From Shewanella sp. (GTDB taxonomy: Bacteria; Pseudomonadota; Gammaproteobacteria; Enterobacterales; Shewanellaceae), in assembly GCF_013214165.1 (NCBI RefSeq), contig NZ_JABSSM010000031.1, positions 1-55,496 of the forward strand: a stretch of 55,496 nt of DNA, in the 5' to 3' direction. The position numbers were made by a program, and so were the translations under genes. Below, piece by piece: positions 1-55,496 of the stretch. Position 1 is the stretch's first letter; each line of letters begins with the position of its first letter. The notes under the pieces were generated by a model. It did not search any database. It saw only the letters and a list, made by a program, of their open reading frames with translations, and was not told where the DNA came from.

Positions 1-214
1 TTAACCATACAACCCAGATGGGTTTATTCTTGTGAAGAGAAGTATGTGGTTAATGCGTGTATTACTTGATAAGCACAAAAGAATACGAACTTGATTTAAG
101 TCGAACTTAATTATTACTTTTATTTAACGCTGTTTAAAAGACTATTTTAAATGGCCAGCTTTCTAAATTCTTTTACCTTTAGCTTTTTAAAAGCTGAAAG
201 TAATCGCCAAATTA
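1..214 (+). other. 23S rRNA 3' tip and 23S-5S spacer
   Basis: The first bases (TTAACC) match the expected last bases of bacterial 23S rRNA, and the AACCCAGATGGGTTT hairpin that follows looks like the start of the processing stalk beyond it. The rest, up to the 5S gene at 215, is AT-rich spacer with no ORF and no tRNA that I can fold. The 23S assignment is an inference from position and a very short match. Confidence 0.5.
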
Positions 215-331
215 GTCTGGAAACCATAGCATTGTGGCACCACCTGAACCCATCTCGAACTCAGAAGTGAAACGCAATCGCGCCGATGGTAGTGTGGGGT
301 CTCCCCATGTGAGAGTAGGTCATTTCCAGGC
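215..331 (+). rRNA. rrf: 5S ribosomal RNA
   Basis: A complete 5S rRNA of about 117 nt, running from GTCTGGAAACCATAGC to CATTTCCAGGC. The 5' and 3' ends pair to form helix I, and the conserved CCGAT/GAACTCAGAAGTGAAAC core is present. It is the last gene of a ribosomal operon entering from the left and is followed directly by an intrinsic terminator at 348-374. The ends are set by the terminal pairing, to within one or two bases. Confidence 0.95.
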
Positions 332-347
332 GCCTATTTAAGTAGAA

Positions 348-374
348 AAGCCACCTGAATAAGGTGGCTTTTTT
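348..374 (+). terminator. rRNA operon terminator
   Basis: Eight-bp stem AAGCCACC / GGTGGCTT around a TGAATAA loop, followed by a run of T. It lies 16 nt after the 5S gene. A nearly identical copy stands at 1451-1477 beyond the mosaic region. Confidence 0.9.
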
Positions 375-681
375 GCGTCTGGGTATTTTAAAAATATAGA
401 TGTTATTGCCCATATCCTACTTCAGTGCAGGCAGGTGACTTTTCCACTTAAGCACGTACGTGCAATGCCTAGCCCCGATGTCGACCCGCCGCTTAGCGGG
501 GTCCCCAGCTTGCAGCAAAGCTGCTGAATACTGCGTATTCAAAGCACTGTTTTTTCGCCCCCATGTGTCCACTTCGCGGATCGAGGTCACTGATATGCTC
601 CTGCATAAGTGACACTTCCCACATCCATGTGGGTCGTAAGTCATTTCCAGGCGCCTAATTTCTCGTAAAGAGAGTCGATAA

Positions 682-710
682 AGCCCGTTGCTAACGCAAC
701 GGGCTTTTTT
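682..710 (+). terminator. Second rRNA-type terminator
   Basis: Ten-bp perfect stem AGCCCGTTGC / GCAACGGGCT with loop TAAC and a following T run. It lies just after a fragment of a 5S 3' end (CATTTCCAGGCGCC near 641-654), as if a second 5S gene once preceded it. Confidence 0.85.
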
Positions 711-853
711 CGTTTAGGCCTGACTCTTTGTTGCAAGAAGTGACCGAACGAACATGGGGAATATAAAGAGCCCGAACGCAGTGAGGTTCATTCCATGTGA
801 TAGGTCGATAATTGCATCCTGCATAATCGACACTTCCCACATCCATGTGGGTC

Positions 854-1031
854 GTAGGGTGAAGGGCCTGCGCTTATCAAGCTGGGTTGGTAGAAAAACG
901 TTCCAGACATTTTCTATATTCCTCACATCCTTGTGAGTCAACGCGGAGGATTTCGATAACTGCTCCTGCGTTATTCTACTTACCGCCATCCTTGGCGGCA
1001 CGCCCGAAGCTGGGCCATTGGAAGGCGCCTT
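854..1031. repeat. Imperfect direct duplication, copy A
   Basis: This 178-bp stretch from GTAGGGTGAAGGGCC to GGAAGGCGCCTT recurs at 1223-1412 with few substitutions. Copy A lacks 12 bp that, in copy B, complete the hairpin ATCAAGC-GTA-GCTTGAT. It carries the CTCACA and CCGCCA hairpins. Confidence 0.9.
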
Positions 1032-1222
1032 GGTTGCAGACTACAAAATCACTATTTCCGAGACCAATCGCCGCTGAGCTTGGTCAGAAATTGCGTCCAT
1101 GCATTGCTGACATTCACCACATCCATGTGGCTTGCTCCCCAGCTTGCAGCAAAGCTGCTGCGCGTTACGACAATGCAATGTACTGTGTACATTAAGCACA
1201 CTGTCTCCACCCCCATGTGAGA

Positions 1223-1412
1223 GTAGGGTGAAGGGCCTGCGCTTATCAAGCGTAGCTTGATGCTGGGTTGGTAGAAAAACGTTCCAGACATTTTCTACAT
1301 TCCTCACATCCTTGTGAGTCAACGCGGAGGGCTTCGATAACTGCTGCTGCGTTATTCTACTTACCGCCATCCTTGGCGGCATGCCCGAAGCTGGGCCATT
1401 GGAAGGCGCCTT
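1223..1412. repeat. Imperfect direct duplication, copy B
   Basis: This 190-bp partner of 854-1031 has the extra 12 bp that form a perfect 7-bp stem (ATCAAGC/GCTTGAT, about 1245-1261). It starts inside a 5S-like piece (CCCCATGTGAGAGTAGG), so the duplicated block appears to have joined a 5S remnant. Confidence 0.9.
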
Positions 1413-1450
1413 CGATTTTTTGTTCCATAACAGGCGCTCATTAAGTGACT

Positions 1451-1477
1451 AAGCCACCTGAATAAGGTGGCTTTTTT
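1451..1477 (+). terminator. Copy of the 5S terminator
   Basis: The same stem as at 348-374 (AAGCCACC / GGTGGCTT, loop TGAATAA) with a T7 run. It closes the mosaic region, suggesting the region arose inside or by duplication of the operon's 3' end. Confidence 0.85.
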
Positions 1478-1859
1478 GTACAGGAAGTACTTATCCTTGA
1501 ACGCCAAGGATGGCGTAGGAAAGGGTTTTCGTCTGGAATTTAATAAAATTCAGCTGTTTAGCTCGAACTTATCAGTACTGATATCAGGTGACTTATCCAT
1601 TTAAGCACGTACGTGCAATGCTATTTTGGTTTATAAAGAGTCGATGTCGGTCGATAAATGCTCCTCGATAACGGCTCCTGCGTTATTCTACCTTCGTCCA
1701 TCCTTGGTCTCGTACCTCCTGAATCCTTTCAGTCGTGCATAATCGACACTTCCCACATCCATGTGGATCGCCACGCCGCTGAGCTTGGTCAGAAATTGCA
1801 TCCATGCATTGCTGACATTCACCACATCCCCACAGTTTGCAACAATGCTACTTCATGGT

Positions 1860-2171
1860 CTAATCGCAGAAACCTTCATGAAGAAATAGGTGTCTGGTTT
1901 GGTTAAATCTGGATTCGTCTGCAGTGATAAAGTCTATGGCTAGCTGATACTTTGCTAGGACAAATTTTTCTAGTTTAGCTATTTCGTATTCATTCATAAC
2001 TATATTCATGGCTTCTTGAGTCCACTCGGGTTCACCAAGCCCTATATCATTGTCATCAGGATCATAGTGCGTCACCATCCATTCCTGAAGCTGATCTGAG
2101 TTTATCTTCTGCTCTCCCCAAGAGTTAAGTACATCGAGAAGCTGCTGTTTACTGATATTAGGTTTCGTCAT
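1860..2171 (-). CDS. Uncharacterised small acidic protein
   Basis: A 103-residue soluble acidic protein with no signal peptide or membrane segment. I do not recognise the family with confidence; the mostly helical composition and the DPDDND acidic stretch near residue 40 give no function. The ATG at 2171 was preferred to a TTG at 2195, although neither has a strong Shine-Dalgarno sequence. The gene stands alone, beside the rRNA mosaic, and ends at the edge of the repeats. A small immunity-type protein is conceivable from size and charge, but nothing in the neighbourhood (no toxin gene) supports that. Confidence 0.6.
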   Translation of the reverse strand: MTKPNISKQQLLDVLNSWGEQKINSDQLQEWMVTHYDPDDNDIGLGEPEWTQEAMNIVMNEYEIAKLEKFVLAKYQLAIDFITADESRFNQTRHLFLHEGFCD

Positions 2172-2498
2172 AGGTCTACCATTACAAGGGAGCAAATTGA
2201 GTAATGGCGAAGAGTACCTGTAATTGCTGGTAGGATCGAGTCTTGTCGCAGTCGATGATAACCCTAGCCGTATGCTAGATATCTCCCTTTAGCTTAACTG
2301 AACCTTAATTTACTGTAATTCACTTGGCTATGCGTGTTAGTATCAAAAACTAATTTAACTGGGTTGATTAGTACTTTTGTTCTAACTAATCTATTGATAA
2401 ATAACTTTAAAATAGTTGGTTGTGGGTGGTGCAGACAAGGTAGTGATGACAATTCACTTGTCATATCCAGTCATCAACTTATAACACTTACTTGAGCT
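2172..2498. other. Intergenic, divergent promoter region
   Basis: 327 bp of AT-rich sequence between the small leftward gene and the rightward transporter. It presumably carries promoters for both, but I see no operator palindrome or riboswitch-like structure. Confidence 0.5.
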
Positions 2499-3920
2499 GT
2501 GGATAACAATAATATGAATGAAAGAGTCTCACCAAAACCTCAATTCCCAAGAATATTTTGGATCGCTAACTGTGTCGAACTGTTAGAGCGCGCGGCTTAC
2601 TACGGCGTGTTTATCGTTATTACCCTATACCTGTCCAGAATTCTTGGTTTCACTGATATCGAAGCGGCCTGGTTAGCGGGTTCATTTTCTGCTGGTTTAT
2701 ATTTTCTGCCTACATTTACCGGTGCACTGGCGGATAAAATGGGCTTCAGGTCGGCTCTTTTGTTAGCTTTTGGTCTGCTAACCTTAGGTTATTCAGGTTT
2801 AGCCCTTTTCCCCGCTCTGTTAGAGGCTCAGGGATTGGTAGAGTATGGCCGTGAAGCCATTTACCATGGATTGAAAGAAGCTGATATTCGTTGGGCTATT
2901 ATTCCTATCTTGATTGTCATCATGATCGGCGGTTCATTTATCAAGGCGGTGATCACTGCCACAGTGGCTAAGTCCACCACAGCGGCGAACCGTGCCAAAG
3001 GCTTCTCGATTTTCTACATGATGGTCAATATCGGTGCCTTCTCTGGTAAGACTGTGGTCAAGCCGTTGCGGGAGTCGATGGGAGATCTTGGTCTGGTTAA
3101 CTTGAACTATTTTGCCGCGACTATGACCTTGATAGCCTTTGTCAGTATCTACTTTTTCTTCAAAAATGCCGAGACAAATACCCAAGGTAAATCACTCGAC
3201 GAGATATGGTCAGCCCTTATCAAGGTACTTACCAATGGCCGTCTAGTTACCTTAATACTCATCATCACTGGCTTCTGGATGGTGCAACATCAGTTGTATG
3301 CAACTATGCCTAAATATGTGCTGCGCATGGCGGGCGAAGGGGCTTCTCCTTCTTGGTATGCTAACGTTAATCCGTTAGTGGTATTTATGACTGTCAGCTT
3401 AGTGACCTCGTTAATGAGTAAGCGAAGTGCCTTATTTTCCATGAGCATAGGCATGCTTATCATGCCATTTTCTGCACTCTTGATGGCTTCTGGAAACATG
3501 CTCGATGGCGACGTGGATCTCGGATTTATGCAGATGCATCCTATCGCCTTTATGATGATAATCGGTATCGTGTTTCAGGGTTTGGCTGAGTCATTTATCT
3601 CACCGCGTTTCCTCGAATACTTCTCGTTGCAGGCCCCCAAAGGAGAAGAGGGCTTGTACTTAGGCTTCTCTCACCTGCACTCATTTATCAGTTCACTGCT
3701 CGGCTTTGGTCTATCGGGTTATTTGCTGCAAGCTTACTGCCCAGATCCACGTACGTTTTCCAGCCATGAAGCCTGGCTAGAGGCATCGGCCAATGCTCAC
3801 TATATCTGGTATGTGTTTGCGGCCATCGCTACTGTCTCGGCAATTTCATTGATCATCTATGGCGTAGTGATCAAACGGTTGGATTCTAAAGCCGCAGAGG
3901 CAAGTCTGGTTACAGCTTAG
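2499..3920 (+). CDS. POT-family proton-coupled peptide transporter
   Basis: A 473-residue polytopic inner-membrane protein of the POT/PTR branch of the major facilitator superfamily, which imports di- and tripeptides or related solutes with protons. The N-terminal ExxER motif is present (E27, E30, R31, followed by YYG at 34-36), as is the second family signature FYMMVNIGAF from about residue 172. The length fits bacterial POT proteins. The start is uncertain: GTG at 2499 has a GAG only 2 nt upstream, and ATG at 2514 has none. It stands alone and ends at a strong hairpin at 3948-3987. The substrate cannot be read from sequence. Confidence 0.85.
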   Translation: MDNNNMNERVSPKPQFPRIFWIANCVELLERAAYYGVFIVITLYLSRILGFTDIEAAWLAGSFSAGLYFLPTFTGALADKMGFRSALLLAFGLLTLGYSGLALFPALLEAQGLVEYGREAIYHGLKEADIRWAIIPILIVIMIGGSFIKAVITATVAKSTTAANRAKGFSIFYMMVNIGAFSGKTVVKPLRESMGDLGLVNLNYFAATMTLIAFVSIYFFFKNAETNTQGKSLDEIWSALIKVLTNGRLVTLILIITGFWMVQHQLYATMPKYVLRMAGEGASPSWYANVNPLVVFMTVSLVTSLMSKRSALFSMSIGMLIMPFSALLMASGNMLDGDVDLGFMQMHPIAFMMIIGIVFQGLAESFISPRFLEYFSLQAPKGEEGLYLGFSHLHSFISSLLGFGLSGYLLQAYCPDPRTFSSHEAWLEASANAHYIWYVFAAIATVSAISLIIYGVVIKRLDSKAAEASLVTA

Positions 3921-3947
3921 GGTAAAGTGAGTCGAAAGGATTAAACC

Positions 3948-3987
3948 AGAAACAAGTATGCTCCAGCTTTGGGGCATACTTGTTTCT
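3948..3987 (+). terminator. Long hairpin after the POT gene
   Basis: Perfect 14-bp inverted repeat AGAAACAAGTATGC / GCATACTTGTTTCT around a 12-nt loop. There is no long T run, but position and stability suggest a terminator. Confidence 0.7.
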
Positions 3988-4214
3988 AGTGCTTAAATTT
4001 TCAGAGATTGACTACGATTTTCGGTTACCTATTAGCGCAAGTCAGTATAAAAATTGCTATACTCCGCCCATCATTATTAAGCCTGATTACCATCGATTTC
4101 ACGGGGTGATATTTCGCTTAATAAATTCGATTTATATCAGCGGTATATCAGTAGTTTTAATTGATATTCGCTTTCATGGCGAGCTTGTCGTCGTGATAAA
4201 AATAGGAATAGACC

Positions 4215-5624
4215 TTGAGCCAAGTTACCCCAAAAGCAGACACCAATATGTCATTTTCGACATTGACCTTGAAACCTGAGTTAATTGATAACCTTAAGAC
4301 CATGGGTTATGACTCGATGACAGCCATTCAGGCGCAAAGCTTACCGGCTATCTTGAACGGTGAAGATGTGATCGGCCAAGGTAAAACCGGCTCGGGTAAA
4401 ACCGCAGCATTTGGCCTAGGTCTATTGAACAAGTTAGATGTGAAACGTTTTCGAATTCAGTCGCTGGTCTTGTGTCCGACTCGAGAGTTGGCTGATCAGG
4501 TAGCGAAAGAGATCCGTACTCTGGCTCGCGGTATTCACAACATCAAGGTGCTGACCTTATGTGGTGGCGTGCCTATGGGGCCGCAGATCGGCTCGCTCGA
4601 ACATGGAGCCCATATCATAGTGGGTACGCCGGGTCGTATTATCGATCACCTGTCGCGTGAGCTGTTAAATCTTGAAAACGTTAACACCTTAGTGCTCGAT
4701 GAAGCCGATCGTATGTTGGAGATGGGCTTCTTGCCAGATCTGGATTACATCATGGCCGAGATGCCACGTGAACGTCAGACCTTGTTGTTTAGCGCCACAT
4801 TCCCTAAGCAGATCCAAAAGGTCGCAGAGCAGATAATGTTTAAGCCTGTGATGGTCAAGGTCGCATCAACTCATGATAGCAACAGTATCGATCAGCATTT
4901 TTATCAGATTGACAGTAATAAAGATCGTCAAAAAGCGTTGCGCTTATTGCTACTGCAGCACCGTCCTGATAGCGCAGTGGTCTTTTGTAATACCAAGCGT
5001 GAGACTAAAGATGTGGCGGCCACATTAGCCAATGATGGTTTCAATGTCGTAGCGCTTCATGGTGATCTGGAGCAAAGAGACAGAGATATCACCCTGATGC
5101 AGTTCGCCAACAAGAGTGCCTCGATCATGGTAGCAACCGATGTCGCCGCTCGCGGCTTGGACATCGAAGCATTGGATATGGTGATTAACTACGAATTTGC
5201 CTTCGATACCGAAGTGCATATTCACCGCATAGGTCGTACTGGCCGTGCTGGCAGTAAGGGCACAGCCTTTACCTTCTACACCTATGACGATGATTACAAG
5301 ATTAAGTTGTTAGAAGAGTCTTTGGGTCGTGATATCGTCAGCGAAGGTTTACCCCCTGAGAATCTATTAGACACCTTCCCGACTCAGCCTAGAATGGTCA
5401 CCCTACAGATCGAAGGCGGCAAGAAGAACAAGGTGCGCCCCGGCGATATTCTTGGCGCACTAACCGGTGACGATGGCATTCAAGGCTCAGAAGTCGGCAA
5501 GATTAAGATCACCGAATTTCGCTCATATGTCGCCGTTGACCGTAAAGTCGCTAAGCGTGCCCTGCATAAAATAGTCAACGGCAAGCTTAAAGGTCGCACG
5601 TATCGTGCTTGGGAAATGAGATAA
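4215..5624 (+). CDS. dbpA: ATP-dependent RNA helicase DbpA
   Basis: A 469-residue DEAD-box helicase that acts on 23S rRNA during assembly of the large ribosomal subunit. Motif I GKTGSGKT is at 56-63, DEAD at 162-165, SAT at 193-195 and HRIGRTGR near 340. The last 75 residues form the DbpA-type RNA-binding domain (VTLQIEGGKKNKVRPGDILGAL), which separates it from RhlE and SrmB relatives. The start is a TTG preceded by AGGA seven bases upstream; an ATG at 4248 is possible but has no ribosome-binding site. It is monocistronic, followed by hairpins. Confidence 0.92.
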   Translation: MSQVTPKADTNMSFSTLTLKPELIDNLKTMGYDSMTAIQAQSLPAILNGEDVIGQGKTGSGKTAAFGLGLLNKLDVKRFRIQSLVLCPTRELADQVAKEIRTLARGIHNIKVLTLCGGVPMGPQIGSLEHGAHIIVGTPGRIIDHLSRELLNLENVNTLVLDEADRMLEMGFLPDLDYIMAEMPRERQTLLFSATFPKQIQKVAEQIMFKPVMVKVASTHDSNSIDQHFYQIDSNKDRQKALRLLLLQHRPDSAVVFCNTKRETKDVAATLANDGFNVVALHGDLEQRDRDITLMQFANKSASIMVATDVAARGLDIEALDMVINYEFAFDTEVHIHRIGRTGRAGSKGTAFTFYTYDDDYKIKLLEESLGRDIVSEGLPPENLLDTFPTQPRMVTLQIEGGKKNKVRPGDILGALTGDDGIQGSEVGKIKITEFRSYVAVDRKVAKRALHKIVNGKLKGRTYRAWEMR

Positions 5625-5633
5625 CCTAGTTTG

Positions 5634-5660
5634 CTAGTCTCATAGTTGAGACTAGGTTTT
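5634..5660 (+). terminator. dbpA terminator
   Basis: Nine-bp perfect stem CTAGTCTCA / TGAGACTAG with loop TAGT, then GTTTTAATTTTT. Confidence 0.8.
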
Positions 5661-6007
5661 AATTTTTGAAGGGGAGCGATTAAGATCGCTGCCCTTTTTA
5701 TTACCTTTAATTCAATGGTAACGTTAAGCCTCTAGTGCCCCACTAGAGGGGGGGAAGACCGTTTTAAATATGCTTCTCAAACTCAATCATAAAACGATTT
5801 TAGACAAAAGTAATAATTTCCCAAGGCTAGATCATAGCCTAGCGCTGGTTAATTATAAGGAGTGGTTACTCTAGTTTTTTGTGAGTAGTAGCTATTTTTA
5901 CTATCTGTTTATTGTACACACCTAGTTACAATAAAATTCGTTACGATAATGATGGTTATGGATATATAAGTGTTAGCATTTTGAAAAGTGCTTACTGGAT
6001 TTAGCGT
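5661..6007. other. Intergenic with further hairpins
   Basis: Contains a second terminator-like hairpin (about 5671-5699, AGCGAT/ATCGCT flanked by GGG/CCC and a T run) and the inverted repeat CCTCTAGT/ACTAGAGG near 5731-5751. The remaining 250 bp before the GGDEF gene are AT-rich with no recognised element. Confidence 0.6.
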
Positions 6008-6910
6008 GTGAACAACAATAATAATTATAATAAAATACTGTTTGATCACGCTGTCATCGGCCTAGCGTTATGTCGAATGAATGGCGACTTGGTCGATGTT
6101 AACTCTGCGTTCGCGGCAATAATTGGTAGGTCAACTGAGGAAGTATTAACCTTAAGCTATTGGGAAATCACGCCAGAAAAATATCTATCACAAGAAGCTA
6201 TGCAACTAGAGAGTCTCGAAGACACAGGGAAATACGGGCCTTATGAAAAAGAGTACCTTCACGTGGATGGTCATCTAGTGCCTGTGTGCTTATCTGGACA
6301 AATTGTCGACATAGAGGGTGAGCGCTACATTTGGTCCAGTGTTGAAGATATCACAGCCCGTAAACAAACAGAAAATGAACTTGCTCGTCTCTACAAAGAA
6401 GTGAAACAACAGTCGTTATTGGATGGGTTGACAGGAGTATCCAATAGAAGAATGTTTGACTTAAGCCTTGAGAGAGAGTGGAAGCATTCTGTAAGAGACG
6501 GAGTGCCATTGTCATTGATCTTGATCGATGTGGATTATTTTAAGATGTACAATGATGGTTACGGTCATAGGCAGGGCGACGAGTGTTTGAAACTGATTGC
6601 TCAATTATTAAGTACGTTAGCAAGGCGTCCCCTTGATTTAATATCACGATATGGTGGCGAAGAATTTGTCTTATTGCTTCCTAATACAAGCAAATTACAG
6701 GCTATTCGTATCGCAGAGCAATGCATTAGCATTGTACGAGCAAGGAGCATCCCACATAAATTATCCAAGACCAGTGATATCGTTACGGTTAGCGCTGGAG
6801 TGTGTACTGTCATTCCCATGGGGGATACAAGGTCATCTAGTCTCATCGAAGCCGCTGATAAATTGCTCTATGAGGCCAAGACAAATGGTCGTAACCGACT
6901 TGAATATTAA
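6008..6910 (+). CDS. PAS-GGDEF diguanylate cyclase
   Basis: A 300-residue cytoplasmic protein predicted to make cyclic di-GMP. An N-terminal PAS domain (about 5-120, ending in the PAC-type EDITARKQTENEL) is joined by a short helix to a GGDEF domain (about 135-300). The catalytic motif is GGEEF at 216-220, and the product-inhibition I-site RPLD is at 207-210, five residues upstream, so it should be active and feedback-controlled. There is no membrane segment and no EAL domain. The GTG start at 6008 has only a weak upstream purine stretch. No neighbour suggests its input signal. Confidence 0.88.
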   Translation: MNNNNNYNKILFDHAVIGLALCRMNGDLVDVNSAFAAIIGRSTEEVLTLSYWEITPEKYLSQEAMQLESLEDTGKYGPYEKEYLHVDGHLVPVCLSGQIVDIEGERYIWSSVEDITARKQTENELARLYKEVKQQSLLDGLTGVSNRRMFDLSLEREWKHSVRDGVPLSLILIDVDYFKMYNDGYGHRQGDECLKLIAQLLSTLARRPLDLISRYGGEEFVLLLPNTSKLQAIRIAEQCISIVRARSIPHKLSKTSDIVTVSAGVCTVIPMGDTRSSSLIEAADKLLYEAKTNGRNRLEY

Positions 6911-7073
6911 GATATTAATCTGAGACAGCTGATTGCCATGGTATTTTTTGAATTCAGGTCATGCAGGGATTTTACTTGAGTCCTAGTGGTTAGATGTCTT
7001 TACAAGGTTATCCTTACCGAAAATCCAGTTTAGCTTCCAAGTTTCTGGTTCATGGGGCTAGCTACGCCAGCGT
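6911..7073. other. Short non-coding stretch
   Basis: Between the GGDEF gene and a decayed leftward gene. I see no hairpin terminator or other element. Confidence 0.4.
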
Positions 7074-7483
7074 TTAGTCGAATACCTTACTGCATGCAGA
7101 ACATGTGTTGAAAGCATCATCCCAACGGCGGATATCGTTGGCGCGTCTCCATCGTGATTGCCAGAATCCATCATGCAGGCACCATCCTAGCTCTATCAGT
7201 AGCGTGTCTTGCTCTTTTACCGGCTAAAACGGGGTGATCATTACTGCGGCCCAGGTGATGCCGCCGCGGTTATCGGCCCAGTTTTGCCAGAAGCTATCCA
7301 GATTAATCCATTGCAGACTCGACACTTCCCATGCCTTAGATTGACCATTTATTAACATGATCTGGCCGTTATATTCGCCTTTTAGCCCGTCTGTTAGTTC
7401 CGCCTCTTGGGTTTGTTTTTTGCATCACCTGTGTAGACTGCTGCAGAGATTAATATCATCATCAATACTATGGTAGCCGCCAT
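7074..7483 (-). pseudogene. Decayed membrane-anchored protein gene
   Basis: Read leftward from the ATG at 7483, the sequence gives a membrane anchor (MAATIVLMMILISAAVY), then runs out of frame at an A6 tract near 7425. One base later a new frame continues (QEAELTDGLKGEYNGQIM and onward) until a TAG at 7224-7226, after which the same frame stays open and ends at TAA 7074-7076. The tail (KRW-like RRANDIRRWDDAF) still looks protein-like. I infer one gene of roughly 135 codons broken by a frameshift and a stop. The family is not recognised and no clear ribosome-binding site is seen. Confidence 0.5.
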
Positions 7484-7563
7484 GGCGCGTAAAAAGTACC
7501 AACAGACCTAACCTGGTGTACTTGAGAGCTGAGATTAGGTCAGAATGTATGCGGACTTAGCAT

Positions 7564-7596
7564 GTTCCAAAGGAGCTCATTGAGCTCCTTTGGAAC
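7564..7596. terminator. Perfect 15-bp hairpin
   Basis: GTTCCAAAGGAGCTC / GAGCTCCTTTGGAAC with a 3-nt loop, 14 bases beyond the stop of the leftward amidohydrolase gene. It lacks a T run on that strand, so it may act as a terminator or an mRNA-stabilising end. Confidence 0.6.
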
Positions 7597-7609
7597 AATA
7601 AAAGCAAAG

Positions 7610-9316
7610 TTATAGATTTTTTGTTGGTTGTGACGCTATATCAAACACCTTAATTCCATTAATCCAGGTCTCTAATACCTGGGTCTGCCATATCATCTGT
7701 GGGTTGCCTTTAACCAGATCTTGGTCGATAAGAATAAAGTCGGCTTTCATACCTGGAGCCAGCTGGCCGATACTGTGTTCCTGATGCGCAGAATAAGCCG
7801 CTGCAACCGTGAAGCTATTGAGCGCTTGTGTCACGGTCATCTTCTCGTCTGGGTACCAACCATTAGCGGGCTGGTTGTTGTGATCTTGGCGAGTCACAGA
7901 TGCATGTAAGCCAAAGAAAGGATTGGCAGATTCAACAGGGAAGTCGGATCCCGCGGCTATAACGGCATTGGCTTGCAGTAGCTTGTGCCAGGCATAAGCG
8001 CCCTTGATACGATTAGGCCCTATCCTGTCTTCTGCCATATTTTTATCACTGGTGGCATGAGTCGCTTGCATCGATGCAATAACGCCTAGTTCGGCAAAAC
8101 GTGGTATATCGTCGAGGCGTAATACCTGAGCGTGTTCGACTCTGTGTCTGAGAGCCTTAGTATTCGTCTCTTGTATCAAGTCTTCATAGGCATCTAATAC
8201 TAGCTTGTTAGCGTGATCGCCAATGGCGTGAGTATTGACCTGAAATCCGGCTTGCATGGCAGTTAGCATGTATTTTTTAAGTTGCTTATCGCTATGTAAC
8301 AATAGGCCTTTGTGGCCGTGAAGATCCGAATAGTCCTCGATGAGCGCTGCGCCGCGACTGCCTAATGCGCCGTCAGATGAGATTTTAACACTGCTGAGAT
8401 CTAGCATACCCGAGGCGTGGTGGTAGGGGCCTTTAGCCATGATGGCGGAGAAATGTGGATCACCCACGGCAACCATGGCGTAGACTCGCACCGGCATTTC
8501 ATTTTTATCGGCTAAGTTCTTGTAGGCGGTAACGGTATCGCTGCCCACACCTGCGTCGTGTACGCTGGTCAGGCCGAGTCTGGCCAGATCTGTCATAGCC
8601 GTCTTGAGTACGGTTTCTTGCTCTGCCACACTAAGCGCTGGAATTGCCCTACTAATAAGTGACATGGCGTTGTCGATAAACACGCCGCTTGGTTCACCGG
8701 TTTTAGTGCGAACTATCTCCCCGCCTTCAGGCGCTTGAGTATCACGGTCAATATTGGCAAGCTTCATTGCCGCAGTATTGGCCCAGCCAGCATGCCCATC
8801 GACACGTCTGAGCCATACGGGGGTATTAGGGAAATGTTTGTCTAATGTCGCAGCCGTCGGGAAAGTCTGTGTGGGCCATAAGACCTGATTCCATCCTCGG
8901 CCCTGTATCCAGCTAAGCTCTGGGTTATGGGTGCGAAATTCAATGGTACGAGTCACAGCCTCATCTTCAGAACGACTGCCACGAAGATTAGTCCGCATCA
9001 AGTTTAACCCCCAACCTAGAACATGACCGTGAGCATCGATTAGCCCTGGTAGCATAGTCTTGCCACCGGCATCGATAACACGTATTTCTTTAGTTAGCTG
9101 CTCGCTTACCTGAGTGGTGAAGAGTTTATCTATTTTATTGTTGGTAAACTGAATAGCATTAAAGGTCACTAATTCGCCTTGGTTTACCGTGTAGCCCTTC
9201 AGATTCTTGATCACTGTAGTCTGCTTAGTTTCTCCAGTCTCTGCTGCACTTAAAGAAGCCGATAGACTTAATAGTATGGCCGATTTTAGTAGCCAGTGAC
9301 GTGTAGTAATCTTCAT
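7610..9316 (-). CDS. Exported amidohydrolase, YtcJ type
   Basis: A 568-residue metal-dependent hydrolase of the amidohydrolase_3 group. A signal peptide covers residues 1-24 or so (LLSLSASLSAAE), so it acts in the periplasm. The metal ligands are visible: HGH at 96-98, the conserved DGALGSRGA segment, a histidine in NTHAIGDHAN, RVEHAQ, and the terminal aspartate in AGSDFPVE. The C-terminal strand returns to the composite beta-domain (GQLAPGMKADFILID). Members hydrolyse amides, N-formyl groups or similar bonds; the substrate here is unknown. It is monocistronic, with a hairpin downstream. Confidence 0.85.
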   Translation of the reverse strand: MKITTRHWLLKSAILLSLSASLSAAETGETKQTTVIKNLKGYTVNQGELVTFNAIQFTNNKIDKLFTTQVSEQLTKEIRVIDAGGKTMLPGLIDAHGHVLGWGLNLMRTNLRGSRSEDEAVTRTIEFRTHNPELSWIQGRGWNQVLWPTQTFPTAATLDKHFPNTPVWLRRVDGHAGWANTAAMKLANIDRDTQAPEGGEIVRTKTGEPSGVFIDNAMSLISRAIPALSVAEQETVLKTAMTDLARLGLTSVHDAGVGSDTVTAYKNLADKNEMPVRVYAMVAVGDPHFSAIMAKGPYHHASGMLDLSSVKISSDGALGSRGAALIEDYSDLHGHKGLLLHSDKQLKKYMLTAMQAGFQVNTHAIGDHANKLVLDAYEDLIQETNTKALRHRVEHAQVLRLDDIPRFAELGVIASMQATHATSDKNMAEDRIGPNRIKGAYAWHKLLQANAVIAAGSDFPVESANPFFGLHASVTRQDHNNQPANGWYPDEKMTVTQALNSFTVAAAYSAHQEHSIGQLAPGMKADFILIDQDLVKGNPQMIWQTQVLETWINGIKVFDIASQPTKNL

Positions 9317-9452
9317 AGTATCAACATCTTATTCTAGTTATTTTTACCGAACTCCATACTAACAGCTAGATAACAATACGCAATGTCCGAATCGCAGTGA
9401 GTAGCGTGTGCCTAGTTGGACTATGAAAAGGGCATGACAAGGTTGGTGAATT

Positions 9453-10223
9453 TTAATTTAGCGGTATGTTAAGTAGACTTTCATCCAGTTTTACTTCAAA
9501 ATTAGTCATAAAATCATCGGTAAGTCTTTGTTTTTCTTCTCTACTGACATATCTATCTTTACCTTGGATATTAGCGACTAATTGACTTGTTATTTCACCG
9601 TAAACTGTATGTAATAAATGTTGTAATGCAACAATGTTATCATCACTCATTGAGGGATTAAATGTTAAAGATTTATTTTTGCTTATGGGTCCATAGAGCC
9701 CTTCCCAAAGGGGAGTTCCAGTAAGCGAGATTAGCGTTGCTTTAAGCTGGGGCAAAAACATTAACCCCTTCTCGCTAGGAATAACAATACACCAGGGCTC
9801 GAGTTTTATAACCTGCTTTTTTATATTTGAATTTAGATGAATAGATTTGATAATTCCCATTAAATCTTGGTTTTCATGTAGTGAACTCAGTAGAATTTTT
9901 GCCAAGTCAAATTTTTCTTGCAACTCCAGTTCTAAACTACCCTGTAAGCTATTCTCATTAACAATATCTGATACTAAAACGCCTATAAGGCCGAAATATG
10001 GCCCTAAATTTTCAGATGAATCAGACCAATCTACTACAACAAAACCAGTACCTTTAATTCTTCTGTCACCAGGAGAGAGACTTAAGTCGTTCCAGTTAAT
10101 GTTTAATACATCTAAATTTAATTCTTTATTCGACTCACTAGGAATAGCGCCTCCCTTTTGTGTCGACTGACAGCCCATAGATAAAAAAACTAAGATTATG
10201 ATAATTAAATATTTCAAATACAC
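9453..10223 (-). CDS. Uncharacterised lipoprotein
   Basis: A 256-residue protein with a type II signal peptide; the lipobox LSMGC places the lipidated cysteine at residue 18, so it is membrane-anchored. The rest is a soluble domain with no motif that I recognise. It begins with GTG at 10223 and stands alone. Its codon use is more AT-rich than its neighbours, which may indicate acquisition or low expression. The QSTQKGG after the cysteine does not start with Asp, so outer-membrane sorting is expected under the usual rule. Confidence 0.75.
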   Translation of the reverse strand: MYLKYLIIIILVFLSMGCQSTQKGGAIPSESNKELNLDVLNINWNDLSLSPGDRRIKGTGFVVVDWSDSSENLGPYFGLIGVLVSDIVNENSLQGSLELELQEKFDLAKILLSSLHENQDLMGIIKSIHLNSNIKKQVIKLEPWCIVIPSEKGLMFLPQLKATLISLTGTPLWEGLYGPISKNKSLTFNPSMSDDNIVALQHLLHTVYGEITSQLVANIQGKDRYVSREEKQRLTDDFMTNFEVKLDESLLNIPLN

Positions 10224-10610
10224 TCTGAACCATCCTTGTCTTCGTTACGCCTCAGTATTTATGGGGCGCACGGTTTGCCTAGTATAAATCGCTCGTTTAA
10301 CTTACTGCTGCCAAATCCATATTATTCTGGGCTGTAGGCATTCTACATGCTAAAGGAATTTTATTTTTTGTTGTAGTCTATTTTCAAACTATACGAAATA
10401 AATGTTGGATATTATTTAATAAGATAAATAGGTTAGAGTAAATATAGACAAACGTTCTTATCAATCAGCCAGTGTCGATGCGGCTGAGAGCTTCCAAAAC
10501 AGGGACGAAATCCTCATCAATGCGCCTTGAATTGAAAAACTAAGAGTCTCTGAACTGATCAGATATTTACTCTGAATGGTATAACTCATTAGGAGAGGCT
10601 TATATGAGGC
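10224..10610. other. Intergenic, no gene seen
   Basis: About 390 bp between the lipoprotein start and the rhlE terminator. No ORF with protein-like composition, and no tRNA or structured RNA that I can recognise. Confidence 0.5.
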
Positions 10611-10637
10611 AAAAAAAAGCAGAGCGGCTGCTCTGCT
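10611..10637 (-). terminator. rhlE terminator
   Basis: On the minus strand, stem AGCAGAGC / GCTCTGCT with loop AGCC, followed by eight T. A textbook intrinsic terminator about 75 nt beyond the rhlE stop. Confidence 0.9.
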
Positions 10638-10713
10638 TATGGTTCGAAACGAGTATCGGTAGGCTGTTTAATTAAAGCGTTAATTTAAGCCGTAGTTAGG
10701 AAACCGGTATAAA

Positions 10714-12177
10714 CTAGTTATTACCCCAGATGCTGGTATTTGAACCTGGCTTAGAGGCTGCTGAACTCGCACTGTTGCTAGCGCGGGTTTGAGAGCCAGA
10801 TCTGCGGCGACTGTGACTGGCATTGCTATCATTTGGTTGATGACCGCGAGCGGCTTCACCACTGCGTTGGCCGTCTTTATGCTCGACCTTGCCTTGACCG
10901 CTGCGTGAGTCGCGAGAACCTTCGCCTGAGCGAGCGCCATTGCTACGCGAATTGCCATTACGACCATTTCCGCGGCCATTGGCATTGCGTGGACCACGGT
11001 TTTGACCATGTTTTCTGTCATTGAGATCGGTTTCGGCTACCACTTGTGTCGGCACAAAACCTTCCACCTCTTTGCGTGGAATATTTTGCTTAATTAAACG
11101 TTCAATGTCCCTGAGAAGCTTGCTTTCGTCAGCACTGACTAAGGAGACTGCTTGGCCACTGGCACCGGCGCGGCCAGTACGGCCGATACGATGAACATAA
11201 TCTTCTGGCACATTCGGCAGGTCGAAGTTAACCACGTTAGGCAATTGGTCGATATCGATACCACGAGCGGCGATGTCGGTTGCGACTAACACACGAACGG
11301 CACCACTCTTGAAATTCGCCAGCGCCTTTGTGCGTGCGCCCTGGCTCTTGTTGCCATGGATAGCGGCAGCAGTCAGATCGTTAGCCTCGAGATTCTTGGC
11401 GATGCGGTTGGCACCATGCTTAGTACGGCTGAAGACGAGTACCTGTTGCCAGTCATTTTGTTTGATCAGATGGATCAGCGCCGCAGTCTTCTGCTTCTGA
11501 TCGATCATATAGATATATTGCTCAACGGACTTCGCCGTGGCGTTACGTGGGGTAACAGAGATCTCGACTGGATTGTTCACCAGGCCTTTAGCCAGTTTAC
11601 GAATATCGTCGGAGAAGGTCGCCGAAAACATCAGGTTCTGACGTTTAGCCGGCAATGCTCGAAGAATTTTTTTGATGTCATGAATGAAGCCCATATCTAA
11701 CATGCGATCGGCTTCATCGAGGATCAGCACTTCAAGTTGGTTGAAGTTCACCGCGCCTTGGTTATATAGGTCAAGTAAACGACCGGGAGTGGCGACTAAT
11801 ATGTCGACGCCTTTACCCAGCTTAGAAATTTGTGGGCCTATGCCTACGCCACCGAAGACTACTGCGGATTTGAGTGGCAGGTACTTACCATAAGTTTCGA
11901 CACTCTCGGCGACTTGAGCCGCAAGCTCACGAGTCGGTGTTAATACCAGAGCGCGTACTTTTTTAGCTTGAGCACGGTTGCCTCTGCTTAACAGCTCTAA
12001 TAGAGGTAGAGTGAAGCCTGCGGTTTTACCTGTGCCAGTCTGGGCTGCTGCCATTACATCCTTGCCTTCGAGCACTGCGGGGATCGCTTGAGCTTGAATT
12101 GGCGAAGGTGTCTCATAGCCTTTATTGGCTACGGCTTTTAAAATCGGAGCGGATAAACCCAGGGAGGTAAAACTCAT
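10714..12177 (-). CDS. rhlE: ATP-dependent RNA helicase RhlE
   Basis: A 487-residue DEAD-box helicase linked to ribosome assembly and RNA turnover in the cold. AQTGTGKT is at 45-52, DEAD at 154-157, and SAT and HRIGRTGR follow. The N-terminus MSFTSLGLS matches the RhlE family, so the ATG at 12177 (with AAGAGA upstream) was chosen over the ATG at 12216. After about residue 385 the chain is a low-complexity tail rich in Arg, Gly, Asn and Ser, typical of RNA-binding extensions in marine RhlE proteins, and ends in SIWGNN. It is monocistronic. Confidence 0.92.
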
Positions 12178-12337
12178 AGATTGGTCTCTTGACGCGGCTA
12201 AAACAGCGGCTTTCATGGAGCCAGATGGTCTGGCGGGCGTGCAGCTTACAGCATCCCCATTGAAAGCGCTATGTAATTAAAGGCCACAGAGGCCGAGTCA
12301 TAGGAGTATGCCCGGCGCTTGTCATTCAGGTTGTCTC

Positions 12338-12853
12338 TTAACAACCCGAATCTTCACGGTCGAAACTAGCCGTGTTGCCTGACGTCTCCCACTTGTAGTG
12401 GATATAGCATTTTGTCGCCTCAACCTGGGCCTGACTTGGTTGAGCAATATTCAGTTTTTGTTTGGGGCTGGCGACGACTTGATAGGTACCGGCCACATAA
12501 ATACGATAGGACCAGTCGCTAACATCGAGGCCAGCAGCCTTAAAAATTTCGGGCGGCGTCGAATAACCCGTGCTCGGAGATGTGCCGTTTGAGCTTGCGG
12601 CCCAGACTTGGTGCTTCGAACCCACGATTTCGTTATAGACGACTCTGGCGTCTCCACCATTTGAAATCAGTGACTTGGACTTAAACAGTGTGGCCGCCGA
12701 TTTCATTGCTGCGGATGCGCCAGCAAGCTGGCTGCGGTAGGCATCGGATTGCAGGTTAATAAATTTAGGCGCCGCGGTCACTGCAAGTATGCCCAAAATG
12801 ATGATGACCACCACTAATTCGATGAGGGTAAAACCTGTTATTGTTTTTTTCAT
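12338..12853 (-). CDS. MSHA-like type IV pilin
   Basis: A 171-residue type IVa prepilin related to the mannose-sensitive haemagglutinin major pilin. The short leader MKKTITG is cut before F8; the mature N-terminus [28 protein letters not shown] carries the conserved Glu at mature position 5 and is MSHA-like. Cysteines C149 and C171 can form the C-terminal D-loop disulfide. Start ATG at 12853 with GGAG upstream. No assembly genes (mshE, mshG, pilD) are nearby, so it must use machinery encoded elsewhere. It could be an accessory or alternative pilin. Confidence 0.85.
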
Positions 12854-13033
12854 ATTGTGTAAGCTCCGTCTTAGCGACTGTCGAAAAAGCGTTAATCATA
12901 AAATTTAAGCTGTGGTTAAAATAATAGTCTCATTGTTTCTATGCTAATTCCTTTAGTCATTTACAGCGGGATACACACAGATACATATATAGTATTTATG
13001 AAAACATTCTTTGGCTAGTGCAGGCACATTAAG

Positions 13034-13049
13034 TGTGACCTAGGTCACG
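13034..13049. promoter_or_regulatory. Candidate Crp/cAMP binding site
   Basis: TGTGACCTAGGTCACG matches the Crp consensus TGTGA-N6-TCACA at all but the last base, with a perfect palindromic core GTGACCTAGGTCAC. It lies about 180 bp before the leftward pilin gene and 166 bp before the DUF3565 gene, so it could serve either. In Shewanella, Crp controls anaerobic respiration and carbon use. Confidence 0.6.
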
Positions 13050-13214
13050 TTTTCGAGTGTTAATGAATGGGTTTAAATTTTTGTGGTGACACTTACTGTT
13101 ATAAGATGCGAAACTTGATGGTTAAAGGATGTTGTTTACACTCTGTACGTGTTAGTCTCGCGCCCTAAAAGGCTCATTTGCCTCTATCACTCGGGCTTTA
13201 GGCCTGTAGGCGCT

Positions 13215-13424
13215 ATGAAACAGTCGATAGTGGGTTATATCAAAGATGATGAGAATCATTGGCTTGTTAAGCTTTCATGTGGTCACAACCAGCATGTCAG
13301 ACATACGCCACCTTGGGTTGTTCGCCCTTGGGTGATAACGGCCGAAGGCAGAGCATCTATGCTTGGTCATAGGCTCGATTGCAAAAAATGTGATCTGAGC
13401 CAGTCTAGAGAAGTGGATGAGTAA
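13215..13424 (+). CDS. DUF3565 small protein
   Basis: A 69-residue protein of the DUF3565 family, recognised from IVGY.KDDENHW, LSCGHNQHVRHTPPW and RLDCKKC. The histidines and the CxH...CxxC arrangement suggest a metal site, but the function is unknown. I chose the ATG at 13215, where the family begins, rather than the longer reading from 13149. It is followed closely by a tiny ORF and a DUF3622 gene on the same strand, probably one transcript ending at 13921-13955. Confidence 0.85.
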   Translation: MKQSIVGYIKDDENHWLVKLSCGHNQHVRHTPPWVVRPWVITAEGRASMLGHRLDCKKCDLSQSREVDE

Positions 13425-13502
13425 ATGAGCTGGAAACATATTTTGTACTTAACGCCTGGGCCATTGGCTGGCGATAAGATTTTATCTGTAGGAAATAAGT
13501 AA
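13425..13502 (+). CDS. Possible 25-residue ORF in the DUF3565-DUF3622 gap
   Basis: ATG immediately after the DUF3565 stop, encoding MSWKHILYLTPGPLAGDK and a few more residues, with its stop just before the next gene. It has no good ribosome-binding site of its own and may only fill the gap by chance or couple translation to the next gene, whose AGGA lies inside it. Confidence 0.2.
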   Translation: MSWKHILYLTPGPLAGDKILSVGNK

Positions 13503-13503
13503 T

Positions 13504-13866
13504 ATGACACAAACCAAAAAGTTCGATTTTCGCATCGTTCAAGACAAGCAAGTTTGGGCGGCCGAGATCACTCGTCGTATGACTGCGCGAAAAACTATCG
13601 TCTCTAAGCGTAAAACAGGTTTCGCGACCGAAGCCGAAGCAAGTGCCTGGGGAGAGAAGGAGCTTCAATCCTTCCTCGATAAGCTGATGCTGCGTAACGA
13701 GCGTAAGGCTAAGCAACGTGACGAGCGTACCCAAGCCGCTGCATCTAAAGAGCAAGCTGCCGATGCATGGCGTGATGCGCGTGATGTTGCCGACGGCGGC
13801 GAGTCGTCTGACTCAAGCACTTTCGATGAAGACAGTGACGACTACGCGTCTGATGAGTCGAAGTAA
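13504..13866 (+). CDS. DUF3622 protein
   Basis: A 120-residue protein of the DUF3622 family. The conserved part (residues 5-65) shows KFDFRIVQDKQVWAAEITRR and GFATEAEASAWGEKEL, a small alpha/beta fold. A basic helix follows, then a highly acidic tail (about 95-120, SSDSSTFDEDSDDY). The AGGAAATAAGTAAT leader supports the start at 13504. The function is unknown; it is common in marine gammaproteobacteria. Confidence 0.85.
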   Translation: MTQTKKFDFRIVQDKQVWAAEITRRMTARKTIVSKRKTGFATEAEASAWGEKELQSFLDKLMLRNERKAKQRDERTQAAASKEQAADAWRDARDVADGGESSDSSTFDEDSDDYASDESK

Positions 13867-13920
13867 CGGGATTCAAACTTGCTCATTGTCATGGTTCATT
13901 ATCATGACTGATTAGATAAG

Positions 13921-13955
13921 GGTCGGTTGAGCAGATGCTCACCGACCTTTTTTTA
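13921..13955 (+). terminator. Terminator after the DUF3622 gene
   Basis: Stem GGTCGGT-TGAGC / GCTCA-CCGACC with loop AGAT, followed by seven T. The 260 bp from here to cydD hold no further element that I can support beyond the presumed cydD promoter. Confidence 0.85.
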
Positions 13956-14217
13956 TGGGCTCATTTCTCTACCGATTATATTGTCCTAGTTTATCGCCAC
14001 TCGATATTCCTATTGGTTTTGTGCTTGCCGAAATTTAGCCCTTTTCTAAGACAGATTAACTAAGTACAGGTTCCATGTTTTTTTGATCTAGCGCAATTTT
14101 TGTGAATCTCTTAACATTTCCAAGCCTGCTAGTTTATTCCTTGTGCTATGCCTGCGATACTGCGCAAACTCTCACTTCCCACTATTTCATCATGAGATAC
14201 TAATTTGCAGGAGCGGC

Positions 14218-16023
14218 ATGGACAAATCGTTAGAGAAACAACTGACTTCTTGGTTGAGACAGCAGAAAAAAGCCTGTGGCTTCTATCTCAACTTGACTGT
14301 GTTGTTGGGATTATTAACCGGATTTTCATTAATCGTTCAAGCATATCTGCTGTCGACGATACTGCATGGCATCATCATTCTCGAGCTAGACAAGTCTGAC
14401 TACACCAATGAGTTTTTATTCTTACTGGCGCTCATCCCCGTGCGGGCCTTGCTGGCGTTTGCCCGCGAGCGTGCTAGCTTCGAGTCGGGGAAACGACTCA
14501 GGTTACAAATCCGTAGTGCGGTGCTGGATAAACTAACCGAACTTGGGCCTGCCTTCATCAAGGGAAAGCCCGTCGGAAGCTGGGCGAGTATCGTGCTGGA
14601 GCAGGTAGAAGACCTGCACGACTTTTACGCCCGTTATCTGCCACAAATTATTTTGGCTGGCTTCATTCCCCTGACCATACTCATAGTGGTATTTCCGTTA
14701 AATTGGGCTGCCGGATTAATTCTGTTGACCACGGCCCCCCTGATCCCCATGTTTATGATCTTAGTCGGTATGGGCGCCGCAGACGCCAACCGTAAAAATT
14801 TCAGTGCCTTGGCTAAACTGAGTGGTCATTTTATGGACCGATTAAAGGGCTTGCCGACCCTGAAACTATTCAATCGAGGTGATGCCGAAGTCAAGGAGAT
14901 CGAAACCGCGTCCGAAGAGTTCCGTGAAAGAACCATGTCCGTGCTCAAGATGGCCTTCTTAAGCTCCGCCGTGTTGGAGTTTTTTGCCGCCGTGTCTATC
15001 GCGGTTCTGGCGGTCTATTTTGGTTTCAATTATCTGGGGCACCTTAATTTCGGCGATTACGGTGGGGGGATCAGTCTGTTTATCGGCTTATTTATACTCA
15101 TGATGGCACCAGAATTTTACCAGCCACTGCGCGACATGGGCACTCACTATCATGCTAAGGCCCAAGCCATAGGGGCCGCCGAAGAGTTGATGGCATTGTT
15201 AGAATATAAGCTTGAGCCTGATGCCTGTGAAAGAAAGATGGGTGTCACTGAATTAGACTGGCGCACTGGAGTCGAGATCACTGCCACAGATTTAACTGTG
15301 ATGAGTCACGATGGGGGCCAATTAGTGGGTCCATTGAGTTTTCACCTCAAACAAGGCCAGCATGTGGCGCTGGTAGGGCCAAGTGGCTCGGGTAAAACGA
15401 GTCTACTCAATGCTTTACTTGGGTTTTTACCTTATCAGGGCTCATTGAAAATCAATAATGTTGAGCTCAACGAGTTGGATATGCCTCGTTACCGCAGGCA
15501 TCTTGCCTGGCTTGGACAAGATCCTCAGCTATTTCATGGCTCTGTGCGTGACAATGTGGCAATGGTCAATCCCGCTATGAGGGACGCTGAGGTGGAGGCA
15601 TTATTGGCTAAGGCCAAGGTGTTGGATTTCGTCAAGGAACAAGCCTTAGGTTTACAACATCCTGTCGGTGAGCAGATGGCTGGCGTCTCTGTCGGTCAGG
15701 CCCAGCGGATCGCGTTAGCCAGGGCCTTAGGACAAGATGCTAGCCTGTTTCTGTTAGATGAACCTACGGCAAGTTTAGATAGTCATAGCGAACAGGCGGT
15801 ATTAAGTGCGCTGCGAGATGCTATGTCACACGCTTCATGCCTGATGGTGACCCATAGGCTAGATCAGCTCGATCAGATGGACAGTATTTTAGTGCTGGAT
15901 AAAGGCAAGATCGTTCAGCGAGGTAACTTAGGTGAGTTGAACCGAGAAAAAGGGCTATTTAGGCAGATGCAACAAGATGAGTGTGACGTAGAGACTGGTA
16001 TCGATATGGAGTCACGATCATGA
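14218..16023 (+). CDS. cydD: Cysteine/glutathione exporter subunit CydD
   Basis: A 601-residue ABC half-transporter: a six-helix membrane domain (about 20-310) fused to an ATPase (about 345-590) with GPSGSGKTS, a degenerate signature VSVGQAQR and LLDEPTASLD. With CydC it exports cysteine and glutathione to the periplasm, needed for assembly of cytochrome bd and c-type haem proteins. The ATG at 14218 has a perfect AGGAG eight bases upstream, so the longer reading from 14143 was rejected. Its stop overlaps the cydC start (ATGA). No cydAB genes are in the window. Confidence 0.92.
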   Translation: MDKSLEKQLTSWLRQQKKACGFYLNLTVLLGLLTGFSLIVQAYLLSTILHGIIILELDKSDYTNEFLFLLALIPVRALLAFARERASFESGKRLRLQIRSAVLDKLTELGPAFIKGKPVGSWASIVLEQVEDLHDFYARYLPQIILAGFIPLTILIVVFPLNWAAGLILLTTAPLIPMFMILVGMGAADANRKNFSALAKLSGHFMDRLKGLPTLKLFNRGDAEVKEIETASEEFRERTMSVLKMAFLSSAVLEFFAAVSIAVLAVYFGFNYLGHLNFGDYGGGISLFIGLFILMMAPEFYQPLRDMGTHYHAKAQAIGAAEELMALLEYKLEPDACERKMGVTELDWRTGVEITATDLTVMSHDGGQLVGPLSFHLKQGQHVALVGPSGSGKTSLLNALLGFLPYQGSLKINNVELNELDMPRYRRHLAWLGQDPQLFHGSVRDNVAMVNPAMRDAEVEALLAKAKVLDFVKEQALGLQHPVGEQMAGVSVGQAQRIALARALGQDASLFLLDEPTASLDSHSEQAVLSALRDAMSHASCLMVTHRLDQLDQMDSILVLDKGKIVQRGNLGELNREKGLFRQMQQDECDVETGIDMESRS

Positions 16024-17813
16024 AAGCCTTATTACCTTTTATCAAATTATTTAAGCATCAGTGGCTGATGATGTGCATTGGGCTGATATTGAGCCTGACG
16101 ACCCTGATGGCAGGCATAGGTTTGCTCTCGCTATCAGGCTGGTTTCTATCGGCCGCAGCAGTAGCCGGATTAACCGCGGCGACGGCGATGATGTTCAACT
16201 ATTTTACCCCAGCTGCTGGGGTAAGATTTTTCTCCATAATTAGAACGGCGAGTCGTTACGGTGAGCGCTTAGCCACCCATGAAGCCACCTTTAAACTGCT
16301 TACTCAGTTGCGAAGCTGGGCGTGGCGCAAGTTAATGCCCCTCAGTGCCAGTAATATGCAAGGGATAAGGCAAGGGGACCTGCTTAACAGGCTGGTAGCC
16401 GATATCGATACCTTAGATCATCTCTACCTCAGGCTGTTAACGCCTATGGCCGCTTCATTGCTGATGTTAGCGGCACTGTATTTGTTCGTCTCTTGGTTCG
16501 ATGCCGAACTGGCGTTGATCTTATGCGGCAGCTTACTCTTGGTGTGGCTGATATTGCCTTGGATCTTCTATCATCTGGGGCGCAAACCGGGTGTCGAATT
16601 ATTGGAGAGTAAACGGATCTATCGGGTACAAGTACTGGAGTTTGTCCAGGGACTGGCAGAGATCTCCCTCTTCGGTGCCAATGAGCGTTTTCGGGCCCAG
16701 CTTGCCGAGTCTGAAGCTAGGCTATTAGCTAGCCAGAGGGCGATGGCGAATGTCACGGCCTTGAGTCAGGCTGCACTGATCTTGTGTCATGGCCTAGTCG
16801 TCATGGCCATTCTTTATATGGCATCATCCGGAGTCGGTGAGCATCAGCCGCCTGGCCCAATGCTTGCTATGGTCGTGTTTATGACCTTGGCCTGCGTCGA
16901 GATGTTGATGCCAATTGCCGGCGCCTTTCAGCATCTATCTTCTTGTGTCACAGCAGCCGAGCGAGTCAATGAGCTGGTGGAACAGGAGCCGGACATAGTA
17001 TTCAATAACGCCAGCGATATTCGCGTTCGCCATGGTGAACTGACACTCAAAGGGATCTGTTTCTCTTATGAGCAAGACCCCCTAGTTGCGACTAAACAAG
17101 GGGTGCTTACAGACATTAACCTGAGTATTAAGCCTGGTGAAAAAGTGGCTCTACTTGGGCAGACTGGCTGTGGTAAGTCTAGCCTGTTGTCTATGATCAC
17201 CCGAGAGTGGCAAGCTAGCTCAGGGAGTATTTGGCTCGATGGCGTCGAGATTGAACAATATAGTCAGCAAGCTTTGACCGATGGCATCACCCTTATGAGC
17301 CAACGTATCTATCTATTTAGCGGAACATTAAGAAGTAATTTGGCTTTAGCACAGCAACCAGTTGCTGACTTACCGACACGGGCCGAGCGCAGACTCGTAC
17401 AAGCTGCTAATGATGAGATTCTGCTAGGGGTATTAAATAGAGTTGGATTATCCAATCTGACCCAAGGTGATAAGCCACTGGATATTTGGATTGGTGAGGG
17501 GGGCAGGCAGCTCTCTGGTGGCGAGCAACGTCGGATCGGAGTAGCCAGAACCCTGCTGCGCGATGCGCCGGTATTATTACTCGATGAGCCCACCGAAGGA
17601 TTGGATAAGCGCACCGAGAGAGAGATTTTGGCCCTGCTGTTTGAATTTGCTAAGGACAAGACCTTATTGATGATCAGCCACAGGCTGACAGCTATGACCC
17701 AGATGGATACTATTCATTTGATGGAGAATGGGAAGTTAAGAGTCTCAGGTTGCCATGATGATTTATTAGCGGCTGATGAATACTACGCAAGTCTCAACCA
17801 TAAACTGAGTTAG
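16020..17813 (+). CDS. cydC: Cysteine/glutathione exporter subunit CydC
   Basis: A 597-residue ABC half-transporter, partner of CydD in an inner-membrane heterodimer. The membrane domain occupies about 1-320, the ATPase 345-590, with GQTGCGKSS, LSGGEQRR and LLLDEPTEGLD. The first membrane segment ILSLTTLMAGIGLLSLSGWF is typical of CydC. Its ATG overlaps the cydD TGA, so translation is coupled. A terminator follows at 17841-17866, and putA converges from the right. Confidence 0.92.
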   Translation: MKALLPFIKLFKHQWLMMCIGLILSLTTLMAGIGLLSLSGWFLSAAAVAGLTAATAMMFNYFTPAAGVRFFSIIRTASRYGERLATHEATFKLLTQLRSWAWRKLMPLSASNMQGIRQGDLLNRLVADIDTLDHLYLRLLTPMAASLLMLAALYLFVSWFDAELALILCGSLLLVWLILPWIFYHLGRKPGVELLESKRIYRVQVLEFVQGLAEISLFGANERFRAQLAESEARLLASQRAMANVTALSQAALILCHGLVVMAILYMASSGVGEHQPPGPMLAMVVFMTLACVEMLMPIAGAFQHLSSCVTAAERVNELVEQEPDIVFNNASDIRVRHGELTLKGICFSYEQDPLVATKQGVLTDINLSIKPGEKVALLGQTGCGKSSLLSMITREWQASSGSIWLDGVEIEQYSQQALTDGITLMSQRIYLFSGTLRSNLALAQQPVADLPTRAERRLVQAANDEILLGVLNRVGLSNLTQGDKPLDIWIGEGGRQLSGGEQRRIGVARTLLRDAPVLLLDEPTEGLDKRTEREILALLFEFAKDKTLLMISHRLTAMTQMDTIHLMENGKLRVSGCHDDLLAADEYYASLNHKLS

Positions 17814-17840
17814 CAAAACCTAGGCTAAGCAGAGATAAAA

Positions 17841-17866
17841 AATCCACCCTAAGAGGTGGATTTTTT
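17841..17866 (+). terminator. cydDC terminator
   Basis: Stem AATCCACC / GGTGGATT, with six T after it and A-rich sequence before it, so it may work in both directions. Confidence 0.85.
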
Positions 17867-17920
17867 ATCGGTATGATTAGCCACTTCATTGGCTATCACT
17901 CATCAAGATGGTGCGACTCA

Positions 17921-17957
17921 AAAAAAAGAGCCAGACACTAAGTCTGGCTCTTTTTTT
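17921..17957. terminator. Bidirectional terminator between cydC and putA
   Basis: A7-GAGCCAGAC / GTCTGGCTC-T7 with a 5-nt loop works equally on both strands, between convergent genes. A second inverted repeat, TAAGCTTTAGCT / AGCTAAAGCTTA, follows at 17961-17997 close to the putA stop. Confidence 0.9.
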
Positions 17958-18010
17958 GGCTAAGCTTTAGCTTTAGCTTAAGATTAGCTAAAGCTTATCG
18001 GGGAAGGTCA

Positions 18011-21000
18011 TTAGTCGTCACTATCACCCAGGGATAGAAGCGTGGCATTACCCCCTATGGCGGTGATGTTATTGGTACGGGTTTTCTCTGTGATGAAGCG
18101 AGTCAGATAGAGTGGTCCACCGGCTTTTGGCCCTGTGCCCGATAGGCCCTGTCCACCGAAAGGCTGTACGCCAACAACTGCGCCAATCTGATTACGGTTG
18201 ATATAGACATTGCCTACCTTGACCTTGTTGGCTATTTCCTGAGCCTGACCCTCGTTACGGCTATGGATACCGAGTGTTAGACCGAAGCCCGTGCTGTTGA
18301 TCTCATCGATCACCTTAGCCAGCTCGGAAGCCTTGTAGCGGATCACATGTAAGATAGGACCGAAATGTTCCTTCTCCAGCACCCTGATCGAATCAATCTC
18401 CACAGCCGTAGGTGCGACGAAGTGACCCTTCTCGGTACCTGCGGGCAGATCGAGCTGCTTAAGCAGAGTGCCGACCTGTTTGATATGGTCGATATGGGCA
18501 TTAAGGTTAGCCTGAGCCGTTGCATCGATCACCGGGCCGACATCGGTCTTGATTGAGCTAGGATCGCCAATGGTTAGCTCATCCATGGCACCTTTCATCA
18601 CCTCAAGCACTCTGTCTGCGATATCTTCTTGAAGGAAGAGCACCCGTAGCGCCGAACAACGTTGTCCTGCACTGGTAAATGATGAATCAATAACATCATG
18701 CACCACTTGCTCAGGCTGTGATGTCGAGTCGACAATCATGGCATTCTGACCGCCGGTTTCGGCGATAAGAGGGATAATGGCACCGTCACGGTTTGCCAAG
18801 GTGCGGTTAATCAGCTTAGCCGTTCCCGTAGAGCCGGTGAAACAAACGCCGCCAATACGCTCATCTGAGGTGATTGCCGCACCGACTGTTGCGCCAGTGC
18901 CTGGTAGAAATTGGAGCACATCTTTAGGAATGCCCGCTTCATGTGCCAGCTGCACCGCACGAAAACCTACAATAGACGTCTGCTCCGCAGGCTTAGCGAT
19001 AACGGTATTACCCGCAGCCAGCGCTGCGGCCACTTGACCAATAAAGATTGCCAGAGGGAAGTTCCATGGACTGATACAGACGAAGATACCGCGACCTTGA
19101 AGGAACAGCTCATTGAGCTCTCCCGTTGGGCCTGGCAGCAATTCTGGCTGAGCCATCATCTTCTTGGCTTGAACGGCGTAGTAGCGACAGAAATCTACCG
19201 CTTCACGCACTTCATCGATTCCATCTTGAATGCTCTTGCCCGCTTCACGGGTACAAAGGACGATGAGTTCTTCACGGTTTTCTTCGAGTAGATCGGCAAG
19301 CTTCTGTAGTGCATTAGCACGTACTTCTACAGGTGTATTAGACCAGCTGCTAAAGGCCGAGTCTGCGCCAGAAAGCGCCTTCTCTATAGCCTGGTTATTA
19401 GCGAATGCTAACTTACCCACGACCTTAGTGGTGTCGAAGGGACTGACGATGTCATGGGTTTCGCCGCTTAATAGCTCGCCATTGACCAGAGGCCCAGCGT
19501 TCCAGCTGATGTCTTTAAATTTCTCGAGAGCCGCGAAAAATGGCTTAGATTGAGAGATGATGTTCATATTGAGTCCCTTGGAGTTTTTACGCTCTGCGCC
19601 AAAAATATCGGCGGGTTTAACGATGTTATTATTAGACAGGGTTTTATATTTCTGCAGTGTCTTTAGCGGGTGAACGACAAGTGACTCGATGGCGACTTTA
19701 GGATCGACCAGCTTATGCACAAATGAGGTGTTGGCGCCATTTTCCAGTAAGCGACGAACCAGATAGGGTAGTAGCTCTTTATGTTCACCAATGGGGGCAT
19801 AGATGCGAATACGTGTTGCTGGACTCTCGGCGATTAACGTATCGTAGAGCTCCTGTCCCATGCCGTGAAGACGCTGGAATTCATACCGGCGGTCGCCTGC
19901 CATATCCATAATAACGGCAACAGATTGGGCGTTGTGTGTGGCAAACTGAGGATAAATGGCGCCTCTAGTCGCGTCTGAAAGAAGGTAACGTGCAGATGCA
20001 AGATAAGACACATCTGTGCCCGCTTTACGAGTAAAGAGGGAGTATCCGCCTTCACCAGCTTGTTGAGCCCACTTTAATTCGCTATCCCAGTATGCGCCTT
20101 TAACGAGGCGTACAGGGATCTCATCACCTTGATCTTTCGCCAGGCGAGTTAACCAGCAAAGTACCGGCAGGCCACGTTTGGAGTAGCTCTGCACTACGAT
20201 ACCTAACAGGCCCCAGCCCTTAGCAGCATCTGAGTTATAGAGTTTCTGGAATAGTTTCAGGTGCAGCTCGAGTCTATCCATCTCTTCAGCATCAATTGAG
20301 ATGCCGACATTTAACTCTCGACCTTGCTTGATTAGCTTGATGAGTGTGTCGTAAAGCTCTGAGAGGACACGATCTATATTGGCTACTTCATATCTTGGGT
20401 GAAGGGCTGATAGCTTGATAGAGATAGTGGGTCGGGGCGCTTGGATCTCATCGTAACTTTGCGCGCCAAGTGCAGTGATCGCGGATGAATATTCATCAAA
20501 ATATTTATCTGCGTCAGCTTTAGTGAGAGCCGCTTCACCGAGCATGTCGTAACTATGTGTATAGCCAATCTTGCGGTTAGCTTCACTGTTCTTGAGACCA
20601 TCTTTGATACTGGTACCCAGAACGAACTGCTTGCCCATGATTTTCATTGCTGCAAGCATAGCTTGGCGGATGACGGGTTCACCGACTCGATTGATCAGAC
20701 GGTTTAGCAGGCTGCTGGGTTTGCCGTCGATATTCTTATCGAGAGTGACAATCTTGCCCGTTATCATTAAGCCCCAAGTGGAAGCATTGACTAACGTAGA
20801 GTCGCTTTGACTCATATGTTTATCCCATTTCGCACCCGATAGCTTATCCTGGATTAGGGCATCGGCAGTCGCAGCATCTGGGATGCGCAGTAGCGCTTCG
20901 GCAAGACACATCAGGATAATACCTTCTTGTGTCTCTAGACTGTATTGCTGCAAAAATGCATCAATACCAACCATTAAACCTTTTTTGTCGTATTGGCGCA

Positions 21001-21190
21001 CTTTGGCTACCAAATCGTGAGCTCTTTTAGTGACACGCTGAATCTCTTCGTCACTAGAAGGCACAAGTTTGATCAGTTCAGATAGATATTCATCTTCATC
21101 GACAATGTAGTTATTGGTGATGGCTGTAAACAGCTCATCGAGGTTGGCTGAGTCATAAAGACCAGTCAGAACTTCACTTGCTTTGAACAT
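18011..21190 (-). CDS. putA: Bifunctional proline dehydrogenase / P5C dehydrogenase PutA
   Basis: A 1059-residue enzyme oxidising proline to glutamate in two steps, passing electrons from FAD to the quinone pool. The N-terminal part (to about 550) is the proline dehydrogenase barrel with KLSALHPRYE, RLVKGAYWDSE and QRLHGMGQELYD. The C-terminal part is the aldehyde dehydrogenase with general base E811 (ETGGQNA) and catalytic C845 (AGQRCSA). It lacks the N-terminal ribbon-helix-helix repressor domain of E. coli PutA (1320 residues), so it should not repress its own gene. Start ATG 21190 with GGAAG upstream; a second ATG at 21205 has no such signal. No putP is adjacent. Confidence 0.93.
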   Translation of the reverse strand: MFKASEVLTGLYDSANLDELFTAITNNYIVDEDEYLSELIKLVPSSDEEIQRVTKRAHDLVAKVRQYDKKGLMVGIDAFLQQYSLETQEGIILMCLAEALLRIPDAATADALIQDKLSGAKWDKHMSQSDSTLVNASTWGLMITGKIVTLDKNIDGKPSSLLNRLINRVGEPVIRQAMLAAMKIMGKQFVLGTSIKDGLKNSEANRKIGYTHSYDMLGEAALTKADADKYFDEYSSAITALGAQSYDEIQAPRPTISIKLSALHPRYEVANIDRVLSELYDTLIKLIKQGRELNVGISIDAEEMDRLELHLKLFQKLYNSDAAKGWGLLGIVVQSYSKRGLPVLCWLTRLAKDQGDEIPVRLVKGAYWDSELKWAQQAGEGGYSLFTRKAGTDVSYLASARYLLSDATRGAIYPQFATHNAQSVAVIMDMAGDRRYEFQRLHGMGQELYDTLIAESPATRIRIYAPIGEHKELLPYLVRRLLENGANTSFVHKLVDPKVAIESLVVHPLKTLQKYKTLSNNNIVKPADIFGAERKNSKGLNMNIISQSKPFFAALEKFKDISWNAGPLVNGELLSGETHDIVSPFDTTKVVGKLAFANNQAIEKALSGADSAFSSWSNTPVEVRANALQKLADLLEENREELIVLCTREAGKSIQDGIDEVREAVDFCRYYAVQAKKMMAQPELLPGPTGELNELFLQGRGIFVCISPWNFPLAIFIGQVAAALAAGNTVIAKPAEQTSIVGFRAVQLAHEAGIPKDVLQFLPGTGATVGAAITSDERIGGVCFTGSTGTAKLINRTLANRDGAIIPLIAETGGQNAMIVDSTSQPEQVVHDVIDSSFTSAGQRCSALRVLFLQEDIADRVLEVMKGAMDELTIGDPSSIKTDVGPVIDATAQANLNAHIDHIKQVGTLLKQLDLPAGTEKGHFVAPTAVEIDSIRVLEKEHFGPILHVIRYKASELAKVIDEINSTGFGLTLGIHSRNEGQAQEIANKVKVGNVYINRNQIGAVVGVQPFGGQGLSGTGPKAGGPLYLTRFITEKTRTNNITAIGGNATLLSLGDSDD

Positions 21191-21452
21191 AGTAGTCACT
21201 TCCATCTGGGCCGGTTAAGGACAGTTTGCTTGAATAAAATCTTCTCTAATTACAGCTTTGAAGAGCCTTTTAGATAATAGTAGCAAGATGCATCTTATTT
21301 TTTGTATACAATCCGCCATCTTTGCGCGGGATAGTATCATCAAAATGTGACGAACGACACCATTGCGGATGCGAATGTGAGCCCTGTTTGATCTTGTTCG
21401 GTCAAATGGTGTGCAAGGTCACTGTCTATGCGGGTTAGCCAAGGTGGAAATT
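21191..21452. other. putA upstream region
   Basis: About 260 bp holding the presumed putA promoter. No clear operator is seen. Confidence 0.4.
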
Positions 21453-21482
21453 AAAAAGCCAGCATTTGAATGCTGGCTTTTT
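21453..21482. terminator. Bidirectional terminator
   Basis: AAAAAGCCAGCA / TGCTGGCTTTTT with a 6-nt loop; on the minus strand it ends the SH3-protein gene. Confidence 0.9.
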
Positions 21483-21511
21483 GGGGAGGTTTTGGTGGAA
21501 AAATAGACTGT

Positions 21512-22087
21512 TTACCAGCGATTTTTCTGCTTACGTCTGGGTCTTGGCAGATAGACTAAGACGACACCTATCAGTAAACCAATAACGGCAATGATGCCGC
21601 CTTCTTGCCACATCTGGAAACGTTCGTTCTTTTCGATGTTAGCTAGCTTGCTAGTGGCGTGATCACGCTCACTGCTTGCCTTGGTCAGCTCTCGTTGTGC
21701 ACGGCTGAGATCTGACTTGAGCTTACTGAGCTGCGCAGCATTGTTATCGCTGGAGCTAAGGGCTTGGGCTAGCTCAGACTTGGTCTTATCTAGCTCACTT
21801 TTCACTTCGGGTAACTGTTGACGGAAACTCTTTTGGCGAGTCACCATATTTGTTTCTACCCAGCCTTCACGGCCCTTATGGTCGATGATCTTAGTGTAGT
21901 CACCTTGGGTCTCGCCCAATAGTGAGATTGCCTGGCCTGCCTCAACACTGCCTAAGATACGAAATTGGGTACCCGGTCCACCATGAAGATAGAGATAAAC
22001 TTTATCGGATATGTATCCAGGTTGACCTGCGGCCAAAAGGCTTGGAGAGAGTAATAACAGTCCCACTAAAGCAAAGAATCTTAACAC
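21512..22087 (-). CDS. YgiM-like SH3 domain membrane protein
   Basis: A 191-residue envelope protein of the TIGR04211/YgiM type. A signal peptide (1-19, ending LLAAG) precedes a bacterial SH3 domain (about 25-85, with YLHGGPGTQFRILGSV and GREGWVE). A coiled coil (about 95-155) follows, then a membrane helix (about 162-182) and a basic tail. The SH3 domain should face the periplasm and bind peptidoglycan or a protein. In E. coli the homologue lies next to cca and ygiF; here the ygiF-like CYTH gene is 2.5 kb to the right, beyond pit, so part of that linkage persists. Confidence 0.85.
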   Translation of the reverse strand: MLRFFALVGLLLLSPSLLAAGQPGYISDKVYLYLHGGPGTQFRILGSVEAGQAISLLGETQGDYTKIIDHKGREGWVETNMVTRQKSFRQQLPEVKSELDKTKSELAQALSSSDNNAAQLSKLKSDLSRAQRELTKASSERDHATSKLANIEKNERFQMWQEGGIIAVIGLLIGVVLVYLPRPRRKQKNRW

Positions 22088-22284
22088 TTTGAATTCTCAT
22101 CAACGAAATATAGCCACATGCTAGGGATTTGCAGGGCGTTTTGCAAGGGCTAGATGCAAGAGATATGTCTGTGAGTGGATGAAGCTTCATTAATGTCAAA
22201 AATTGGGCGAGACAGGAGAGTATGTGGTCAAAATGATGGATAAAATCAAATATTACTTCAGAGGTTGAGAGCTGAAGCATAAAA

Positions 22285-22306
22285 AAGGGAAGCGCGAGCT
22301 TCCCTT
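22285..22306 (-). terminator. pit operon terminator
   Basis: Stem AAGGGAAGC / GCTTCCCTT with a 4-nt loop, followed on the minus strand by a run of T. Confidence 0.85.
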
Positions 22307-22338
22307 ATTATTTGTGTCTACAAACCAAGTTCAATGCC

Positions 22339-23607
22339 TTAGCTGAAGATACCTTTTATGGTGAAGAAGAACAGAATTGACAGTGCGGCACCCGCTGGCA
22401 AGGTGATAACCCAAGAGATCACAATGTTCCTGACCACACCCATGTTAATCGCTGCGATACCACGAGCCATACCTACACCTAAAACCGCACCGACTAAGGT
22501 TTGTGTGGTAGAAATGGGCAGGCCTGTGCCCGAGGCAATCACTACGGTTGAAGCTGCAGCAAGTTCTGCGGCAAAACCACGGCTCGGGGTGAGGTGGGTG
22601 ATGTTCTTACCTATGGTCTGCATCACGCGTTTACCGAAGAAGGCCAGACCTAGGACGATACCTATGGCACCCAGTGGAAGGATCCACCATACGATAGCGG
22701 CCTCGCTACCGATCTCGCCACCACTGTTGACGATTGAAACGACCGCAGCCAGTGGACCAATCGCGTTGGCGACATCGTTAGAGCCGTGGGCAAATGCCAT
22801 ACAACTCGCGGTGACGATCATCAAGACAGCGAATACTTTCTCGACGTTGCCGAACTGAGTCTGGCGATCGGCCTGACTATCCATCTTCAGGCGTTTAATC
22901 GCTAAACTACCGCCGACCCCCACAATAACAGCAATACCCAAGGCTAATGCATATGCCTCGGCTGTGCTGAAGTGTAGACCGATATGTTTGAGGCCTTTCT
23001 GAATAGTCACTAGTGACATCATAAAGCCCGCTAGCGCCATATAGAAGGGCACGTAACGTTTAGCGTTTTCCAGTGGGTTATCTGTATCGAAGATAAGTTT
23101 CTGTACGCTCTGGAATATCATAAAGGCGATAAAGCCGGATATTGCCGGAGTGACGACCCAGGAACCCACGATAGCAGCTACCTTGAGCCATTCGACAGCT
23201 TCGGTGCCCACACCTACCGCGGCAAAACCTACGATGGCGCCGATGATAGAGTGAGTGGTCGATACAGGCCAGCCTAATGCAGATGCCGCAATCAACCAGA
23301 TGCCTGCGGCTAAGAGCGCCGAGATCATACCGTAGACCAGTAGCTCTGGTGAGTCGACGAAGTAGGCCGAGTCGATGATCCCTTTACGGATCGTACTCGT
23401 TACTTCACCACCCGCTAGATAAGCACCGGCAAATTCAAAAATCATCGCTATGATGATCGCTTGTTTTATCGTTATAGCGTTAGAACCAACTGAGGTTCCC
23501 ATTGCATTGGCTACATCATTTGCGCCAATACCCCAAGCCATTAAAAAACCAAAAATAGCAGCAATTGCAATCAGCAATGAGCCATTGGTGACTAATACAT
23601 CAACCAT
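22339..23607 (-). CDS. pit: Low-affinity inorganic phosphate transporter
   Basis: A 422-residue PHO4-family membrane protein with about ten helices. The two inverted halves carry the signatures GANDVANAMGTSVGS (N-terminal) and GSNDVANAIGPLAAVV (C-terminal). It imports metal-phosphate complexes with protons. It is the second gene of an operon with the DUF47 gene, 24 bp downstream of it, a pairing typical of Pit systems in which the PhoU-like protein modulates transport. AAGGTAAC precedes the ATG. Confidence 0.9.
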   Translation of the reverse strand: MVDVLVTNGSLLIAIAAIFGFLMAWGIGANDVANAMGTSVGSNAITIKQAIIIAMIFEFAGAYLAGGEVTSTIRKGIIDSAYFVDSPELLVYGMISALLAAGIWLIAASALGWPVSTTHSIIGAIVGFAAVGVGTEAVEWLKVAAIVGSWVVTPAISGFIAFMIFQSVQKLIFDTDNPLENAKRYVPFYMALAGFMMSLVTIQKGLKHIGLHFSTAEAYALALGIAVIVGVGGSLAIKRLKMDSQADRQTQFGNVEKVFAVLMIVTASCMAFAHGSNDVANAIGPLAAVVSIVNSGGEIGSEAAIVWWILPLGAIGIVLGLAFFGKRVMQTIGKNITHLTPSRGFAAELAAASTVVIASGTGLPISTTQTLVGAVLGVGMARGIAAINMGVVRNIVISWVITLPAGAALSILFFFTIKGIFS

Positions 23608-23631
23608 GTTGTTACCTTGATAACTTTGTTG

Positions 23632-24312
23632 TTAGACGCGAGCTAGCATAAGCTCTAAGCGGGAACCGACACGTTCGGCAAGATCTGCCAGGTCGCCGAC
23701 CCATTCAATTATCTTATAGAGGAACATCACATCGATAGGGTTCATATCATTTTCGATAGCGAACAACTGACGACGGATCTTGATTTGAAGATCATCGGTA
23801 TCCTCCTCGATTTTATCGAGTTTGGCGATCATCTTTGCGACTAGGTCAACTTCACGACCACGGAAACCGGTTTCTAACAGGTCGTCGAGTTCGTTGATTG
23901 CTTGTTTGGCCAGAATGACTGCATCGAGGCAGCGGGACAAATAAGCTTTGAAGGGGACTTGAATCTCTTGAGGGATAACTAACTGACGGCCTATGATACG
24001 ACCTGAGATATCTTTTGCTTTGTTGGCGATCTTATCTTGCTGGGTAAGAAGTTCCAGAAGATCGGTTCGCTCGACGGGCATAAACAGACCACCAGGAAGT
24101 GTTAGGCGGATCTCACGTTTTAGTGAGTCAGCTTCACGCTCCGTAGCACTGATCTGCTTACGTAGTACTATTGCCTCATCCCAATTTCCCGCAGCTGTGG
24201 CGTCGAAAAATGGGATAAGTATCGATGCACATTGGTGCACTTTGTCTATATGCTCTTGTAGAGGCTTAATTGGCGATTTTGCAAACACGCCCAAAATAGA
24301 GTTTACTGGCAT
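23632..24312 (-). CDS. DUF47/TIGR00153 PhoU-like protein
   Basis: A 226-residue all-helical cytoplasmic protein of the DUF47 family, distantly related to PhoU. Features include GVFAKSPIKPLQEHIDKVHQC near the N-terminus and the acidic KIEEDTDDLQ helix that binds metal in relatives. It is first gene of the pit operon and probably regulates phosphate uptake by Pit. No Pho box is seen in the 285 bp upstream, which separate it from the divergent CYTH gene. Confidence 0.88.
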   Translation of the reverse strand: MPVNSILGVFAKSPIKPLQEHIDKVHQCASILIPFFDATAAGNWDEAIVLRKQISATEREADSLKREIRLTLPGGLFMPVERTDLLELLTQQDKIANKAKDISGRIIGRQLVIPQEIQVPFKAYLSRCLDAVILAKQAINELDDLLETGFRGREVDLVAKMIAKLDKIEEDTDDLQIKIRRQLFAIENDMNPIDVMFLYKIIEWVGDLADLAERVGSRLELMLARV

Positions 24313-24597
24313 TGCCGTGTACCTATTTAGGTTATTCCACTGTTGGAAAAAGCGGGCGCATACTAACCCAAGCGACCGCGTATTGAAACTGTGATTTACA
24401 TTAAAAGTATTAGTTTTTATTCTAACGACTTATATCCAAACTTCAAAGCCTAATCCTACGGTTTGTTTGTGACAGTTATATTACATTTTGACATGCAGTC
24501 AATATTTTAATGAATTATTAATGAATTTTTGATGACGGCTTCTCCAGCGCCAAAAAAATACCGATCTAAACCTGACCACAGAGCGAGCAATTGGCGA

Positions 24598-26100
24598 ATG
24601 AATGCCGAGATAGAACTAAAGTTATTTTTCCAGTTAGAACAACAACAAGCCTTGATTGATCTGCTCGATAGTCTGCCAGATAGTGAGCAGAAAGCCTGCC
24701 GATATCTGTCGAATGGTTATTTCGATACCCCAGATCTACAGCTGCGACGTTGGGACATGGGGCTCAGGGTTCGTGGCTGCGATGGCAAGCGTGAACAGAC
24801 CATAAAAACCGCAGGGACAGTGATTGGCGGGATCCATTCGCGACCAGAATACAACATTGATATAGATCGAGCCGAGCCAGAATTAAATTTATTTCCTAAA
24901 AACATATGGCCAAACGCGGCGAATATTTCAGCGGTGCAATCTCAATTGACCTGTTTGTTCAATACTGATTTTGACCGGCGAACCTGGCATATTTATGTGG
25001 ATGAGAGCCTGGTCGAAGTTGCCTTAGATATAGGTAAAGTGAGTGTCACCAGAGAGGGTGAAACCAAATTTGAGCCGATTTGTGAGTTAGAATTCGAGCT
25101 GATGGCGGGCAAAACTGGGGCCTTAATTGACCTGGGAATTAAGGTGGCCGCAAGTATTCCCGTGCGTTTAGGCAAGGCGAGTAAGGCTTTTCGAGGCTAT
25201 CGCTTGGCGGCGCAATCGAGCCCATTAAGTCTGGAGGCGCTGGAGTTTATCGCCTTAGAACCTGATCAAGATCTTAAGCAGACACTGGTATCACTGTTAA
25301 GCACATGCCTGGATCGCTGGCAGCAGCTAGAAGCCATGATATTAGAAATTGGGGATCATGGCCTGAAGCAATTGCCAATGCTTTGCTATCGCTTACGTGC
25401 CTGCGTGCGACTGCTAAGCGGAACCTTAGCGCAGTTTAATCTGCTGAGCGATAGCCTAGTGGCTCAGTTCGACGCAATTGAGGCTCACTTGGCTTTCGTC
25501 GAGACTGGACTGAGTCTGGCCGAAATATTGCGTCACAATGGTCAGCTTATCGCTAAGCAGCCCCAGCAGGGTAAACTAGCCGATCAGGCCTTAAGATCAC
25601 TGCAGCAGTTATCTATCTCGAGTCAGATGCAGAAGATGTTAGCCGATACTCGTTATGGCAGTCTGCAACTTAGTCTGGTCGATCTCTTGTTCGCCATACA
25701 GGCCGGAGAGCTAGGCATAGGTACTAACACAGATCTTAAGCGTTTTGCCGATCAGATGCAGCAAGCCTCCTGGCAGAAAATATTGACCTTGATGCCTGCA
25801 AAAACCGACTTGAGCAGTCGAGACTACCAGATTTTTGCTCGTGCATTGGACGACAGTATGTTTGTCGGCGTGGCATATGGCGCGCTTTATCCAAGGCAAA
25901 CCAGGGATGTATTCAGGGCGCCGTGGCAAGATTTGGTTTTAGGGATCAGAACCTTGGCCGCCTATCGACAGTTGGCTCAGATCAGTGAATCCCTGGATAT
26001 CGATATCTCGGACTGGCTACAGAATAAACAGGAGAGTCTGGTGTTTGCCCTGGAGCACTCGAGACGCTCGGCACTGAGCAATCAGCCGTATTGGAAGTAG
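24598..26100 (+). CDS. ygiF: CYTH-CHAD inorganic triphosphatase
   Basis: A 500-residue protein. The N-terminal CYTH domain (about 1-205) begins MNAEIELK with the metal-binding ExExK motif at E4, E6 and K8, and has further conserved charges such as RGCDGKREQTIK. The C-terminal CHAD domain (about 225-490) is helical and rich in conserved basic residues, and binds polyphosphate in relatives. The E. coli homologue hydrolyses tripolyphosphate. The family start sets the ATG at 24598; an earlier TTG at 24529 would add 23 residues. The stop codon TAG lies inside the first REP element. Confidence 0.85.
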   Translation: MNAEIELKLFFQLEQQQALIDLLDSLPDSEQKACRYLSNGYFDTPDLQLRRWDMGLRVRGCDGKREQTIKTAGTVIGGIHSRPEYNIDIDRAEPELNLFPKNIWPNAANISAVQSQLTCLFNTDFDRRTWHIYVDESLVEVALDIGKVSVTREGETKFEPICELEFELMAGKTGALIDLGIKVAASIPVRLGKASKAFRGYRLAAQSSPLSLEALEFIALEPDQDLKQTLVSLLSTCLDRWQQLEAMILEIGDHGLKQLPMLCYRLRACVRLLSGTLAQFNLLSDSLVAQFDAIEAHLAFVETGLSLAEILRHNGQLIAKQPQQGKLADQALRSLQQLSISSQMQKMLADTRYGSLQLSLVDLLFAIQAGELGIGTNTDLKRFADQMQQASWQKILTLMPAKTDLSSRDYQIFARALDDSMFVGVAYGALYPRQTRDVFRAPWQDLVLGIRTLAAYRQLAQISESLDIDISDWLQNKQESLVFALEHSRRSALSNQPYWK

Positions 26101-26316
26101 GACCGGCTTTAGCCGGGAGAGAATCGATAGATTGAACCTCGATAGATTGAACCTCGATAGATTGAACCTCGGGGCTAAAGCCCCTCTTACAGTAGGACCG
26201 GCTTTAGCCGGGAGAGAATTATTGATTGAACCTCGATGGATTGCATCTCGGGGCTAAAGCCCCTCCTACGGGGATTGAATTTGGCTTGATTGCATCGGGG
26301 CTAAAGCCCCTCCTAC
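26097..26316. repeat. Cluster of five REP-type palindromic elements
   Basis: Elements at 26097-26119, 26170-26190 (inverted), 26192-26214, 26249-26269 (inverted) and 26296-26316 (inverted). Each begins GTAGGA and has a stem CCGGC-TTTA-GCCGG or GGGGC-TTTA-GCCCC. They are arranged as two head-to-head pairs plus one, like bacterial interspersed mosaic elements. Between the first pair the 15-bp unit GATAGATTGAACCTC is repeated three times (26126-26170). The outer elements supply the stop codons of the two flanking convergent genes. Confidence 0.9.
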
Positions 26317-27140
26317 GGCCTAGGCTCTTCTTTCCCTTCTCTTATCTCTTCACGTAAATTATTTATCTCTGCCAACAACACATTCTGGTTCTTTTCCATG
26401 CGGTCGATGGCCATCTTGAGTTCACATTTTATCTCTTCGCTCTGGCTTTCAAGTTTCTCTGCTTCATCGGGGGCGATAAAGATCGATGCCATATAACCTG
26501 AGATCACGCCGAAGAAGCTCACTCCACAGATGATAACTATCGCGCCTATCACATGACCGGCAGTCGATACTGGATAGAAATCACCATAGCCCACGGTGGA
26601 TATGGTGACTAATGCCCACCAGATGGCGTGTTCTGCCGTTTGAATGTTCGCATCCGGTAAACCTGTCTCGACGATCAGCATCAACACAGATGAGAAGGTT
26701 AATATGGTCACCATGGCGACCAGCAGACTAGCTAAGGTCGCTTGCCTGCGCTGTTTCACCATGGGGATGATCATAGAGTGGGTCATACGGATCAGGCGGA
26801 TCACGCGTAAGATCTGAAATAAACGCGCTAGCCTCAGGGGCTCAATGGCGGGGATACTGGCGACCAGATCGATCCAATTGTGTTGCAGGTATAGGAGCTT
26901 GTTTTCGGCTCTAAATAGGTTAAAGAAAAAATAACTCAAAAATATCATGCAGATACTAAAATCTATCATCAGGAGTAAACGGTAGGTCTCCTCCTCAAGG
27001 CTGGCGAAAGTGAGTAGCAGCACCACGATGACAGCCAAGAAAGACAGGGCCATCATGGCTAACTGGAATGGGGTTGGGTGAGTCTCAGTTGCGGGGAACC
27101 ATCGACTTAATTTTACCATTTCGCATGCATCCGTTTTCAT
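26313..27140 (-). CDS. Voltage-gated-type potassium channel
   Basis: A 275-residue ion channel. Six membrane helices are predicted, with a voltage-sensor-like S4 (R103, R106, R112, R115 and R118, about every third residue) and the selectivity filter TVGYGD at 182-187. A charged coiled coil (about 225-265) may tetramerise the channel. It is the last gene of the leftward eight-gene run with PspA, DUF350 and DUF2491 genes, which hints at a role in membrane potential under envelope stress. The TAG stop lies in a REP element. An alternative start at 27119 would remove seven residues. Confidence 0.85.
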   Translation of the reverse strand: MKTDACEMVKLSRWFPATETHPTPFQLAMMALSFLAVIVVLLLTFASLEEETYRLLLMIDFSICMIFLSYFFFNLFRAENKLLYLQHNWIDLVASIPAIEPLRLARLFQILRVIRLIRMTHSMIIPMVKQRRQATLASLLVAMVTILTFSSVLMLIVETGLPDANIQTAEHAIWWALVTISTVGYGDFYPVSTAGHVIGAIVIICGVSFFGVISGYMASIFIAPDEAEKLESQSEEIKCELKMAIDRMEKNQNVLLAEINNLREEIREGKEEPRP

Positions 27141-27191
27141 CCTATCGCTAGGTTAGCGATGAGATACTCCATTGATATCTGACTGAGTGTA

Positions 27192-27521
27192 CTAGTTTTT
27201 ATCACTAAAGTGGATGAGATCGTCCAGTACTCGCTTCTTTATTTCCAGCTGGGACTCAGGCGGAAGGTCATATTTCTGGGCTAGCTGCTCATAATCTTCA
27301 AGGTTGAGAGACACGGTAAGGCGTGGACGTTTAGGTCGCTTAGTGACCGAGAGTCCTAAGATGGTACGGATCTGATCCGAGGGGCTAAAGCCCGAGTCTA
27401 GCGCGGCCTTGCGGATGGAATACTGAAATTTTTCATCTAAGTCAAATGCCACCTGAGTCGCTTTCGCGGCTTTCTGGTTTTGTAGCCATTGCTCCGGAAG
27501 CGAGCTCTTTTTCTTAGTCAT
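27192..27521 (-). CDS. Ribbon-helix-helix-like protein
   Basis: A 109-residue basic protein not known to me by name. Two segments look like ribbon-helix-helix folds: residues 23-55 (VAFDLDEKFQYSIRKAALDSG, then FSPSDQIRTIL) and residues 68-103 (RLTVSLNLEDYEQLAQKYDLP and the helix after it). A basic KRPKRPR link joins them. A DNA-binding role is an inference. It sits between the channel gene and the DUF2491 gene on the same strand and could be the local regulator. AAGG precedes the ATG. Confidence 0.6.
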   Translation of the reverse strand: MTKKKSSLPEQWLQNQKAAKATQVAFDLDEKFQYSIRKAALDSGFSPSDQIRTILGLSVTKRPKRPRLTVSLNLEDYEQLAQKYDLPPESQLEIKKRVLDDLIHFSDKN

Positions 27522-27723
27522 TCGGTATTACCTTAAAATTAATCTTAATAATAAAATGGTGCTTAACACTCAGTTCCTGGTGCTAGTGCCTAGACCTGAG
27601 ATGTCGCTGTGCGGTACAATCAAGACGATGCTGTGTTGGTAGCGCTAAGACGATGTTTATCGAACAGACCTAGTCGTCCGCGAAGCGATAGGCCACAGGC
27701 CGTCGTCTTAGCTTATCGTGGCC

Positions 27724-28377
27724 TTATTTCCCGGGCCAATAATCTCGAATATCGCTAAGGGGGCGGTACAAGGTTAGCATGACATCGGTATCGCCATCGG
27801 CATAGACTTCTACATTGACGGCACATGTCTCATCTTCGTCCAGCAGGTGATAGGACTCAAATTCATCGCCTGTGGCACCATCTGCATCCTGTGGTGGCTT
27901 CTTGCCTCGGTAATCTTCACGATGGAAGTAACCAAATTTAGCGAAGTTGACCTGGTGGTATTCCTTGCCTAACCACTGAGAAAATTCAGCAACCAGCTCT
28001 GTGGGTAGGGTCAAGGTAGTTAATTGTGCCAGTTTATCTTCTTCGAATATGCTGCCAAACTGATCCAGATCGAAAATATTTTCAACGATAGAACGGTTGA
28101 TCTTAATGGAAAAGGCCAGATAAGTTTCATCGTCTTCATCGAGCGACAAGAAGATAGTTTCATTTCCATGCCCCTTGAGTGCCCATTCAGTCTCTTGTTT
28201 ACGTTGGTATTCATAGGTGCTGATGGATTCCACTCGTAACTGCTGACCCCTAAGTTGAGGCGGCAGGGCGAAGCTATCATCCAGAGAGATCATATCTCCC
28301 ACTAGGAGTTTAGAGGGATGATCTAGCTGACGCTGGGGCGCCTCTTTCTTACCAAAAAGACCTTTAAAAAAACTCAT
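27724..28377 (-). CDS. yjfK: DUF2491 protein, YjfK-like
   Basis: A 217-residue soluble acidic protein of the DUF2491 family, seen in E. coli as YjfK beside a PspA homologue. It starts MSFFKGLFGKKEAP; the ATG at 28377 was chosen because AGGAG lies five bases before it. Conserved acidic stretches (LDEDDETYLAFSI, HLLDEDETCAV) run through the protein. The molecular role is unknown. It follows the PspA gene with a 218-bp gap containing 7-bp tandem repeats and the palindrome TGTCATATGACA, so it may have its own promoter or processing site. Confidence 0.8.
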   Translation of the reverse strand: MSFFKGLFGKKEAPQRQLDHPSKLLVGDMISLDDSFALPPQLRGQQLRVESISTYEYQRKQETEWALKGHGNETIFLSLDEDDETYLAFSIKINRSIVENIFDLDQFGSIFEEDKLAQLTTLTLPTELVAEFSQWLGKEYHQVNFAKFGYFHREDYRGKKPPQDADGATGDEFESYHLLDEDETCAVNVEVYADGDTDVMLTLYRPLSDIRDYWPGK

Positions 28378-28548
28378 CATCACTCCTGAGTTGTTAATGT
28401 AGATGTTAAGCCGATTTTCCCCTACAGGGGATCACTCGACAAGTGCTTCGATGGTTTGCCAGCTACAAATTATTTGCGGCTTAAGACAAAAGAGCGCCTT
28501 TCTTTATGAAAAGAAAAGCGCTGTATTCTTAGTCGATGTATGACAGGT

Positions 28549-28576
28549 TAGTGTCTAGTGTCTAGTGTCTAGTGTC
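28549..28576. repeat. 7-bp tandem repeat, TAGTGTC x4
   Basis: Four exact copies in the gap between the PspA and DUF2491 genes, running into TGTCATATGACA (28573-28584), a perfect palindrome. Confidence 0.9.
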
Positions 28577-28595
28577 ATATGACATCTAATCGCGA

Positions 28596-29282
28596 TTACT
28601 TACGTGCCTTGAGGCGATCCAATACGGCATTCGCGTTTGACTTCTGCTCACCGATGCCGGCTTCGGCAAGTTTCGCATGCAGAGACTTATCGCTGTTCTC
28701 TTCTTCTAGCGCTTCGGATGCCTTTAGGCGGTCATCGAACTGCTGTTGACGGGCCTTGATGCGTTCCAGTGAATCTTTGGCATTTAACAGCTTAGAGTTG
28801 CTGCCGGCGAAAGAGTTAGTGATCGACGCAGTGGCCTTCTGTACGCTCTCAGTGGTCTTTACCATAGTGAGTTGACGCTGATAGTCGGTCAACTGACGTT
28901 CAGTCTTACGTACCAGATCTTTAAGACGCGCGGCGTGAGAACTGAAGCTGTCGTTTGCTGACTGCTGCTCGACAAGTTCCTGATCGAGCTGAGCGATCTT
29001 CTCGGCAACTTCTAAGGCGAGGGCTTCATTCTCTTGTGTTAATGCTTGAGTCACAAAACCTTCATGCTCTGTGATTGAACGCTTGAGGCGGTCTATTTCA
29101 CGGCTGGCTTGCATCTCCTTGGCCATGACTTCGGTCAGTTCACGCTTAGCCTTAGTCAGGTGCTTCTCTGCATCACGGATCTCCTGCTCGAAGATACGGG
29201 TTGAGTTTGCGTCGACTATGTTCTGACCAACTTCGTTGGCGCCGCCACGGAAAGCGGTTAAAATCTTGTTTAGTATGCCCAT
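28596..29282 (-). CDS. yjfJ: PspA/IM30 family protein, YjfJ-like
   Basis: A 228-residue coiled-coil protein of the PspA/IM30 (ESCRT-III-like) family, which polymerises on stressed inner membranes and protects against proton leakage. The N-terminal amphipathic helix (GILNKILTAFRGG) is followed by long helices from residue 25 to about 180, then a C-terminal segment ending AVLDRLKARK. The start has AAAGGAG seven bases upstream. No pspF, pspB or pspC is present; its partners are the DUF2170, DUF2491, DUF350 and SpeE-like genes, as in yjf-type loci rather than the classical psp operon. Confidence 0.88.
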   Translation of the reverse strand: MGILNKILTAFRGGANEVGQNIVDANSTRIFEQEIRDAEKHLTKAKRELTEVMAKEMQASREIDRLKRSITEHEGFVTQALTQENEALALEVAEKIAQLDQELVEQQSANDSFSSHAARLKDLVRKTERQLTDYQRQLTMVKTTESVQKATASITNSFAGSNSKLLNAKDSLERIKARQQQFDDRLKASEALEEENSDKSLHAKLAEAGIGEQKSNANAVLDRLKARK

Positions 29283-29325
29283 GATGTGGCTCCTTTAAAA
29301 ATTAGTTAATTAAATTGCGTATAAA

Positions 29326-29739
29326 TTACTTGAGAAAATTGCTCATCTCATCGATGACTTCCAGACAGTTATCAGACAGGACAGAAAGCTCCTGTTCGAT
29401 TTCCTGCATATCCGAGAGTACAGATAGGGCACCATAGACCACGTACTTATCATCTACTTTTGCGAAAGATGACAATGGCATAGGAATGTTTAACTCCAAC
29501 ATGGTCTCAAACATCGCCATGCGACTCTCTTGTATGACTTCATCTTCACCCCAAAGGTAACTGATACAGAGGATCTGATTTTCTGTTACCGATACAAATA
29601 CGGGTATCTCTTCACGACCTAGGATATTTACCTGTAACACTTCAACTTCACCATCGATAGGATAACAATCGAATTGAAGCCCTGTGTGACTCTTGTCACA
29701 AAGATCATTGAGGTGGTTAGCAATATTGTGGATATTCAT
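29326..29739 (-). CDS. yjfI: DUF2170 protein, YjfI-like
   Basis: A 137-residue acidic cytoplasmic protein of the DUF2170 family. It is linked to PspA homologues in E. coli (yjfI-yjfJ) and elsewhere. Start ATG at 29739 with AGAGGA six bases upstream; the reading from 29757 overlaps the putative operator. Conserved segments include FCYPIDGEVEVLQVNILGREE-like strands and LCISYLWGEDEV. The function is unknown. Two copies of the 13-bp palindrome lie immediately upstream (29753-29765 and 29787-29799), suggesting that a separate transcript starts here for the DUF2170 and PspA genes. Confidence 0.82.
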   Translation of the reverse strand: MNIHNIANHLNDLCDKSHTGLQFDCYPIDGEVEVLQVNILGREEIPVFVSVTENQILCISYLWGEDEVIQESRMAMFETMLELNIPMPLSSFAKVDDKYVVYGALSVLSDMQEIEQELSVLSDNCLEVIDEMSNFLK

Positions 29740-29752
29740 ATTTGTCCTCTTT

Positions 29753-29765
29753 GACATATTATGTC
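29753..29765. promoter_or_regulatory. Palindromic operator candidate, proximal copy
   Basis: GACATATTATGTC, a perfect 6+1+6 palindrome, ends 14 bp before the DUF2170 start, next to its ribosome-binding site. A repressor here would block initiation or translation. Confidence 0.6.
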
Positions 29766-29786
29766 TGCGGTTAAAGATAGCATCAC

Positions 29787-29799
29787 GACATAATATGTC
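29787..29799. promoter_or_regulatory. Palindromic operator candidate, distal copy
   Basis: GACATAATATGTC, centred 34 bp from the proximal copy, which is about three helical turns. It overlaps the stop codon of the SpeE-like gene. Confidence 0.6.
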
Positions 29800-31555
29800 A
29801 AGTGCTATTCTTGAGAAAAGTCATAACGCCCTGGTTTTCTGACCAGGCCTGCTGGTGGTACTGGTATAATTGCATAGATCCAATCTTGTTGGCTTGGATC
29901 TGGTCTATATCACGATAGAAATTCCTCGGGAACTCGAAAGCGCCCTTGATAAGCCCTGGCGTCAGCCAATCATCGGTTATCGACAGCTGCTCTATGTCAC
30001 TCAGCCTTGCCTTAGCGTTCTTGCCCGATGCCGTGGCTATGCTCCAACCCCATTCACCGAAACTCGGTACGTTATGATGGTACTGGCTAACATCGAAGCC
30101 TGCGATGGCTAAGGTCTTTCCTACTGAGATAAAGGCCTTCTTTGCATGATAGGGGGAAGTCGACTGTACCGTTAGAGCACCATCGGCATTCAAGAGTTCC
30201 TTGAGTTTCTTATAAAAAAGATCTGAGTATAGCTTGTTGAGATCCGGATGGCTGGGATCTGGCAGATCCACTATGATGACATCATATTTCAGGCCTTGCC
30301 TCAGCAGCTTATCTACGCCATTGAAGGCATCATCCACCAAGACCTCCACCCTAGGATCATTCAAGGCGTCGCCATTGAGCTTGAGCAAGGTTTGACTCAA
30401 ACGCAGGGGCATATCGGCGTCGTGGGAGCTGAACAGGGCCAGCAGATCCTTATCGAGATCCATCAAGGTGACGTGTTTAGGCTGCCACTTCAATACTTGT
30501 TTTAGCCCTAATCCATCGCCGCCGCCGATGACCAACACCTTGTCGTGGCGCGCCGCCGCTTCCATGGTGGGGTGGACCAGGAAGGCATGATAGATATGCT
30601 CATCCTGACTGGAAAACTGTAATCTGCCATTGATATACAAGGAATAAACAGGATCCATGCCACTGCCTCTCAGTCGCTCGGTGAAGGTGAGCTGCTGAAA
30701 ACGAGTCGACTTGGCATAGATAACATTATCTTTATAGAGCAAGTTATTGAAGTTCTGCTCCCAGCCGGGTCCATGCCAGGCCAGTAAGAGTAATATTCCC
30801 GATGCGAAAAAGTGGCCCACCAACAAGACTTTCACCCATCTGATGCGATCCCAGAACCGCCAGATGAAGATAAAACCTGCCAGTAGATTAAAGCTGGCTG
30901 TGAATGCTGCCGCAAGCTGAATATCTATGGCCAGCATAAAGGTCACCCAAATGGCGGCGCCAATACCTGCACCTATATAGTCTGCGCCATAGATGGTGCC
31001 GGCATTGTGCATCAGGTGTTCATCACATAGGGACTGACGCACGCGGGCGATGAGGGGGATCTCCATGCCGATCATCAAGCCGAGCACGACGCCCCAGAAA
31101 TAGGGCAGATACTCACTCAATTGCTGTAACAGGCCGATGAAGCCGCCTTCGGGGAGTTGATCCGGCGGTAGTCCTAGGGTGCTGGCGATGATCTGGGGCA
31201 GTTGTTGACCGAAACCGATAACGGCGGCGGTGATCAATATGGCCAGTGACCCACAGAGGGCGACACTGAGTTCGAGCACGACAAAGCCTGTGAAGGCGCA
31301 ACGTATCTTTCTGGCGGCGAAGGCTCCGACGCCCATGGAGACGATCATCAGGCCAATCATGGTGTAGATTGCGGCCTCTAACGCCCCCAGGATACGACCG
31401 GCGTAATGGGAGAGGAGATACTCATAGATCAAACCACAGCCGGCGAGTACGGCCATGATGCCTAGCAGTAAGGTATCGTCGAACCTGCTGAGTCTTCTTG
31501 GTTGGGTTGTCGAGTGGGTATTAAGCGCTTTTTCAGTCACTTGTATCTCTTGCAT
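29798..31555 (-). CDS. Membrane-anchored spermidine-synthase-like enzyme
   Basis: A 585-residue protein. The first 230 residues or so hold about seven membrane helices (from LLGIMAVLAGCGLIYEYLLSHYAG). The rest is a polyamine aminopropyltransferase-type domain with YSLYINGRLQFSSQDEHIYH, the nucleotide-binding GGGDG at 344-348, LMDLDKD and IIVDLPDPSHPDLNKLYS. It should use decarboxylated S-adenosylmethionine or SAM; the acceptor is unknown. The fused membrane domain suggests modification of a lipid- or membrane-associated substrate, not soluble spermidine synthesis. It sits between the DUF350 and DUF2170 genes. Confidence 0.82.
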   Translation of the reverse strand: MQEIQVTEKALNTHSTTQPRRLSRFDDTLLLGIMAVLAGCGLIYEYLLSHYAGRILGALEAAIYTMIGLMIVSMGVGAFAARKIRCAFTGFVVLELSVALCGSLAILITAAVIGFGQQLPQIIASTLGLPPDQLPEGGFIGLLQQLSEYLPYFWGVVLGLMIGMEIPLIARVRQSLCDEHLMHNAGTIYGADYIGAGIGAAIWVTFMLAIDIQLAAAFTASFNLLAGFIFIWRFWDRIRWVKVLLVGHFFASGILLLLAWHGPGWEQNFNNLLYKDNVIYAKSTRFQQLTFTERLRGSGMDPVYSLYINGRLQFSSQDEHIYHAFLVHPTMEAAARHDKVLVIGGGDGLGLKQVLKWQPKHVTLMDLDKDLLALFSSHDADMPLRLSQTLLKLNGDALNDPRVEVLVDDAFNGVDKLLRQGLKYDVIIVDLPDPSHPDLNKLYSDLFYKKLKELLNADGALTVQSTSPYHAKKAFISVGKTLAIAGFDVSQYHHNVPSFGEWGWSIATASGKNAKARLSDIEQLSITDDWLTPGLIKGAFEFPRNFYRDIDQIQANKIGSMQLYQYHQQAWSENQGVMTFLKNST

Positions 31556-31615
31556 TGAGGAAAATAAAACGGCTAATCAGATGATTAACCGTATTTGCTT
31601 GTTTCGCTAGCGAAT

Positions 31616-32515
31616 TTAATACATCAAGCTGGTGAGGATGAGCGCCACGGCGACACTGATGGCCAGCTCTACGGTAGCGATACCTATGTTGTGCTGCTGC
31701 TCAACTTCCTGGGCTAGGTTGATCTTGGACAGTACCAGTTTCTTGACTAATTTTATTAAAATCGTCAGTGCCACCAACATGATCACCGAGAAGACAAGCC
31801 AGCCGATGAGGTTCGCGAGGTAGGCCTTGGGGTCATAGACGATGAAGTGACTCGCGGCGTTGAAGCTCAGTGCCATGGCTAACATATAGCCGCTATGACG
31901 GATAGCCACTGCAGTATGGCCTTGGACTAGGGCATCTTGCATGGAAGCATCTTGATTACGCTTGGCATATCTGTACTCACGAAAACGGGTCAGCAACACC
32001 AGCATCAGCTGAGAAATGGCGAATGCACTGAAGATGGCGATGAAGGTATCCAGAGTCAGATCTTCCGCCCAGATGAGTACCGAGCGGATGATGATCGCCG
32101 TGGCTATCGCGGCGCAGGCATCGACGATGGCTACCGAGATATTGCCCTTGAGGATCTGTTCACCCTTGTTGAACTCATTGAGGGCAATCTTATCGTGAAG
32201 ATATCGACCTAGCTTGATCAGTATCAGACCGAATAAGCCGTAAGCACTCATGCCGATGGCCTCGGCAAGATAAGAGTCGGCGGCCTCTCCGGAGATGGCT
32301 CCGGTAAGTACAATACCTAGGCCCGCGATGGCGCCGGCTGTGCTGATGCCGAAGGCGAAGTTATCTCTCTCTGCCAGTTCGACCCGGCTATCGACCTTGG
32401 CCGTCCAACCCTGCAGATAACGCATCAAGGTGAGCAGAATAATGGCGATGGTCAGATCGATAACTAGGATGATGGCCAGATCGCTGGTTATGCCGAAGTT
32501 TTGAAATAATGTCAT
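31616..32515 (-). CDS. yjfL: Double DUF350 membrane protein, YjfL-like
   Basis: A 299-residue inner-membrane protein with about eight helices. It reads as two DUF350 units: residues about 10-140 and about 150-299, each with glycine/alanine-rich helices (GAIAGLGIVLTGAI in the first, VELAISVAVALIL near the end). E. coli YjfL has a single unit of about 130 residues. DUF350 proteins co-occur with PspA homologues; their function is unknown. AAGGA lies seven bases before the ATG. The gene follows the lipoprotein gene by 13 bp. Confidence 0.82.
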   Translation of the reverse strand: MTLFQNFGITSDLAIILVIDLTIAIILLTLMRYLQGWTAKVDSRVELAERDNFAFGISTAGAIAGLGIVLTGAISGEAADSYLAEAIGMSAYGLFGLILIKLGRYLHDKIALNEFNKGEQILKGNISVAIVDACAAIATAIIIRSVLIWAEDLTLDTFIAIFSAFAISQLMLVLLTRFREYRYAKRNQDASMQDALVQGHTAVAIRHSGYMLAMALSFNAASHFIVYDPKAYLANLIGWLVFSVIMLVALTILIKLVKKLVLSKINLAQEVEQQHNIGIATVELAISVAVALILTSLMY

Positions 32516-32528
32516 GTGAATTCCTTAC

Positions 32529-33488
32529 CTATTTGCCTCGGCGTACACCGCGAGTCGTGCGACTGTTAGAATTGCGCAAGTTACTACTCTTAGAGTAATT
32601 AGAACGGAACTTGCTGCTACTTGTACTGCGAGTACCTGCGGTGCTCGCCTTAGGTGCACTTGTGCTTTGTCTCGATAGGCTGGTTGAGCCCGAGCGTGAT
32701 TTGGCATAGGGACTATCGAACTTCCTCCCTTGTGAGTTGAATTGCTTCTTGGTGCGCTCGAAGGTCTTATTTTGCGCGCTGGCCTGTTTAGGTGACGTAT
32801 AGCGGTAACGACCGACATCGTTGTAATAGCTGTAGTTTCTTCGGCCAGACCAACGATCGTAGCCGATAGGTCCACGCATCACATTGGAGAACATGGAATA
32901 CATGCCGTACCAGGCCCAGAAGGACATGCCGTTAGAACCTGTCTGCCAGTTGCCATAACCTGGGTTACCCACAAGTTGACTGCCGGCACCGAAGTCTTCG
33001 GCGCCGTTGGCGAGTGCCGCGGCCTCGCGGCTAATGGAGTTCACCCTGGCTAGCGCGCCATTAGACATGTCGGCGACCACATTGAGTGGATCGGAGAGCA
33101 TATCGTTATACAGGCTTGTATCGGCGGCATGATAGACATTTTCCGCTTCGGCTAACTGCTGATCGAGATCCACATAGTTACTGGGATTACTGAGGTCTCG
33201 ATATCGACTCACCAGAGAGGTGTACATGGGGCCCTGAGTGGTCGCATCTTTGGCGAGTTCACCAAATAACGGCGCCATGTCCGGATTCTGCCGTGCCATA
33301 ATACCCGTGTACTGTTTGAGTAACATTGCATTACGGATCTGGCCGTCATTGAGCATCTGGCCCAAGGTATCGATTCTCTGGCCGGCTAGTTGCTGAAATT
33401 GAGCAATTTTGTCTGGCCTGTCATCGCCACAACCGGCTAAGGTCAATAGCAATGTAAGGGTGAGAATACGCATAAGCATCGCTGCCAT
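32529..33488 (-). CDS. Uncharacterised lipoprotein heading the yjf-type cluster
   Basis: A 319-residue protein with a lipoprotein signal (LTLLLTLAGC; cysteine at residue 20, followed by Gly-Asp). The middle (about 25-190) is helical, and residues 170-215 are rich in Gly, Tyr and Trp (SFWAWYGMYSMFSN). The last 90 residues are a disordered Ser/Arg/Lys-rich tail ending RTTRGVRRGK, suited to contact acidic membranes or polymers. GGAG precedes the ATG by six bases. It starts the eight-gene leftward run and diverges from glnE. The family is not known to me. Confidence 0.78.
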   Translation of the reverse strand: MAAMLMRILTLTLLLTLAGCGDDRPDKIAQFQQLAGQRIDTLGQMLNDGQIRNAMLLKQYTGIMARQNPDMAPLFGELAKDATTQGPMYTSLVSRYRDLSNPSNYVDLDQQLAEAENVYHAADTSLYNDMLSDPLNVVADMSNGALARVNSISREAAALANGAEDFGAGSQLVGNPGYGNWQTGSNGMSFWAWYGMYSMFSNVMRGPIGYDRWSGRRNYSYYNDVGRYRYTSPKQASAQNKTFERTKKQFNSQGRKFDSPYAKSRSGSTSLSRQSTSAPKASTAGTRSTSSSKFRSNYSKSSNLRNSNSRTTRGVRRGK

Positions 33489-33712
33489 GTTTTCTCCATT
33501 ATTATTTGATGGTGACTGAATTTTTATCCTCAGCGCAAGATTTCACTAACCAAGGGAGTGCTTGCTTAGGGTATAGTAACCTTTCGACTGAGATTATATA
33601 TAGTCGTTTTATCTAAGATATCAGTTAGCCGTCCATCTTAGTGCAAGATGATGACTAATATATACCATTCGGAACATAAGCCGATCATTTAAGACATATC
33701 TATATCACCAAA

Positions 33713-33725
33713 GACATAATATGTC
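33713..33725. promoter_or_regulatory. Palindromic operator candidate in the divergent region
   Basis: GACATAATATGTC, identical to the copy at 29787-29799. A half-site, GACATATCTATAT, lies 20 bp to the left at 33693. It is 33 bp before the glnE start and 225 bp before the lipoprotein gene. Confidence 0.6.
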
Positions 33726-33757
33726 GACAGCCAAAATTGTTAAGGATCATTATTGCA

Positions 33758-36619
33758 ATGGAAAGTATCAGTAACAAGCCCTTATCTGCCATTATGGTTA
33801 AAGTCGCAGATCGTTACTGGCAAAGACTGAATGAAGTCTGGCCTCAGCTCCTCGGCGAACTTAACCAGCAGCAGCGCGAGGAGCTCTATCGCATCATGGG
33901 GCTCAGTGATTTTATTGCAGAGCAATTATGTCGTCATCCGGATTGGATCTCTCCGCTTTTTAATGGACTGCGCGATAATCTAGAACGTCAAAGCTTCGAT
34001 AGAGAGGTGCATCAGCTGCTAGAGGCCTGCGCCAGTGAAGATGATGCCAAGGCTCAGCTGAGACAGTATCGAAATCGGCAGATGATACGTCTCGCCTGGC
34101 GGGATTTCTGCGGTTATGTCAGCCTCGAAGACTCATTGTTAGATCTGTCGGCCCTGTCTGAAGCCTTGGTTATTGGCGGTCGAGACTGGCTGTACACTGA
34201 TATGTGCAAGCAACTCGGCACCCCCTGTGACAGTGAAGGCAATCCTCAGCCTTTACTCGTGTTAGGCATGGGCAAGCTGGGGGGGCGTGAACTTAATTTT
34301 TCTTCCGATATCGATCTTATTTTTACCTTTCCCGAGCATGGTGAGACTCAGGGAGGACGTAGAAGCTTAGCTAATCAGCAGTTCTTCATTCGCATGGGCC
34401 AACGTCTGGTCAACTTATTACACCAGGTTACCGTCGATGGTTTCGTCTATCGCGTCGATATGCGGCTGCGCCCCTATGGCGAGAGCGGTCCGCTAGTGGT
34501 GAGTTTCAGCGGTCTTGAAGATTATTATCAGGAACAGGGGCGGGATTGGGAGCGATATGCCATGGTCAAGGCTAGGGCGCTCGGCCCCTGGACGGCATTT
34601 TCCGATGAACTCCATGCCATGCTAAGGCCTTTCGTCTATCGTCGTTATATCGATTTCTCAGCCATAGAATCTCTGCGGAAGATGAAGCAGCTTATCACTC
34701 AGGAGGTGAGACGCAGACAGCTCACCGATAATATCAAGCTAGGCGCGGGTGGCATCCGAGAGGTTGAGTTTGTTATTCAAAGTTTTCAACTGATCCGTGG
34801 AGGCCGTGAGCCTTCACTGCGTCAGCAGAGTCTATTTGCGGCGATAGACACCCTATATAGCCTGGGACAGCTCGAGTATCTGGTGGTGGATGAACTCAAG
34901 CAGAGTTATCTCGTGCTGAGGCGCGTCGAGAACCTGCTACAGGCAATAGGAGATAAACAGACTCAAACCTTGCCGGATAATGATCTGGACTGGTCGCGCT
35001 TGTGTCACGCCATGGGAATGGCTTCACAGGCAGAACTCAGGACACATATCGAGTCGGCCATGGGTAAGATCCATCGTCACTTTAAGGATACCGTTGGCGG
35101 GAATGAGCAAGATGATATCACAGACCTTTGGACCCAAGATCTTTGGAATGTCCAGGAAGATGAGCATGCCCAAAGCTTGATAGGCGAACAAGCTATCGAG
35201 GATCCCGAGCTCTGGCCCTTGCTGAAACAGTGGCGTGAAACCATAGTTAAACGCAGCATAGGCCCCCGTGGACGAGATACCTTAGACAAGCTTATGCCTT
35301 GGCTATTGCGTGAATTTACCCACCTAGACTCACCATCCAAGGCGTTTGCGGCGGTGTCTAAGGTGCTGGATCAGATCTTGACTCGCACCACCTATCTCGA
35401 ACTCCTCTATGAGAACCCCGGGGCCCGTCAGCAGCTGGTGAGCCTGTGTCAGGCGAGTCCCTGGATCGCCGAGCAATTGTCTAAGTTTCCCATGTTACTC
35501 GATGAGCTTATCGATCCGACTCAGCTCTATGACACCACGTCTCTCGATGATTATGGCAGCGAGCTGAGGCAATATTTACTGCGCGTGCCTGAGGAGGATA
35601 TGGAGCAGCAGATGGAGGTCCTGAGACAATTTAAACTATCACAGCAGTTAAAAATAGCTGCCGCCGATGTCACCGGAGTTTTACCTGTGAGCGAGGTGAG
35701 CGATCATCTGACCTTACTCGCCGAGGCGGTTATCGATCAAGTCGTCACTCAGGCCTGGCTACAAGTGACGAGTCGTCACGGGGCGCCGAGTCACCTCGAA
35801 TGCGGTGATATGGGCTTTGCCGTCATAGGTTATGGCAAAGCTGGTGGGCTTGAGCTTGGCTATGGTTCGGATCTCGATCTGGTGTTTCTACATAACTATT
35901 CTCGTGAGCAATATCCCCAGCATAGTGAGACCGATGGCGATAGACCCATAGACATTGGACATTTCTATCTCAAGCTCGCTCAGCGGATCTTACACCTGTT
36001 CTCTACCCGCACCACTTCTGGTGAACTCTACGAAGTGGACATGCGTCTGCGACCATCAGGATCATCGGGCTTACTAGTCAGTGAAATAGAGCATTTTGGT
36101 CAGTATCAGCAAGAGGAAGCCTGGACCTGGGAACATCAAGCCTTGGTAAGAGCCAGGTTTATGTTCGGTGCCAATGCGCTATCGAGTCGTTTCAGCCTGA
36201 TACGTTCTCAGGTTATCGAACAGGAGAGAGATAAGCATACCTTAGCCAAAGAGGTGCGGGAGATGCGACTCAAGATGCGTGAACACCTGTTAAAAGTGGA
36301 TACTGGGATGTTCGATCTTAAGCAGAGTGAAGGGGGAATTGCCGATATCGAATTTATCGCCCAATACCTGGTGCTAGCCTATGCTCATGAACACGACGAG
36401 CTGTCGACCTGGTCTGATAATCTAAGGATTTTTGAAACCTTAGGCGAACTAGAGCTCTTGCCTCTCATCGACGTGCAGTCACTCATTCAAGCCTACTTCT
36501 TCTTGCGTGATGAAAGCCATAGGCTGGCCTTGCAGCATCTTAGAGCCCAGATACCCAACACAAAAGCTGAGGAACATGCACACAGGGTGATGGATATCTA
36601 TCACAGGGTCTTGCAATAA
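33758..36619 (+). CDS. glnE: Glutamine synthetase adenylyltransferase GlnE
   Basis: A 953-residue bifunctional enzyme that adenylylates and deadenylylates glutamine synthetase, switching nitrogen assimilation. Two nucleotidyltransferase domains are visible, each with the Asp-x-Asp metal motif: DID at 184-186 (deadenylylating half) and DLD at 705-707 (adenylylating half). The family length is about 946. The ATG at 33758 was chosen; AAGGA lies 12 bases before it. The ORF also reads from an upstream TTG. It is monocistronic; the upstream region carries the palindrome found before the DUF2170 gene. Confidence 0.93.
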
Positions 36620-36804
36620 TACTCATTCATTTGAACCGACCGACATTTTAGCATTGTTAACTTCGCATTTTGCTATGCAGTTTGCCAAGATTACAGGGGA
36701 TTTAAATGTTAACTTGTACTAATATTTTGAAAAATAACTAGTAAATAACTGGCCTGCTCTATGCATCCAAGTTGAATGGTATCCTCTTCAGCTTGGGGTG
36801 AACG

Positions 36805-37617
36805 ATGAAACTTGATCTTATATATCCATGGTTCCTCCTGCTAACTCGATGGGTTAGCAGATGGCTCTTGAAGCTATTCACTGACAGGCATCAGCTCTCT
36901 AAACTCATTTCGAAACTCTTTTTCCGAGAGGGTGACAAGCTCACCCACCTGAGTGGTTTTCTGGTGCTCATCACCTGTCTGCTGGCGGTGCAGCAGGCGA
37001 AAGCGGCGGAGCATAAGCCCGAGTATTTATCGGCACATATCCCAGAAAATGAGCTGATTATCATAGATCCCGCGGTGCATGACCCTTACATGCTCTATCA
37101 AGCATTAAAGGCCAAATTTAAGCAGCATCTAGGTCAGAATAATAAAACTAAAATTGTCTTCCTCAGGCCTGAACGGGAACCCTTGCAGCAGATAAGAAAC
37201 GCGATTAACGACACCTCTAATGTATCTCAGCTGTCTATCATCTCCCATGCATCTAACGGCGCGCTCTTCTTGTCGGGAAAATGGATAGACAAGGATTATA
37301 TTAATCAGCATCAAGCTATGATGAGTGAGATAGGATCTAGTCTGAAAAAGGGGGCAGATCTTAAGTTATATGGTTGTAATTTAGCGTCGGGATTATCGGG
37401 TAAACGTTTCGTCAACAGGGTGGCTGAACTGACTCGATTGGATGTGGCCGCTTCTACCGATACCACAGGTGACGTTAACCAGGGACATGACTGGGATCTT
37501 GAGTATCAGGTGGGCAACATAGATCCTCGTTCGCTGTTTTCTGATGTGCTTCCGAGGTCCTACTCCTCGGCCGAAAGTGCTAGCCGATCCACAATCATTA
37601 CCATTACCAAGAGATAA
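36805..37617 (+). CDS. Exported stand-alone DUF4347 protein
   Basis: A 270-residue protein with a basic cytoplasmic segment, a signal or anchor helix (about 46-68, ending VQQAKAAE) and a DUF4347 domain (about 82-250). Family features are IIDPAVHDPYMLYQAL, ISHASNGALFLSGKWID, LYGCNLASG and HDWDLEY. In most proteins this domain is the N-terminus of giant repeat adhesins; here the chain stops right after it. Either a short independent form or the stump of a lost adhesin gene is possible. GGGGTGAACG precedes the ATG. Confidence 0.7.
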   Translation: MKLDLIYPWFLLLTRWVSRWLLKLFTDRHQLSKLISKLFFREGDKLTHLSGFLVLITCLLAVQQAKAAEHKPEYLSAHIPENELIIIDPAVHDPYMLYQALKAKFKQHLGQNNKTKIVFLRPEREPLQQIRNAINDTSNVSQLSIISHASNGALFLSGKWIDKDYINQHQAMMSEIGSSLKKGADLKLYGCNLASGLSGKRFVNRVAELTRLDVAASTDTTGDVNQGHDWDLEYQVGNIDPRSLFSDVLPRSYSSAESASRSTIITITKR

Positions 37618-37781
37618 GATAGAACAGATCATAATGGCTCTCGGGTTTAATGACTCTAAAATGTTAGTCGAGGACATTAATATCAAGTGAGAAATAAACC
37701 GCTGAAAAGTGTAGATCATGTAATGAGCTGGCTCGTCTATTGCTTAATATTTATTACTGCATATGATTTTTGAGGTGCATT

Positions 37782-38057
37782 ATGAAATCGGCAACTTCGA
37801 GTACGAATAGTGACTACAAGCTCGCGCGTGACCTAGCGGTATTAAGTCTCATCAGTACCTGTGCCAAGCTCGACTCTCACGGTTTTCCTCAAAGCAAAAA
37901 TACTCAGAATAAGAGAAGAAAACCTAGGGTCAGATTCCCTTTTGCCTGGCTTGGGGTCTTATGCTGTCTTTTCATCGTGCAGGCCAGCGCTGCTGGAGAA
38001 ACAGATAATCTCTCTTGGCAAGTATTCTGTTCGATGGTGATGAATATCATTATATGA
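37782..38057 (+). CDS. Small exported ORF, unknown
   Basis: 91 residues: a charged N-terminus with KRRKPRVR, then a signal-type helix (FPFAWLGVLCCLFIVQASAAGE) and a short remainder. GAGGTG lies six bases before the ATG. The layout repeats that of the DUF4347 gene just upstream (long basic leader, membrane helix, AxA site), so it may be a second truncated surface-protein start. Confidence 0.4.
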   Translation: MKSATSSTNSDYKLARDLAVLSLISTCAKLDSHGFPQSKNTQNKRRKPRVRFPFAWLGVLCCLFIVQASAAGETDNLSWQVFCSMVMNIII

Positions 38058-38241
38058 AGACTGGGAGCGAGTGCGGTAGATACTGTTAAGTTAACTGATA
38101 GACTCTCCAATCAAATCTATCTTGGTGCTTATCATTGGACTCAAGTTTCTTAAGATAGCGATCACCATCACAGCGATACAAGTTGTATCCATTAAATGTT
38201 TTGCTGTTCAACATGTTAAATAGTATTGTTGTGTTTGTACT

Positions 38242-38631
38242 ATGATTGTCTTGGCGGTAATTATGACCATAACCAGTGTTACAGCCCCAGTTAGCGGGCT
38301 AAATAAATATTCAATGAACTCGCGACCAAGCAGTCAAGGCGACGCTACAGGCGTGACTCTGGTAACTGAAGCTTCACCGGTACTTCTCTCACCCGAAGCT
38401 AGGCACTTGAGTGCACAATCGACTCAAGCAAGCCAAGCCATGAATACCGATGTGATCGCTTCGAGCCCTAATCAAGCCCAGGAAAAAGAGGACTCATCCT
38501 GGTTTGAGGATGCGTTAGATTCACTCATTCCCGATGCATCAGACGACAAAGAGGATGCTTGTCCCAGCACCATGAACAAATACTTAAAAGCCGCGGTGTC
38601 CATTGGTAGCGTTATTGCCCTTTTCGTCTGA
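38242..38631 (+). CDS. Small secreted ORF, unknown
   Basis: 129 residues starting with a hydrophobic signal (MIVLAVIMTITSVTAPVSG), a Ser/Gln/Ala-rich low-complexity middle, an acidic segment (SWFEDALDSLIPDASDDKED) and a C-terminal hydrophobic helix. It has no recognised family or clear ribosome-binding site and may be a remnant. Confidence 0.35.
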   Translation: MIVLAVIMTITSVTAPVSGLNKYSMNSRPSSQGDATGVTLVTEASPVLLSPEARHLSAQSTQASQAMNTDVIASSPNQAQEKEDSSWFEDALDSLIPDASDDKEDACPSTMNKYLKAAVSIGSVIALFV

Positions 38632-39001
<370 letters not shown>

Positions 39002-39178
39002 GATCAAGCCTTGAGTATCAACACGACCCTTTATCTTGCTTACTCTTACGTTAGCAATGACGCCTTCAGTGCCGATGGCAAGGGCCATGGTGACAAGGTT
39101 GTTTCCGGCATGGGAGATGATCCCAGTGCCCTGTCATTTGGCATCATCTACAAGTTTGACGTTATTTTAGCCAACTAG
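39002..39178 (+). pseudogene. Porin C-terminal fragment
   Basis: 58 open codons without a start, reading LSINTTLYLAYSYVSND and later SALSFGIIYKF before the last residues DVILAN. This is the pattern of the last strands of a Gram-negative porin (tyrosine-rich strand, loop, then GIxYKF strand). The frame is closed upstream by a TAG at 38999. I infer the remainder of a deleted trimeric porin gene. The extra residues after KF also argue against a functional C-terminus. Confidence 0.55.
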
Positions 39179-39194
39179 ATGATCTGGCTGAGCC

Positions 39195-39986
39195 TTATTT
39201 CTCGAATAGCCTGACTCTGATTAATCCACTGGGTTCGATGCAAGCTCTGATGGATAAGAGCAATGACAACGTGACCGAGACTGTCAGCATGACGAATATG
39301 GCAACGAGTATGACTAGCTGATACTTAATTGCCAGCATAGGGTCACTGCCACCTAAAATTTGCCCCGTCATCATGCCCGGCAGTGTGACTAAGCCTGTGG
39401 TGCTCATAGAGGCGAGAATGGGGGCGAATGACTGCTTCAATGCCGACTGCATGAAGGGAAAGGCGGCCTGATAAGGGGTAACCCCCAATGCCAGCGCTCC
39501 TTCATATTGATCTTTTCGTTCCTCGAAGGCGGAAAACAATCTCTGTAGCGCGACAATATTACCACTCAAGCAATTTCCCAATAACATGCCTGCCATAGGG
39601 ATCATATATTGAGCGCTATATAAGGGCGCAGGTTGTAATAGTGCAAGTAGCAAAATAGCGATTAAAGGCGTAATTCCTACTAGGAGTCCGGTGAGGATGG
39701 GAAGATACAGACGTCGTTTAGGCAGCTTAGCACTACCGATTATGGCGCTGGCACCGACAAGTAACATTAAGCTAAGCCAAATTAAGTTGAGCGATAAACT
39801 GTTAAGTTCAAACAGGAACTGCAGATAAAGTCCCACAAGGATCAGCTGTACAGTCATGCGTAAAACGGCTGAGATTATCTCCTTGGCGAGGGCTAACTTT
39901 AGATATAGATTGATGAAGAAGGGAATGACCAAGATCAGCATAAACAGGGCGAGTTGGACCCAGGAGATATCAATAGTCGACTGCAT
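39195..39986 (-). CDS. fetB: ABC permease FetB/YbbM (UPF0014)
   Basis: A 263-residue inner-membrane protein with about seven helices, of the UPF0014 family. Family features are MIPMAGMLLGNCLSG, LGVTPYQAA, and STTGLVTLPGMMTGQILGGSDP. E. coli FetB works with the ATPase FetA to export iron under oxidative stress. No fetA gene is adjacent: upstream is the divergent mpl gene, downstream the porin fragment. The partner must be elsewhere or lost. The ATG at 39986 has no strong ribosome-binding site. Confidence 0.85.
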   Translation of the reverse strand: MQSTIDISWVQLALFMLILVIPFFINLYLKLALAKEIISAVLRMTVQLILVGLYLQFLFELNSLSLNLIWLSLMLLVGASAIIGSAKLPKRRLYLPILTGLLVGITPLIAILLLALLQPAPLYSAQYMIPMAGMLLGNCLSGNIVALQRLFSAFEERKDQYEGALALGVTPYQAAFPFMQSALKQSFAPILASMSTTGLVTLPGMMTGQILGGSDPMLAIKYQLVILVAIFVMLTVSVTLSLLLSIRACIEPSGLIRVRLFEK

Positions 39987-40188
39987 ATGTAAAGTTAGGG
40001 CTGATTAGTGGTTAAGAAGATCAATATCTTCTATGTCGAGCTTCCTAGCAAGGTGTTTCTTGGATTCGATACGTTTATCTGGCTATACTTTTTTGCCCCT
40101 TTGATCCTCCTTAAACCATAGTTAACTGACAATAGCCTCCCATCCCGCTAGAATACCCCTCAGATTATTTTTCATCAGAGCCAACTCC

Positions 40189-41616
40189 ATGCATGTACAC
40201 ATCTTAGGCATCTGCGGCACCTTTATGGGTGGCCTAGCACTCCTTGCCAGAGCAGAAGGTCACAGGGTGACCGGTAGCGACGCCAATGTTTATCCGCCCA
40301 TGAGTACTCAGCTCGAGGAGCAAGGCATCGAACTCATTCAAGGGTTCGATGCCAGTCAGCTTGGAAAAAACGAAGATGATGCGCCGGACTTGGTGGTGAT
40401 CGGCAACGCCATGAGCCGAGGGAACCCCTGCGTAGAGGCCGTGCTTAATCGCGGTATTCCTTATACCTCAGGGCCACAATTTCTGGCTGCACATATTCTT
40501 AAAGATCGTTGGGTACTGGCAATTTCTGGGACTCATGGCAAGACCTCGACTTCGAGTATGCTGGCATGGATTTTAGAAGATTGTGGCTATGAGCCGGGTT
40601 TCCTGATTGGCGGCGTACCGCAAAATTTTGGCGTGTCTGCGCGTCTGGGCGGCTCACCGTTTTTCGTGGTGGAAGCCGACGAGTATGACAGTGCTTTCTT
40701 CGATAAACGCTCTAAGTTTATCCATTATCAGCCGCGCACCTTAGTGATCAATAATCTCGAGTTCGATCACGCCGATATTTTCGATGATCTTAAGGCTATT
40801 CAGCGCCAGTTTCATCATGTGATCCGTACCGTGCCTGGAGAGGGGAAGATCATCTGGCCCCAAGACAGCGAGGCGGTGCAGCAAGTGATCGACATGGGCT
40901 GTTGGAGTGAGCAAGAGGTTTATGCTAGGCACAGTGACAGTGACAGTGACAGCGCCAGAGTGAGCAGTAAAGAGTCGTCCACGACAGGCACCAAAGGAAT
41001 CTGGTCTAGCAAGCTGATTGCCGCTGATGGTCACAAGTTCGAGTTGTTCCTCGATGGTGAATCTCAGGGGATCTTAGATTGGAGCCTGATCGGTCAGCAC
41101 AATGTGGAGAATGCCACCATGGCTATCGCTGCGGCTCGTCATGTGGGCGTTAAGCCTGAATCGGCTATCCAATCCTTGACTCAATTCCAGCCCCCTAAGC
41201 GTCGCATGGAGCTGATTGGCGAGGTAAATGGTATTGAGGTATACGATGACTTTGCTCACCACCCTACCGCTATCGCTACCACGTTGCAGGGCTGCCGCGC
41301 TAAGGTGGGAGAGGCCAAGATAACCATTATCCTGGAACCGCGTTCAAATACCATGAAGAGCGGCATTCACAAGGATACCTTGGCAGGCTCCATGTCCCTC
41401 GCCGATCAGGCTTACCTCTATCAGGCCGACAGCATAGATTGGGATATCGAAGCTGCGATGGCGAAAGCCAAGCTACCCGTATCTGTGCTATATGACATAG
41501 ATGAGTTAGTAGCTAGTGTCGCGAGCAAGGCGAAGCGTGGCGACACCATCATCATCATGAGCAATGGCGGTTTCGGTGGATTGCATAAGAAACTACTAGA
41601 TAAGTTGAACGGTTAG
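40189..41616 (+). CDS. mpl: Murein tripeptide ligase Mpl
   Basis: A 475-residue Mur-ligase-family enzyme that attaches the recycled tripeptide L-Ala-gamma-D-Glu-meso-DAP to UDP-MurNAc, saving cell-wall peptides. The N-terminal Rossmann domain starts HILGICGTFMGGLA; the ATP loop GTHGKT is at 114-119; EADEYDSAFFDKRSKF and DDFAHHPTAI follow. Residues about 247-265 are a low-complexity insert starting with an SD dipeptide repeat, likely a flexible surface loop. It is first of a likely run mpl-ubiX-hpt with short gaps. Confidence 0.92.
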   Translation: MHVHILGICGTFMGGLALLARAEGHRVTGSDANVYPPMSTQLEEQGIELIQGFDASQLGKNEDDAPDLVVIGNAMSRGNPCVEAVLNRGIPYTSGPQFLAAHILKDRWVLAISGTHGKTSTSSMLAWILEDCGYEPGFLIGGVPQNFGVSARLGGSPFFVVEADEYDSAFFDKRSKFIHYQPRTLVINNLEFDHADIFDDLKAIQRQFHHVIRTVPGEGKIIWPQDSEAVQQVIDMGCWSEQEVYARHSDSDSDSARVSSKESSTTGTKGIWSSKLIAADGHKFELFLDGESQGILDWSLIGQHNVENATMAIAAARHVGVKPESAIQSLTQFQPPKRRMELIGEVNGIEVYDDFAHHPTAIATTLQGCRAKVGEAKITIILEPRSNTMKSGIHKDTLAGSMSLADQAYLYQADSIDWDIEAAMAKAKLPVSVLYDIDELVASVASKAKRGDTIIIMSNGGFGGLHKKLLDKLNG

Positions 41617-41668
41617 CACTAAGTCCTAGAGCCTAGGATCTAGTTTCTAGGAACTTAAAGAGAGAAGT

Positions 41669-42331
41669 ATGAGTTACCAAAAAAAACAAAAGTCGATCAG
41701 TTTGGCCTGGACGGGTGCCTCTGGGGCACCTTATGGGCTCAAGTTACTCGAATGCTTGTTAGTCGCCGACTATCAGGTTTTCTTGATGATCTCCAGCGCC
41801 GCACGCGTGGTGCTGGCCACCGAGGAAGGTGTTCAGTTGAGTGCCAATGGCAACAAAGCCGAGCAACAGCTAGTTAAATTGTTTGCCGAGAGGGCCGGGT
41901 CTGCGCTTAAAGGTTCGCTACATGTGCTGGGCAAGGATGAGTGGTTCTCGCCGCCTGCATCGGGCTCGGCCGCGCCTAAACAGATGGTGATCTGCCCTTG
42001 TAGTACAGGCACCCTAGCCGCAGTAGCCACGGGAATGAGCAATAGTTTGCTCGAACGTGCCGCCGATGTGGTCATTAAAGAACGTGGTCAGCTTATCTTG
42101 GTACCTAGGGAAACTCCCTTTAGTTCCATACATTTAGAGCATATGTTGTCCCTGTCTAAGTTGGGGGCGACCATAATGCCGGCGGCTCCCGGATTTTATC
42201 ATGATCCCAAATCGGTACAAGATCTGGTAAACTTCATGGTCGCCCGAATTCTTGATCATCTGGGCGTCGAGCATGATTTAACAAATCGTTGGGGTTATAG
42301 TCATCATAACGCCGAAGATAGTGATAAATAA
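41669..42331 (+). CDS. ubiX: Flavin prenyltransferase UbiX
   Basis: A 220-residue enzyme that prenylates FMN to make the cofactor of UbiD in ubiquinone synthesis. The flavin-binding TGASGAPYG is at 15-23; [26 protein letters not shown] and the [14 protein letters not shown] segment are typical. AGAGAGAAG precedes the ATG. Residues 70-110 are somewhat longer than in E. coli UbiX (189). The upstream gap holds imperfect CTAG heptamers (41618-41650). Confidence 0.9.
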
Positions 42332-42372
42332 GACACTTTATAGAGTCAGTTGAAAGCAAAGTTGAGAGAGTT

Positions 42373-42903
42373 ATGAAACACACGATTGAAGAGATGATTT
42401 CCGCCAAGGAGATTGATCTAATACTGAATCAGTTAGCCGAGAAGATTAATGCTCATTATGCTGACAGCGAGCGCCTGTTGATGGTGGGCTTGCTGAAAGG
42501 TTCTGTGGTCTTTATGGCTGATCTATGTCGTCTCATCAAGGGCCATGTAGAGATCGATTTTATGTCGGTTTCCAGCTATGGCAATGCCATGACCAGCACA
42601 CGTGAAGTGAAGATCCTCAAGGATGTGCAGTCTGACATCAAGGGGCGTGACGTTTTGATCGTAGAAGATCTTATCGATTCGGGTCACACACTCAATAAAA
42701 TCCGCGAATTGCTATTACTGCGTGAGCCAAAGAGCCTGGCGCTCTGTACTTTGCTCGATAAGCCCGAGGGGCGCGAGGTAGATGTACCTATAGACTTTAT
42801 CGGTCTTACTATTCCTAATGAGTTCATTGTTGGCTATGGTATCGATTATGCGGAGCAGTACCGTAACTTGCCTTTCATAGCTAAAGTGATCCCCGCAGAA
42901 TAA
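42373..42903 (+). CDS. hpt: Hypoxanthine phosphoribosyltransferase
   Basis: A 176-residue purine-salvage enzyme converting hypoxanthine (and guanine) with PRPP to IMP (GMP). The PRPP-binding motif [13 protein letters not shown] is at 94-106; [12 protein letters not shown] binds pyrophosphate, and [19 protein letters not shown] is conserved. GAGAG precedes the ATG. An intrinsic terminator follows at 42952-42977. Confidence 0.93.
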
Positions 42904-42951
42904 GTGCTGCTAATCGCTACTAGTATTGAGTGAAGAGAATTTTATGCAAAA

Positions 42952-42977
42952 AACCCGCACTTTGCGGGTTTTTTTTT
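42952..42977 (+). terminator. hpt terminator
   Basis: Stem AACCCGCA / TGCGGGTT with a 3-nt loop and nine T; A-rich on the other side. Confidence 0.92.
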
Positions 42978-43122
42978 GTGTAAATGTCCCAATATAAGTT
43001 CATTCAGTCTCTGAGTATCGATGCGGCTATAATGACTAGCAGCATCTGCTGATGACAATAAGCTATTCAATGGGACACATTCAGATTTTTTCTACCAGTG
43101 ACATACTGGAATTAGGATATAC

Positions 43123-44181
43123 ATGGCGAATACAAAGAATTCCCCGATTTACGCACTCGAGATCAAAGATCTAAAGAAAACCTATAAAGGTGGTGTCGAG
43201 GCAGTAAAAGGGATCAGTTTAACGGTGGAGAAGGGAGATTTCTTCGCCCTGCTTGGCCCCAATGGCGCAGGTAAGTCCACCACCATAGGGGTGATTAGCT
43301 CACTGGTACAGAAGTCTTCGGGTACTGTGTCTGTGTTTGAACACGATATCGATCAGGAACTGGAACTGGCCAAGTTGCGTATTGGCCTGGTACCTCAGGA
43401 GTTCAACTTTAACCAGTTTGAAAAAGTGCTGCAAATAGTGGTCAATCAGGCCGGCTATTATGGGGTGAAGAAAGATGTCGCCTTGGTGCGCGCCGAGAAG
43501 TACCTGACTCAGCTGGATCTTTGGGATAAGCGGGATAGTCCGGCTAGAGCCTTGTCCGGTGGTATGAAGCGCCGACTCATGATAGCGCGAGCCTTGATGC
43601 ATGAACCGCAACTATTGATCTTAGATGAGCCGACTGCTGGGGTGGATATTGAGCTGAGGCGCTCCATGTGGACCTTCCTCACCGAGCTTAATGAGCAAGG
43701 TGTGACCATTATCTTGACCACTCATTACCTCGAAGAGGCCGAAATGTTGTGCCGTAATATCGGCATCATAGACAAGGGGATCTTGGTCGAATGCACCAGC
43801 ATGAAATCCTTGCTGAGCCGATTAAATATGGAGACCTTCGTGTTGGATCTGGCTAAAGATTTGAGCGTCGAGCCGAGTCTCGATGGGATCAAGTGTCGTC
43901 TCAGTGATGGCCATACTTTGGAAGTGGACGTGGCCAAGGAGCAGAACCTTAATGGCGTGTTTGCTCAACTCAGTGAGCTGGGCGTAGAAGTCTTGTCTAT
44001 GCGTAACAAGTCTAACCGATTGGAGGAGCTGTTTGTGGAGCTGGTGGAGAAGGGATCCATTGAGCCACACAGCAGTGAGCAGCAGGCTAGTAATGGAGCC
44101 TCAGCTAATAAAGAAGCTTCAGCTAATAAAGAAGCTTCAGCTAATAAAGAAGCTTCAGCCAATAAAGGAGCCTCATCATGA
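43123..44181 (+). CDS. yadG: ABC exporter ATPase YadG
   Basis: A 352-residue ATP-binding subunit of an ABC-2 exporter. Walker A GPNGAGKST is at 45-53; the signature LSGGMKRR and LLILDEPTAGVD follow. The permease YadH is encoded next, overlapping by 4 bp. Family members are about 308 residues; the extra C-terminal length is a repeat ASANKE in four copies (from about residue 326), encoded by exact 18-bp tandem repeats at 44098-44169. The substrate is unknown. Confidence 0.9.
   Translation: MANTKNSPIYALEIKDLKKTYKGGVEAVKGISLTVEKGDFFALLGPNGAGKSTTIGVISSLVQKSSGTVSVFEHDIDQELELAKLRIGLVPQEFNFNQFEKVLQIVVNQAGYYGVKKDVALVRAEKYLTQLDLWDKRDSPARALSGGMKRRLMIARALMHEPQLLILDEPTAGVDIELRRSMWTFLTELNEQGVTIILTTHYLEEAEMLCRNIGIIDKGILVECTSMKSLLSRLNMETFVLDLAKDLSVEPSLDGIKCRLSDGHTLEVDVAKEQNLNGVFAQLSELGVEVLSMRNKSNRLEELFVELVEKGSIEPHSSEQQASNGASANKEASANKEASANKEASANKGASS
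44098..44169 (+). repeat. 18-bp tandem repeats in the yadG 3' end
   Basis: Four units of GCTTCAGCTAATAAAGAA; the first has GCC for GCT and the last ends AAAGGA. The last unit thereby provides the ribosome-binding site AAAGGAG of yadH. Confidence 0.95.
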
Positions 44182-44954
44182 ACATGAAAGCCCTGTATGC
44201 CACGGCATTTAAGAGTATTTTGACCAAAGAGATCAATCGTTTTACTCGTATCTGGGTTCAAACCTTAGTGCCGCCGGCGATCAGCATGACCTTGTACTTC
44301 CTCATCTTCGGCAATCTAGTGGGTAAGCGCATAGGGGAGATGGGCGGCGTCAGTTATATGGAGTTTATCGCTCCGGGACTGATCATGATGTCGGTGATCA
44401 CCGCCTCATATTCCAACGTGGCTTCGTCATTTTTCAGCGCCAAATTTCAGCGAAATCTGGAGGAGCTGATTGTGGCCCCCGTGCCGCACTATGTGATGAT
44501 TGCCGGTTATGTCGGCGGCGGGGTTGTTCGCGGGCTATGCGTGGGCACAATCGTGACCATAGTGGCCATGTTCTTCGTCGATATTAGCCTGCATCATGTG
44601 GGTTTAGTGGCGCTGACTGTGTTGCTGACCTCGATACTCTTCTCTCTGGGCGGGCTTATTAACGCTATCTTCGCTAACAGCTACGACGATATCAGCATAG
44701 TGCCTACTTTCGTGTTGACGCCCTTGACCTATCTCGGTGGCGTATTCTATTCACTGTCGCTGTTACCGGATTTTTGGCAAGGGGTATCAAAGCTGAACCC
44801 TGTGGTGTACTTGATTAACGTATTTCGTTACGGTTTCTTAGGTTATGCGGACATGAGCGTGCCATTGTCTATCGCTGTTATGGTCAGCTTCTGTGTCGGC
44901 TTATGGGCTATTGCCTATTACCTTATCAGCCGTGGAATAGGCTTACGTAGCTAG
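44178..44954 (+). CDS. yadH: ABC exporter permease YadH
   Basis: A 258-residue ABC-2-type permease with six helices; the family motif YLGGVFYSLSLLPDFWQGVSKLNP is clear, as is FRYGFLGYAD. Its ATG overlaps the yadG TGA, with AAAGGAG eight bases upstream. A second ATG two codons on is possible. A 13-bp perfect hairpin at 44968-44997 ends the operon. Confidence 0.9.
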   Translation: MNMKALYATAFKSILTKEINRFTRIWVQTLVPPAISMTLYFLIFGNLVGKRIGEMGGVSYMEFIAPGLIMMSVITASYSNVASSFFSAKFQRNLEELIVAPVPHYVMIAGYVGGGVVRGLCVGTIVTIVAMFFVDISLHHVGLVALTVLLTSILFSLGGLINAIFANSYDDISIVPTFVLTPLTYLGGVFYSLSLLPDFWQGVSKLNPVVYLINVFRYGFLGYADMSVPLSIAVMVSFCVGLWAIAYYLISRGIGLRS

Positions 44955-44967
44955 GTCGGCGAGTGAT

Positions 44968-44997
44968 AGGCGATGAGTCCCTAGGGACTCATCGCCT
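44968..44997 (+). terminator. Hairpin after yadH
   Basis: AGGCGATGAGTCC / GGACTCATCGCCT with loop CTAG, lying between convergent genes. No T run. Confidence 0.7.
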
Positions 44998-45004
44998 GCT
45001 ATGG

Positions 45005-45388
45005 CTAGTTTGCTTCTAAATACTTCATCATATCGAATACCTGTTTGACCGTATTTGCGCCTAGCTTAGCCGTACAGCAGTGGCCTAAAGCACTGGCATG
45101 TCGTCTGACACTGCTTAACACTTGCTTGAGTTCAAGTGGCTCGGTGGCGGTTAGCCAGATCAGATGCTGGTTCGGCTTGCCATTGTCTATGTCTGCTAAT
45201 GGTAGACGGTAGCTTATCCCAGCTGAGTCGAACAACTGGCTCATTTCATCTATGTGCCCTTGGGCTTCTATCTCCCAGTCTTGTTCATTATCAAGATAAA
45301 TCAATTCATCATGGCCTGCATGGATCAAAATTGCAGGCCAGTGGATCTTGCTATGTATGGGTGAGGTAAGCTGAGCAAACTCTTTCAT
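45005..45388 (-). CDS. Uncharacterised protein next to panC (possibly DUF4144)
   Basis: A 127-residue soluble protein, IHWPAILIHAGHDELIYLDNEQDW at the N-terminus and HCCTAKLGANTVKQVFDMM near the end. It resembles the DUF4144 proteins annotated in Shewanella, but I am not certain. The function is unknown. It lies downstream of panC on the same strand with an 85-bp gap. Confidence 0.65.
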   Translation of the reverse strand: MKEFAQLTSPIHSKIHWPAILIHAGHDELIYLDNEQDWEIEAQGHIDEMSQLFDSAGISYRLPLADIDNGKPNQHLIWLTATEPLELKQVLSSVRRHASALGHCCTAKLGANTVKQVFDMMKYLEAN

Positions 45389-45473
45389 TAGTTAGTGATC
45401 ACTTATCTTGCAATGGCTTGAGTCGTTCTGACTGCCTGAGCCTTTAGCTACACATTTTTGTGGCCTAGCTGGA

Positions 45474-46319
45474 TTAACGCGCGAAGCAAAGATTGTCAAT
45501 CAAGCGGGTTGTGCCCATATAAGCTGCAGCGACAATCACTAAGGCTTGTTGTTCATCCTTAGCCGGCGATAGATCCTTGGAGCTGCGAACCTCCAGATAG
45601 TCAGGCTTGAAACCTGCTTCTATCAGCTTAGCTTGGGCCTTGGCGATAACCCCTACAATAGCCTGACCAGACTGAATCTGTGCAGACATGGTATCCATTA
45701 CCTGTTTTAGTGTCGCGGCTCGCATTTGCTGCGACGGATTCAGGTAACCATTTCGAGAACTCATGGCCAGACCCGAGGCTTCTCGTATGGTCTCTACACC
45801 TATTATTTCGATAGGCATAGAGAGATCTTCGACCATGGTCTTGATCACTAGAAGTTGCTGAAAGTCTTTCTTGCCAAATAGGGCAATATCGGGTTGGACG
45901 ATATTAAATAGCTTGCAGACTATGGTCGCGACGCCGCGAAAGTGGCCCGGACGGCTTGCACCACAGAGTTCATCACCAATCTTGGGCACTTCGACATAGG
46001 TCTGCTGTTGCATGCCCTTGGGATAGATGATTTTTGAGGTCGGAGTAAACAGCAGTTCAGCTCCGGCATCTGTCAGCGCCTGTTGATCGGCGGCCAAGGT
46101 TCTGGGGTAAGCATCGAGATCTTCATTCTGGCCGAACTGCATAGGGTTGACGAAGATAGAGGCAACCACATGATCGGCTCGTTTTACCGCTTCCTTGACA
46201 AGTGTGATATGGCCTAAGTGCAAGTTGCCCATAGTGGGGACGAAGGCGACGGTTTCGCCCTTGGCATGCCAGGCATGAACTTGCTCACGTATTTGTGTTA
46301 TTTCTTGGGTGGTGATCAT
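45474..46319 (-). CDS. panC: Pantothenate synthetase PanC
   Basis: A 281-residue cytoplasmic ligase that joins pantoate and beta-alanine with ATP to make pantothenate, the precursor of coenzyme A. It has the HxGH-type motif in [12 protein letters not shown] near residue 30, FGKKDFQQL, and the KMSKS-equivalent region MSSRNGYL. panB lies upstream on the same strand with a 151-bp gap. No panD in the window. Confidence 0.94.
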
Positions 46320-46470
46320 CTTGATTAGGCCTGTTACTGCTCTAAGATAAGGCCTGCCTTATGGCAATCCTTAGCTATTTTCTTATTCTTAGTTATCAGT
46401 ATCGCCGGCTAGAACCTGTGTCATGCCGGCAACATTTTTCATTTATTAGCTAAAGGGACAAGATTATTGT

Positions 46471-47265
46471 CTAGCTAAATGTATGCTCACTGCCCGGGAA
46501 TATTCCAGTCTCGACTTCATCGATATAGGCGCGAATGGCCGTATGGATTTCGCCGGTCTGCTTCAGGTAATTCTTAGAGAAGCGAGGAATATAGCCACTG
46601 GAGATCCCGAGTACGTCATGCATGACCAAGATCTGTCCATCTGTATCCGCGCCGGCACCTATGCCTATCACAGGGATCGTCAGGGCTTCGCTGATGGTCT
46701 TTGCTAATGGCGCCGGAATACACTCGACCACCAATAGCTGAGCGCCGGCGGCTTCTAGCGCTTTGGCTTCATCTAAGATGCGCTGAGCATTGTCCGCATC
46801 ACGGCCCTGGATCTTAAAACCACCGAATACATGTACCGACTGAGGCGTAAGACCCAGGTGAGCACACACAGGAATGCCACGTTCGGTTAGTTTAGTCACA
46901 GTTTCTAACAACCAGTGGCCGCCTTCAACCTTGACCATTTTGGCACCCGCTTGCATCAGGATGGCGGCATTGGTCATTGCCTGCTCTGGAGTGGCATAGC
47001 TCATAAAGGGCATGTCGGCTATAAGTAGAGCACGCTTTACTCCGCGACGAACGCAGCGAGTGTGATAGGCGATATCTTCGACCGAGACCGGCAGAGTATC
47101 ATCATGTCCTTGAAGCACCATCCCCATAGAATCACCTACGAGTAATACATCAACTCCTTCACTGTCGAAGGCGCCGGCAAAACTTGCATCATAGGCCGTG
47201 AGTGAAGTGAACTTTTTACCTTCCTGCTTAAACTTGAGCAGGGTAGAGCTAGTTATCTTAGACAT
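46471..47265 (-). CDS. panB: Ketopantoate hydroxymethyltransferase PanB
   Basis: A 264-residue enzyme adding a hydroxymethyl group to alpha-ketoisovalerate from methylene-tetrahydrofolate, the first committed step to pantothenate. Metal-binding [19 protein letters not shown] and the catalytic [14 protein letters not shown] are intact, as are [14 protein letters not shown] and HDVLG. It lies with panC downstream and folK upstream on the same strand. Confidence 0.94.
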
Positions 47266-47350
47266 AGTGACTTTCTTAAATCTGATTAAAAAACGGTTAT
47301 GAATCCTTGATAGAGACTTGTTATAAGCTAACTCCCATCAGAGTTCAATA

Positions 47351-47842
47351 CTATCTGACTATTTGTTCTAATTCTGCTGCCAAACCCGCATCGATAAGTC
47401 CATTGAGTGCTGTGCCACATGGCAGTGTCAGCTCGGGGGCTATCTCGGCAAGAGGGATAAGCACGAAGCTGCGCTGTTTCATCCCATAGTGGGGAACAGT
47501 GAGTCTGGGAGTCTCTATGGTCTGATTATCAAAGAGTAAGAGGTCGAGATCTAACGTGCGCGGTCCCCAACGCTCTAATCTGACCCGGCCCTGATCATTC
47601 TCTATCTTTTGCAATGCGTCCAAAAGCTCGATGGGATCTAGGCTAGTATGGAAGCAGGCAACGGCATTAACATAATTAGGCTGGACTAGATCGCCCATGG
47701 GAGCAGAGCGATAGTAAGAGGATATTGTGAGTGCGGGCGTAAAATTCGAGTCAGCCAGCTCGAGCAGTGCCTTACAGGCGCTGTCGAGCTGAGATTCGGG
47801 CTCCGTCAGGTTTGCCCCGAGCGCAAGATAAACCTTGGCCAT
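47351..47842 (-). CDS. folK: HPPK, folate pathway pyrophosphokinase FolK
   Basis: A 163-residue enzyme transferring pyrophosphate from ATP to hydroxymethyl-dihydropterin. It has YLALGANLTEPE at the start, YRSAPMGDLVQPNYVNAV and the signature RWGPRTLDLDLLLF. The ATG shares one base with the pcnB stop (TAATG), so translation is coupled. Confidence 0.93.
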   Translation of the reverse strand: MAKVYLALGANLTEPESQLDSACKALLELADSNFTPALTISSYYRSAPMGDLVQPNYVNAVACFHTSLDPIELLDALQKIENDQGRVRLERWGPRTLDLDLLLFDNQTIETPRLTVPHYGMKQRSFVLIPLAEIAPELTLPCGTALNGLIDAGLAAELEQIVR

Positions 47843-49326
47843 TAGCCGACTGGCTTATCCGTCGATGGGGACGCAGCTTGATTGCCTGGATTAGCAGTCT
47901 TGTTCTCCGATGGTTTCTCGGTTGACTGCTCGCCTGACTTAGGTGATGTCTTCTTGGCCGATGGCTTACGACGACGGCGCTGATTCGAGCTATGATTACG
48001 ACTGCCATTGTTGACCGAACGAGCGATGACGCTACGTTGCTCTTCGCCGCCTTCGACAAAACTCTTCCACCAAGCGGCAGATTTAGCCACTGCGCCGCCC
48101 TCTGCGCTTGCTCTAAGCAATAACAGGTCATAGGCTGCGCGGAATTTAGGATGTTCGATAAACTTGAAGGCACGTGTACCTTGGTTACGATCGAACCTTA
48201 ACTGTAGTTGCCAGATATCTTTCGCCGGGGTACTAAAACGGCGTGGAATACTGATGGTGCGACACTGTTGCTCCATCACGTCGCCCATGGCGGCATAATA
48301 GGCATCGTAGAGACTCAAACCACCCTCTAAGGCGATATCATCGGCACGTTGGCTCAGAGGGTACCAGAGAATAGCGGCGTAGAAGAATGCCGGGGTGACG
48401 GTTTTTTCGGCTGTTACCCGAGAATCCGTGCTCTCCATTATGCTCTGCATCATCTTGACCGACGGGCCATCAGGCTCATCGACAAGCAGGCTATTGACCA
48501 GAGGGAATAGCGGTTCAAACAGACCGAAGTCACGCATCATGTTGAAGTTGTTCTGTGCTTGGCCATTGAAGAAGAGTTTAAGGATCTCTTCATACATGCG
48601 GGCCGCAGGAATATCTTTCAGCAGAGGTGCTAATTCATAGATAGGTGAAGCTGTGTCTTTCTCTATGGTCATCCCCAGCTTAGTGGCGAAGCGCACGGCT
48701 CTGAGCATACGCACTGGGTCTTCACGGTAGCGGGTATTGGGATCGCCAATCATTCTAATGGTACGAGAATGAAGATCCTGAAGTCCACCGCCATAGCTGT
48801 GAATGGAGAAGTCGCTGATGTCGTAATAGAGGGCATTGACGGTGAAGTCACGGCGTTCGGCATCTTCATCTATGGTGCCGTAGACGTTATCACGCAGCAG
48901 TCGCCCTTCGGCATTGGTCTTGGAGATCTTCTCGCCCGAGTCTACGTGATGACCACGTAGAGTGGCAACTTCGATCACATCTCGGCCGAAGACGATATGG
49001 GCCAGACGAAAGCGTCGGCCAATGAGTCGACAATTACGGAACAGACCCTTGATCTCTTCCGGCGTGGCATTGGTGACCACATCAAAATCTTTAGGTTGAA
49101 ATCCCAGCAGAATATCGCGCACGCCGCCACCGACCAGATACGCCTTAAAGCCAGACTTATGTAAGCGATAGAGTACCTTTATGGCATTTTCGCTCATCTG
49201 TCTCCGAGAAATATCGTGACCTTGTCTCGGGACAACCTCCAGACTTAAGCCTGAACTTATGGTTTCTTCAGTCGTCTGTTTGTTATCAAATAACTGTTTA
49301 CAGAATTTGCTAATACGGCGAAAAAT
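47842..49326 (-). CDS. pcnB: Poly(A) polymerase I, probable AUU start
   Basis: A 494-residue enzyme that adds poly(A) tails to RNA and promotes decay. It has VGGGVRDILLGFQPKDFDVVTNA with the catalytic DFD, RRFRLAH, and a C-terminal basic tail (last 65 residues or so, rich in Arg, Lys, Ser). No ATG is available at the N-terminus. The codon ATT at 49326 is followed by FRRISKFCKQLF, which lines up with the E. coli protein's MFTRVANFCRKVL, and GAGGT lies five bases before it. The longer reading starts at TTG 49359 with no ribosome-binding site. E. coli pcnB is known to begin with AUU. Confidence 0.9.
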   Translation of the reverse strand: MFRRISKFCKQLFDNKQTTEETISSGLSLEVVPRQGHDISRRQMSENAIKVLYRLHKSGFKAYLVGGGVRDILLGFQPKDFDVVTNATPEEIKGLFRNCRLIGRRFRLAHIVFGRDVIEVATLRGHHVDSGEKISKTNAEGRLLRDNVYGTIDEDAERRDFTVNALYYDISDFSIHSYGGGLQDLHSRTIRMIGDPNTRYREDPVRMLRAVRFATKLGMTIEKDTASPIYELAPLLKDIPAARMYEEILKLFFNGQAQNNFNMMRDFGLFEPLFPLVNSLLVDEPDGPSVKMMQSIMESTDSRVTAEKTVTPAFFYAAILWYPLSQRADDIALEGGLSLYDAYYAAMGDVMEQQCRTISIPRRFSTPAKDIWQLQLRFDRNQGTRAFKFIEHPKFRAAYDLLLLRASAEGGAVAKSAAWWKSFVEGGEEQRSVIARSVNNGSRNHSSNQRRRRKPSAKKTSPKSGEQSTEKPSENKTANPGNQAASPSTDKPVG

Positions 49327-49421
49327 GGGACACCTCGGAATTGCATCAGTACTATGCAAAAGTACTATGGGTTACAACAAGGCGGCTATGATACCCCAAA
49401 TGTAACCGAATGAGTATATTC

Positions 49422-50294
49422 TTACGCTTGGATGATTTCTGTTTGATTGGGGACTAAGGAAAGATCGAATTGGACCACGGCTTGAGTGACCATTTTTTCC
49501 ATTTGCTGCTCCGGTGTTACCTGGGCTTGGCCTAAAAAAGCTAAGGCGGCATTGAAACTTGCCTGGGGCTGTATTTTATCTATGGCGGTGGCGTGGTTCT
49601 GTTTCGAGAGTTTCATGCCAGGCCCAGTACAGATCAGCGGTAAGTGGAGCCAAGCTGGTGGCGTCTGAGCAAACATCTGAAACAGACTTATCTGCCTGCA
49701 AGTGGGGATCAGTAAGTCACAGCCTCTGGTCACCTCGGTGATTTGTTGGAGGGCATCGTCCATCACCACGGCCAACTGATAGGCATATAAACCGTCGCTG
49801 CGCTTGATGATGAAGTCTTCGGTGGCAAAGTCTGTAGCTACTATGATCTCTCCCATCAGCAGGTCGTTAAATCTGTCGATGCCGGCACTATTGCGGATGC
49901 GAATTGCGCCGCTGTGGTGTGGCTTAGTGAGCCGGCCACAACGTCCATCATAGGTACCGCCCATGGCTTTGATCTGTTTACGGCTGCATTGACAATAATA
50001 CGCCTTATTCTGTGCAATTAACCTGTCTATCTGGCTCTGGTAAGCATCGAGGCGGTTACTCTGGTATAAGACATCACCATCCCAATGAAGTCCGTAAGCG
50101 GCTAAGGTGCGTAAGATATCATCTGTTGCTCCTGCTATTTCTCGGGGGGGATCGATATCTTCGACACGAACCAGCCATTGACCGTTTTGTGAACGGGCAC
50201 GCAAGTAACTGCCCAGAGCGGCAACGAGGGAACCAAGGTGTAAGGGGCCTGAAGGGGAGGGGGCAAATCGGCCAATATATTGCTGGTGACTCAC
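49422..50294 (-). CDS. gluQ: Glutamyl-Q tRNA(Asp) synthetase
   Basis: A 290-residue truncated glutamyl-tRNA synthetase relative, lacking the anticodon domain, that charges queuosine in tRNA(Asp) with glutamate. It has RFAPSPSGPLHLGSL (HIGH-type), zinc-ligand cysteines in YYCQCSR and GTYDGRCGR, and the KLSKQ loop. It starts with GTG and has AGGTGA seven bases upstream. It follows dksA, as in many gammaproteobacteria. Confidence 0.93.
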   Translation of the reverse strand: MSHQQYIGRFAPSPSGPLHLGSLVAALGSYLRARSQNGQWLVRVEDIDPPREIAGATDDILRTLAAYGLHWDGDVLYQSNRLDAYQSQIDRLIAQNKAYYCQCSRKQIKAMGGTYDGRCGRLTKPHHSGAIRIRNSAGIDRFNDLLMGEIIVATDFATEDFIIKRSDGLYAYQLAVVMDDALQQITEVTRGCDLLIPTCRQISLFQMFAQTPPAWLHLPLICTGPGMKLSKQNHATAIDKIQPQASFNAALAFLGQAQVTPEQQMEKMVTQAVVQFDLSLVPNQTEIIQA

Positions 50295-50353
50295 ATTATT
50301 TCACCTAAGACAAGATTAACGCAGAGCTGATTTTTTAACGGGGAATGAATTAG

Positions 50354-50372
50354 AGCGGGGCTAGGCCCCGCT
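50354..50372. terminator. GC-rich hairpin between dksA and gluQ
   Basis: AGCGGGGC / GCCCCGCT with a 3-nt loop, 60 nt after the dksA stop. It has a weak T run only on the plus strand, so it may attenuate rather than end the dksA-gluQ transcript. Confidence 0.55.
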
Positions 50373-50432
50373 TTATTAACTCTTGCCTATTCCTGCTCAG
50401 ATATTTAAGCAAGAAAGATAAGATAAGTCAGA

Positions 50433-50876
50433 TTAACCTGCCATCTGCTTTTCTTTGATCTCGGCAAGTGTCTTACAGTCGATACACTGATCGGCCGTTG
50501 GACGGGCTTCTAAACGGCGGATGCCGATTTCGATGCCGCAAGAATCACAGAAACCAAAATCATCATCTTCGATCTTCTGCAGTGTCTTCTCGATCTTCTT
50601 GATCAATTTACGTTCTCTATCACGAGCTCTAAGTTCCAGACTGAACTCCTCTTCCTGAGCTGCACGATCTACAGGGTCTGGAAAGTTAGCGGCTTCGTCT
50701 TGCATGTGACTTAGAGTACGGTCGACCTCTTCACGCAATTGATTACGCCAAGCATCCAGAATCTTTCTGAAGTGGCTCGATTGATCTGCGTTCATGTACT
50801 CCTCACCAGATTTTACCTGATAAGGTTGTACACCTGCGATAGCGAGCACGCCGAGTTTTTTAGTGCCTTCTGGCAT
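50433..50876 (-). CDS. dksA: RNA polymerase-binding regulator DksA
   Basis: A 147-residue secondary-channel factor that works with ppGpp in the stringent response. The coiled-coil tip has the aspartates in [13 protein letters not shown]; the zinc finger is CDSCG ... CIDCK. The ATG at 50876 with AGGAG was chosen over the longer reading from 50897. Confidence 0.95.
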
Positions 50877-51035
50877 AACGCATCTCCTGTTAATCATTTG
50901 CGTTGTGGGGCGCTTGTATTTTAAGGCCGATATCTATATCAGAAACTGATAGAGCAAGCAAATTTTTTGTGTTGCGATAATGATATTCCTTGACTATGTT
51001 CCCTATTGTTAATTAATTCAACTTTTACTGTCTAT

Positions 51036-51752
51036 TTAGAGTTTGACAGGGCAGGATTTAATCAAGGATGAGCAATTTGGCGACATTTCTGCACAATATG
51101 CCAATACTTCGACGCCGGATTGATGTGCCTTGGTGAGCAGCCTGGCATATTCAGGATCGATATGCGTGGCCGCTTGTACCGAGTCGATTCCTGTGTGCTG
51201 CACCACAAAAAGCAGCACGCCTCTATGGCCTAAGGCGACCATCTCCATCAACTCTCGAAGATGCTTCTGTCCGCGGGTGGTGACAGCGTCAGGAAAGTAG
51301 CCTTGGCCCTCTTCTAAAAGGGTGCAACTTTTTACCTCAATATAGCAGTCTTGCTTAGGGCTCGTTGTCGATTCGTCCCGCAACAGAATATCGATACGGC
51401 TATTTTCACTGCCGTATTTTACTTCACGCTTAAGATAACTATAGCCCTGCAGCTCGGTGATGATGCCGGCTTTAATGCCGTCTTCTGCCAGCTGATTGGC
51501 TCTGCCGGTATTGATGCCGATAAGATGACCCTGAGCGGATTCGGCCAGCTCCCAGGTGCGTGAGTATTTACGTTTAGGATTATCCGAGATGGAAAACCAG
51601 ACTCTCTCCCCCTCGAACAGACAGTTTCTCATGGAGCCGGTATTGGGGCAGTGTATGGTGACCTGGCTGCCATCTTCGAGTTCGATATCCGTGAGGAAAC
51701 GTTGGTATCTTTTTATTAATTTTCCCTGTTGGAAAGAGGGACTGAATTGCAT
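51036..51752 (-). CDS. sfsA: Sugar fermentation stimulation protein SfsA
   Basis: A 238-residue DNA/RNA-binding nuclease-like protein named for its effect on maltose genes in E. coli. It has [20 protein letters not shown] at the start, [17 protein letters not shown] and [13 protein letters not shown]. The start ATG at 51752 matches the family; a TTG at 51788 would add 12 residues. It heads the conserved order sfsA-dksA-gluQ-pcnB-folK-panBC and diverges from pepB. Confidence 0.92.
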
Positions 51753-51876
51753 GAGTTTAGATCCGCTATTATTGACACAATGGCGCAAGGTTATCAGCTT
51801 TTAACTGTCGGAATCTGACTCTATGGAGTAAACTGCGTGCAAAACAAGATAAGAAATAGTTCAGGAAGGAACACCC

Positions 51877-53154
51877 ATGACAGATTTAATGAAAGTTACC
51901 CTCACTAAAGAAGCCCCGGCCGCTCATTGGGGCAAGGCCGATGTTACTTTTAGCAATGAACTGGCGACGATCCATCTTCAAGGTAATGATGACTTGCGTC
52001 AGATCCAACAAGCGGCACGTAAACTACGTAGCCAAGGTTTATCGACCATAGCCCTTGAGGGTGAGTTGTGGAGTGTGGACGCTCAGTGGGCCTTCTCTCT
52101 GGGTTTTACCACGGCTAAATCTGAGCCTGAGATTCGTTGGACCGGTGATGATAGCGATCAAATTGAACTTCAAAACCGCCTCGAGAGTGCTGGTTTTGCA
52201 CGCCATCTGATCAATGAAACCCCTGAAAATCTGGCGCCTGTTAAATTAGCTGTTCTGGCGGCCCATTGGTTATCAGAGATCGGCGGCGACAAGGTGACTT
52301 ACCGTATCATCGAAGGCCAAGAACTTTTAGAGCAAAAATGGATAGGTATTCATGCTGTGGGTCGTGGCAGCGAACGTCCACCGGCCATGCTTGAACTTGA
52401 TTACAACCCGCTAGGAGAAGATGCGCCTGTATCTGTTGCCTTAGTGGGTAAAGGCATTACATTTGACTCCGGCGGTTACAGCATCAAGGCCTCGGAAGGC
52501 ATGCTGGGAATGAAGTGTGACATGGGCGGCGCATCTACCGTGACCGCGGCGCTCGGTCTTGCCATGAAACAAGGCTTGAACAAGCGGGTGAAGCTGTTCC
52601 TTTGCTGCGCAGAGAATCTGATCAGTGGCCATGCCTATAAGCTTGGTGACATCTTGACTTATAAGAATGGTGTTACCGTCGAGGTAGTTAATACCGATGC
52701 CGAAGGGCGCCTGGTGTTGGCCGATGGCTTACAAGCCGCATGTGACACTGGGGCTGAATTGGTCATAGATGCAGCGACCTTAACGGGCGCGGCAGTGATG
52801 GCGGTCGGGACAAATTACAATGCTATCTTCTCTCCATCGAGTGAAGTACTCGCTATGGCACAAGCCAAAGCTGCCGCAGTGGGTGAGCGTGTCTGGCCTC
52901 TGCCGTTAGATCCTTGGCATCGTGACATGTGTCCATCTGCCTATGCCGATACGGCGAACAGCCGTCCGATGAAAGGTGGCGGTGCAGGCGGCGCTTCCAA
53001 TGCTGCAGGCTTCCTGTGGCATTTTGTGTCACCGGATGTGAAATGGCTGCATATGGATCTGGCTTCTGCCTTTGCCGATTCTCCAAATGCTCTTTGGGCT
53101 GCAGGTGGTACCACACACGGAATGCTGACCATAGCGGGCTTGCTTCAGGACTAA
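51877..53154 (+). CDS. pepB: M17 leucyl aminopeptidase, PepB type
   Basis: A 425-residue dinuclear metallopeptidase releasing N-terminal amino acids from peptides. It has VGKGITFDSGGYSIK and the M17 signature NTDAEGRL. Overall length and GRGSERPPAMLELDYNP match PepB rather than the longer PepA. AGGAAGGAACACCC precedes the ATG. A strong terminator follows. Confidence 0.92.
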   Translation: MTDLMKVTLTKEAPAAHWGKADVTFSNELATIHLQGNDDLRQIQQAARKLRSQGLSTIALEGELWSVDAQWAFSLGFTTAKSEPEIRWTGDDSDQIELQNRLESAGFARHLINETPENLAPVKLAVLAAHWLSEIGGDKVTYRIIEGQELLEQKWIGIHAVGRGSERPPAMLELDYNPLGEDAPVSVALVGKGITFDSGGYSIKASEGMLGMKCDMGGASTVTAALGLAMKQGLNKRVKLFLCCAENLISGHAYKLGDILTYKNGVTVEVVNTDAEGRLVLADGLQAACDTGAELVIDAATLTGAAVMAVGTNYNAIFSPSSEVLAMAQAKAAAVGERVWPLPLDPWHRDMCPSAYADTANSRPMKGGGAGGASNAAGFLWHFVSPDVKWLHMDLASAFADSPNALWAAGGTTHGMLTIAGLLQD

Positions 53155-53180
53155 TCATAAGTCGGAAACGGTCGTTTTTA

Positions 53181-53209
53181 AGCCGGAGCTAAGTGGCTCC
53201 GGCTTTTTT
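53181..53209 (+). terminator. pepB terminator
   Basis: Stem AGCCGGAGC / GCTCCGGCT with a 6-nt loop and six T. The 215 bp from here to the next gene show nothing else. Confidence 0.92.
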
Positions 53210-53425
53210 ACACACATTTTTCATCCTAAACTGCAATATAGGCCTGTGATTAGGCTGGTTTACTCCCTTCGATTCAACTGTCATTCAGGCTGTTTAAGTT
53301 AGACTCCGATTGCTAAATTATTTTGTGCTTACTCATCTCGACGAGATGGCCGTATCCGTCCTCAGTGTGATTCCTCTTAGTGAAGATTATTGAGTATGGG
53401 CCCCAGAGTTCAGCTGAGAGAATTA

Positions 53426-53737
53426 ATGAAAATACATGATACAAGTTTAGAGTTTGAATCCCTGCCGAGTTTGATGGTCTTGCTCGACTCCGTCGCATTT
53501 ATGTGGTTTATCGCCCTAGTGACGCTATCGGTATTCTCTTGGGTTGCCCTCAAGCTATGGCACCTGCATTCATTGCCAAAATACATGGCTAAAGAGAAGG
53601 GGATGCATCAAGCAAAATTAATTTTTTGGTTATGTATGTTAGGTCTAATTTGGAAACCCCTGTGGGTCATCGCTGTTATTGCGATTGTGACTGACTGGGA
53701 TAAGGCACAGTTATGGTTTAAGGGGACACGTTCATGA
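53426..53737 (+). CDS. yiaW: DUF3302 inner-membrane protein, YiaW-like
   Basis: A 103-residue protein with two membrane helices (about 22-45 and 68-90) of the DUF3302 family. GAGAG lies six bases before the ATG at 53426. Its stop overlaps the ATG of the HlyD-type gene, as in the yiaW-yiaV pair of E. coli. The role is unknown, presumably a partner of the membrane fusion protein. Confidence 0.8.
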   Translation: MKIHDTSLEFESLPSLMVLLDSVAFMWFIALVTLSVFSWVALKLWHLHSLPKYMAKEKGMHQAKLIFWLCMLGLIWKPLWVIAVIAIVTDWDKAQLWFKGTRS

Positions 53738-54765
53738 AAGAGATAATGCTGCCCTATATTTTTATTATGTGGTTGTTGTTTAAGTTTAAGGTGATCAAAC
53801 CCAGACCCAGAAATTACTTCATCAGCGTGCTGATTGGTTGTCTGTTAGCCTTTAGCCTGTTTATGGCTCATCGATTCTATTCGCCTGCGGATCTGACTAA
53901 CTCGACGACGGTGAGAGCCCCGCATGCTGTTCTATCACCGGCGTTAGGCCAACAGATCGATAAGATCTACGTGGATCATAACCAGTACGTTAATCAAGGC
54001 GAGTTACTCTATACCTTGAGGGATGATGCCGTTATCGGTGCCAAGGATGAGGTGATGGCGAAGAAGATGGAAATTCAACGCACGGTGGAAGCCAAGGAGG
54101 TTGAGTTTGCTCAGGCCAGCCGTGATTATGTTCGTAACCAAAGGATCCAAGATCATGTCAGCGAACGTGATCTGGAAAACTCCGGGGATCGAGTCGAGAT
54201 CCTTCGTGCCGATCTCAAAGTGCTAGAGGCACAGTTAGATGTGCAGAAGGCTAAGGTCAGAAGCCTGGATTACGAGCTTAGTCAGCTCAATGTGACCGCT
54301 CCCTTCGATGGCATGGTGACCCACATCTATATTGCCGATGGATCACGCATAGGTGCCCTGCATTTTTGGAATACCAATAAGAAGTTTGTCGAGATGCGGA
54401 TCCCGGATCAATCGTTTGCCTATATCAAGAAGGGCCAGTTTGCCGAGTTTTATATCGATGCCTACCCAGGACAGATATTCAGGGCTCGAGTCCACAGTAA
54501 AGTAGAAGCCACCGGAGAGGCGCAGGGAGATATATTTCCTCGCGAGCAGTCTGTTGGCAGGCACATTTCCTTGGGGTCGATGCCGATTGGACGCACGGTT
54601 ATCTTAGAAGTCGATGAAGCCACCATGGCCATGTTGCCCATCGGAGCCACAGGTTCAGCCTGGATCAGTGCCGAAAAGCCCCATAGCATCTTGGGCTTCT
54701 TAGACATCATAGGTGCGGCGACGGTGCGTCTAGTGGCGACTAAGTCTTACTTGAATGCAATCTAG
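53734..54765 (+). CDS. yiaV: HlyD-type membrane fusion protein, YiaV-like
   Basis: A 343-residue protein of the HlyD/EmrA family. It has an N-terminal membrane helix (about 27-48) and a lipoyl half (IDKIYVDHNQYVNQGELLYTL). A helical hairpin follows (about 95-180), then the second lipoyl half (LNVTAPFDGMVTHIYIADG) and a beta-barrel. It would bridge an inner-membrane transporter to an outer-membrane channel, but no large pump gene is adjacent; the DUF3302 protein may replace it. Coupled to yiaW by ATGA. Confidence 0.85.
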   Translation: MKEIMLPYIFIMWLLFKFKVIKPRPRNYFISVLIGCLLAFSLFMAHRFYSPADLTNSTTVRAPHAVLSPALGQQIDKIYVDHNQYVNQGELLYTLRDDAVIGAKDEVMAKKMEIQRTVEAKEVEFAQASRDYVRNQRIQDHVSERDLENSGDRVEILRADLKVLEAQLDVQKAKVRSLDYELSQLNVTAPFDGMVTHIYIADGSRIGALHFWNTNKKFVEMRIPDQSFAYIKKGQFAEFYIDAYPGQIFRARVHSKVEATGEAQGDIFPREQSVGRHISLGSMPIGRTVILEVDEATMAMLPIGATGSAWISAEKPHSILGFLDIIGAATVRLVATKSYLNAI

Positions 54766-54830
54766 TGATTGCCTTACCAATCTGCCTTATTAGCGGGTCA
54801 TATTGAGCCCGCTTACAGCACATTTAAATC

Positions 54831-54865
54831 ACCCTATCTGCATTCACAGCCAATGCAGATAGGGT
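54831..54865 (+). terminator. Hairpin after yiaV
   Basis: Perfect 14-bp stem ACCCTATCTGCATT / AATGCAGATAGGGT with a 7-nt loop. A smaller GC hairpin (AGCGGG/CCCGCT) lies at 54791-54812. Neither has a T run. Confidence 0.65.
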
Positions 54866-54923
54866 GTATCCCACCTAGTCTCTCGCTGTCCGTTAACCAT
54901 GACTGCAAATAACGTTTTAGCGT

Positions 54924-55001
54924 CTAGCTGAGTTGATATTGGGGAGTGAGTTTGAAGGTCGACCCTTCATGGTGATCTATCGCTTGCAGCGAGCCTTTAT
55001 G
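54924..55001 (-). pseudogene. Possible histidine-kinase C-terminal remnant
   Basis: Read leftward, 25 codons give HKGSLQAIDHHEGSTFKLTP and a few more before TAG. This resembles the end of a sensor-kinase ATPase domain (AHxGxL..., eGstFxLxxP). The frame is closed two codons upstream by TAA. The match is short, so this is tentative. Confidence 0.3.
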
Positions 55002-55100
55002 CACTCTTTACTTTGAGAAGGTTCTACTAGACGCCGGCTCTTGATTTTATAAAAGTCTTCCCTATACGATCTGCGATTTCCAATAACGTACTTGTTAAAC

Positions 55101-55304
55101 AGCCAGTTCGGCAAATATGTCCATATACAAAGGCCAGTTCAGCAAAATATGTCCCTATAAAAAGGCCAGTTTAGCAAAATATGTCCCTATAAAAAGGCCC
55201 GTTCAGCAAAATATGTCCCTATAAAAAGGCCCGTTCAGCAAAATATGTCCCTATAAAAAGGCCAGTTCAGCAAAATATGTCCCTATAAAAAGGCCAGTTC
55301 AGCA
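55101..55304. repeat. 32-bp tandem repeats, six copies
   Basis: Units start at 55101 (diverged, 31 bp), 55132, 55164, 55196, 55228 and 55260, with a 13-bp partial unit at 55292. The core is CAGCAAAATATGTCCCTATA followed by AAAAAGGCC. Copies differ at one or two positions. There are no spacers, so this is not a CRISPR. Confidence 0.95.
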
Positions 55305-55306
55305 TC

Positions 55307-55363
55307 CATGCTTCTCGTTCATAGGCTCATGGCTTTACCATATTCACCATGCTTCTCGTTCAT
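55307..55363. repeat. 16-bp direct repeat before the transposase
   Basis: CATGCTTCTCGTTCAT at 55307-55322 and again at 55348-55363, 41 bp apart, between the 32-bp array and the transposase start. Confidence 0.9.
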
Positions 55364-55437
55364 GAGCTTACCTGATTACCCACTATAGTCAGCCATTGCT
55401 ATACTGTAAGTAATCCCAGTGGTGTTTGAGGTGCAAA

Positions 55438-55496
55438 ATGGCCAAAAACAAAGTGCAGTTCCAAAAAGGGTATAGCTTAATTGAGCTATTTAAAAA
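55438..55496 (+). mobile_element. IS1595-type transposase, 5' end only
   Basis: ATG with GAGGTG five bases upstream opens a frame beginning MAKNKVQFQKGYSLIELFK that runs off the window. This N-terminus is characteristic of IS1595-family transposases, which continue with a zinc-binding domain and a DDE/ISXO2-like catalytic domain. Only 19 residues are visible, so intactness and the right end of the element are unknown. The left inverted repeat could not be placed. Confidence 0.75.

Follow-up and report, generated by a model that had tools for sequence, protein, structure and literature searches.

A 13-letter palindrome and a predicted ribbon-helix-helix repressor in a PspA–spermidine-synthase-like gene cluster of Shewanella

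A PspA–spermidine-synthase-like gene cluster of a published type, found here together with a potassium channel, encodes a ribbon-helix-helix (RHH) protein that we predict to be a repressor. Its predicted target is the 13-letter palindrome GACATAWTATGTC, which lies at both predicted promoters of the cluster; htpX and further membrane-protein genes elsewhere in the genome are likely targets too. We give this reading a probability of roughly 70%. What is directly observed is that the genes and palindromes exist, that the palindromes are conserved and stand at fixed distances from promoter-like hexamers, and that they are distributed together with the RHH gene. Because the palindrome tracks the RHH gene and its sites lie at membrane-protein genes, we predict that the RHH protein represses a regulon for membrane integrity.

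In the window—the whole 55,496-nucleotide stretch of DNA analyzed—an ORF reading gives eight ORFs, all on the (−) strand, across 26313–33488 (Table 1). The initial annotation had described these eight leftward genes, and Pfam matches agree with its potassium channel (Ion_trans, 58.9 bits), PspA, DUF2170, paired DUF350, and SpeE-like domain. The SpeE-like protein scores 116.1 bits against Spermine_synth and 669.6 bits against NCBIfam PRK03612 (cut-off 472); the double-DUF350 protein has 299 aa, and both DUF350 matches of the genome fall within its ORF. The lipoprotein had no fitting family match in Pfam or NCBIfam models. One assignment has to be replaced: the 219-aa window protein called DUF2491 had no match to that family at E ≤ 1 and is DUF4178-like, scoring 20.4 bits, under the cut-off of 25; of four orthologues scanned for DUF4178, one exceeded the cut-off (27.6), a second fell short of it (20.0), and two had no match. 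In the E. coli set, YjfK, a DUF2491 protein, stands in the place that the DUF4178-like protein has here. Since DUF2491 was not confirmed, the cluster has three yjfIJKL families in common (DUF2170, PspA, and DUF350), not the four claimed. Judged by the ribosome-binding site and the operator position, 29739 is a better start for DUF2170; in the majority consensus built from 80 named loci (the best of 370), aagga...atg follows operator 2.

Table 1. Genes, predicted promoters, and predicted operators of the cluster (window coordinates)
Feature	Position	Strand	Remarks
Voltage-gated-type potassium channel	26313..27140	(-)	PF00520, PF07885; filter TVGYGD by eye
Ribbon-helix-helix (RHH) protein, predicted repressor	27192..27521	(-)	
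DUF4178-like gene, not DUF2491	27724..28383	(-)	weak DUF4178 match, 219-aa protein
pspA, YjfJ type	28596..29282	(-)	PF04012 PspA_IM30, 135.7 bits
DUF2170 / YjfI / BacA-type (CesT/Tir-fold) gene	29326..29739	(-)	PF09938, 123 bits; start re-assigned
Operator 2 of DUF2170–pspA promoter (predicted)	29753..29765	.	close to predicted start site
Sigma-70-like promoter TTGACA-16-TATCTT, TG ahead of -10	29774..29801	(-)	10/12 matches, joint best of region
Operator 1 of DUF2170–pspA promoter (predicted)	29787..29799	.	overlaps -35 TTGACA
SpeE-like aminopropyltransferase domain after hydrophobic N-terminal half	29798..31555	(-)	PF01564, residues 319-513
Membrane protein, two DUF350 repeats, YjfL type	31616..32515	(-)	PF03994, two stretches, 133.7 bits
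Lipoprotein gene	32529..33488	(-)	Ctha_1186-type of Ravi et al. by position; basic Ser/Arg-rich tail; LAGC lipobox by eye
Operator 3 (predicted)	33713..33725	.	over -10 of predicted lipoprotein promoter
Predicted lipoprotein promoter TTAACA-16-TATTAT	33716..33743	(-)	10/12 matches, joint best of region

Exact copies of GACATAWTATGTC number six in the 4.8-Mb genome, against 0.18 expected from base composition, and three of the six fall in the cluster: a pair at the DUF2170–pspA promoter and one at the lipoprotein promoter. The DUF2170 promoter region holds 15 promoter-like sites versus 10.9 in shuffles. Of 370 named loci, the best 80 all have the exact pair ahead of DUF2170, spaced by 31–38 bp (34 in 67 of them), and 77 of the 79 with a lipoprotein gene retain the exact third site; no further exact site was found in these 80 loci. 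The operator positions are nearly invariant (mean 1.95–1.99 bits, versus 0.5–1.2 in the flanks). Each of 60 genus genomes has 4–9 sites, whereas a reversed control pattern occurred in none of 58 and once in each of the other 2. The start of the divergent glnE gene is ~33 nt away from operator 3. Neither operator nor regulon figured in the initial annotation.

The eight genes are colinear in 76 of these best 80 named loci, in keeping with the co-occurrence across Shewanella that the initial annotation had proposed to check; the other four comprise two contig ends (L260 and L266), one locus without a channel match (L203), and one without a SpeE match (L255). The lipoprotein gene was found in 79 of the 80 and the channel gene in 78. 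The channel, which follows the RHH gene in all 13 complete genus loci, is an addition to the published cluster that is conserved across the genus. Conservation supports a functional unit. The earlier suggestion that PspA, polyamine chemistry, and the membrane act together is reasonable, but it was not new, having been published for this operon type in Ravi et al. 2024 (PMC11237479). Scattering of the genes in relatives, named at the outset as evidence against such a unit, does not occur in the genus and partly does outside it: in the 16 loci read of families f2, f11, and f12, lipoprotein–DUF350–SpeE and DUF2170–pspA–DUF4178–RHH form two separate modules.

These separate modules bear on an explanation that we regard as unlikely, in which an ordinary spermidine-synthase locus merely sits beside pspA: control by the operator would extend to the pspA unit and to a scattering of membrane genes, with lipoprotein–DUF350–SpeE being there by position only. 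Where the lipoprotein module stands apart (the 16 loci of f2, f11, and f12), no operator within one mismatch was found beside it. The genome's speA, speB, and AdoMet decarboxylase genes, and the lack of DxxDP in its other two Spermine_synth matches, are in line with this explanation too.

The repressor model, for its part, also draws on the enzyme's active site and on the genes for its likely substrates. GGGDG and DxxDP are invariant in 24 of 24 aligned proteins (23 of 25 SpeE proteins of at least 500 aa plus the window protein; alignment A2), and the domain was aligned to solved spermidine synthases; judged by these residues, the enzyme keeps an aminopropyltransferase active site. The genome's other two Spermine_synth matches have no DxxDP, which leaves the cluster's enzyme, by motif content, as the only canonical aminopropyltransferase found there. 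Genes for its likely substrates are encoded in the genome as well: a speA–AdoMetDC–speB row is present, which, if anything, favors ordinary spermidine. The AdoMet decarboxylase is of eukaryotic type (PF01536, 182 bits, over the cut-off; TIGR00535, 127 bits, under the cut-off of 233), and many of the 120 listed relatives of this protein bear Shewanella names. Bacterial-type PF02675 is absent from the window's genome and from 21 of 21 genus genomes sampled, and is missing from 55 of 78 SpeE genomes; since the PF01536 type exists, the latter absence proves nothing, and the PF01536 enzyme in the window's genome rules out the idea that the SpeE-like enzyme cannot use decarboxylated SAM for want of a decarboxylase. 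For a short AdoMetDC-like protein of f2, a search of 40 genus genomes gave a match in one (E 3e-4, 29%), and no clear relative.

Three observations argue against a purely positional role for lipoprotein–DUF350–SpeE. The third site, retained as described above, covers the best −10 match; in eight f6, f15, and f16 loci with glnE beside the lipoprotein gene, this site lies 46–159 nt ahead of the lipoprotein; and full-length SpeE co-occurs with the RHH gene in 77 of 78 genomes, while in the remaining one the contig breaks off within the DUF4178 gene, before the RHH gene would be reached.

The link between palindrome and RHH protein is drawn from their distribution. Across 295 genomes of the order, 69 have both the RHH gene and the palindrome, 22 the RHH gene only, 13 the palindrome only, and 191 neither; the palindrome thus occurs in 69 of 91 genomes with the RHH gene versus 13 of 204 without it. 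The association holds inside mixed families, comparing genomes with and without RHH: 7/7 vs. 1/16 in f6, 5/5 vs. 0/18 in f7, and 5/6 vs. 0/16 in f25. Families f1 (21/21 vs. 0/1) and f16 (8/8 vs. 1/1) add little; the counts for f6, f7, f25, and f16 were made by hand. Family f11 accounts for 21 of the 22 RHH genomes lacking the standard palindrome, and all 24 f11 genomes have a drifted version, GACATTWAATGTC, which stands at the DUF2170 promoter in each of the 8 f11 loci read. Changed RHH strand residues were considered as the source of this drift and rejected: the consistent V to I change, compared by eye, is also present in L053, which has the standard operator.

A second unlikely explanation, which we rate just after the first, is that a genuine palindrome serves some other regulator, encoded elsewhere, and that the small protein has a different role. 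It draws on the modest fold evidence: the protein had no match to any RHH family in Pfam, and its assignment rests on Ravi et al. 2024 and modest structural matches. A first AF2 model (39 sequences, pTM 0.44) with its Foldseek search, and a search of solved structures using the RHH alignment as a profile, gave nothing useful. Alignment A1 held 38 of 49 locus RHH proteins of 95–135 aa plus the window protein; A3 held 30 locus proteins, 67 of 120 listed proteins, and the window protein. A tandem, two-domain RHH protein was rejected, a half-versus-half comparison giving out-of-register matches only. Also on the side of a regulator elsewhere, the RHH protein has no f11-specific strand change, and nearly every locus read that has the RHH gene has DUF2170 as well. 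Against it, no DNA-binding candidate other than the RHH gene was recognized in the cluster; this gene occurs together with the operator pair in L110–L112, loci in which nothing but DUF2170, pspA, and RHH was detected; and palindrome and RHH gene covary inside the three families f6, f7, and f25.

In all, 106 sites were read, a set that leaves out cluster loci L043–L054 and L093–L132, merges identical 40-nt contexts, and gains no new row from L056, L059, L062, L174, or L192. The genes behind them include htpX (24), NfeD (20), DUF2170 (12), bPH (7), NhaA (4), CAAX protease (4), and band-7 (3); under a permissive rule, 103 of the 106 have a candidate ORF start within 260 nt, and 88 fall within named target groups. 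NhaA is among the targets in f6 relatives. At htpX promoters from four families, CTTGA, which by its motif we take to be an RpoH-like −35, lies exactly 19 nt ahead of the site in 24 of 24, and the site covers the region where an RpoH −10 would fall. Of 20 NfeD promoters, 15 have TATAGT behind the site, at a distance of exactly 21 nt. That upstream position would suit an activator site through which the RHH protein switches genes on, but this is improbable given sites that cover the TTGACA −35 and start region at DUF2170, the −10 at the lipoprotein gene, and the presumed RpoH −10 region at htpX. Judging from the open-licence PMC papers listed, there is no published account of such a regulon beyond the mention of the RHH gene by Ravi et al.

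Under the predicted repressor model, RHH proteins would silence a near-consensus promoter by occupying the two sites over its −35 and start region. Damage to the membrane would free them from these sites, perhaps via DUF2170 or PspA; in E. coli, PspA acts on PspF in similar fashion. The regulon genes would then likely switch on together under membrane stress: PspA, HtpX, NfeD/band-7 proteins, the lipoprotein/DUF350 pair, and the potassium channel would restore bilayer and ion balance, and the SpeE-like enzyme may provide the membrane with aminopropyl groups, in the form of spermidine or attached to another acceptor. Whether all this amounts to a Psp-type envelope-stress response under an RHH repressor instead of PspF, with one 13-bp operator linking PspA, a membrane-anchored aminopropyltransferase, a potassium channel, HtpX (with its RpoH-like promoter), and NfeD/band-7 scaffolds in several families of the order (plus NhaA in f6 relatives), we consider evenly balanced.

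In the papers found, the PspA–polyamine operon is known as a gene neighborhood only, and the operator and regulator candidate are a new handle on it. The two predict which genes respond together, offer a reporter for the stress signal, and make the role of the membrane spermidine-synthase-type enzyme beside PspA testable in a laboratory strain.

In the E. coli PspF/PspA regulon, stress-induced PspA is likewise under a dedicated regulator; there PspF acts with sigma-54, whereas here an RHH repressor is predicted instead. We take the accessions AAN56744–AAN56747 to belong to Shewanella oneidensis. They are included in the "second major group" of PspA neighborhoods of Ravi et al. 2024 (PMC11237479), whose main text does not give the Shewanella name; the present cluster is of this type, for which that paper already proposed the PspA–polyamine–membrane link. 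Shared features are the CesT/Tir (DUF2170)–PspA dyad, found in the window beside a Spermine_synth domain with a hydrophobic N-terminal half (a 7TM-spermidine-synthase-like enzyme in that group), the double DUF350, and the RHH gene, which the published group has in some cases; the window's lipoprotein fits the Ctha_1186 lipoprotein of that group by position and lipobox, and its weakly matching DUF4178-like protein is the candidate counterpart of the group's DUF4178. The operon section of that paper gives no operator, regulon, or potassium channel for the second group and places a channel in the third. The proposed heat-tolerance operon yjfIJKL of E. coli (PMC12492005) shares DUF2170, PspA, and DUF350 with the cluster, but that four-gene set has no RHH, SpeE, or channel gene. 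Pseudomonas aeruginosa bacABCDEF (PMC10948618), in which loss of BacA raises partner proteins, shares the DUF2170–PspA core; a sigma-54 site has been proposed for that operon, whereas here the core follows a sigma-70-like promoter with palindromes.

All eight open reading frames lie on the leftward strand, as the initial annotation had claimed, in a genome of 4.8 Mb that is 99.99% complete. Family scans recovered its K+ channel, PspA, DUF2170, Spermine_synth, and two DUF350 assignments (the last in one double protein) and placed its DUF2491 protein as DUF4178-like instead; neither the lipoprotein nor the ribbon–helix–helix (RHH) protein had a fitting family match in these scans. Judged by the RHH protein, Shewanella benthica supplies the closest named loci (94 and 93% identity).

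The palindrome GACATAWTATGTC forms a pair at the predicted DUF2170–pspA promoter (operators 1 and 2) and recurs at the predicted lipoprotein promoter (operator 3). The whole genome holds 6 copies versus 0.18 predicted by base composition. Counts ranged from 4 to 9 per genome across 60 genus genomes, whereas a reversed control pattern had 0 copies in 58 of the 60 and 1 copy in the other 2. The 80 best of 370 named RHH-protein relatives gave loci of up to 18 kb: the exact pair lies upstream of DUF2170 in 80/80 and an exact site upstream of the lipoprotein gene in 77/79, with no further exact copies. Columns inside the sites are near-invariant and flanking columns variable.

Features of the cluster region read from the window DNA
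Feature	Position	Strand	Remarks
Palindrome GACATAWTATGTC	29753, 29787, 33713		spotted while reading the window DNA
Predicted DUF2170-side promoter TTGACA-16-TATCTT	29801-29774		TG ahead of -10; -35 within operator 1; operator 2 covers start region
Second predicted promoter TTAACA-16-TATTAT	33743-33716		-10 within operator 3
Terminator-like hairpin, 13 pairs	28493-28522	-	between pspA and DUF4178-like gene
Second terminator-like hairpin	31569-31592		after DUF350
REP-like inverted repeats GTAGGACCGGCTTTAGCC / GGCTAAAGCCCCTCCTAC, several copies	26096-26320		3' of channel gene
REP-like core GGGGCTAAAGCCC	27373-27393		also within RHH gene

The region's two best sigma-70-like matches coincide exactly with palindromes. 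Because the scan returned 15 promoter-like sites versus 10.9 in shuffles, hexamers by themselves prove little; the argument is their coincidence with conserved palindromes. In most genus loci, ~32 nt separate operator 3 (33713-33725) from the start of glnE, and this glutamine synthetase adenylyltransferase gene might therefore also be affected. The hairpin scan gave no excess of terminator-like hairpins over shuffles; those tabulated might reduce expression of whatever genes follow them.

We read the contexts of 106 sites, in genomes of the genus and in 15 others; 41 of these sites have at least two candidate genes. The largest groups are htpX (24 sites, 8 of them non-genus, in genome families f12, f15, and f25) and NfeD (20 sites, 4 non-genus), followed by DUF2170 (12), bPH-domain (7), a small membrane protein (6 sites at three loci), and CAAX-type protease (4 sites at two loci). 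NhaA (4) and band-7 (3) sites come solely from f6, and AIM24 appears once. With lipoprotein/glnE and other small-protein groups, these named groups hold 88 of the 106 sites. Site placement is regular: At htpX the site begins exactly 19 nt past the start of CTTGA in 24/24 promoters from four families (f1, f12, f15, and f25), a motif resembling an RpoH −35. At NfeD, 15/20 sites have a TATAGT that starts exactly 21 nt behind them; the four non-genus sites and one genus site lack it. The window genome's other three sites lie upstream of htpX, an NfeD gene, and a small membrane protein; two genes that appear band-7-like by eye follow the NfeD gene. The functions named here all bear on membrane integrity or ion balance. 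The RHH protein is strongly predicted to be the regulator.

Outside the genus, lipoprotein–DUF350–SpeE and DUF2170–pspA–DUF4178–RHH form two modules. The first stays together in all 16 loci of f2, f11, and f12 where it is apart from pspA, and no operator within one mismatch of GACATWWWATGTC occurs at these 16, nor at the lipoprotein module of loci L289 (f23) and L290 (f7), which have DUF2170 and pspA next. Of the 11 non-genus loci judged in which the lipoprotein gene is next to the DUF2170 unit, 8 have the exact third site (L107, L109, and L115 are without it; L102 is cut). Full-length SpeE is accompanied by RHH in 77/78 genomes. The channel directly follows RHH in 13/13 complete genus loci and 10/38 outside the genus. 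Genome G267, which has no RHH match, carries a paralogous lipoprotein–DUF350–SpeE cassette (30, 24, and 31% identical) also with a channel (35%), an arrangement linking the channel with the SpeE module. Four f15 loci (L104, L124, L127, and L130) retain DUF2170, RHH, and channel; tblastn detected no PspA in their ~1-kb DUF2170–RHH gap, which may hold a strongly diverged one.

Aminopropyl transfer by the SpeE-like enzyme is likely, as predicted from several features. GGGDG, the DxxDP motif (DLPDP), and a YH pair are invariant across 24 aligned homologues, and the domain can be aligned with spermidine synthases of solved structure. In the window genome, speA, a gene for a eukaryotic-type AdoMet decarboxylase (PF01536), and speB lie side by side (L318, G000:C93), and the genome's two other Spermine_synth matches are weak and lack DxxDP by eye. 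All four f2 loci read have a short AdoMetDC-like gene after SpeE; at L188:4054-4377 its 107-aa product, directly behind the SpeE-like gene, scores 49.5 bits to TIGR03330, below cut-off, with the ESH...H..PE motif kept by eye.

The cluster is published, and we did not find its operator or regulon in print. The eight-gene set is what Ravi et al. 2024 (PMC11237479) call the "second major group" of PspA operons. Those authors already suggested a role for systems of this kind in monitoring polyamine concentration or aminopropylation; the initial annotation's proposal of membrane repair acting with a polyamine-like modification is thus not new. In heat-evolved strains of E. coli, yjfIJKL is strongly up-regulated; the authors credit this to a promoter deletion (PMC12492005). 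In Pseudomonas aeruginosa without BacA (DUF2170), the partner proteins rise (PMC10948618). Both results are consistent with an envelope-stress system under internal negative control.
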